Shown here one piece after another: positions 1 to 31,877 of a stretch of DNA of 31,877 bases (its first letter is position 1; every line of letters begins with the position of its first letter). The notes beneath the pieces are model-generated. The model worked only from the letters and a program-made list of their open reading frames with translations, did no database searches and had not been told where the DNA came from. The translations under genes were made by a program, and so were the position numbers. The DNA is from a virus: positions 1 to 31,877 of IMG/VR virus record IMGVR_UViG_3300025853_000376; one strand, written 5' to 3'.

Positions 1-12
1 AAAAAAGATTTA

Positions 13-127
13 TTTTTTTTTTACTCTAGTAAATACACTTTTTTTTAAAGTTTTTTTTAAATAGTGTTTTTTTTATGCTCGTTTTTTGCCTCGTTTTTTA
101 GTGCTTATATTGAAAAAGTGTTTTTTT
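13..127. repeat. Spaced T-tracts (possible curved DNA)
   Basis: T-runs begin near 13, 39, 51, 67, 82, 94 and 121, several of them 12-16 nt apart. Runs spaced close to one helical turn can give intrinsic curvature. The spacing is only loosely phased, so a simple A/T-rich bias is also possible. Confidence 0.5.
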
Positions 128-164
128 ATGGTGCTTTTGTTTTATGTATCTTTTGCAATAATTG

Positions 165-200
165 AAACGCACACACACGCACACACGCACACGCACGCAA
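165..200. repeat. CA/CG dinucleotide-rich stretch
   Basis: An imperfect (CA)n run broken by CG, starting with AAACGCACACACAC at 165-178. The same 14 bases occur in inverted orientation at 30561-30574, in the other large non-coding region. Function unknown. Confidence 0.7.
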
Positions 201-339
201 ATAAAAAAATATTTTAATTATTTGCATAAATATAAAAAAAGTTATTAACAATTTAATTTTGTAAAAAGTAGGTGTAAAAATTAGAAAAGAAGAAACAAAA
301 ATAAAATCTCACTCAAAATCTCCTAGCCAATATACCTAG

Positions 340-400
340 CAGTTTCAGGGCAGTTTCAGGGCAGTTTCAACAGCAGTTTCACCGAGCAGAAACAGTTTCA
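340..400 (+). repeat. Five iteron-like direct repeats of CAGTTTCA
   Basis: CAGTTTCA starts at 340, 351, 362, 374 and 393. The first three copies share the longer unit GCAGTTTCAGG or GCAGTTTCA and are spaced 11 bp, about one helical turn. The last copy is part of a perfect palindrome, GAAAC-A-GTTTC, at 389-399. Such phased repeats usually bind a protein cooperatively. Candidates encoded here are the DnaA-like protein (4301-4741), the replication initiator (2919-3542) and the HTH proteins. Confidence 0.75.
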
Positions 401-424
401 AGAAAAGTTTTTTGTAAAAATGTT

Positions 425-778
425 TTAAGGAATTTTCATATACCAATCAAGGACATCCATACATTCTTCAAGTCCTTTAACCACCTTAGCATAGTAACCT
501 GCTTCATTGAGGTCAGCAACCCATTGCTTTTGTTCTTTGGATGGGTAGCAAGTCTTATCTGCTTTAATCTCTAGGAATAATCCTGCATACTCACTATTGA
601 CTTTACAGATTTGCATATCAGGAAAGCCTTTAACATAGCCAGTTTTCTTGGCTAGTATTGCTTGTTTCATGGATGTTCTTATACCACCTAGTGATGCACA
701 GTATCTTACATTAGGATAAGTGTATTGTATATAGGTGCAGAATGATGATTGGACTAATGCTTCTTTCTTCATAGCCAT
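425..778 (-). CDS. VRR-NUC domain nuclease
   Basis: A 117-aa protein covering a whole VRR-NUC domain, the compact PD-(D/E)XK fold found in many phages. Visible landmarks are an early Glu-Ala-x-x-Gln, a GG-x-R motif near residue 31, G-x-PD near 51-54, the catalytic E-x-K (EIK) near 70-72, and a Q-x-x-W-x-x-x-L helix after it. Family members cut structured DNA and may resolve recombination or replication intermediates. It is the last gene of the early operon. A start at 778 gives MAMKK, and a second ATG lies at 772. A very G-rich tract lies immediately upstream and could affect translation. Confidence 0.85.
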   Translation of the reverse strand: MAMKKEALVQSSFCTYIQYTYPNVRYCASLGGIRTSMKQAILAKKTGYVKGFPDMQICKVNSEYAGLFLEIKADKTCYPSKEQKQWVADLNEAGYYAKVVKGLEECMDVLDWYMKIP

Positions 779-780
779 AC

Positions 781-832
781 CCCCTATGCCCCCCTATGCC
801 CCCTATGCCTACCCCCTATACCCCTTGTTCCC
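781..832 (-). repeat. G-rich tandem repeat, potential G-quadruplex
   Basis: Read on the minus strand, this holds six runs of four to six G separated by 3-9 nt, with the repeated unit ATAGGGGGC. It is striking in such an AT-rich genome. It encodes the Gly/Arg-rich C-terminus of the HTH protein and ends a few bases before the VRR-NUC start codon, so it lies in the mRNA at a gene junction. Four or more G-runs with short loops fit the canonical G-quadruplex pattern. Confidence 0.75.
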
Positions 833-1047
833 CCATCAGTATAGGTCTTACCCTTTATTAGTTGGTACATTAAAGGTTGAGATACTTTGTACTTCCTAGC
901 AAGAGATGAGATAGTTATCTTCTCTGTAGTAGTATTGTATTCTTCTCTGATAGCATCTGCTTCAGCAACAGTAAACTTTCTTCTGGAGTAACCACCACCT
1001 CTACTATCTTTTCTATCTTCTATTCTTATCTTTCTAATCTTTGGCAT
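784..1047 (-). CDS. Small helix-turn-helix protein
   Basis: An 87-aa basic protein. Residues about 27-68 form a likely helix-turn-helix: a helix rich in acidic and Ala residues (AEADAIREEY), then ISSLARKYKVS as the first HTH helix and turn, and QPLMYQLIKGKTY as the recognition helix. The N-terminus is rich in Arg and Lys. The last 15 residues (GGTRGIGGRHRGHRGA) come from the G-rich repeat and look like a non-globular tail. It is probably a DNA-binding regulator of phage genes, but the target is unknown. It starts 3 nt after the stop of the upstream gene. Confidence 0.7.
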   Translation of the reverse strand: MPKIRKIRIEDRKDSRGGGYSRRKFTVAEADAIREEYNTTTEKITISSLARKYKVSQPLMYQLIKGKTYTDGGTRGIGGRHRGHRGA

Positions 1048-1050
1048 AAT

Positions 1051-1311
1051 CTAATATTCATCTTCAAACCTATCAGTAGTTTCACCATATTGATTTTCAA
1101 TATCAATACTTGTAATTTTAACATCTACTTTGTTTAGATTCTTTTTATTTATGTAACAAATTCTATCTATTAATTCTTGGTCATTCTCTATTTCTTTAGT
1201 ATTAGATGTAAGAACAAATGTATCTAGCATTCCTGTAATTACTTTCCTAGTTACAACTTTTTTACTCTTTATCTCGTAAGATACAAATACTCTAAAGATT
1301 GGCTTTTTCAT
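1051..1311 (-). CDS. Hypothetical early protein
   Basis: An 86-aa protein I do not recognise. It looks like a small alpha/beta fold: an N-terminal beta-rich stretch (FRVFVSYEIKSKKV), a central acidic helix, and a C-terminal strand (VDVKITSIDI) with an acidic tail. There is no signal peptide, membrane segment or Cys cluster. The start overlaps the end of the DUF3310 gene by 20 nt, suggesting translational coupling. Such packed, overlapping small genes are typical of early phage operons, where many products modify the host. Confidence 0.65.
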   Translation of the reverse strand: MKKPIFRVFVSYEIKSKKVVTRKVITGMLDTFVLTSNTKEIENDQELIDRICYINKKNLNKVDVKITSIDIENQYGETTDRFEDEY

Positions 1312-1675
1312 TTTTAATTTTATCTAACTCAAACTCTAAGTGGTTAATAGCCTTCTGTATGCAATCAACACTTGTTTCGTGCTTACGCTTTGCTCTCAGG
1401 AGATATGTAGTGGCAGTACCAACATTATAGGATAAATCAAAATCTTCTACAACTTTCCTAGCCTCATAACCATAAACTCTACCAATGTAATAGTTAGGAG
1501 TTTTCTCTTTACTGTAATCTATTTTAAGTTCTTCTTTTGTTAATAGCATCTTAGGATTAATTTTACCTCCACTCCATTTATTGTCTTTATCCTCTACCAC
1601 CTCATCTTGCCAAGTAGTAGTTGGAGTCCACCCATTCCTTCCTTTATCGTAATAGTGTTTATTATGCTTTGTCAT
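1292..1675 (-). CDS. DUF3310 family protein
   Basis: A 127-aa protein whose C-terminal half matches DUF3310 (SaV-like), a domain common in phage early regions. Key features are the HYYDKGRNGW start, P-x-YYIGR near residue 60, GYEARKVVEDFDLSYNVGTATTYLLRA near 68-94, and a terminal Lys/Glu-rich helix with I-x-KAINHLEFEL. The DUF3310 function is not established; the domain is sometimes loosely annotated as nucleotide-kinase-related. The gene overlaps both neighbours by 14-20 nt, which points to one tightly packed transcript. Confidence in the family is high and in the function low. Confidence 0.8.
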   Translation of the reverse strand: MTKHNKHYYDKGRNGWTPTTTWQDEVVEDKDNKWSGGKINPKMLLTKEELKIDYSKEKTPNYYIGRVYGYEARKVVEDFDLSYNVGTATTYLLRAKRKHETSVDCIQKAINHLEFELDKIKNEKANL

Positions 1676-1811
1676 CTAATTTATCTATATTGTTTTCTAA
1701 CTTCTCATTCTCTTGTCTTGCTATCTTACCTTCAACATAGCATAAGGCAAATATATATAAAATCACAACACCAACAATCATTAAAGAACCAACAGTTATA
1801 CTATTCATCAT
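1662..1811 (-). CDS. 49-aa single-span membrane protein
   Basis: A short gene encoding MMNSITVGSLMIVGVVILYI, then FALCYVEGK and a charged tail of about 22 residues ending LDDKA. Residues 5-25 form one clear hydrophobic span, and the charged C-terminal part is probably a cytoplasmic amphipathic helix. Tandem ATG codons at 1811 and 1808 overlap the stop codon of the upstream gene, and the 3' end overlaps the DUF3310 start by 14 nt. Both overlaps support a real, coupled gene. Function is unknown; small early membrane proteins in phages can act in superinfection exclusion. Confidence 0.65.
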   Translation of the reverse strand: MMNSITVGSLMIVGVVILYIFALCYVEGKIARQENEKLENNIDKLDDKA

Positions 1812-1977
1812 TTAATATTTTTAAAAGTTGATTACTTGTATATATCCTATCATCACCTGCATAGTTTTCGTATATCATTGTGAAGTTATCATTCTTCCAA
1901 GTCCATAAAGACCTAACTCCAGTCTTAATATGATGCTTCAATACGCTTTTAATTGTTCTGTAAGTTCTACCCTCCAT
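1801..1977 (-). CDS. Hypothetical 58-aa early protein
   Basis: Starting at the ATG at 1977, the product is 58 aa beginning MEGRTYRTIKSVLKHHIK and ending LLKILNDE. The open frame runs further upstream to 2049, but that part overlaps the complete small gene at 1979-2113, so the internal ATG one base after that gene's stop is the better start. The first half is basic, the centre has aromatic residues (SLWTWKNDNFTMIYENYAGDD), and the end is a short helix. No family is recognised. It overlaps the downstream membrane peptide gene. Confidence 0.6.
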   Translation of the reverse strand: MEGRTYRTIKSVLKHHIKTGVRSLWTWKNDNFTMIYENYAGDDRIYTSNQLLKILNDE

Positions 1978-1978
1978 A

Positions 1979-2113
1979 TTATTTTTGATTTTTATACCAA
2001 ACTCCATAACCTTTTGCCTTACCGATAAATGGAACTTTTTTAAGTACAACTAATTTTTCTTCTTCACCCTTTTTGTACTTAGGATTTTTACTATTTAATT
2101 TTAGTTTCTTCAT
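1979..2113 (-). CDS. 44-aa basic peptide
   Basis: A short complete frame starting MKKLKLNSKNPKYKKGEEEK and ending GYGVWYKNQK. It is very Lys-rich with a short hydrophobic core (LVVLKKVPFIG). Support comes from the ATG preceded by an A/T-rich leader typical of this genome, the one-base gap to the next gene, and the lack of any better frame here. Function unknown. Confidence 0.6.
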   Translation of the reverse strand: MKKLKLNSKNPKYKKGEEEKLVVLKKVPFIGKAKGYGVWYKNQK

Positions 2114-2131
2114 ATTGTTTATTTAATAAGC

Positions 2132-2214
2132 ATAGTGGGGTTAGAAAAAAAAGGAATATTAACGCTTAAGGGTTTTAGAGTTTCCCTATAGTTATTATTA
2201 TTTACCCCCACTAT
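2132..2214. repeat. Inverted repeat bracketing a short gap
   Basis: ATAGTGGGG at 2132-2140 and its exact complement CCCCACTAT at 2206-2214 enclose about 65 nt. The right arm overlaps the 3' end of the membrane-peptide gene at 2198. The G/C-rich arms stand out in AT-rich surroundings and would pair in the minus-strand transcript, with a U8 stretch inside the loop. It could be an mRNA structural element or a protein-binding dyad. Confidence 0.5.
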
Positions 2215-2302
2215 ACTCATCTTTTATTAAGGTAGAGCAGAAATAGGCTTCTAGCACACAAGCAATTACAACCACTCCCCATATTATCATAAATGTTTTC
2301 AC
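2198..2302 (-). CDS. 30-34-aa membrane peptide
   Basis: The frame from the ATG at 2290 gives MIIWGVVVIACVLEAYFC followed by STLIKDEYSGGK. A GTG at 2302 would add MKTF. One hydrophobic span fills residues 2-18, with a short charged tail. The gene lies directly behind the promoter at 2307-2338, making it the first gene of that transcript with a very short leader. It is small enough that chance cannot be excluded, but its position and its membrane-span composition support it. Confidence 0.45.
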   Translation of the reverse strand: MKTFMIIWGVVVIACVLEAYFCSTLIKDEYSGGK

Positions 2303-2306
2303 AATG

Positions 2307-2338
2307 CAAATATATAAAAATATTTCAATTTTATACAA
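2307..2338 (-). promoter_or_regulatory. Flavobacterial-type promoter
   Basis: On the minus strand TTG (2338-2336) is followed by 21 nt and TATATTTG (2314-2307), matching the Bacteroidota consensus TTG-N17-23-TAnnTTTG. It lies just after the helicase-loader stop codon and would drive the small-gene, DUF3310, HTH and VRR-NUC block. Confidence 0.55.
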
Positions 2339-2339
2339 A

Positions 2340-2915
2340 TTAATTCCTAAAACTTTTTCCCTTGATAATCACCACTTTACACTTCCTTAGCCTATCTAAA
2401 GTCCTTTCATCATATCTTTCTTTTAGTGCTTGAGGTGTTAAATTTGTAGTGATTAGTAATGTCTTAGAACTTTCTTCAGCATAAGAAATTGCATCAGCAA
2501 CTGCATCAATCTTAGTACCATAATCATTTTTAATACTCTCAGTTCCTAAGTCATCAATGATAATGAATGGTGCTTTGTTTCTATCAACTGCACCTAATTC
2601 TTTTGCAGGAACGCTTCTTAATATCTTATTTGTTCTTGTCCTGAATATAGCAGGAATAACAAAGTTTAAGATAGTTGATTTACCTAATCCACATTCTCCC
2701 ATCAACATCAAGCCTCTACCTTTTGTATCTACCATCCAGTCAATAATCTCATCATAAGCAGGTAAATGCTCATACTTATCAACTGTTCTATCGTAATACT
2801 CAAAAGACTTAATGAACATTTCTTTTATTTCTTCTCTTGCTCCAAGTTTATATCTGTTGTAAACCTTTGGCTGCAGGAAGTCTGCATTTTTAAATGTATC
2901 TTCTATTGTTCTCAT
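2340..2915 (-). CDS. DnaC-like AAA+ helicase loader
   Basis: A 191-aa protein with a complete small AAA+ ATPase core of the DnaC/DnaI/IstB type. Visible motifs are Walker A GECGLGKST at 73-81, Walker B FIIIDDLGTE at 117-126, sensor-1 ITTN near 155-158, and an arginine-rich stretch (RYDERTLDRL) at 167-176 that fits the box VII/arginine-finger region. Such proteins place the replicative helicase on DNA. No helicase gene is in the window, so host DnaB is the likely client. The gene lies 3 nt after the initiator gene, the usual O/P-like pairing. Confidence 0.88.
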   Translation of the reverse strand: MRTIEDTFKNADFLQPKVYNRYKLGAREEIKEMFIKSFEYYDRTVDKYEHLPAYDEIIDWMVDTKGRGLMLMGECGLGKSTILNFVIPAIFRTRTNKILRSVPAKELGAVDRNKAPFIIIDDLGTESIKNDYGTKIDAVADAISYAEESSKTLLITTNLTPQALKERYDERTLDRLRKCKVVIIKGKSFRN

Positions 2916-2918
2916 AGT

Positions 2919-3542
2919 TTAAAATTTACCATCACCATAATCTCCTCCTTTCTGATGTCTGTGTGATGTAGTGTTATTGTTATTAGTTTTATTACTTCTT
3001 CTCTCCCAAGTTCTTACACAAGCCTTCCAATCTTTCATTTTACTCTTACCTATCATGAAGTTTTTAGACTCATAAAAATCAATAAAAGCATCTGCACATA
3101 CTTTATTTTTTCTTTCATTACAATATTGATGTACCTCCTCAACAGTTGGTTTTTTAAAAGAATCCCCTTTATTATTAATATGTTTATCTTTAGATAAACT
3201 AATACTATCTTTAAAGTTTTCTTTAATACCCCTCTTTAAGTTTTCTTTAATACCCCCTTTAAGAATTCTTATATACCTCCTATCAATTTCTTTAGTACCT
3301 CCTTTGTAAGTGTAATATGTTGATACATAGCCATTTGCAACTAATTCACTAACCCATTTAGAAATAGTAACAGTACTCTTACTATAAAGGTTGGAGAAGT
3401 ATTTATTTGTAGCAAAGCACTCACCATTAATGTTAAGTAGTGCAGTTATTTCAGCATACAATAATTTAGCATTTGCAGTTAGATTCTTATCATATCTAAC
3501 CTCAGCACTTATTATAGCATAGTAGTTTGGTTGTTGTTTCAT
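2919..3542 (-). CDS. Phage replication initiator (winged-helix, O-like)
   Basis: A 207-aa protein. Residues 1-95 form a winged-helix domain of the HTH_36/replication-protein type: LTANAKLLYAEITALLN, then FATNKYFSNLYSKSTVTISKWVSELVANGYV as HTH, and a wing with ITKEIDRRYI-like basic strands. Residues 96-125 are a low-complexity linker with an eight-residue duplication (GIKENLKR/GIKENFKD). A conserved C-terminal segment (PTVEEVHQYCNER to KDWKACVRTWERR) is common in phage initiators that recruit a helicase loader. Its position directly before the DnaC-like gene supports this. Origin binding is inferred. Confidence 0.8.
   Translation of the reverse strand: MKQQPNYYAIISAEVRYDKNLTANAKLLYAEITALLNINGECFATNKYFSNLYSKSTVTISKWVSELVANGYVSTYYTYKGGTKEIDRRYIRILKGGIKENLKRGIKENFKDSISLSKDKHINNKGDSFKKPTVEEVHQYCNERKNKVCADAFIDFYESKNFMIGKSKMKDWKACVRTWERRSNKTNNNNTTSHRHQKGGDYGDGKF
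3214..3256. repeat. 24-bp-period tandem duplication in the initiator gene
   Basis: An identical 19-mer starting AAGTTTTC and ending TACCCC occurs at 3214-3232 and 3238-3256. The 24-bp period keeps the reading frame and encodes the linker duplication. In lambda the origin iterons lie inside the linker part of gene O, so the placement is suggestive, but only two copies exist. Confidence 0.7.
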
Positions 3543-3553
3543 TGTTTTTAGTT

Positions 3554-4063
3554 TTAGTTATTTTTTGGTATTTCTAGTTCATAGCACTCAGTATAGGTAG
3601 ACATCACTACAGTCCATTCACTTACCTGTTCGTGAGTAAACCAACAAAATCTTGCGTATAAGGAGTTCAATGGCTGTATGAACAGATAGTGCGTAATTTT
3701 CTTTTTAGGGTTGTTATGGGCTTTAAAATTAACTCTAAGCGTATTACCACCACTTCTTACACCCTTAACATCAATATAATGTATCTCACCAATACCTTGC
3801 ATAATTAAATCAGCCTCAACAACTGGTCTTTCCTCAAGAAATAATGCTGCCTTATATTTAATACCATTGTTGTTCTCCATTAGATGTCTTGCAATAAGTT
3901 CTGCAAATATTCCTAATTGAGAGATAGAATGTTCTTGCTTACCTCTATATTTTTCTGTGTTTTTATTATAAACATCAGCAGATAACACACTCCTTACCTT
4001 AGCAAGTTCATCAGATAGTTTGATGAAAGTGCTAGGATAAGTTGTTTTTTTCCATTTAATCAT
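3554..4063 (-). CDS. PD-(D/E)XK-type nuclease
   Basis: A 169-aa protein with the layout of a PD-(D/E)XK nuclease: E55 in the helix LGIFAELIARH, an acidic residue at D85 in the strand VVEADLIM, and D98-V-K100 in IHYIDVKG, followed by an aromatic strand (HYLFIQPL). This is the signature of restriction-like and Holliday-junction-processing nucleases. It sits between the SSB and the replication initiator, so a role in recombination or replication-fork processing is likely. The start ATG shares one base with the stop of the SSB gene (TAATG), which implies coupled translation. The exact substrate is not known. Confidence 0.7.
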   Translation of the reverse strand: MIKWKKTTYPSTFIKLSDELAKVRSVLSADVYNKNTEKYRGKQEHSISQLGIFAELIARHLMENNNGIKYKAALFLEERPVVEADLIMQGIGEIHYIDVKGVRSGGNTLRVNFKAHNNPKKKITHYLFIQPLNSLYARFCWFTHEQVSEWTVVMSTYTECYELEIPKNN

Positions 4064-4338
4064 TAGAATGGTAAGTCATCATCACCTGTTGTTGCTTTAA
4101 CTTTTTTAGGTGAAGTTTTTTTATCTGCTGGTGGCTCATAAGTATTTACATAAGCATAATGAGTTGCACCTTTCTCAGATGGTTCTCTCCTTTCTGAAAT
4201 CACCATAGAAACCCAACCATTCTTTGAGTTTGCTTGTAGTTCATCCATCTTGAAGTTAGCAACCATCATTGTACCATACTTCGTATCAATATTTTTGATA
4301 CTACTTGGTAAGTAAACCTTCTCTTTTTTGTCTGTCAT
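4063..4338 (-). CDS. ssb: Single-stranded DNA-binding protein (short OB-fold)
   Basis: A 91-aa protein ending in DDDLPF, the acidic tip that bacterial SSBs use to dock partner proteins. The first 70 residues are compatible with a short OB-fold (strands YGTMMVANFKM, GWVSMVISERR, THYAYVNTYEP), and a Lys/Pro-rich linker joins it to the tip. It is shorter than cellular SSB (about 150-180 aa). It is flanked by the DnaA-like and nuclease genes, fitting a replication and recombination module. Its start overlaps the upstream gene by 38 nt. The OB-fold is inferred; the C-terminal tip is seen directly. Confidence 0.75.
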   Translation of the reverse strand: MTDKKEKVYLPSSIKNIDTKYGTMMVANFKMDELQANSKNGWVSMVISERREPSEKGATHYAYVNTYEPPADKKTSPKKVKATTGDDDLPF

Positions 4339-4741
4339 TTTTTGATTTTTTAATTTTATATAATTTAGTTAATGATTCATTGATATATTTTAATTGATTT
4401 TCAAGTCCTAATATTTCTTCATCCACCTCAACTTCAATAACCCTATCTTCTACTCTTTTAAAAGCATCAGAATCTTCTGGATAGTTATTGTAAAAGAACT
4501 CAAACTTTCTTGTATGGTGTATAATAGATGCATGATGTAGGTTTGTTACTCTACCTATCTCATTAAGAGTTAATCCAAACATCTCTCTTAATATATAGAT
4601 ATACATCCTTTTAGCAAATATAATGTTTTTCTTTCTACTACCCAAAAACATTTCTTTCTGTTTAATGTTATAAATATCTGCTAATTCTTTTGTAATTACA
4701 TTGTGGTAGTAATCACTAAATTTTAATCTTCTTCTTCTCAT
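4301..4741 (-). CDS. Stand-alone DnaA domain IV-like DNA-binding protein
   Basis: A 146-aa protein. Residues 16-82 align by eye with the C-terminal DNA-binding domain of DnaA: VITKELADIYNIKQKEMF, SRKKNIIFAKRMYIYILREM, then FGLTLNEIGRVTN and the signature-like helix HHASIIHHTRKFE (69-81). DnaA normally reads RDHTTVLHACRKIE there, so the box-contacting residues differ. The ATPase domain is absent. Residues 95-146 form a charged, probably helical tail. It likely binds a phage-specific origin box or competes with host DnaA. The neighbours are SSB and an HTH protein. Confidence 0.78.
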   Translation of the reverse strand: MRRRRLKFSDYYHNVITKELADIYNIKQKEMFLGSRKKNIIFAKRMYIYILREMFGLTLNEIGRVTNLHHASIIHHTRKFEFFYNNYPEDSDAFKRVEDRVIEVEVDEEILGLENQLKYINESLTKLYKIKKSKNDRQKREGLLTK

Positions 4742-4752
4742 TTTTTATAATT

Positions 4753-4995
4753 TTAATTTAAGTCGTACATTATTGTATCAACTATGTCTTGTGTTTTTAA
4801 TCCAATAAAGTCTGCTAATGTCTTAGCGTGAATGAATCTAAGTGATGGTGGATTCTCTATAAACTTTCTACTTGTAGCATAATTAACTCCAAGTATCTTA
4901 CAAAGTTTTAAATTAGATACACCATATATTCTTAATAGAGCCTCAAACTCATTTCTGGATTCTCTGATTTGTACTAATGTATATTTATTTGTCAT
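4753..4995 (-). CDS. Cro/CI-like helix-turn-helix regulator
   Basis: An 80-aa protein filled by one helical DNA-binding domain. NEFEALLRIYGVSNLKLCKILGVNYATSRKFIEN places a two-helix HTH at about residues 26-47, with LCKILGVNY as the positioning helix and ATSRKFI as the recognition helix. The rest (AKTLADFIGLKTQDIVDTIMYDLN) resembles the closing helices of lambda-repressor-like domains. It could control the early promoter at 6221-6250. No cleavage or oligomerisation domain is present, so it is more Cro-like than CI-like. Its start overlaps the upstream gene by 11 nt. Confidence 0.65.
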   Translation of the reverse strand: MTNKYTLVQIRESRNEFEALLRIYGVSNLKLCKILGVNYATSRKFIENPPSLRFIHAKTLADFIGLKTQDIVDTIMYDLN

Positions 4996-5200
4996 CTCTC
5001 TTTATGTATTTTTCAACCTTAGATTTCTCAACCTTAAATTTAGTTTTATCAAAATGATAAAAATCTATAAGTTGAACTTTATCTAGCAGTTTCAATATAT
5101 CATCTTCAACAATCTCACCTAAAAGGTGTTTCTTGTTCCATATAATATAAGTGTAGGCTTTTAAAAAGTGATTAAAAATCTCTATGTCCAAATACTCCAT
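4985..5200 (-). CDS. Hypothetical early protein
   Basis: A 71-aa product from the ATG at 5200, beginning MEYLDIEIFNHFLKAYTYII. The frame is open to an ATG at 5254, but that would overlap the preceding gene by 83 nt, so 5200 (28-nt overlap) is preferred. It is mostly helical by appearance, with a hydrophobic N-terminal half and a strongly Lys-rich end (KFKVEKSKVEKYIKRDDK). No motif is recognised. It sits between two small genes of the early operon. Confidence 0.55.
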   Translation of the reverse strand: MEYLDIEIFNHFLKAYTYIIWNKKHLLGEIVEDDILKLLDKVQLIDFYHFDKTKFKVEKSKVEKYIKRDDK

Positions 5201-5441
5201 CTTTGCACATTTTTTCCCATTGTTTTCTTGTGTCTTTTTCATATCTGTTTTCATATATTTTAGTTATTATTTCTTCTGCTTCTAGTTCTGTTAAATCATT
5301 TACCCTGCTTAGAATATCAGATTTCATTCTTTCTGTAAAGGATGTTTGGTCAATGTTACTCTCAATGATAAGCCATTGGGTATCTGTAATACCACTAGGC
5401 TTACCATCAAGTGCTTCATCTATCCAATCATAATTACTCAT
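5172..5441 (-). CDS. Hypothetical early protein
   Basis: An 89-aa product from the ATG at 5441, beginning MSNYDWIDEALDGKPSG. This start overlaps the stop of the annealing-protein gene within ATGAGTAA, a typical coupled junction, so it is preferred over the upstream ATG at 5462. The protein is acidic and helical. A central stretch (FTERMKSDILSRVNDLTELEAEEIITKIYENRYE) looks like two helices, and the end is rich in Lys and Asp. No family is recognised. Its position directly after the recombination gene suggests a role in early DNA metabolism. Confidence 0.6.
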   Translation of the reverse strand: MSNYDWIDEALDGKPSGITDTQWLIIESNIDQTSFTERMKSDILSRVNDLTELEAEEIITKIYENRYEKDTRKQWEKMCKDGVFGHRDF

Positions 5442-5892
5442 CCATCTCAAATGCCATCTCATCTTTACTATACATCCCTTGCTCGTAAAATCCTGCTAAA
5501 GTTAAAACAACTCTACCCATTGCTCTTTTTTTAGCCATAGAAACTAACCACTTCTTACCACCTCCTGTTAGATTATTGGAAACACTCGCCTCTCCAAAAT
5601 CCATTACATTTCTAACTTCATTACCAACCTTCATAGTCGCTGCTGCTTTAAGAACACACTCTCCTTTTTCTACATCTAAAAGTATAACTTCATAACCTAT
5701 AGTTATTCCATTTTTAGCAGCAATTTTATCCACACCACTTCTAGTTATTGTAGAGAATCCTCTTTTGTCTTTATACACATCCTCTCTTACCAACCCATTC
5801 TCTTTATAAAGTCTTGTTAAAACTTCTTTTCTTGTTTCTTGAACTGGCTCTGGTTGTTTCTTCAGTTTTTCTTGCATTGTTTTTTTTGTCAT
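5434..5892 (-). CDS. Nested short form of the annealing protein
   Basis: M100 of the longer protein (ATG at 5892) is preceded by AAATAATAAAAAAATG, identical to the initiation region of the tail-tube gene at 14350. Translation here would give a 152-aa protein beginning MTKKTMQEKLKKQ that holds the whole conserved domain without the acidic extension. Whether the long form, the short form or both are made cannot be told from sequence. Confidence 0.45.
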   Translation of the reverse strand: MTKKTMQEKLKKQPEPVQETRKEVLTRLYKENGLVREDVYKDKRGFSTITRSGVDKIAAKNGITIGYEVILLDVEKGECVLKAAATMKVGNEVRNVMDFGEASVSNNLTGGGKKWLVSMAKKRAMGRVVLTLAGFYEQGMYSKDEMAFEMDE

Positions 5893-6189
5893 TTTTTTAT
5901 TATTTAATTTATTAATACTCGGTTTTAATTGTTCTTGTTCTTCAGGTCTTTCTGACATATAAGAGTTATATTCATTTTCTGCATCCTCTTGCTCTCTTAT
6001 ACTCATAAATTCTTCTTTCATTCTTCCCATTTTTTCGTTTCTTTCGTTAATAGTTTCAAATTTATCTTCTGTCTTGTTGTAACAGTATTGTTCATCATCA
6101 CATTGTGGAATACCTCCAAAGTTTAAATCAGTCCTACTGTTCTCATTTGCCATCATGCCATCTTCAAAAATTCTGTCTGCTATACTCAT
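5434..6189 (-). CDS. Probable single-strand annealing protein with acidic N-terminal extension
   Basis: A 251-aa protein in two parts. Residues 1-99 are acidic and Gln/Asn-rich with no recognised fold. Residues 112-251 resemble a phage family I associate with single-strand annealing (Rad52/ERF-like) functions: RGFSTITRSGVDKIAAKNGITIGYEVI, a conserved FGEAS box, then KKWLVSMAKKRAMGRVVLTLAGFYEQG with the R-A-x-x-R-x-x-L pattern seen in annealases. It heads the replication/recombination operon behind a good promoter, beside SSB and a nuclease. A second in-frame start lies at residue 100. The family call is from memory, so moderate. Confidence 0.6.
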   Translation of the reverse strand: MSIADRIFEDGMMANENSRTDLNFGGIPQCDDEQYCYNKTEDKFETINERNEKMGRMKEEFMSIREQEDAENEYNSYMSERPEEQEQLKPSINKLNNKKMTKKTMQEKLKKQPEPVQETRKEVLTRLYKENGLVREDVYKDKRGFSTITRSGVDKIAAKNGITIGYEVILLDVEKGECVLKAAATMKVGNEVRNVMDFGEASVSNNLTGGGKKWLVSMAKKRAMGRVVLTLAGFYEQGMYSKDEMAFEMDE

Positions 6190-6220
6190 AATTGTTTATT
6201 GTTTTAGTTATTAATTGAGG

Positions 6221-6250
6221 CAAAGATATAAAATTGGAATTACCTACCAA
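6221..6250 (-). promoter_or_regulatory. Early-operon promoter
   Basis: On the minus strand TTG (6250-6248), a 19-nt spacer and TATCTTTG (6228-6221) match the Bacteroidota promoter consensus exactly. Transcription would begin near 6215, about 25 nt before the annealing-protein ATG. This is the best promoter in the window. Confidence 0.65.
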
Positions 6251-6292
6251 AAGATTTTTAACAATTTTTAGATAAATGTTTGCCTACTAGGT

Positions 6293-6328
6293 TAAAACTA
6301 TTATATTGAGAAGAATAAAACTATTATA
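6293..6328. repeat. Two 13-bp direct repeats upstream of the early promoter
   Basis: TAAAACTATTATA occurs at 6293-6305 and 6316-6328, a 23-bp period (about two helical turns). The copies lie 43-80 bp upstream of the -33 element at 6250-6248. They could be operator or activator sites. The remainder of 6190-6387 is non-coding and A/T-rich. Confidence 0.55.
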
Positions 6329-6387
6329 ATTAATAGAATATAGAACAAAGATAGTTTAGTTGAATCTTTTATTTTCATTATAAAACA

Positions 6388-7479
6388 TTAAAAGTAATGC
6401 ACTAAACGAGCCACTTGTCCACTTGTTTTTTCGTGCAAAAATCCTTCAACTGCTTTAGGAACTCCAACATATCCTTTTCTTGAGTGCCAACTATCAGTTC
6501 CTGATGGACTACGCATATACTCTACAGTAACTCCTATAAAGTCTTTAGCATCTAGCCACTTATGTTTAACCTTGTGATGTAAATGATGTAGATACCAATA
6601 TCTATATTTAGTTTCACTCCACATTACTGGTTTCTCCTGAGCCATCATTAAAGGTAAGTTTGCCATCTTAGCACCATCTCCATGCTCTAAGCCAATTAAG
6701 TTCTTACCATACTTATAATACTTTCTATGTGCTACACTAATATCAAAAGTAATATCTCTGTCGTTTCTAAACCAACTCTTTAATGCGTGTGCCAAATGAA
6801 ATCCACTTTGGTAATCGTGATTAGACATTGAATGAACAACATCTACAGGTGCTACCTCTCTTAATATTTCTATACACTTAACATATAATGCTAATGCAAC
6901 CTCAAAATGTTCCCACCACTTACCATCTACATCTTGACCTGTACCTGCTGTAGTTTGATTATATACATTATCAATATGTAGAACATCATTACCTATGCAA
7001 AATAATATCCTTTCTACCTCAAAGCCATCAGCCTTATATATAAGTCCTTCTAAGCCCTCTAAAACACGCATACAGGCAGTTTCTACATCATACCCATCAC
7101 CAGTTTCAACTCCATTAGCATATTTACCTATATGTATGTCTGCAGGATTTATTACTAATAGGTGATTAGCATCTTTGTTATCTCTTTTTACTGAAGGGTA
7201 ATAAGGTGAATGATTTTCAATGAATCCACTAATCTTATCTAGCATATCATTTTCATTAGCACTTATATCTTCTTTAGTTACAATGCTAAATCTGTACTCA
7301 CCACTAGCAGATTGCCAATGTTTGACACTTACAACATCATCTTTCTTTATACCTCTTTCCGAAAGATGTATATCTAATGCTGTATTACCATTAATGTTTG
7401 TTGTGCTTTCTGCTCTGTTTTCATAAACCATCTCAACTTCTTCTTTAGATAGTCTAAGTCTTTTACCATATTTCTTCAT
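6388..7479 (-). CDS. Calcineurin-like metallophosphoesterase
   Basis: A 363-aa protein with the metal-binding motifs of the calcineurin-like fold in order: D114-x-H116 (NPADIHIGK), GND 163-165 (CIGNDVLH), SNHD 219-222 (the usual GNHE/D motif with G replaced by S), HGD 266-268, and a His cluster HHLHH 298-302. The first 100 residues include an HTH-like start (LSKEEVEMVYENR) and a small extra domain. Substrate is unknown; relatives include phage nucleases and phosphatases, so DNA or nucleotide processing is plausible. It lies between lysis and early genes, behind its own possible promoter. Confidence 0.8.
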   Translation of the reverse strand: MKKYGKRLRLSKEEVEMVYENRAESTTNINGNTALDIHLSERGIKKDDVVSVKHWQSASGEYRFSIVTKEDISANENDMLDKISGFIENHSPYYPSVKRDNKDANHLLVINPADIHIGKYANGVETGDGYDVETACMRVLEGLEGLIYKADGFEVERILFCIGNDVLHIDNVYNQTTAGTGQDVDGKWWEHFEVALALYVKCIEILREVAPVDVVHSMSNHDYQSGFHLAHALKSWFRNDRDITFDISVAHRKYYKYGKNLIGLEHGDGAKMANLPLMMAQEKPVMWSETKYRYWYLHHLHHKVKHKWLDAKDFIGVTVEYMRSPSGTDSWHSRKGYVGVPKAVEGFLHEKTSGQVARLVHYF

Positions 7480-7502
7480 AGTTTTATGTATTGGTTATGA
7501 TG

Positions 7503-7536
7503 CAATTATACAAAAAAAAATGCTTATATAAATCAA
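7503..7536 (-). promoter_or_regulatory. Possible promoter for the phosphoesterase gene
   Basis: TTG at 7536-7534, 23 nt, then TATAATTG at 7510-7503 (one mismatch to TAnnTTTG). It follows directly on the hairpin at 7539-7562 and would give a leader of under 20 nt. Confidence 0.4.
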
Positions 7537-7538
7537 AA

Positions 7539-7562
7539 GTGAGATGTTTTTAAACATCCCAC
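7539..7562 (-). terminator. Hairpin after the lysis genes
   Basis: GTGAGATGTTT and AAACATCCCAC pair over 11 bp with one G-U wobble and a very short loop. It lies about 65 nt after the membrane-protein stop. In the minus-strand RNA the next bases are UUUUGAUUU, a weak U-tract, so termination is plausible but not certain. Confidence 0.5.
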
Positions 7563-7627
7563 TCTTGAAAACTATAAACAATGAAAACAAAGATAGGCAC
7601 AACCCTACCTGTGTTATGCAAAGATAA

Positions 7628-7906
7628 TTATTTTTTACAATTATCAGTACAATTACATTTATTTTTTTCAAATACCGAGAAGCATAATGGTAAAACACCT
7701 AATCCTGTAAGTATCAAAGCATTAGTATCAATACCATTTTTCTCAATGTATAGACTAGCAGCAAGAACTATCACTCCACTAATGGTTCTTTTGCTACTCC
7801 ACTTACCTTTAGTGTCTGTAAAAAGTTCTTTTACTGCTTTTAATAATTCTGTTATTGGCGCTATACCTCCCTTCATTAGCATAGACCCTATCCATTTCTG
7901 TATCAT
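7628..7906 (-). CDS. Holin-like membrane protein
   Basis: A 92-aa protein with two likely transmembrane segments: residues about 41-55 (TISGVIVLAASLYIE) and 63-80 (ALILTGLGVLPLCFSVFE), separated by a short polar turn. The N-terminal 35 residues are amphipathic, and the C-terminus is short, charged and Cys-containing (EKNKCNCTDNCKK). Size, topology and position near the endolysin fit a class II holin. Its ATG overlaps the stop of the preceding 53-aa gene (TAATG). Phage membrane proteins of this form can also be other lysis accessories, so holin is inferred from context. Confidence 0.6.
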   Translation of the reverse strand: MIQKWIGSMLMKGGIAPITELLKAVKELFTDTKGKWSSKRTISGVIVLAASLYIEKNGIDTNALILTGLGVLPLCFSVFEKNKCNCTDNCKK

Positions 7907-8067
7907 TATTTCTTCTTGTTGTACTTAGGAACAATAGCATCAATGATAGTATCTAGCCATCCAAAGATTTTGTTGTCTTTTTCAGTTGGAGTTAAATTAG
8001 TAACAACTTTCGCAAAAGCCATTATTCCAACCAATAATTCTAGCCAATTTTCTGTAATAAAATTCAT
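7906..8067 (-). CDS. 53-aa small membrane protein of the lysis cassette
   Basis: A complete frame beginning MNFITENWLELLVGIMAFAK and ending DAIVPKYNKKK. Residues 7-24 form a moderately hydrophobic helix, followed by a polar linker and an amphipathic helix (KIFGWLDTIIDAIV) with a Lys-rich end. It fills the gap between endolysin and holin-like genes, and its stop codon overlaps the next ATG, so it is very likely real. It could be a second holin, an antiholin or a regulator of lysis timing. Confidence 0.65.
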   Translation of the reverse strand: MNFITENWLELLVGIMAFAKVVTNLTPTEKDNKIFGWLDTIIDAIVPKYNKKK

Positions 8068-8096
8068 AATATATATTTAATTAGTTAATATTCTGT

Positions 8097-8456
8097 TTAG
8101 TAACCCCAAATACAAGGGTTTTTTTTGTACTCATCACAATCAGTATGTATAAATTTGTTTTTAAAATCTATACCAAATCTTTCAAACCCTGCACCTCCCA
8201 TACCTCCCATTATTAGTGCTAAGTTTTTACCATCAGTAAAATGTATATCAGCAGCAATACCTTTTATATGAGATGAGGTTGGATTTTTCTTAGATAATGG
8301 ATGTTTTTCACATCTAAAACCAGAGTTTACCTTAAATGGTACACCTGCAATTCTTCTTGCTTTATCCATCATCTCTAAGAAATTACTATCAATGTAGTTT
8401 GTATTACAACCACATTTGCAATTAAACTCACTTCTTTTAAAGTATTTTAATTCCAT
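8097..8456 (-). CDS. Endolysin, peptidase M15 (D-Ala-D-Ala carboxypeptidase-like)
   Basis: A 119-aa single-domain protein of the peptidase M15_3 type. Zinc ligands are visible as H63 and D70 in SSHIKGIAAD and H104 in FIHTD, with the family motif VNSGFRC at 43-49. The protein starts with a Cys-rich ELKYFKRSEFNCKCGC segment also common in phage M15 enzymes. It would cut peptidoglycan cross-bridges or stem peptides during lysis. The frame is open to an ATG at 8537, but the ATG at 8456, 2 nt after the previous stop, gives the family-standard N-terminus. No signal peptide is seen, so export needs a holin. Confidence 0.85.
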   Translation of the reverse strand: MELKYFKRSEFNCKCGCNTNYIDSNFLEMMDKARRIAGVPFKVNSGFRCEKHPLSKKNPTSSHIKGIAADIHFTDGKNLALIMGGMGGAGFERFGIDFKNKFIHTDCDEYKKNPCIWGY

Positions 8457-8457
8457 T

Positions 8458-8829
8458 TTATTTGTTTTCTTTAATAGATTTGATAATATCTTCAAAAAAA
8501 CTTTCAAAATCTTCTTTAATTTTATTTTCAGAGTCAATTTGTTTTAACTTTTTTATAGCCCAATTTACACCTGCATCTCCTCCCCAAGCATCCCACATAA
8601 TACCTCCACATCCTTCATCATAAGGAACATCTTTATGTTGCTGATGTCTTTTAAAGGAAGCCATACGAGCAATAGTATCTCTACTTAAACTATCTCTGTT
8701 GGCTAATTGTCTTGCTCTAGTCCATCCGACTTGAGTTCCACAATCACTACCATTTTCCTCTTTATACTTTATAGCCCTCTTAGCATTGTTAGTTGCTGCT
8801 TGTGGGTAATCATTATAAGTTTTAGCCAT
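8458..8829 (-). CDS. Conserved phage protein (KRHQQHKDVPY motif)
   Basis: A 123-aa protein whose first 95 residues form a conserved phage segment: YPQAATNNAKRAIKYKEENG, then CGTQVGWTRARQLANR, DTIARMASFKRHQQHKDV and CGGIMWDAWGGDAGVNWAIKKL. I recall similar segments beside or fused to phage structural and maturation proteins, but I cannot name a function. The last 28 residues are a charged helix. It lies directly upstream of the endolysin, and Trp, Gly and Cys are conserved-looking. It could be a virion or DNA-packaging accessory. Confidence 0.6.
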   Translation of the reverse strand: MAKTYNDYPQAATNNAKRAIKYKEENGSDCGTQVGWTRARQLANRDSLSRDTIARMASFKRHQQHKDVPYDEGCGGIMWDAWGGDAGVNWAIKKLKQIDSENKIKEDFESFFEDIIKSIKENK

Positions 8830-8830
8830 A

Positions 8831-9292
8831 CTACGCTGTTACTACAATAAACTCAATGTCAATCGCATCTGTATTTGCATTAGCACCGATTTGAGTTATA
8901 TCTGTAAGAGTTCCTATAGTAGTAGTGCTTGCTGCTGCATCAATCTCGTTATCCATTAATAAGAAAGTTTCGCCTGCTTTTATTTTAACAAAGAAAGAAT
9001 CTGCAGTACCTGTAACTCTTAATTCTAAGAAGTTAGTATCATCTAAATTCTTAATTCTAAAGTATTTATAATTGGTTATATCTGCTACACCTGCTTCATC
9101 TGCTGCACCAAAGTTTATTATATTTGTCCAAGATGACCTACCTGCATCTGATGCAATAGTCATTACTCTCTGATAAACCTCTCCGTTACTTGTAAATGTT
9201 TTATTCATTGTATTACCATAACTAACACCATTAAGAGTATATTGCTCTGTTATTGTTACTGTTAAATCTTCTGCTATTACTGTTGTTGCCAT
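8831..9292 (-). CDS. Beta-rich virion protein (probable)
   Basis: A 153-aa protein, Thr/Ala/Asp-rich, with alternating strands and no helix-forming core: LTVTITEQYTLNGVSYGN, then a central region (YKYFRIKNLDDTNFLELRVTG, SFFVKIKAGETFLL) that reads like a beta-sandwich, and a terminal strand (AIDIEFIVVTA). Small acidic beta-rich proteins of this sort in structural blocks are usually capsid decoration or tail accessory proteins. It is preceded by a TAATATAATATG-like leader. No catalytic motif is seen. Confidence 0.55.
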   Translation of the reverse strand: MATTVIAEDLTVTITEQYTLNGVSYGNTMNKTFTSNGEVYQRVMTIASDAGRSSWTNIINFGAADEAGVADITNYKYFRIKNLDDTNFLELRVTGTADSFFVKIKAGETFLLMDNEIDAAASTTTIGTLTDITQIGANANTDAIDIEFIVVTA

Positions 9293-9308
9293 ATTATATT
9301 ATTTATTA

Positions 9309-9530
9309 TTATATTTTTCCTTTTGTCCAATCGCTAGAGTGCATTATTGCTAATATATCTTTGTGATTGTATTGTTTCAAACCTACTAAAAAACGAGGAG
9401 TTTTACCTTTAAATTTCAATACTGTTTTAGTTTCATCTAAAGACAATCTTAAAGTATCTTGACTTGTTTCTCCTACTTGAGAAAAATCAATAATTTTTAC
9501 ATTTTTCATATCATAAATTACATATATCAT
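9309..9530 (-). CDS. Hypothetical small protein
   Basis: A 73-aa protein, basic and apparently beta-rich at the start (MIYVIYDMKNVKIIDFSQ), with a Lys/Thr-rich middle (DETKTVLKFKGKTPRFLVGL) and a short C-terminal helix. A second ATG at residue 8 is possible. It lies between two virion-type genes with gaps of 11-16 nt, so it is probably co-transcribed with them. No family is recognised and a structural role is only inferred from position. Confidence 0.5.
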   Translation of the reverse strand: MIYVIYDMKNVKIIDFSQVGETSQDTLRLSLDETKTVLKFKGKTPRFLVGLKQYNHKDILAIMHSSDWTKGKI

Positions 9531-9541
9531 TTTATTTTCTT

Positions 9542-10324
9542 TTAAGGTACGTCTGTTACTATATCTCCACTAACCATGTTTGTCATAGTTCCATTATTAC
9601 TGTTTGAACTGAAATCTTCTATTGTAGGGAAAACTGATGCTCCTGCTGTATCTCCATTTCTCCAATATCCTAATAGATTACTTTCTCCACTTAAATCAGT
9701 AGGAGTACCATTATTCCAATATTCACTTATTTCAGCAGGAGTTAATGCTGTATCAAATATTGAACACTCATCTAATAAACCTGATAAAAATTGTGAACTA
9801 GAAGATGTATGTCTAGCAAATGTCATACCCTGTGTTGCCTGAGTTATTGTGTTACCTGTTGAGCCTAAATCAACTGTTGGTGTTCCACCTGAATTTTCTA
9901 AAGCACCATCTATATATAAATTGATAAACTCACCATCAAATGTAAGAGTTACCATGTGCCATCCATTAGCACGATAATAATGCTGTCCACTTTTAAACTT
10001 GTCAAAACCTGTAGATACTTGATATATTGTAGAGTTTACTACTATAAAACAAGTCAATGTTTTATTTGACCATCTTATAAAATATCCTGTATTTCCACCA
10101 ATACCATAAAAATTACCAACAAATCTCATTGTGGCAGTTGCTTCAAAATCATCTAACTTAAACCAAATATTTACAGACATTGCTGCTGTAGGTCTTAAGG
10201 CTGCATTATCACTAAAACTTACATAATCATCAACACCATCAAAGTCTAAAGAATATAAATTCTCATAGCCTCCACCAACTGTCTTGATAGTATTTAAACC
10301 TAATCCTTGTCTTAAACTTAACAT
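9542..10324 (-). CDS. LamG/concanavalin-like lectin domain virion protein
   Basis: A 260-aa protein that is mostly one laminin-G-like jelly roll (LamG_3 type) from about residue 22 to 245. Landmarks are YSLDFDGVDDYVSF, MSVNIWFKLDD, WHMVTLTFDGEFINLYIDGAL, and the closing DECSIFDTALTPAEISEYWNNG. Such domains bind glycans. With no enzyme motif and a position among structural genes, a head- or tail-attached fibre that contacts host surface sugars is likely. A similar domain occurs at the C-terminus of the tail protein at 25586-26725. Confidence 0.75.
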   Translation of the reverse strand: MLSLRQGLGLNTIKTVGGGYENLYSLDFDGVDDYVSFSDNAALRPTAAMSVNIWFKLDDFEATATMRFVGNFYGIGGNTGYFIRWSNKTLTCFIVVNSTIYQVSTGFDKFKSGQHYYRANGWHMVTLTFDGEFINLYIDGALENSGGTPTVDLGSTGNTITQATQGMTFARHTSSSSQFLSGLLDECSIFDTALTPAEISEYWNNGTPTDLSGESNLLGYWRNGDTAGASVFPTIEDFSSNSNNGTMTNMVSGDIVTDVP

Positions 10325-10345
10325 ATTATTTATATATTATTATTA

Positions 10346-10633
10346 CTATGCAGATGCGTTTCCATCATGCTCTCTATAACCAATACCAATACCACTCGTT
10401 AGAGTTACTGCAGTTGTACGAAAAAACAATGTAGTTCCTGCAGCCATAGTTTGACCATTTAAAGAAGTAATACCACTAGCATCTCCTGCTATTGTAGCAA
10501 TTACTGATTCAACTGGGAAATGTATGCAGTAGAAATCTTTACCTGTTTGTGCTGCAGTAGTAAAAACCTCAGTTCCACCACCCTTGCCTAGCATTTCAAA
10601 TAGTAATGTATTATCTGTATCAAATGTACTCAT
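10346..10633 (-). CDS. Small beta-rich virion protein (probable decoration protein)
   Basis: A 95-aa protein, Gly/Thr/Ala-rich, with short strands (FYCIHFPVESVIATIAG, GTTLFFRTTAVTLTSGIGIGYRE) and no hydrophobic span. Size and composition fit small capsid-decorating or tail-accessory proteins, and it sits between a LamG protein and a coiled-coil membrane protein inside the structural block. No specific family is recognised. The leader ATTTAAAAATAAAATAAAATG supports the chosen start. Confidence 0.55.
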   Translation of the reverse strand: MSTFDTDNTLLFEMLGKGGGTEVFTTAAQTGKDFYCIHFPVESVIATIAGDASGITSLNGQTMAAGTTLFFRTTAVTLTSGIGIGYREHDGNASA

Positions 10634-10667
10634 TTTATTTTATTTTTAAATTGTTATTATTTTATTT

Positions 10668-10901
10668 TTATTCTGTAAAAAGTTTTATCAATGCACCTAG
10701 AGTTATAGCATAAATCATCCACATTGCTTTCACTAAAACCTTTCTCATTGCTGTGTTTCTGTTCACTCTAGCAGTAACCCCTTTATCTGGATTTAGTAAT
10801 CTTTCTGTAATCATGTCTAATTTACTGTCCAAATTATCCATCTTCTCATTTATTGAACTTATGTCTTTCTTCATAGATACTATCTCCTCTTTTGTTGTCA
10901 T
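10668..10901 (-). CDS. XhlA-like coiled-coil membrane protein
   Basis: A 77-aa protein: residues 3-37 are a heptad-patterned coiled coil (IVSMKKDISSINEKMDNLDSKL and onward), then a basic stretch (RVNRNTAMRKVLVK) and a C-terminal transmembrane helix (AMWMIYAITLGALIKLF). This is the architecture of haemolysin XhlA-type proteins, which attach to the membrane and often help holin and endolysin. The endolysin and holin-like genes are 2 kb downstream. Its ATG shares a base with the stop of the upstream gene. A tail or injection accessory role cannot be excluded. Confidence 0.6.
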   Translation of the reverse strand: MTTKEEIVSMKKDISSINEKMDNLDSKLDMITERLLNPDKGVTARVNRNTAMRKVLVKAMWMIYAITLGALIKLFTE

Positions 10902-11539
10902 TAGAATGTTGTTGTTTGTACTGCTATATTCATATATATTGCTGAACCACCACTCGCCTCCTTAATCATTGGAAAGATAATATCTCCTGCTGCTAATGCT
11001 GCTGTAGTTATAGTTGTTTCATTTATTCTAACACCTTTACTGTTGCTACTAAGACCATCTGCTGAAATCTCATCAATTACAATAGGAGTTACTGCTGTTA
11101 TAACACCTTCTACGGGTGTAATTTTACATATAGCAATCGTAACTGCATTAGAGCCATCACTTGTAAGCCATCCACTTATAGATGTAACACTAGCAGTTTC
11201 AGGGATTACACAAGCCTGACCAATTCTAAAGAAATTTGTTGGACTAATACTTCCTGAAGATACTGTTCCTGTACCATAATCAACAGCCATCTCATAAGGG
11301 GAATTAGTATCTGCTATATCTTCTCCATAGTAGTAGTTTGTAGCACCTGTAGCATAACCCTGCATCTTATAATTAGTAACACCCATATAAGACTTGTTTT
11401 TCCATTCTAAATCCCCATCAGTTCCTGTTGCAGATGTTCCTCCACTTTTACTTAAAACAGTATCATTAATAGCAGTTTCAAATCCTTTTGGATTATGTCT
11501 ATTTATACTACTTAAATTTTTATGTTCGTTTGCAGCCAT
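10901..11539 (-). CDS. Virion structural protein (head or fibre)
   Basis: A 212-aa protein rich in Ser, Thr, Gly and Ala with beta-type alternation throughout. The N-terminus is of a kind often seen on phage virion attachment proteins (ANEHKNLSSINRHNPKGFE). Residues 90-212 resemble a jelly-roll domain (VSSGSISPTNFFRIGQACVIPE to GGSAIYMNIAVQT). No enzyme motif or membrane segment. It lies just after the head-tail connector gene. It is probably a head fibre or adhesin; the N-terminal part may anchor it to the particle. Confidence 0.55.
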   Translation of the reverse strand: MAANEHKNLSSINRHNPKGFETAINDTVLSKSGGTSATGTDGDLEWKNKSYMGVTNYKMQGYATGATNYYYGEDIADTNSPYEMAVDYGTGTVSSGSISPTNFFRIGQACVIPETASVTSISGWLTSDGSNAVTIAICKITPVEGVITAVTPIVIDEISADGLSSNSKGVRINETTITTAALAAGDIIFPMIKEASGGSAIYMNIAVQTTTF

Positions 11540-11552
11540 TTATATATTTATT

Positions 11553-12137
11553 TTAACAATCATCACAAGGACAGTTATTCTTCCAACTATCATAATTTCT
11601 AGTAGGTCTTGAATATATACTATCATACATTATTATACCATGATTCTTGTAAACATCATCATTACAAGGTTTATTAGATTCATAAGTTGGATAATCACCA
11701 TTTTGGTCGCTATCATTCATATAATCTAGCATATCTTTTAAGTATATCTCAGCCTTTCTGTAAGTGTCCTGCTTATAAGCGTTTAACTCAGAAGGGTCTA
11801 TAATAGTAGCAAACTCATCAAGATTATGTACAATACCTGCACTACTACTATTACTCTGAACTTCATTTATTACCTCAAACCTAACAAACCAACACAAAGT
11901 TCTTGTTAAGAAATCATCCATTAAAGTTTGATTTGCAGTAGTTAAAGTACCATTATTGTGTTGTGTTTTTAATTCCTCATAAAACTTCTTACCAATTGCC
12001 TCTTTTAAATGTGCTAACTCAGCAAGAAGTAATGTGCTGCTAGAAATTAAAGCAGTATCAGTATTAGCATTAGTGAAACTATTACTTATAACTTCTGCTG
12101 CTGTTACTAAAGGTATATATTGATTTACATTTGACAT
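11553..12137 (-). CDS. Head-tail connector protein (DUF6712-like)
   Basis: A 194-aa, mainly helical protein directly after the portal gene with a 2-nt gap. It opens with QYIPLVTAAEVISNSF and continues with long helices (LAELAHLKEAIGKKFYEEL, MDDFLTRTLCWFVRFEVINEV), the layout of connector/adaptor proteins such as gp6/gp15 that sit under the portal. It resembles the DUF6712 group of Bacteroidota phages. The C-terminus is Cys/Asp-rich and probably disordered (NCPCDDC). Function is inferred from position and fold type. Confidence 0.65.
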   Translation of the reverse strand: MSNVNQYIPLVTAAEVISNSFTNANTDTALISSSTLLLAELAHLKEAIGKKFYEELKTQHNNGTLTTANQTLMDDFLTRTLCWFVRFEVINEVQSNSSSAGIVHNLDEFATIIDPSELNAYKQDTYRKAEIYLKDMLDYMNDSDQNGDYPTYESNKPCNDDVYKNHGIIMYDSIYSRPTRNYDSWKNNCPCDDC

Positions 12138-12139
12138 AG

Positions 12140-13474
12140 TTATTCTTTTTCAATTTCAGTTACTTGCATATCTCCAACTTCATCATCACCTTTGCCATCA
12201 CCATCATCATCTCTTGTTACGATAATCTGCTCTCTATCAGTTAAGAACATATTACCTTCCTCTAGCATTGGTAAATCCTCATCTAACATTCTTCTTTGTT
12301 CGTTAATAGTAAGAACTTGTTTAGGGTCAATCTGAGTTGCAAAACTAATTGGTGGCTCATAGTGAATCACTAATTCTTCAGGCAAGAAGCCTAACTCTTT
12401 ATATAAAACCCCTCTAATCCCATTTAATAATAAATCAGAAGTATCTTTAATTACAGTAGTCATTGCTAAGTCATAAGCAATTCTAATCTCACTACCTGTA
12501 TTGTTCATTTTACCTGAACTAACTAAACCACTTAATGATGGTTGCCATCTATGAGCAGTTACAATGTTCTGGTCAGTTATTCTTTGTAAGTCTATCCAAC
12601 TACCTTCTTGGTCATCTTTGATAATTTGAACATTAGCACTTGAAGTATCTCCATTCTTAACAATGAACATAATCTTACCATTGTTTCCATCTCCAACAAA
12701 CTTCTTTTGTGCCTCTCTTACTAATTTCTTTGCTTCTTCTTCACCCATATCCCCATTAATCTCAACGATTGCTGAAGGTTGAAATCCATTCTTGAATTTA
12801 GTGTGATTCCATTTACCAATTTCATAATCAACTGCAATATGCTCTAATGCAGCAATATAATCAGGTAAACCATAGAATTGGAATGTAGGCTCGTAATCTT
12901 TAAATTGAATAACAAATCTATTTCCCTTCACTTTAGGATAAATAGGAATGATAGATAATTTATCTTTCATACTATTGTACTTAGCCCAATCAGGATGTAC
13001 ATATACTTCTTTCTTGTTTTTAGACATTCTAACAGTAGTTGCATCTATGTGATATAGATTTAGTCCACCATCATATAATACACCCTCTAAATAGGCATTT
13101 CCAAATGAATAGTAATCATCTGCTAATTTCTTAAAAACCTCTCTTAATGATTCTCCATCAGCATTTACATCTTTGATGTATTCTTTAACATCTTCATTAT
13201 TCGTAACAAACTTAGCGCCACTTGTAAAGATAGTCTTTTGTGCTAATACACTTCTATGAGTAGAAGATTTACGCTTTAATTCTGCTAAATACTGAGGGAA
13301 TAGATTATTAGTACCAAAAGGAATAAACTTAGTCCTTACTTTTGCTAAATCTAAAGGTTCTTCAATATGTTCAGGAATTGCTAAATTAAAAACTCCAAAT
13401 TCAAAAGTATTACTCTTTTGAGTCTGAAGATTCTTTACCTGACTTTTTCTTTTTGGTTGCTTTCTTTGGCTCAT
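12140..13474 (-). CDS. Portal protein
   Basis: A 444-aa protein with the pattern of HK97/PBSX-type portals. An N-terminal arm (FIPFGTNNLFPQYLAEL) is followed by THRSVLAQKTIFTSGAKF, the wing-domain strands (FGNAYLEGVLYD), the clip/stem region (WNHTKFKNGFQPSAIVEIN), and a C-terminal crown helix bundle (AYDLAMTTVIKDTSDLLLNGI). The ring would form the DNA entry vertex. The C-terminus has an Asp-rich DDDGDGKGDDE stretch, like a calcium-binding loop. The first 22 codons overlap the upstream gene by 65 nt; no later ATG would keep the conserved arm. It lies after the capsid gene, unlike the usual order. Confidence 0.82.
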   Translation of the reverse strand: MSQRKQPKRKSQVKNLQTQKSNTFEFGVFNLAIPEHIEEPLDLAKVRTKFIPFGTNNLFPQYLAELKRKSSTHRSVLAQKTIFTSGAKFVTNNEDVKEYIKDVNADGESLREVFKKLADDYYSFGNAYLEGVLYDGGLNLYHIDATTVRMSKNKKEVYVHPDWAKYNSMKDKLSIIPIYPKVKGNRFVIQFKDYEPTFQFYGLPDYIAALEHIAVDYEIGKWNHTKFKNGFQPSAIVEINGDMGEEEAKKLVREAQKKFVGDGNNGKIMFIVKNGDTSSANVQIIKDDQEGSWIDLQRITDQNIVTAHRWQPSLSGLVSSGKMNNTGSEIRIAYDLAMTTVIKDTSDLLLNGIRGVLYKELGFLPEELVIHYEPPISFATQIDPKQVLTINEQRRMLDEDLPMLEEGNMFLTDREQIIVTRDDDGDGKGDDEVGDMQVTEIEKE

Positions 13475-13685
13475 CTTTTGTTTTTGTAGTTGATAATTTT
13501 TCTACTAATGAAGTTAAACCTAAATCTTCATATAGGTAAGACAATTCTTCTTGTGATGATTCTCTTAGTACAAACCTTTCACCATCTCTTATAAGAACAA
13601 CATCTTTTTTTGCTTTGTATTCTGCCATAACTGTATATATTTTTAAGTGTGATAAATCTACAACTTTTTTTTCACAATCACACAT
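13410..13685 (-). CDS. Small Lys-rich structural-region protein
   Basis: A protein of 91 aa from 13685, or 72 aa from an ATG at 13628 (MAEYKAKKDVVLIRDGERF), which has a good A/T-rich leader. The core (DVVLIRDGERFVLRESSQEELSYLYEDLGLTSLVEKL) is followed by a Lys/Thr/Ser-rich tail (EPKKATKKKKSGKESSDSKE) that overlaps the portal start. The short strands around a DGERF turn resemble small phage head-completion proteins, but no family is certain. It lies right before the portal and after a strong hairpin. Confidence 0.55.
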   Translation of the reverse strand: MCDCEKKVVDLSHLKIYTVMAEYKAKKDVVLIRDGERFVLRESSQEELSYLYEDLGLTSLVEKLSTTKTKDEPKKATKKKKSGKESSDSKE

Positions 13686-13686
13686 A

Positions 13687-13760
13687 TTATAAAAAAGATA
13701 TTAATAGGGAAATGTTGTTAAACTTTTTACGAACAAAGTCCAACCTATTTCTATATCTTT
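13687..13760 (-). terminator. Long imperfect hairpin with U-tract after the tail-tube gene
   Basis: Arms at 13694-13708 and 13744-13760 (AAAGATAT.AATAGG against its complement) enclose inner arms GTTG..ACTTT and AAAGT.CAAC. In the minus-strand RNA the outer stem is followed by CUUUUUUAU. The structure is about 65 nt long and has the form of an attenuator or intrinsic terminator between the tail-tube and portal transcripts. Confidence 0.55.
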
Positions 13761-13765
13761 AAATA

Positions 13766-14350
13766 TTAATCTGTTGTTGCAGTTAAACCTGTTGAAGCAA
13801 CTGTAATTCCTGTTGCAGAAGGTGCATACTCTCTTGGCATTTCAAATTGTCTTGCCATTAGAGAAATAGTAACTCCATTTTCATCAGAATAAGCAGCACC
13901 TGAACCACCTTCAGCACTTGCAAATTGTCCAAAAGTTTGACTTCTTTCTGCTACACTTTCATTTCTGTATTTCTCAGAAACACCTAAAACAAAAGCATTA
14001 TCATTAGTATCTACTGCTATTATCATCAAACAAGCATTTAACATATCTTGTATTGCATTGAATTTAGCAACCTCCATTCTTGGAAGTGTAAAAGATAATC
14101 CACACTCAAAAGCAGTTGAACCATTCTCTTTAGTTGCATTGATAGTTAAAGCAGGAGTTTCATTTTTAAACTCATACACACCCCAATCAGCATCAGTTCC
14201 ACCAGTATCTTTAATACTTGTAATTGTATGAGTGCTTGACCCATATACGATTGTATCTCCAGCAGCCCAAGACCTTAGTAGTATTTGTTTTATACCACCT
14301 GTTGCTTGTAAGTCTGTGCATCCAATCGCTAAACCTGTATCTATTGCCAT
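13766..14350 (-). CDS. Probable major tail tube protein
   Basis: A 194-aa protein, rich in Thr, Ala and Gly, beginning MAIDTGLAIGCTDLQATGGI. It has strands throughout (YEFKNETPALTINATKENGSTAFECGLSFTLP), one central helix (FNAIQDMLNACLMII), and a C-terminal block (SAEGGSGAAYSDENGVTISLMARQFEMPREY) that fits the beta-barrel tube fold. It follows the capsid gene after a hairpin and has its own strong-looking initiation site, as expected for an abundant protein. Another virion role is possible. Confidence 0.6.
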   Translation of the reverse strand: MAIDTGLAIGCTDLQATGGIKQILLRSWAAGDTIVYGSSTHTITSIKDTGGTDADWGVYEFKNETPALTINATKENGSTAFECGLSFTLPRMEVAKFNAIQDMLNACLMIIAVDTNDNAFVLGVSEKYRNESVAERSQTFGQFASAEGGSGAAYSDENGVTISLMARQFEMPREYAPSATGITVASTGLTATTD

Positions 14351-14386
14351 TTTTTTATTATTTTATTAGTTATTTAAAAGTAATTA

Positions 14387-14410
14387 AGAGGAGGCTTTTA
14401 CACCCCCTCT
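14387..14410 (-). terminator. G/C-rich hairpin after the capsid gene
   Basis: AGAGGAGG (14387-14394) pairs with CCCCCTCT (14403-14410), eight pairs with one G-U wobble in the RNA and an eight-base loop. It begins 15 nt after the capsid stop codon. The following U-tract is short (ACUUUU), so it may act as a 3'-end stabiliser or partial terminator. Confidence 0.55.
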
Positions 14411-14425
14411 ATTATTACATTATTG

Positions 14426-15424
14426 TTATGCTACAATTCCCCATTGAACAAGAGAAGAATACAAGTATTGTACTCCTAACTTGAAGTAACCTCTGAAGAA
14501 CATTTTTTCTTCTAAATCATCATAAAATACTTTGAAAGAACCTTCTGGGTCAGTTACATCAGAACCAATGATTAAGTTCTCTACTGCACAGTAACATACA
14601 CCATTGTTAACATTTGCTGCTCCTGTAGTAATAAATAAATCAGGGTTAGTGTCTGTTAAGATAGTGTCCCACTCATACATTGCTACTAACTCAACACCTC
14701 TAAACATTACTCTACGCATACCATCAACTTGGTTAACGATTGCTAAATCAGCAGAAGAACCTTCTAAGTTTGCTAAGTAAGCGTTAAAGATTTTAGGAGT
14801 TACAAACATTTTCTTATCACCTGCTGCTACTTGTTGAAGTGCTGCTGGTGCTTGGTCATATACATTTCTAATTAATCCGATTGCATCTGCTGCAGTTGGT
14901 GCTGCTTCTGTTCCAGCATACTCAATTACAGTTTCAGCCTTCATTAATTCCATCCAACCATCAAAAGCAGTATATCCTGCTACTGCACCTGCTATATCAC
15001 CACCCCATGCTAATCTTACTACATCTGAAGCGATACCTTTTACTGCTCTGTTTACGATTGCATCAGACAACTGAGTCCCCTCAACATTCATTACATCAGC
15101 ACCAGAACGATACATTTCTTCAATATAAGTTCCAAAGAACTCATCAGTACATTGCTCCAAAGCAACTCTACATCTACCTGCAGTAATTACTTTATCATCA
15201 ATATTAAATTGTGTTGAACCACTTGTTGCCGAACACGATGTGTAAGGTTCTACTATCTTAGTTAGAGCAGCAGAAGTGTAAACATTCATTTTATGTTTAA
15301 CATTAGGAATAACTCTATAGTTACGCATAATATCATCACTTCTAAATACTGGCTCATAAAAAAGTTCGTTTAGTTGCGCACCTCCGTAAGTTGCTGCAAT
15401 ACTATTATTTGCTACATTTGCCAT
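14426..15424 (-). CDS. Major capsid protein (HK97-fold)
   Basis: A 332-aa protein with the size and layout of HK97-fold capsid proteins, and it directly follows the prohead protease. Segments include an N-terminal arm (IAATYGGAQLNELFYEPVF), RNYRVIPNVKHKMNVYTSAAL, a long central helix region (GWMELMKAETVIEYAG; DAIGLIRNVYDQAPAAL), the KKMFVTPKIFNAYLANLEG block, the GVELVAMYEWD strand, and a C-terminal VFYDDLEEKMFFRGYFKLGVQYLYSS segment. A long A/T leader precedes the ATG. A hairpin follows the gene. It self-assembles into the shell. Confidence rests on context and pattern. Confidence 0.8.
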   Translation of the reverse strand: MANVANNSIAATYGGAQLNELFYEPVFRSDDIMRNYRVIPNVKHKMNVYTSAALTKIVEPYTSCSATSGSTQFNIDDKVITAGRCRVALEQCTDEFFGTYIEEMYRSGADVMNVEGTQLSDAIVNRAVKGIASDVVRLAWGGDIAGAVAGYTAFDGWMELMKAETVIEYAGTEAAPTAADAIGLIRNVYDQAPAALQQVAAGDKKMFVTPKIFNAYLANLEGSSADLAIVNQVDGMRRVMFRGVELVAMYEWDTILTDTNPDLFITTGAANVNNGVCYCAVENLIIGSDVTDPEGSFKVFYDDLEEKMFFRGYFKLGVQYLYSSLVQWGIVA

Positions 15425-15438
15425 TTTTTTTTATTTTT

Positions 15439-15849
15439 TTAATTATTAAATTTGTTTCTAATTCTTGATGCCATTACATTGTAAAAACCTGCATTAGCAT
15501 CTTCTGTCTTGTTTTCAACTACTGCAGGGTCGCTTTCAGTTTCAATTTCTGTACCTTTAGCATCTGCTTTGTTGATTTTAGCGTTTAACGCTTCAACTTC
15601 TACTGTTAAAGTTTCGTTAGTTCCTTTTGAAGCAACTAATTCTTCCTCTAACAAAGAAATTTTGTTTGATAATTCAATGTTACCAGTTTCAAACTCAGAA
15701 ATTTTATTCATAATCTCATCATTATCCCCTAAATTAACAGTTATCATAGTTTGTTCAGCAACATCTTCAGAAACTTTTACATCACCTTTTACAGCAGTAA
15801 CAATCTCCTCAACTTTGTTGTTAAACCATTCTTTTAACTCGTTAGTCAT
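15439..15849 (-). CDS. Nested scaffold protein (internal start in the protease gene)
   Basis: An in-frame ATG at 15849 (M209 of the protease-scaffold protein) is preceded by AAATAACAAAAAAATG, the genome's typical initiation pattern. It would yield a 136-aa acidic protein starting MTNELKEWFNNKVEEIV, with a coiled-coil region (KISEFETGNIELSNKISLLEEELVA, about residues 49-73) and a basic C-terminal end (MASRIRNKFNN) suited to shell binding. This mirrors lambda C/Nu3, where a scaffold is made from an internal start. Confidence 0.6.
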   Translation of the reverse strand: MTNELKEWFNNKVEEIVTAVKGDVKVSEDVAEQTMITVNLGDNDEIMNKISEFETGNIELSNKISLLEEELVASKGTNETLTVEVEALNAKINKADAKGTEIETESDPAVVENKTEDANAGFYNVMASRIRNKFNN

Positions 15850-16473
15850 TTTTTTGTTATTTATATTAATACTTAATTTATTCTGTATTTCTTCTTGTGT
15901 GATGTTCTTAAATTTAGAAACATCATACTTTGCAGCCACTTTAATAGAATCAGAGATAGTGTCAATAAAACCTAACTCAAATGCCTCATTAGCATTTAAC
16001 CAAGTTTCCTCATCCATCATCTGAGCAAGAGCATCATAAGATAATCCTGTCTTTTTTCTATAAATGTCTGTAAGTTCACTTGTGATTTTATCAAGAGTAT
16101 CTGCAGTCTTTCTCATATCTTTTGACTCACCCATTGTTCCACCCCAAGCGTTATGTATCATAAATAAAGAGTTTTCTGCCATCACAACCTCATCAGCACC
16201 AAGAGCAATAATAGTAGCAATACTTGCTGCTATACCCTCAATATAAACTGTAGTCTTAGCCTCTCTCCTTTTGATTACATTATACATTGCCATACCATCA
16301 AATACATCTCCACCTAAACTGTTAATGCGTAAATTGATAGGCATATCTTTTAATCCTTTAATGTCAGTAATAAACTCTTGTGCAGTTACACCATAAGTCC
16401 CTATTTCATCAAAGATATAAATGTCAGCAGTTTTATCTGCCTTGTTCTGAATGTTATACCATTTTTCGTTCAT
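15439..16473 (-). CDS. ClpP-like prohead protease fused to scaffold domain
   Basis: A 344-aa protein in two parts. Residues 1-185 are a ClpP/S14-type serine protease: INSLGGDVFDG at 50-60 (oxyanion region), catalytic S84 in GIAASIAT, H107 in MIHNAWGG, and an acidic DEETW at 154-158 near the third catalytic position. Residues 200-344 are acidic and coiled-coil, ending in a basic tail, as in scaffolds. It cleaves scaffold and probably capsid during head maturation. It lies 14 nt before the capsid gene. An internal start probably makes the scaffold alone. Confidence 0.88.
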   Translation of the reverse strand: MNEKWYNIQNKADKTADIYIFDEIGTYGVTAQEFITDIKGLKDMPINLRINSLGGDVFDGMAMYNVIKRREAKTTVYIEGIAASIATIIALGADEVVMAENSLFMIHNAWGGTMGESKDMRKTADTLDKITSELTDIYRKKTGLSYDALAQMMDEETWLNANEAFELGFIDTISDSIKVAAKYDVSKFKNITQEEIQNKLSININNKKMTNELKEWFNNKVEEIVTAVKGDVKVSEDVAEQTMITVNLGDNDEIMNKISEFETGNIELSNKISLLEEELVASKGTNETLTVEVEALNAKINKADAKGTEIETESDPAVVENKTEDANAGFYNVMASRIRNKFNN

Positions 16474-16529
16474 AGTCGCAAAAATATAATTAAAAGAAAT
16501 TAATTTTACCTAATTTTCTTACAAAACTT

Positions 16530-16862
16530 TTAGTATGTGATGTTGTTAGATGGGATTGCCTTCTTTCTTTCCTTGTAAACTATGTTCTGTGCTTGACTTT
16601 CACTTATCTTATATTTAATAGATAAGTCCATCCAAGTGTAAGTTCTGCTACCTTTATTACCTACTAACATTCTATCAAAGTCAGCAATAATCATATAGTT
16701 TCTTACTCTCTTAGGGTCTATTATACCTTTCTCAACAAGATGTCGTATCATGTCCTTGCAAGTTGGTGATTGACCAAATCGCTTTTCTAATTCAACTCCA
16801 CAAATATCAATGAAGTCTTTAACTACATCTACTTTATTTTGTCTTTCTTTTTTTTGAGGCAT
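16530..16862 (-). CDS. HTH-type regulator (possible late regulator)
   Basis: A 110-aa basic protein from the ATG at 16862 (MPQKKERQNKVDVVKDFIDI). The N-terminal helix (VDVVKDFIDICGVELEKRFG) is followed by the TWMDLSIKYKISESQAQNIVYKERKKAI segment (about 76-103), a helix-turn-helix like those of Mor/C or sigma-factor-like regulators. The frame extends to 16901 but would overlap the previous gene more. It lies just upstream of the protease and capsid genes and could regulate late transcription. That role is an inference from fold and place. Confidence 0.6.
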   Translation of the reverse strand: MPQKKERQNKVDVVKDFIDICGVELEKRFGQSPTCKDMIRHLVEKGIIDPKRVRNYMIIADFDRMLVGNKGSRTYTWMDLSIKYKISESQAQNIVYKERKKAIPSNNITY

Positions 16863-17127
16863 TTTTCTTTTTAGGTGTTTGTTCAGTTTCAATCCACTCA
16901 TCTACAATAGTTTCCCAAAACTTACAAACTGCTGCTCTACAAGAAGTACAATTAATATCTTGCTTATGTTGAGGTAGTAATAAGTGCCATTCTGCAAACA
17001 TTAAATTTAATGATTCAGAGTGATAGGTAGTGAAATTTGCTGTGTACTTTTTGTTAGTGATAACAGCATCTGTCATCATCTTTCTTTTTTGCTTACTGTA
17101 ATTTTCAGCGATTTCTTTAAAATTCAT
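16834..17127 (-). CDS. Conserved-looking hypothetical protein with Cys pair
   Basis: A 97-aa protein from the ATG at 17127, 10 nt after the previous stop (an upstream start at 17166 would overlap by 29 nt). It begins MNFKEIAENYSKQKRKMM, has an aromatic middle (YHSESLNLMFAEWHLLLPQHKQ), then NCTSCRAAVCKFW (a CxxC plus a third Cys), and ends in a very Lys-rich tail. The Cys residues may bind metal. It lies beside another Cys-rich small protein. No function is known. Confidence 0.55.
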   Translation of the reverse strand: MNFKEIAENYSKQKRKMMTDAVITNKKYTANFTTYHSESLNLMFAEWHLLLPQHKQDINCTSCRAAVCKFWETIVDEWIETEQTPKKKNASKKRKTK

Positions 17128-17137
17128 ATGTAAAGTT

Positions 17138-17332
17138 TTACCATTTATTTTTAGGACATTTACCAAAAAACTCTTTTGTTAATGATGTCTTTGCATCTAG
17201 GAAACACTTACATTCAGCACACCTTGCACCTCTTGTTATCTTTGGTTTCTTTAGTAACATAAAGTTTCGGTAAAAACTACAACTTTTACATATATCTAAT
17301 CTCTCTAACTTGGTTTTTTTATCAACAAACAT
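17138..17332 (-). CDS. Small zinc-binding protein (DUF6171-like)
   Basis: A 64-aa protein with six Cys: CKSC at 15-18, CAECKC at 38-43 and C59 near the end (FGKCPKNKW). The C-x2-C ... C-x2-C spacing is that of a zinc ribbon. The ending G-x-CPxxKW is a pattern I know from small phage proteins of the DUF6171 type. Such proteins are found between structural genes of many phages, but their role is not known. It lies between the tape-measure gene and the 97-aa gene, with short gaps. Confidence 0.65.
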   Translation of the reverse strand: MFVDKKTKLERLDICKSCSFYRNFMLLKKPKITRGARCAECKCFLDAKTSLTKEFFGKCPKNKW

Positions 17333-17351
17333 TTGTTTATTTCTTTGATTA

Positions 17352-19868
17352 TTAAATTGTTGCCTCAGATTGTATTACACTTACTGAGTTTTGACTATCA
17401 GTAATGTCTGCCTCAACTACTACTACTTTACCAGAACTTCCCATAGCACCCATCATTTGATTCTGACCTATTGCATTGAATTGTTGTTGGCTAAATGAAG
17501 GTTGATTAAGTAATCCACCATCTGCAAACTTAACACCACCTCCTGCAGCGTTCATTGCTGATAATTGTCTACCAAACATTGCTGTACTTCTTTTGTTTAT
17601 AACAGCCTCACCACCTTCTAACTCAACTACTCTACCACCTACTGCAAACTTCTCACCACCTTGTGCGTGTGATTTACCATGTACTAACCCTCCATTAGCA
17701 AATTCTTGTATCATACCACCATTTGCAAAAGTTATATTGCTAAAAGCATTTTCAAAAACACCACTAATAAGACTACCTGCACCTGCTGCTACTATAGCAC
17801 CAAAAAGTGGATTAGCAGAAAAAGCACCCACAATGTAAAGAGAAACAGCCTCCATTATTTTTGCTCTAATAAGTCTTTTTGCAGCATCTTCAGCAGATTC
17901 ACCTGATAGTGCTGCTCTTTTAATATCTTCTGCAAATGCTTTGTCTTTATCTTCTTGGGATTGTTTATTTAAGTCTTTTTCTAAATCAAAAATTCTTTGT
18001 GCTATAGCCATCCTATTAATACCAACATCTCCTTGAACTTTTAATAAATTACGCAAATCTTGTATTTCCCTTTTCTTTAAATCTGCTTGAAGTTGTGCAA
18101 TTTCTTCTTCATTTAAATAACCCATCATCATTTGAGTTACTCTAAAATCTAACATTTCTTTATCAACATCATTATTTAATTCTTTTGCTTTAGTGTTTTC
18201 AGTAGTTGCCGTAGTTGATTTATTAGTAGCGCCTGTAGATATATTTAATGATTTTACTAAAGCATCAACATCTACTCCTAATTCAAGAGCAGCAGTAGCA
18301 GCAGTTGCATATTCTTCTGCTAACTTATCTGCTTCTTCTTTATTTATTCTTAAATCATTAGTATTTTCTTTAACGGCCATGTTGGCATTAGACATCTCAA
18401 CATCTACACCACTTAAAGATGTTTTTAATCTTTCATTAGTATTAATACGAGCCTCTGTTTGCTCTCTTAATGATTCAGATTGTTCTTTTGCTAATGTAGC
18501 AGCCTCAATCTCATTATCAATTTGTCTTTTTCTTATTTCTGTTAATTTTTCTTCAGCAGCAAGAATAGTAACTCTTTGAAGCATTGCAGCATTTGCCTCT
18601 ACTTGTGCTTTCTTCAAATCCTCTAAGTTGGTTTTTTCAGTAACTATATTGGGTAGATACTCTCCATATTTTAAATTTAACTCCGTAATAAGTTTGTTTC
18701 TTGTGTCCTGTGATATGTTACTATTTTGAAGTGCATTAAATAAATCATTCATTGCAATTCTATCTTCATTAAGTTTATCAGATACAGGTATATCTATGAA
18801 GTCAGTTAATTTATTTACAAATGATGTAAAATCATCTACAACATTTTTAATAGAATCTGAAAAAATTGACATAAATCCAATCTGAAATCCTTGACCTGCT
18901 GATTCTGCTCTTTTAAAAGCGCCCTCTAAAGTATCTCCAACAATTCTAGCCATTTCTTCTGCTGCACCATTAGCATCTTTAAGAGCATCTCTTAATGCAA
19001 TAGTTCTTTCTCTACTTGTAATCATTTGCTCAAATGCAGCAGCCTGCCTTAAATCAACTACTTCCATAATTTCAGCAAGGCTACCTCCTTCTTTACTAAA
19101 TTTAGAAAGAGCAGGAACTAACTCATCTAAAGAGTGAATTGTTTTACCAAAAGATTTTACTAAATCTGAGTTTGGGTCTTGCATTTTAAGAAGTATATTT
19201 CTTAAAGATGTACCTGCAATAGAAGCCTCAATACCTGAATCTGCTAGTTGCGACATAATAGCAGTAGTATCTTCAATAGAAAAACCTGCTGACTTTGCAA
19301 TAGGTGCAACCTTAGTCATAGAAGTTTGGAATTTTTCTATATCTAGGGCAGAACTTGTAAATGCTACAGCCATAACATCTACCACTCTTTGTGTTTCACT
19401 AGCATCTAAACCAAATCCTCTAACTGCAGAACCTGCTACAACTGCTGCTCTAGCCAAATCACTATCTGTTGCTGTTGCTAACATTAATGTAGCCTCTTGA
19501 GCATTTAATATCTCTTGAGTAGTGAAACCTAATTTACCATAATTAGTTTGTAATTCTGCAACTTGTTGTGCAGTAAAGAATGTTGAACGACCTAAATCTT
19601 GAGCAGATTTAGATAACTTTAAAAATTCGGTTCTATTAGCACCTGTAATTGCTTTTACTTTAGCCATCTGAAACTCAAAATCCCTAAATGATTTCATTGC
19701 ATTACCTATAGCATTTGAAATCTGTTTAAATGCAGCAACAGCACCTAAAACCCCTGCAGCCATCTTCCCAAAACTCTTAGTTGATTTATCTGCTGTTTTA
19801 CCTACCCTTTGTAAATCCTTCTCACCTTGTACTATTACCTGAACTACAATTTTTTCTGTATTTGCCAT
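17352..19868 (-). CDS. Tape measure protein
   Basis: An 838-aa protein of the TP901/PhageMin_Tail family. The N-terminal domain (residues 1-330) has VQVIVQGEKDLQRVGKTADK, FEFQMAKVKAITGAN, and the family pattern of Ala-rich helices (ATDSDLARAAVVAGSAVRGF, IMSQLADSGIEASIAGTSLRNILLKM). A long coiled-coil middle (340-660) is followed by a hydrophobic segment (SLYIVGAFSANPLFGAIVAAGAGSLI, about 670-695) and Gly-rich repeats (ANGGMIQEFANGGLVHGK). At about 0.15 nm per residue the tail would be near 125 nm. It usually lies after the chaperones; here five other tail genes separate them. Confidence 0.9.
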   Translation of the reverse strand: MANTEKIVVQVIVQGEKDLQRVGKTADKSTKSFGKMAAGVLGAVAAFKQISNAIGNAMKSFRDFEFQMAKVKAITGANRTEFLKLSKSAQDLGRSTFFTAQQVAELQTNYGKLGFTTQEILNAQEATLMLATATDSDLARAAVVAGSAVRGFGLDASETQRVVDVMAVAFTSSALDIEKFQTSMTKVAPIAKSAGFSIEDTTAIMSQLADSGIEASIAGTSLRNILLKMQDPNSDLVKSFGKTIHSLDELVPALSKFSKEGGSLAEIMEVVDLRQAAAFEQMITSRERTIALRDALKDANGAAEEMARIVGDTLEGAFKRAESAGQGFQIGFMSIFSDSIKNVVDDFTSFVNKLTDFIDIPVSDKLNEDRIAMNDLFNALQNSNISQDTRNKLITELNLKYGEYLPNIVTEKTNLEDLKKAQVEANAAMLQRVTILAAEEKLTEIRKRQIDNEIEAATLAKEQSESLREQTEARINTNERLKTSLSGVDVEMSNANMAVKENTNDLRINKEEADKLAEEYATAATAALELGVDVDALVKSLNISTGATNKSTTATTENTKAKELNNDVDKEMLDFRVTQMMMGYLNEEEIAQLQADLKKREIQDLRNLLKVQGDVGINRMAIAQRIFDLEKDLNKQSQEDKDKAFAEDIKRAALSGESAEDAAKRLIRAKIMEAVSLYIVGAFSANPLFGAIVAAGAGSLISGVFENAFSNITFANGGMIQEFANGGLVHGKSHAQGGEKFAVGGRVVELEGGEAVINKRSTAMFGRQLSAMNAAGGGVKFADGGLLNQPSFSQQQFNAIGQNQMMGAMGSSGKVVVVEADITDSQNSVSVIQSEATI

Positions 19869-19869
19869 A

Positions 19870-20364
19870 TTAACTAACTTTTGCTTTTGTATTATTTTTA
19901 ATTTTTTCTCTAATCATACTTGCTACATCTTCACCAATAGATGGTGCTAACTTAATTGCTGCTTCTTTACTAAACTTATTTGCTACATATCCTGCAAAGT
20001 TTGTTCTTCTTATTTTATTACCTTCAGTCCAAAACACATAAGGCTGTCCATACCCTTGTCTTAACATTTTAGCATATATTCTTGTTATTGATGCAGAAGT
20101 TGCTTCTATACCTTTCTTTGCTCTAGCCCAAGATGCTATTGCATTGTAATTAGGAGTCTTAGCAAACTTAGGATTATTAACAGCCTTCCAATAACTAACA
20201 GATGACATTACATTTAAAGTAGTGCCTTTAACTTCATGCCTCAACCCTCTACTTAACCTACCTGTAGCATTATGCTTTTGTGCAATAAGTTCTTTCTGCA
20301 AACCTACCTTTAGCATTTGACCAACAACCTTTAACTCCTTTAATGTATTTTTAAATTTAATCAT
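19870..20364 (-). CDS. Neck/tail-completion protein (HK97 gp10-like)
   Basis: A 164-aa basic protein. The first part (MIKFKNTLKELKVVGQMLKVGLQKELIAQKHNATGRLSRGL) and the following LNVMSSVSYWKAV strand match the pattern of HK97 gp10-type proteins: a helix with K/R, then A-T/G-R-L-S, then strand and Y-x-x-x-V. The middle is rich in basic residues and aromatic strands (GQPYVFWTEGNKIRRTNF), and a C-terminal helix ends it. Such proteins complete the head-tail joint. It overlaps its upstream neighbour by 8 nt. Confidence 0.6.
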   Translation of the reverse strand: MIKFKNTLKELKVVGQMLKVGLQKELIAQKHNATGRLSRGLRHEVKGTTLNVMSSVSYWKAVNNPKFAKTPNYNAIASWARAKKGIEATSASITRIYAKMLRQGYGQPYVFWTEGNKIRRTNFAGYVANKFSKEAAIKLAPSIGEDVASMIREKIKNNTKAKVS

Positions 20365-21076
20365 TAGAAAGTATATTGCCTGAGTTTCTTCTTAATACTT
20401 TATGGTCATTACCAAACTTATCAGTAGCATAAACAGGCACTAAGTATTCTTGCTTTTCTTTTATTGAAATACTTGTTATTGCTACATTAACTGAAGATGT
20501 TTCATTTGTTGTGAAATAAAACAAAATAATATCATTAGCAGTTTTAGCAGTAAATGTTGAGGTGATAATACCAGTAGAGGTATTGTTAATAGGGAATGTT
20601 ACTGTATTGCTACTTATTTCTACATAATTATCTGCTTCAGGTGAATATGTATTCACATAAAGAGTTCCTGATGAGGTGCTGATAGAAGTTTGAATTTCTA
20701 CCTGATATTCATTACCTTTGATTAAAGTTAATTTTTGATACATACCACTATAAGAAGGTAATCCACCTGTTTTCTGTCCATTAAAGATAAAGAAACCACT
20801 TACAGACAAAGGTGCTGATGCTGCTGTATATGGAGAGCCACTTGTATGATACCTATACCATCTACCAATATCAGATGCAGGACTATTTATTAAAGCATCA
20901 GTATGTGGGTCTGCTGCTGTTGTAGCGTAATCAGTATCTGAGCCAAGTTGAGTGCTATAAGGGAAAGCATTTCCAAAATTCAAATATTCCCCATTATAAG
21001 TTGTTACACTAGAGAATACATCTAATCCACTTTGCTGTGCTATTCCTCTACTTGATATTTCTTTTTTATCTGCCAT
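20357..21076 (-). CDS. Tail-associated carbohydrate-binding-like protein
   Basis: A 239-aa protein, Ser/Thr/Tyr/Asn-rich. Residues 70-210 have the strand pattern of a CBM-type jelly roll: FFIFNGQKTG, MYQKLTLIKGNEYQVEIQTS, GTLYVNTYSPEADNYVEIS, and a final INNTSTG..FTAKTANDIILFYFTTNETSSVNVAITSISIKE. This pattern fits CBM_4_9-like domains. With the preceding tail-tip gene 3 nt away, it probably is a tail fibre or adhesin that binds host polysaccharide. No catalytic motif is seen. Confidence 0.6.
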   Translation of the reverse strand: MADKKEISSRGIAQQSGLDVFSSVTTYNGEYLNFGNAFPYSTQLGSDTDYATTAADPHTDALINSPASDIGRWYRYHTSGSPYTAASAPLSVSGFFIFNGQKTGGLPSYSGMYQKLTLIKGNEYQVEIQTSISTSSGTLYVNTYSPEADNYVEISSNTVTFPINNTSTGIITSTFTAKTANDIILFYFTTNETSSVNVAITSISIKEKQEYLVPVYATDKFGNDHKVLRRNSGNILSND

Positions 21077-21079
21077 GTT

Positions 21080-23791
21080 TTATAACCCTAAATTATCATT
21101 AGTATCTTCAGGAGTGCCTGTATCACCTAGACTTCCTGTATTATTGTTACCCCCAAAAGATGGTGCTACTGCTGCAAATGCACCCAACTGCAACCATTCA
21201 ATTAACTCTACTTTTGTAGGTTGGTTTTTATTTGGTTGATAATCAACTACTTTATTTATTCTCCAATAAACACCATCTATATATACTAATTTTGTAAAAT
21301 CCAAACTAATAATGTCTGTTGTTTTTAAGTCAATATAAACAGTTCTTAATCTTGGTTTTGCCTTAAACATCTCAAACATACTCTTATAATATGTTTCAAA
21401 TAAACCCTTACCTGATGAATAAGATGTATATACTTCTGTTGCATCATCATAATCTCTTACATTAACATTACCATAAGATAATATTGGACTAGAACTATCA
21501 TCCCTATTGATTGATGTTGCTTGAGGGTATATGTTTGATGTTACAGAAGTGTTGGATGAATCTGCTAATAAAAATCCAAATGCACTACTCCAAGTTTGAA
21601 TTACTGCTCGTTTATCATAAAGACCTATTGCACCTCCAAGATTTGGTGAGTATTTATTCCAATACAATAATCTTGGTAAAAACTCAAATCCTTTATTTGG
21701 TCTGTTTGTGTCGTTTGAACTTACATCTTCTTCCCATAAACAGGCAGAAAATGCTGTGTCTAATTGCACACCTGTAGTATCTTGGTCTTTAGAATTATAA
21801 GTACCTGCAAAAAATGGATTTTCATATTTACTTTCTCCTTTCTCAAAAGTTTTAGGTAGTGTTTCTTGATATGGATATTCATCTTTTATTCCATCAAAAT
21901 ATTGCTCACCTCTACTCTCAACTTTCTTATCTTTGCTATCTGGTTTATATTTAAAAACAATATCTCTTTTTAAGTCGCTTTTAATCCACTTATCATCTAT
22001 TTTTCTACTTCTATCTAATTTATAAGTCCAATCTATTGCATCAGCATAATCCTTATAGAAGGTATTAAATGGCTCTATATTTACATTCTTAGTAGTTTCA
22101 TCAGTAGTCATTTTAAGATTAAATGCGTGTGCAATACCTTTAACAAAATCAATCTGTTTGTAATCTTTATTAATCACTTTATCTAAATCATAAGTTTGAC
22201 CATAATCAACTGTTTCAGATTTAATAGTAATATCAAGATTGCTAGAATTTGAGGAACGAATAAAAGTATCAATATTAAAGTTTTGATTGTTTATGCTTGG
22301 GTCAGAAATCATTTGCTCAAATTTAAAACCTGCTGTAAATCTTATTTTATCTCCCTTATTAAACCAAAAATTATCATTATTAACACTAGGCATTACTTCA
22401 TAATCAGTAATAACACTATTATCTTCATTGGTTTTGCTAGAATTAGGGAATAGAACTTTAAATGGAGTTTGTTCTATCTCAGACCTTTCTATTGTTTTCC
22501 ATCCTGTTGTAATAGACTGACCAACAGTTAATACATCAATATTTATACATAATTTGACTTTTGAAGCACCTCTTTGTTGAGAGCCTCCTTTTATCATATT
22601 AGCCAATCTTGATTCAAGCCCACTTAATTTTATTTTATAATAACCATACTCTCCAATTGTTATGTAATCGTTACTCATATCTACATAAGAACCCTCATCT
22701 AAAGTTACATTTAGGTTTAAAGTGGTTAATGGAATAAGTTTCGTTCCTTGTAAGCCTTGACCTGTTGGATTTCCAATATAATTATCATCACCATCATTAA
22801 AAGTAACACTACTACCAAAATCTGGGTCAAATACACCACTATCAGTAACTGTTGATGTAGTTCCACCCTGTGCATAATCAGTTGCACTTAAACTTTCTCC
22901 ATTTTTAAAGTTACTCTCTACAGAATACTCATCATACCTTTCTTCAGCATTATTATATCTAAAATTAGGTAATAACCATACCAACTTTTTAAACATATCT
23001 GTTTCCATAAAAGTTGAATTTATACTATAGCCAACTTCACTAAATATATTTTCTAATGTAGTTTTAACAAATACTGCAGGTCGCCAATCTGCAGATGGTA
23101 GAGGTGTGCCATAACTATTGCCTGAATCATCAAACCCATAATAACCAACTTTAGTTGCAGTAGTTCCTACAGCATCTGAAAAAGTATCTAAAAGTTGTAT
23201 TGTTTTCGTTTCTCCATCAGGATTGTAATCTCCATAAGAAACAATAGGATATACTATTGGAGATGTAGATGAATCACAATCTTCATCTTGCCAAGTAGCC
23301 ATAATTTTAGTTTTATTATACTTTAAGTCCTCACCATTAACACCCCAATCTAACTCGTTCATATATTTATTAGATAAATCATCAGCCCAACTTAAATTAC
23401 TTCCAAAAAATACGCAATCATAATAAGATGGTGTTTCTCCATAACCACCAACTCCTGTAACTTTAATTAAACCTTTTATAGAAAAAAGATTATTAACAAG
23501 TATTCTACATTTTTTATTCTCAGTAAGATTTATATCAGTGTCTATATTTGGAGTATAAGTGTGTTTTAATAACTTATTATTATTCTTTGTAGCAGGTATT
23601 TTAAATGTTTTACTATAATCACCACTTGTTGAAGTTAATTCTTTTATATCTGATATTTGGAATGTCATTGCTAGAGGGAAGTCAGAATGGTCAGTTACAT
23701 CCAACTCACCCACAACACTCTTTTCCCAATCAATAACAGTATTGGTAGCATCAGTATATTTATAATCTAGTATCTCAACTTTTACCGACAT
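21080..23791 (-). CDS. Large tail tip/baseplate protein
   Basis: A 903-aa protein, the largest in the window, Asp/Ser/Tyr-rich and mostly beta. The N-terminal 120 residues (FPLAMTFQISDIKELTSTSG, DYSKTFKIPATKNNNKLLKH) have a form I associate with tail-tip/baseplate proteins of Bacteroidota phages. The middle (AHAFNLKMTTDETTKNVNIEP, FVKGI preceding) looks like a hub-type region, and the C-terminal part (YIDGVYWRINKVVDYQPNKN) closes a beta domain. Probably a tail hub or receptor-binding base. Family identification is by pattern. Confidence 0.6.
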   Translation of the reverse strand: MSVKVEILDYKYTDATNTVIDWEKSVVGELDVTDHSDFPLAMTFQISDIKELTSTSGDYSKTFKIPATKNNNKLLKHTYTPNIDTDINLTENKKCRILVNNLFSIKGLIKVTGVGGYGETPSYYDCVFFGSNLSWADDLSNKYMNELDWGVNGEDLKYNKTKIMATWQDEDCDSSTSPIVYPIVSYGDYNPDGETKTIQLLDTFSDAVGTTATKVGYYGFDDSGNSYGTPLPSADWRPAVFVKTTLENIFSEVGYSINSTFMETDMFKKLVWLLPNFRYNNAEERYDEYSVESNFKNGESLSATDYAQGGTTSTVTDSGVFDPDFGSSVTFNDGDDNYIGNPTGQGLQGTKLIPLTTLNLNVTLDEGSYVDMSNDYITIGEYGYYKIKLSGLESRLANMIKGGSQQRGASKVKLCINIDVLTVGQSITTGWKTIERSEIEQTPFKVLFPNSSKTNEDNSVITDYEVMPSVNNDNFWFNKGDKIRFTAGFKFEQMISDPSINNQNFNIDTFIRSSNSSNLDITIKSETVDYGQTYDLDKVINKDYKQIDFVKGIAHAFNLKMTTDETTKNVNIEPFNTFYKDYADAIDWTYKLDRSRKIDDKWIKSDLKRDIVFKYKPDSKDKKVESRGEQYFDGIKDEYPYQETLPKTFEKGESKYENPFFAGTYNSKDQDTTGVQLDTAFSACLWEEDVSSNDTNRPNKGFEFLPRLLYWNKYSPNLGGAIGLYDKRAVIQTWSSAFGFLLADSSNTSVTSNIYPQATSINRDDSSSPILSYGNVNVRDYDDATEVYTSYSSGKGLFETYYKSMFEMFKAKPRLRTVYIDLKTTDIISLDFTKLVYIDGVYWRINKVVDYQPNKNQPTKVELIEWLQLGAFAAVAPSFGGNNNTGSLGDTGTPEDTNDNLGL

Positions 23792-23794
23792 ATA

Positions 23795-25582
23795 TTAGTT
23801 TCTTTGTGTTATTACTTTATGTGCTAAAGTATATTCAATATTAAATTTAACTAAACCTGCTTCTTGATTAACAGTTTCAACATCACTATTTGTAATAATT
23901 ACAGGTATGTATTCTTTATCTGATGGTCGTAAGTATGGATTTCTTGTATTACCCATCTCTGTAGCCTCTGTGTCCATCTCTATCCAAACATTAGGTGATA
24001 ACATCATTTCTTCTAACCATTTTGCTGAACTTTTATTTAAAGGCTCTGTATAAACACTTTGCACTCTTTCTGCATTTACATTAGAAACCTCTCTACCTCC
24101 TTTGTATATATCACCACCTCTCATTGTATCTGAGTGGTAAAGTGAGTTTTGCATTATTGAGCCTTGATTTTGGTCATCTTGATACCAAGTTCTATCACCA
24201 CTTTTTCTCTCTATAACATCTCTACTTATTGTCAATCCTTCAACTACATCTCTCTTTGCAGTATGACTATCAATACCACCAACAGAGTTTAACCAATGAA
24301 ATCTAACAAATCCATAAGGAATTTTCTCATCTTCCCTGTCTATAGTGTAATATCTGTATTCTGATGTTCTTCTTTCAGTGTACGGACTAAACATAGCAAA
24401 CCTTGAAACACTAACTCTGTAATAAGCAGTATTTGATGTTATTTTATTACCTGTATATGCGTTCCAATAAGGGTAGTTTGATGGGCTATTAGTAGGTGAT
24501 TTTTTACTAGCACCTATAAGATTTGTAGTATTATTTATATAATATGGAGAAACATTCTGAATAAACATTGAATCTTGATATTCATCAGGAGTTACGTAAT
24601 TATTATTAGTATTTTCAGTAGTAACATTATCTTCAAAATCTCTTAGATAAAATTGATTTAAACGAGTACCACCTGCATCAAATGTTTCAACATATAATCC
24701 AATAGTACCAACAGAATCTAATCCAGCACTCCTTATATCAGTAGAGAAAATTCTTCTTATATAAAACTGTAAATATTCTGCCTGTTCATCTACTCTGATT
24801 GGTTTTTGAAAGTCATAAGTTAATGATGAATCTGATGTTGTAAAATTTGGACACCTACTTAGGAAACTATATTTATTAGATGAACTGTTATCCATGTTAT
24901 AACTTAATGCGTAATACAAAGAATCTTTTTCAAACTGATTTACTGAATTTATAACAGTAATAGTGTTTGATGTAATACTACCTGTTGCACTTACAATCTT
25001 ACCATCACCATTTATTATTTCATAGTTTACTGATACTTTTAATAGTCTGTAAGCACCATTCCTAGAAACATTGTAATTACTTATTGGAGTACCCATTGCA
25101 CCACTACCACTAAGCACATTATCTTGCATTGTTAGTCCACCATTCATACCTCCATAATAATTACTTTGCCAAGTTCCTTTATTTATTGGACATAAACTAT
25201 AAGAAAGTTCATTTGAAACTAATTGACTAATATCTACTGTAAATCTATGACCATTAGGCTGACTTCCATCATTATATTTCCTATTTGCTATATCTCTTGA
25301 TTTTTTAATACTACCTAAATCTTCCCAATACCCATCACCAACACTTGTTTCAACCTTAAAAATAACATTCACTACATCACCATTACCACCAGAAAAATTG
25401 CCAGCAGAAGGCTCTGTTGCTTCAGTAACACCTGCAGATGACCAAATAACTTCATACCTTAATGGGTCATTTACACTTTTAAGATAATTACCTCTGTTAC
25501 TCCAAAAAGAACCTGCTAGATTTGAATTAGAAAAATCTAATGGTTGTATTTGCCAACTTACATTTCCGTTTATTCCTGCCAT
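23795..25582 (-). CDS. Tail structural protein (distal tail-like)
   Basis: A 595-aa protein, Asn/Ser/Tyr-rich and beta-dominated. A distinctive region near 425-470 reads IPYGFVRFHWLNSVGGIDS, a pattern seen in tail proteins of Bacteroidota phages, and the end (IPVIITNSDVETVNQEAGLV then KFNIEYTLAHK) fits a distal tail domain. It lies between the LamG-fused protein and the tail-tip protein with 3-4-nt gaps, so they are one translational block. It is probably part of the distal tail or baseplate. No enzymatic motif is apparent. Confidence 0.55.
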   Translation of the reverse strand: MAGINGNVSWQIQPLDFSNSNLAGSFWSNRGNYLKSVNDPLRYEVIWSSAGVTEATEPSAGNFSGGNGDVVNVIFKVETSVGDGYWEDLGSIKKSRDIANRKYNDGSQPNGHRFTVDISQLVSNELSYSLCPINKGTWQSNYYGGMNGGLTMQDNVLSGSGAMGTPISNYNVSRNGAYRLLKVSVNYEIINGDGKIVSATGSITSNTITVINSVNQFEKDSLYYALSYNMDNSSSNKYSFLSRCPNFTTSDSSLTYDFQKPIRVDEQAEYLQFYIRRIFSTDIRSAGLDSVGTIGLYVETFDAGGTRLNQFYLRDFEDNVTTENTNNNYVTPDEYQDSMFIQNVSPYYINNTTNLIGASKKSPTNSPSNYPYWNAYTGNKITSNTAYYRVSVSRFAMFSPYTERRTSEYRYYTIDREDEKIPYGFVRFHWLNSVGGIDSHTAKRDVVEGLTISRDVIERKSGDRTWYQDDQNQGSIMQNSLYHSDTMRGGDIYKGGREVSNVNAERVQSVYTEPLNKSSAKWLEEMMLSPNVWIEMDTEATEMGNTRNPYLRPSDKEYIPVIITNSDVETVNQEAGLVKFNIEYTLAHKVITQRN

Positions 25583-25585
25583 ATC

Positions 25586-26725
25586 TTAATATATTTTATA
25601 TTTTAAATTTAAGTAACCTCTTACTTCAGAAATTTCAGTATCACTCAAGGCTCTGTTAAAAATTATTAATTCGTTTAATTGTCCATCCATATTATTTGTG
25701 CTATTATAAGAGCCAATATTAAAAGTTGTTGTATTAAATTCAAAACTATGATTGAATCCTGAATCATTATCAGTAGCAGTTATAGAATTTGCAGAATCAT
25801 AATATTCTAAATCTATTCTTTTGTTGTGTTTCTTTAATACTGATATATGATTACTTGCTTTATTATCTACAGCAGTATTTGCAGTTATTGTATTAGTTCC
25901 ATCACTTACTGTAGCAGTAATATGACCACTAGCATTTGTACCTATAGATATAGCAGCACTTGAATTATACCATCCAAATACATTATCACTTGCTTTATCA
26001 ATTCTACTTACTTCAAATATTGTAAAGCCTGTTGTTACAGGTAAGTTACTTCCTGAAACAAAAGTATCATTAGTGCCATCAAAATCTAAATATGCTTTAT
26101 CGTTAATACCATCATATCCATGTCTTAGTGGTTGATTTGCTGCTGTTGATTGAGCCACATCATTACTATTTCCTGACTGGTCAGCCCAAGCACTCACTCT
26201 TTTAGATGCTATATCAAATGTAGCACCACTATCTGATTTTAACCATACTACTAAATCAGAATAATCTGATGGGTAGTTTGAAACAGGTCTAAAGCACTTA
26301 GTAAACGCACTCATAGTAAATGTTAGTTTTATTTGCACCAATCTATCGTTTGCTACTTCTTTAACTCTCTCTATAGCGATACTCTCATCTTCTAAGTATG
26401 CTTCTACACTTACATCTTGATAATTTTTAAGTACCATATCTAGCCACTCATTAGCCAAATCTTGTAAATTATCCCATCTCTTTTGAAGTGTAACTGCTGA
26501 TTGTGCTGCTTGAGAGTATAAATTATAGAAGTTTATTTCAAATGTATATTCTTCTCTACCATTATACACTACAGGTATAGTTGATTCAGGTGGTTCAACT
26601 AGCATTAATGGGTACTGAGTGTCATGGTCTTGGTTTACTTCACTTTCGTAACCAAACTTCACATCACCATAAGTCCATTTGCTGTCAAATACTGTTATTA
26701 TGTCTGTTAATCTTGTTATTGCCAT
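25586..26725 (-). CDS. Tail protein with C-terminal LamG lectin domain
   Basis: A 379-aa two-domain protein. Residues 1-150 (MAITRLTDIITVFDSKWTYG to LTFTMSAFTKCFRP) look like an alpha/beta tail protein, comparable with terminator-type proteins. Residues 155-379 are a concanavalin/LamG jelly roll: LVVWLKSDSGATFD, RVSAWADQSGNSND, YLDFDGTNDTF, FTIFEVSRID, and the closing LNELIIFNRALSDTEISEVRGYL. Glycan binding is expected from the second domain. The pair probably displays a lectin on the tail. It lies 2 nt after the chaperone region. Confidence 0.68.
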   Translation of the reverse strand: MAITRLTDIITVFDSKWTYGDVKFGYESEVNQDHDTQYPLMLVEPPESTIPVVYNGREEYTFEINFYNLYSQAAQSAVTLQKRWDNLQDLANEWLDMVLKNYQDVSVEAYLEDESIAIERVKEVANDRLVQIKLTFTMSAFTKCFRPVSNYPSDYSDLVVWLKSDSGATFDIASKRVSAWADQSGNSNDVAQSTAANQPLRHGYDGINDKAYLDFDGTNDTFVSGSNLPVTTGFTIFEVSRIDKASDNVFGWYNSSAAISIGTNASGHITATVSDGTNTITANTAVDNKASNHISVLKKHNKRIDLEYYDSANSITATDNDSGFNHSFEFNTTTFNIGSYNSTNNMDGQLNELIIFNRALSDTEISEVRGYLNLKYKIY

Positions 26726-26727
26726 TA

Positions 26728-27608
26728 TTACAATGTTATATTATTTTTATTATGTATTTTCTCTTGAACAGCAATTTCATAGTCATTTTTAGCAGTATTC
26801 CAACTTAAATAAGTTAAAACCTTGTATAAGTCTGTTTTCTTCACACTATCTATGTCGTTTTCACCATTCACTCTAAATATCCCCTTTTCTGCAACCATAT
26901 ATAAACTATTAAGCCAACCATAAGGCTTTATGAACTTGTTGTAGAGTCCAACTGTAGAAACTCTATTTTTGCCTCCTCCACTTCTTCCTCTGTTTTCCCC
27001 AAAAACATTTGGAAAGTCCTTGTTAATTTTACGCTTTGCATTGTCAAAAAAAAACTGAACTCCCACACGAAGTCCATTGTCAATTCTTTAAACCTTTCAG
27101 TTTTGGCAGGTATTGCATCATCATCATATTCCTCATCAGCCCTTCTGCAAAGTATTGCCATTTGCTCTGGTAATACATCAAACCTTCCATGTTTCATTAT
27201 TTCTATTGTACTCTCTAAGTGAGTTGATTCAATATAATCTCCAAATGTGTTTCTTCTTAGAAATTCTTTTGGAAATAGATACTCCTCACCTTCAAATTCA
27301 AATTTATCTATTCCTTTTGGCTTATATTCTTCTAATGTTTGTGAGAATATTGCTACAGCATTATTTACACTATCAACATCTAGCATATTCATCTCATTAT
27401 GACTAACACCTGTAAGATATATGAAAATATCTCTATTCATCTTCAATAACTCAACTTCTGAGTGTTCTGCTTCAATAACATTACCCTCATCATCTCTTTT
27501 ATTGTACTGATTGATAATTGAGTATAGTCCACACCAATATCTAAGTGTTATATCCTTCCATTCAGTTGGAATGTCATAACTTTTCTCTTGAATTTTAATT
27601 TCAACCAT
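26728..27608 (-). CDS. Tail assembly chaperone fusion (GT-like, -1 frameshift product)
   Basis: The frame ending at 26728 is open back to 27066, but its first start-like codon is a GTG and no ATG lies before the middle of the frame. It overlaps the 226-aa gene by 139 nt. Within the overlap nine U residues (27054-27046) form a U-UUU-UUU slippery heptamer, and the second frame is exactly -1 to the first. Slippage gives a 293-aa fusion: 187 residues of the first frame plus 106 of the second (FDNAKRKINKDF to HNKNNITL). This is the lambda G/GT arrangement. Confidence 0.65.
26928..27608 (-). CDS. Tail assembly chaperone (G-like)
   Basis: A 226-aa, acidic, mostly helical protein beginning MVEIKIQEKSYDIPTEWKDI. 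A helical core (EVELLKMNRDIFIYLTGVSH) and a segment with FEGEEYLFPKEFLRRNTFGDYIE are seen, but no catalytic or membrane motif. The unframeshifted product ends with 39 residues (LTMQSVKLTRTFQMFLGK to LDSTTSS) beyond the slippery site. The G-like role, coating the tape measure during tail assembly, is inferred from the frameshift arrangement and tail-gene context. Confidence 0.6.
   Translation of the reverse strand: MVEIKIQEKSYDIPTEWKDITLRYWCGLYSIINQYNKRDDEGNVIEAEHSEVELLKMNRDIFIYLTGVSHNEMNMLDVDSVNNAVAIFSQTLEEYKPKGIDKFEFEGEEYLFPKEFLRRNTFGDYIESTHLESTIEIMKHGRFDVLPEQMAILCRRADEEYDDDAIPAKTERFKELTMDFVWEFSFFLTMQSVKLTRTFQMFLGKTEEEVEEAKIEFLQLDSTTSS
27046..27054 (-). promoter_or_regulatory. Slippery sequence for -1 frameshifting
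   Basis: In the 226-aa frame the codons read AGU UUU UUU UUG. Both Phe tRNAs can re-pair after moving back one base, which is the ideal X-XXY-YYZ heptamer. The shifted frame then reads UUU GAC AAU and stays open to 26728. Confidence 0.65.
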
Positions 27609-27613
27609 ATCTA

Positions 27614-28051
27614 TTAATTTTTTGTTAAGTCTAAATCTAAAATATCTTGCATTATTTTTTTACTTTCTTTTTCATCTATAAGAATATCTGCAAGTTCACT
27701 TGTTGCGTTTTCGCAAAAAGAACCAATTTCTTCTAAACTACTTCTCATTAAATAATCATTATCTTCATCTTTTAATGCAGTTAAATACCCAATAGCAGTA
27801 TAAAACACCATATTAGGTATTAAAAATATAAATTCTTCTAATGAAGCACTATCACCTTTCTTCTGTACCATAGTATCGTAAAAATTGTTAGAATATAAGT
27901 AAACTGAGTTCATTATATCTAAAAAGTCTTGATACTTACCTTCTCCAACATCTTCAGTAGCAAAATACATTGCTTTCTTAATCTTTCTTAGATGTAATTC
28001 AACAATCTGCTTATGATTGTCGTTTATGTATGATATTTCTATATTTTTCAT
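27614..28051 (-). CDS. Hypothetical protein before the tail chaperones
   Basis: A 145-aa acidic, helical protein beginning MKNIEISYINDNHKQIVELH. Helices include YQDFLDIMNSVYLYSNNFYD, LEEFIFLIPNMVFYTAIGYL and ELADILIDEKESKKIMQDIL. No motif or membrane anchor is evident, though the middle helix is fairly hydrophobic. It is the first gene after the terminase block and follows a 99-nt gap with a possible promoter. A tail-assembly accessory role is plausible from place, but unproven. Confidence 0.5.
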   Translation of the reverse strand: MKNIEISYINDNHKQIVELHLRKIKKAMYFATEDVGEGKYQDFLDIMNSVYLYSNNFYDTMVQKKGDSASLEEFIFLIPNMVFYTAIGYLTALKDEDNDYLMRSSLEEIGSFCENATSELADILIDEKESKKIMQDILDLDLTKN

Positions 28052-28090
28052 AATTTTTTGATAATTTTTTTAGAATTACTCAAAACTAGG

Positions 28091-28126
28091 CAAAAATAGT
28101 AAATATACTATGAAATATTTTCACAA
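28091..28126 (-). promoter_or_regulatory. Possible promoter for the tail genes
   Basis: On the minus strand TTG (28126-28124) and TATTTTTG (28098-28091) fit the consensus elements, but the 25-nt spacer is longer than usual. It lies in the 99-nt gap between the large terminase and the tail genes. Confidence 0.35.
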
Positions 28127-28150
28127 TTTTTAAACAAACTGAAAAAAAGT

Positions 28151-29593
28151 TTAATTAAAGTAAACTACCTTGCCTCCACCACCCCATATTTCCTTATTTA
28201 CAGCCATAACTAAACAATCTACCATATCATCATGTTTTGCTGCAGGAAATCTGGTAAGTTGGTCAAGAAACTCTCTATTCCAATCTCCATTCAGTAAACT
28301 TACTCTACCACTCTCAAGTGATGCACTAATATCACTAACTCTCGCTACTTTGTCTTTTGTTGGTGGTTTATCTTCTTTTATATTAAGTCCTGTTTCCCTA
28401 ACTAATGTTTGTACAATAGATTTACCTGATGCTTTAGGCTCTACAAATATTCTGCTTTTTGTAGTATATCCATTCTTTTTTACCCATTGAGGAATGAATT
28501 TAACTAATTCTGGGAACTCTTTATGCACATTAATACAATCTACTATCTGCCATTTGTTATCTTGATAGGTATATGCTAGTAGTGCTGATGGGTCATTCTT
28601 TTGATTTGCAGTATATGCAGGGTCAATAACAAAGTTTACTGTAGCCTCATCTTTTCTATATCTATCAATCTTAAACCAATCTTTATGAATCATACCACTA
28701 TCTAGTGGTGTTGGTGTTTGTTGTAGTTGTCCTGCATACCCATAAGTACCCAATGCACTCTTATAGTCATCTAATACCTCTTTACTAAATCTATCTTCCC
28801 AAAACAAGCCATTTTCTTTATTATAAAACTTCTCTAGTGATTTTGGTTTGATATTACCATCTTCATTTGTTGCAGGTATGCAAATATGTTTATATTTTGT
28901 TCTTGTTTCCCTATCTAACAAGAATCCACTTAAATCTTCTTCATGCACTCTTTGCATAATTATAATCCTCACTCCTATATCTGCTTGATTCAATCTTGAG
29001 TAGAATGTTGTCCTATACCATTCATTAGCGTTCTCTCTTTCGGTTGCTGAGTTTGCCATTTGAGGTGATAGAGGGTCATCCACAATTAGGAAATCTCCAC
29101 CCTGTCCTGTTACAGTACCACCAACAGATGTTGCCCTTCTCATTCCAATATGATTATTCTCGTATCTCTCTTTTAAGTTTTGGTCTTTTTTAATGTGGAA
29201 TACATCACCCCATCTTTTCTTAAACCAATCACTAAATATTATATCTCTTGATTTAGTTGCAAGTTCAATAGATAGTGCAGCAGAGTAAGAAGAAGTAATG
29301 AATCTTAGTTTAGGTGATTTTATCCAAGCCCATACTGGAAACATAACAGTAACTATTAATGACTTTGTTGAACGAAAGGGTACATTAATAATTATATCTT
29401 TAGTTTTTGGCTTTTGTGCTATGATTCTCTCACATTCTTCTTGTAGCGTATCGCATATATATTTATGATGCCAATTAGTTGATAGAGGTACGGCTGGTTC
29501 TACTACTACCCAAGCAGCCTTAAAGAACTCATAGAAACTCATCTCAGATAGTTTCTTTTCAAGTGCGAACTTTAATAATTTTTTATTAGTCAT
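28151..29593 (-). CDS. terL: Terminase large subunit
   Basis: A 480-aa protein with both terminase domains. ATPase: Walker A-like NVPFRSTKS near 70-78 (Thr where Gly usually precedes the Lys), the ITSSYSAALSIELATKSRDII segment, Walker B FLIVDDPL at 168-175 and the coupling region IIIMQRVHEEDLSG. Nuclease: D324 in VIDPAY, E385 in FVEPKASGKS and D455/D456 in KHDDMVDCL, the RNase H-like metal site. It packages and cuts the DNA. It overlaps the small-subunit gene by 8 nt. Confidence 0.92.
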   Translation of the reverse strand: MTNKKLLKFALEKKLSEMSFYEFFKAAWVVVEPAVPLSTNWHHKYICDTLQEECERIIAQKPKTKDIIINVPFRSTKSLIVTVMFPVWAWIKSPKLRFITSSYSAALSIELATKSRDIIFSDWFKKRWGDVFHIKKDQNLKERYENNHIGMRRATSVGGTVTGQGGDFLIVDDPLSPQMANSATERENANEWYRTTFYSRLNQADIGVRIIIMQRVHEEDLSGFLLDRETRTKYKHICIPATNEDGNIKPKSLEKFYNKENGLFWEDRFSKEVLDDYKSALGTYGYAGQLQQTPTPLDSGMIHKDWFKIDRYRKDEATVNFVIDPAYTANQKNDPSALLAYTYQDNKWQIVDCINVHKEFPELVKFIPQWVKKNGYTTKSRIFVEPKASGKSIVQTLVRETGLNIKEDKPPTKDKVARVSDISASLESGRVSLLNGDWNREFLDQLTRFPAAKHDDMVDCLVMAVNKEIWGGGGKVVYFN

Positions 29594-30002
29594 CTATTTC
29601 AGTATAATCAATATCTTCTGCATCTTCAAGTCCTCTGATTTGATTTTTAATATCATCAAGTGTTGCACCTTCAGTTAAGTTAATCTCAATCTTAGTATCA
29701 GTATCTTTCTTAATCTCTGTTGATGATAACTTAGGCATAGCATAGTTCATTAGTTTTGCTATTGCATCTATATATGCTCTAGGATCTTCATCAAATAATA
29801 TATCTAATGCCATCTTAATCTTTACAGGCTGTCCTTCTAAAGCATAAGCAAGTGATTTACGAGTCATCTTAGCCACTTGTCTTGCCTCATTATTTTTAGG
29901 TTGTAGTGCCTTTGGAGTTTTATTATAGTTCTCATCTATCTTACCAAGTTGAGGTCTTTTCTTCCTTGCCTCACTACCTAACTTCTTATTTTCTTCTTTC
30001 AT
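29586..30002 (-). CDS. terS: Terminase small subunit (probable)
   Basis: A 138-aa protein directly upstream of and overlapping the large-subunit gene. The N-terminus is basic (SEARKKRPQLGKIDEN), a central helical part follows (LEGQPVKIKMALDILFDEDPRAYIDAIAKLMNYAMPK), and the C-terminus is acidic (LEDAEDIDYTEIDD). That layout (DNA-binding start, oligomerising helices, acidic tail that contacts TerL) fits small terminases. Sequence conservation in this family is poor, so the call rests on layout and place. It starts within the stop region of the preceding 84-aa gene. Confidence 0.65.
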   Translation of the reverse strand: MKEENKKLGSEARKKRPQLGKIDENYNKTPKALQPKNNEARQVAKMTRKSLAYALEGQPVKIKMALDILFDEDPRAYIDAIAKLMNYAMPKLSSTEIKKDTDTKIEINLTEGATLDDIKNQIRGLEDAEDIDYTEIDD

Positions 30003-30253
30003 TCTTTATGTGTGTCTATAAATATTGGAGTTCTTTCTCCAACATAACAATTTATTGTATTAAAATATAAAAATTCTTCTGCTTCTTGATATTCCATACC
30101 ATCATCTTTAACTAACGAATCTATACACTTACTAATATCGTAAACAACTATCACCTCTCCATCTCTTTGGCAAGTTCCAATTATAGCATCATTAAACCCA
30201 TCAGCAATTACGCAGTCATTTTCTTCTAATACTTCTTTAATCTCTTGTGTCAT
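29999..30253 (-). CDS. Conserved small phage protein
   Basis: An 84-aa acidic protein with a pattern I recognise from many phages: DGFNDAIIGTCQRDGEVIVVYDISKCIDSLVKDDGMEYQEAEEFLYFNTINCYVGERTPIF. Conserved features are the D-A-I-I-G turn, V-Y-D, the DGM-x-x-x-EA helix, and Y-V-G-E-x-T-P-I-F at the end. It is a single compact alpha/beta domain with no known function. Lying before the terminase genes and overlapping the small subunit by 4 nt, it is the first gene of the late transcript. Confidence 0.65.
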   Translation of the reverse strand: MTQEIKEVLEENDCVIADGFNDAIIGTCQRDGEVIVVYDISKCIDSLVKDDGMEYQEAEEFLYFNTINCYVGERTPIFIDTHKE

Positions 30254-30375
30254 TTTATTTATAGTTTTAATTAATTTTTCGCAAGATACAAAAATTATTT
30301 AAACTGCTTTCCTAATTATTATATAAAATTGAACTTCTATATTTTAACATTATTGTAAATTGTAAGAAAACTATG

Positions 30376-30420
30376 CAAAACTATAATTTTAAATACCTAT
30401 CTTCGTGCCTCTTATAAGAG
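30376..30420 (-). promoter_or_regulatory. Candidate late promoter with upstream palindrome
   Basis: TAGTTTTG (30383-30376) matches the -7 consensus, but no TTG lies at the -33 position. Instead a perfect 12-bp palindrome, CTCTTATAAGAG (30409-30420), is centred about 43 nt upstream of the expected start, where class II activators bind. The leader to the first late gene would be roughly 115 nt. Confidence 0.35.
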
Positions 30421-30558
30421 TATATGTTATTCCTCCATTATACTTATAATCGCCACATCCTATAGTAAACATTATTGCTCATATCGCAAAGTATATAACA
30501 ACTCCTAAAATAAATGTTTATTCTACAAACATAGTATTTATAAAATTGAACTTGTATT

Positions 30559-30582
30559 CTGTGTGTGTGCGTTTGTGTGTCC
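30559..30582. repeat. TG-rich stretch
   Basis: An imperfect (TG)n run, CTGTGTGTGTGCGTTTGTGT, then GTCC. Its first part is the inverse complement of AAACGCACACACAC at 165-178. Function unknown. Confidence 0.65.
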
Positions 30583-30935
30583 AAAGAGTATATATACATT
30601 GGTTTACGGAATTCAAATACCAACCTTTTATTTATCCTTTTTAATCCTTTTATTAACAACTTTTTAATAAAAAACTTCAGGAATTGACACAAATACAACT
30701 AAAAACTGCTTAAAGTTTGTAATATCTTGATAAATAAGTGTTTATACTGGTGAAATGTGTCTTTTTTTGGTGCAAAGTTGGATGTAAAAGAAAAATTTGC
30801 CAACCATACAAAAGAAATAATATCCTATTCAATCAACAATAGTCATAAAATAACTAAGTATTTAAACGTTTTAAAGGCTTTTACTGTGCTTCTGGTGTGT
30901 TAGTATTCTTATTCTATTTGCTTAGATTAGCGCAT

Positions 30936-30959
30936 AAAAAAAACACCTCGTTAAAGGTG
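30936..30959 (-). terminator. Intrinsic terminator of the small-gene operon
   Basis: In the minus-strand RNA, CACCU (30959-30955), a six-base loop and AGGUG (30948-30944) are followed at once by eight U (30943-30936). This is the textbook form. It ends the transcript of the four small genes at 30994-31766. Confidence 0.75.
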
Positions 30960-30993
30960 CTTTAATATTAGTATTTAATTTGCTTTTATTGTT

Positions 30994-31170
30994 TTAAAAA
31001 ATAACTATAGTACTAATATGAAAAGTATATTTATTATTCTCTTTTGATAGTTGTTGCACTATTTGAGAAACACAAGTATAACTGTTTTCGTTCTCTTGTT
31101 TTTGTTTGTATATCATAATTTTATCTTCATTATAATACCATGAGTAAAAGTTTTTTATTTCTGTTTTCAT
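30994..31170 (-). CDS. Hypothetical 58-aa protein
   Basis: A short complete frame beginning MKTEIKNFYSWYYNEDKIMI, polar in the middle (YKQKQENENSYTC), and ending in a beta-type stretch (KYTFHISTIVIF). The ATG is 2 nt after the stop of the upstream gene, as at the neighbouring junction, and the terminator follows about 35 nt after the stop. These support a real gene. No family is recognised. It is rich in Tyr and Lys and has no membrane span. Confidence 0.65.
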   Translation of the reverse strand: MKTEIKNFYSWYYNEDKIMIYKQKQENENSYTCVSQIVQQLSKENNKYTFHISTIVIF

Positions 31171-31205
31171 AATTATATTATTTTATAGTTGTTTTTATTA
31201 ATTGT
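31168..31205. repeat. 38-bp direct repeat, copy 1 (gene junction)
   Basis: Identical to 31374-31411 at 37 of 38 positions. It covers the last codons of the 67-aa gene (NKNNYKII), its stop, the 2-nt gap and the next ATG. Confidence 0.85.
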
Positions 31206-31376
31206 TATCTCAAAGTTATCATCTATATCTAATCCGAACACTTTATTTATTTGGTCTTGTATTAAATCTTGTATATCAAAAGGATATTCTGAAAAAATTT
31301 TTAACTCCATCATTTTATCTACACATCTTATTGATATATCCCTAGTGTCATCATAAGTGATTTTTATTTCTTTCAT
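31173..31376 (-). CDS. Hypothetical 67-aa protein flanked by 38-bp repeats
   Basis: A small acidic protein beginning MKEIKITYDDTRDISIRCVD, with a helix (YPFDIQDLIQDQINKVFGLD) and a terminal strand ending EITINKNNYKII. The last 10 residues (TINKNNYKII) are the same as those of the upstream 93-aa protein because both are encoded by a 38-bp direct repeat. The gene lies exactly between the two copies, so it could be gained or lost by recombination without disturbing neighbouring frames. No function recognised. Confidence 0.65.
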   Translation of the reverse strand: MKEIKITYDDTRDISIRCVDKMMELKIFSEYPFDIQDLIQDQINKVFGLDIDDNFEITINKNNYKII

Positions 31377-31411
31377 AATTATATAATTTTATAGTTGTTT
31401 TTATTAATTGT
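31374..31411. repeat. 38-bp direct repeat, copy 2 (gene junction)
   Basis: It covers the end of the 93-aa gene, its stop, a 2-nt gap and the ATG of the 67-aa gene, as in copy 1 at 31168-31205. The copies are offset by 206 bp and differ at one base. Confidence 0.85.
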
Positions 31412-31660
31412 AAGAGTTAAAAGAGTATTAAAGTTTATCATTCTATATGCTTTTTTTGTCATATCATAAACGCGTATAAGGTTGTATTTGCTCGGCTCGT
31501 ATGGTTGAGGCTTTGCATCTTCTTTAAGTCCTTTACTTACTTTTAGTCTGGCGTTCATTAGTCTGTGTGTGCCATCTTTTTTTATAAAGGTACTAGAAAA
31601 AATTCTTCCATTTGTTTCTCTTATTAGTTCCTTTGCTTTGTCTGTGTTAATTGTTATCAT
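31379..31660 (-). CDS. DUF2693/SH3-barrel-like protein
   Basis: A 93-aa product from the ATG at 31660 (AATAAACAAATG leader, 16 nt after the previous stop); the frame also holds an ATG at 31690, which would overlap the upstream peptide gene. It has the pattern of DUF2693/SH3 beta-barrel phage proteins: GRIFSSTFIKKDGTHRLMNA, RLKVSKGLK, then YEPSKYNLIRVYDMTKKAYR and MINFNTLL. The family is common in phages and function is unknown; nucleic-acid binding is a guess from the fold. The C-terminus is replaced by the repeat-encoded TINKNNYKII. Confidence 0.65.
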   Translation of the reverse strand: MITINTDKAKELIRETNGRIFSSTFIKKDGTHRLMNARLKVSKGLKEDAKPQPYEPSKYNLIRVYDMTKKAYRMINFNTLLTLTINKNNYKII

Positions 31661-31676
31661 TTGTTTATTGTTTTGT

Positions 31677-31766
31677 TTAGCACCCTCCAAAAAGGATAGC
31701 CAAGATTAATAGTAGTGTTAATTGTGTATTGCTCCAGTTAGTAAGGGGCAATTGTCCTTTGCTCAT
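31677..31766 (-). CDS. 29-aa membrane peptide
   Basis: A short frame beginning MSKGQLPLTNWSN and continuing as one hydrophobic segment (TQLTLLLILAILFGGC). It has a good A/T-rich leader (TTTATAAGATG) and lies upstream of the SH3-like gene by 16 nt. Single-span peptides of this size are often missed. It may also be a leader peptide. Moderate to low confidence because of the length. Confidence 0.45.
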   Translation of the reverse strand: MSKGQLPLTNWSNTQLTLLLILAILFGGC

Positions 31767-31801
31767 CTTATAAAGTTTTAAAGTTAATATCTATTTTATG
31801 T

Positions 31802-31844
31802 TAGTGATACACTAGGCCTACTTTTTTATTACTTGTAATGGCCT
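31802..31844. promoter_or_regulatory. Two dyads upstream of the small-gene operon
   Basis: TAGTG-ATA-CACTA is a perfect dyad at 31802-31814. ATTAC-TT-GTAAT at 31828-31839 is a second dyad, itself inside AGGCC (31814-31818) and GGCCT (31840-31844). They lie 36-78 bp before the first small gene and look like operator sites or a structured leader. The window ends at 31877, so the upstream part is cut off. Confidence 0.5.
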
Positions 31845-31877
31845 TTAAATCGTTATTAGATGCGTCTATATAGCCTG

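Follow-up and report, generated by a model that had tools for sequence, protein, structure and literature searches.

What is the role of an array of G-runs that lies exactly at the junction of two small genes in an AT-rich phage genome? The window, which means here the whole stretch of DNA that was analysed, covers positions 1-31,877 of the IMG/VR virus record IMGVR_UViG_3300025853_000376 (31,877 bases; 31% GC), and the array is found near its beginning, between a gene for a small HTH protein and a gene for a VRR-NUC nuclease. A Bacteroidota host is likely for this phage, since the best matches of its large terminase come from marine Flavobacteriia phages (Croceibacter phage P2559Y, 45%, and Cellulophaga phages). 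Relatives were collected by two scans of IMG/VR, with about 145 relatives from each. No near DNA relatives of the window were found in the phage collection, and the VRR search of bacterial genomes gave zero matches. Two cultured phages with related terminases, Croceibacter phage P2559Y and Cellulophaga phage phi17:1, contain neither the G-array nor the GAAACTGC array that accompanies it (see below). The phages with paired arrays form a large, uncultured, marine family which probably infects Flavobacteriia.

The G-run array of the window

The G-array is located at 780..834 on the minus strand, which is the sense (non-template) strand, and contains six runs of at least four G with loops of 4-8 bases. 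The runs lie at 830-834 (5), 821-824 (4), 812-816 (5), 799-803 (5), 789-794 (6) and 780-784 (5), so that their lengths along the coding strand are 5,4,5,5,6,5, and the ATAGGGGGC unit is an approximate repeat of 9-10 bases. A preliminary description had placed a G-quadruplex-type tract at this gene junction, at 781-832; the tract is indeed there, in an extent slightly wider than those limits, and its six runs are far above chance at 31% GC. A four-tract G3 motif appeared in only 3 of 300 first-order Markov copies of the window, and none of 100 dinucleotide shuffles gave a three-run pattern matching the window tract.

G4 prediction points in the same direction. By G4Hunter, 780-834 scores highest in the window (2.48, versus 1.40 for the next site), and RNA folding of the tract predicts a G4 when G4 terms are included, with an MFE of -52 kcal/mol versus -19 kcal/mol without them. 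A strict four-tract search with loops of 1-7 bases found no G3 or G4 match in the window in spite of six runs of 4-6 G, because one loop has 8 bases, and Rfam gave zero matches in the window at the gathering threshold. The in silico G4 fold, together with the retention of the tract in almost all relatives, bears out its description as a strong G4-type element.

The array encodes the C-terminal tail of the small HTH protein (87 aa; 784..1047, minus strand), which has weak family matches only. This tail is Gly/Arg-rich in the window, and the stop codon of the ORF, TAG, falls within the last repeat of the array. The VRR-NUC ORF (117 aa; 425..778, minus strand) begins one base past the final G of the array, and the true start is probably the second ATG, at 772, as suggested by relatives whose proteins start with MKKEA. 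VRR-NUC is matched by Pfam PF08774 at E=2e-4, a little short of the gathering cutoff, and its PHROG matches are Holliday-junction-resolvase and endonuclease.

Distribution of the array in relatives and its link to VRR-NUC

To a large extent the array is kept in relatives: 71 of 73 distinct HTH-VRR junctions contain 3-8 G-runs. What is conserved is the presence of the array and not its length, as even phages whose VRR-NUC is near-identical have arrays that differ in length, unit number, loops and phase. At every locus that has one, the array is on the sense strand.

The preliminary description had also proposed that the tract could block or time the translation of VRR-NUC, or serve as a substrate of this nuclease. 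Neither idea is supported, and translational control does not survive the comparison as a general role, because the gene downstream of the array varies among lineages. In a second clade, in which VRR-NUC is about 75% identical and the HTH gene runs into VRR-NUC, the HTH gene contains a short set of G-runs; the full array is found 1.5-2.6 kb further downstream and precedes a gene of 92 residues, named g92 here. More distant phages (L285, L304, L309, L318) have the array before g92 only, while in L274 it lies within the VRR-NUC coding sequence and in L303 between unrelated small ORFs. The window has a g92 homologue as well (31379..31690, minus strand), with no array beside it; in other lineages the paired arrays flank g92 and not VRR-NUC. 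A translational switch would have its array always at the VRR-NUC start, which was not found, and the array often lies 25-40 nt from the VRR start in relatives. Moreover, both the HTH and the VRR-NUC genes occur with zero G-runs in L046/L185, L058, L260 and L263, the very case that the preliminary description had named as counting against its proposal, and which breaks the proposed link between the tract and these genes.

An effect on ribosomes might also be exerted by an array of near Shine-Dalgarno sites, in which AGGGGGU pairs with the anti-SD via one G-U. The A before and the T after the G5 run fit this 7-mer, but the array is often 25-45 nt or more away from any start codon, the closest terminases are from Flavobacteriia phages, and Flavobacteriia hosts are largely without SD use. 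Such sites would also leave the partner array at 455 bp unexplained, and we regard this explanation as highly improbable.

Two junctions are irregular. In L071 and L159, which are one contig, a single base difference from L070 at the HTH stop fuses HTH and VRR-NUC in one frame. In L178 (1-222), VRR-NUC and a shortened G-array are present and unrelated sequence replaces the HTH gene upstream, which may reflect a chimeric contig or recombination.

Selection on the nucleic acid

A conserved Gly/Arg protein tail was considered as the reason for the array and ruled out by the variable tails, by a recoding test and by frame independence. Counted from the TYTD motif, the HTH tail has a few to about 30 residues, with varying length, frame and stop position, and in L056, L073, L079 and L081 the HTH gene stops early and the G-runs continue past the stop. 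The tails contain 318 G-runs, versus 38 after synonymous recoding with the window's own codon usage; GGG accounts for 61% of Gly codons in the tails versus 6% elsewhere in the window (18 other ORFs), and G-runs start in all three codon phases. Selection acting on the DNA or the RNA maintains the G-array, and we are highly confident that it acts as nucleic acid and not through the encoded tail.

These results also bear on a selfish or neutral minisatellite produced by slippage, whose Gly/Arg-rich tail helps the HTH protein to bind nucleic acid. The number of units differs between near-identical phages and the window tail is Gly/Arg-rich, as such a minisatellite would have it. Nevertheless, the recoding test, the frame independence, the persistence of arrays past early stops and the recurrence of the array in different genes at a constant distance from another array all speak against it, leaving it with very little probability.

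A partner array at a fixed distance

The other array consists of GAAACTGC direct repeats, four of which lie 11-12 bp apart at 339..380 on the minus strand, with a degenerate GAAACTG beside them at 393-399. In the window there are 455 bp from the start of the G-array to the first AAACTGC, and VRR-NUC happens to be the gene that separates the two arrays in this clade. GAAACTGC direct repeats are found after VRR-NUC in all clades, usually in 3-6 copies with a modal spacing of 11-12 bp, and in the second clade, where there are two G-arrays, each has GAAACTGC copies past the next gene.

A gene-independent scan of IMG/VR, with two GAAACTGC copies as the query, found phages whose VRR-NUC is 37-62% identical, and most of them have a G-array at the same distance. 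For distinct arrays of at least three GAAACTGC copies in AT-rich viral contigs, we searched the 700 bp upstream, and it turned out that a G-array was present upstream of 141 of 150, versus 4.9% of control windows. The distance between the two arrays is 454 bp on average (sd 23; range 405-537 bp; kinship among the phages ignored). Five of the nine unpaired GAAACTGC arrays are, by inspection, coding Glu-Thr-Ala/Pro repeats in unrelated places.

The spacing does not depend on what is enclosed: 456 bp with VRR, 452 with HTH+VRR, 453 with g92, 449 and 464 with HTH and 459 with unrelated ORFs. The G-array is therefore not simply a switch of the nuclease gene, as the distance to its partner is the same whatever gene intervenes. 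Measured from the start of VRR, the positions of the G-array and the GAAACTGC array co-vary (r=0.68), with a distance sd of 21 versus 37 if they were independent, again with kinship ignored; this co-shift is largely made up of differences between clades. A GAAACTGC array without any G-array is found in a few lineages (L046, L058, L260, L263, L291), so the G-array is not indispensable. The same spacing around different genes in a very divergent phage family is good evidence for an undescribed cis site, and we consider the two arrays to be, very probably, one conserved bipartite site. Literature searches found no description of the paired G-array/GAAACTGC element.

Over the whole window, the coding strand has 8 copies of GAAACTGC and the other strand none. 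In L249, L250, L251, L253, L425 and L426, copies of GAAACTGC extend into coding sequence or are contained in it as Glu-Thr-Ala codons, either in VRR-NUC or in another early gene. Triple GAAACTGC matches in bacterial genomes were judged to be unrelated minisatellites and set aside.

Surroundings of the partner array

Between the VRR-NUC stop and the GAAACTGC array of the window there is a T-rich stretch (381..424, minus strand), at a place where other lineages have a hairpin and then a T-run. The T fraction of the last 75 bases before the GAAACTGC array is 0.44-0.48, and in several lineages a terminator-like hairpin with a T-run is found ahead of it. Many relatives (e.g. L063, L065, L257) have a TATATTTGC box and an inverted repeat, TTTAGAATgATTCTAAA, about 150-250 bp past the GAAACTGC array. 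We take TATATTTGC to resemble the Bacteroidota -7 element, and TTTAGAATgATTCTAAA with TATATTTGC could be the operator and Bacteroidota-type promoter that serve the following operon. With the hairpin and T-run before the GAAACTGC array and TATATTTGC/TTTAGAATgATTCTAAA after it, the site extends over the last part of the early operon and probably into the beginning of the transcription unit that follows.

In iteron origins, such as lambda ori in gene O, phased direct repeats lie beside a T/A-rich stretch, and bipartite packaging or attachment sites have two sub-sites at a fixed distance. The GAAACTGC array, with its 11-12 bp spacing and the T-rich 75 bases before it, has the phased repeats and adjoining A/T-rich stretch of an iteron origin, and its distance from the G-array recalls the bipartite sites. 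It differs in that these phages hold separate iterons in the initiator gene, and in that known iteron origins have no G-run array; contact of an initiator, terminase or integrase with the phage arrays is hypothetical. The separate iterons of the window, about four of 23-24 bp and of the TTAAAGGGGGGTATTAAAGAAAAC type, lie at 3209-3305 on the minus strand within the replication initiator gene, in the style of lambda O. They are present in many relatives and missing from others, and likely represent an origin that many of these genomes already have elsewhere, which counts against the function proposed below. Both they and the G-array contain GGGGGGTAT; the idea that they are one and the same binding site finds no support, as the array is present and these iterons are missing in 17 genomes.

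Form of the G-rich half

On the non-template strand, each of the 103 distinct paired arrays has two or more G3 tracts separated by loops of 1-7, the motif of a hybrid quadruplex. The strict four-tract rule (G3+, loops 1-7) is satisfied by 68 of 103 arrays and, with loops up to 12, by 88, so far in agreement with a canonical intramolecular G4; the remaining 15 cannot form one even with loops up to 12, and a canonical four-tract G4 is thus not conserved across the family. By these counts, an intramolecular G4 is less likely to be required than a transcription-coupled hybrid quadruplex/R-loop or a protein motif.

The minimum for a hybrid DNA:RNA quadruplex (PHQS), two G3 tracts on the non-template strand, was described for eukaryotic genes (PMC3905843); the phage arrays share this two-tract rule, and their co-transcriptional structure is a prediction. 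In mitochondrial CSB 2, interrupted G-tracts of variable length stop transcription via a hybrid quadruplex and are proposed to prime replication (PMC5027508). Human CSB 2 (conserved sequence block II) is the nearest working analogue of the phage site: its G-tracts are also interrupted, lie on the non-template strand where the DNA is transcribed, and are variable in length between individuals yet kept, and a similar action is proposed here. Differently from CSB 2, which is an organelle element with two long runs, the phage site has many separate runs and includes the GAAACTGC array 455 bp away, and its R-loop and primer are putative.

Within arrays, G5 is the commonest run length and 88% of runs have an A at -1, versus a peak at G4 and A at -1 in 47% for isolated runs; this preference for A, a further difference from the canonical G4 besides the conserved partner, is more than a G4 requires and may point to a protein that binds the specific sequence. 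It is possible, then, that the G-array is a set of protein sites in duplex DNA or RNA (AGGGGGT, about 9-10 bp apart) which needs no quadruplex and joins the GAAACTGC sites in a loop or nucleoprotein complex. Both run preferences, the existence of arrays of only 2-3 runs and the resemblance of the GAAACTGC partner to phased protein sites fit this. However, the spacing of the runs is loose (mostly 6-13 bp) without helical phasing, the loop bases vary and the binding protein is hypothetical, so that we consider this reading rather unlikely.

Proposed function of the bipartite site

We propose a bipartite cis site, strand-specific and placed where the early operon ends: the G-tract would form its G-rich half and act with the GAAACTGC repeats through a transcription-coupled G4/R-loop, probably an RNA:DNA hybrid; taken as a whole, we give this an even chance of being right. 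On the non-template strand, transcription through the G-array would generate an R-loop or a (hybrid) G-quadruplex, and a phage protein would bind the GAAACTGC repeats, which follow each other at intervals of about one helical turn. The pair may then start or position a phage DNA transaction (initiation of replication or recombination, or packaging), or mark the early-late boundary. That the G4/R-loop is the active form falls slightly short of an even chance, and between a DNA transaction and control at the RNA level the balance is equal.

All genes are on one strand, and RNA and DNA action are therefore inseparable here. Control at the RNA level would widen the initial idea on VRR-NUC: the early transcript could have, close to its 3' end, a G4 that governs its termination or stability or the translation of the last gene. 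In favour of this, arrays are without exception on the sense strand, the RNA G4 folding energy is strong in the window and several relatives, and the GAAACTGC array follows the terminator-like hairpin and T-run in several lineages. Against this, the gene past the array differs by lineage, the three-run junctions of L079 and L140 gain nothing from G4 folding, the constant spacing extends beyond the terminator, and lineages with the same genes lack G-runs. An RNA-level role in this sense seems unlikely.

In its broadest form, the proposed bipartite site would represent a new class in marine Flavobacteriia phages: a G-run array and phased GAAACTGC at about 455 bp, relocating independently of the enclosed genes and starting replication, recombination or packaging via a transcription-driven G4/R-loop. 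This is a tentative proposal and possible, if somewhat doubtful. If the G-half works as a G-quadruplex/R-loop, it would be a natural case of such a structure selected at a fixed geometry in phages, and a testable system for the use of G4/R-loops in replication, packaging or the early-late switch.

Contig ends and minor repeats

Contig ends are found within about 95 bp of the G-array in 8 of 80 cases, and ends also gather at the GAAACTGC array. Examples of contigs ending at the arrays are L094, L099, L112, L114, L138 and L151. Fixed genome ends at the arrays were considered and rejected as an explanation, since contigs would end there equally well if assembly broke at a variable G-rich repeat; the ends probably mark such breaks, at repeats that vary or are hard to sequence. 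Long-range RNA pairing between the G-array and C-rich tracts past the GAAACTGC array was likewise dismissed, as these tracts exist in some lineages only. Besides, the window has an alternating CA/CG tract at 167-199 (GT/GC on the coding strand), which scores as a terminator-like hairpin, and similar CACACGC tracts are found past the GAAACTGC array in relatives.
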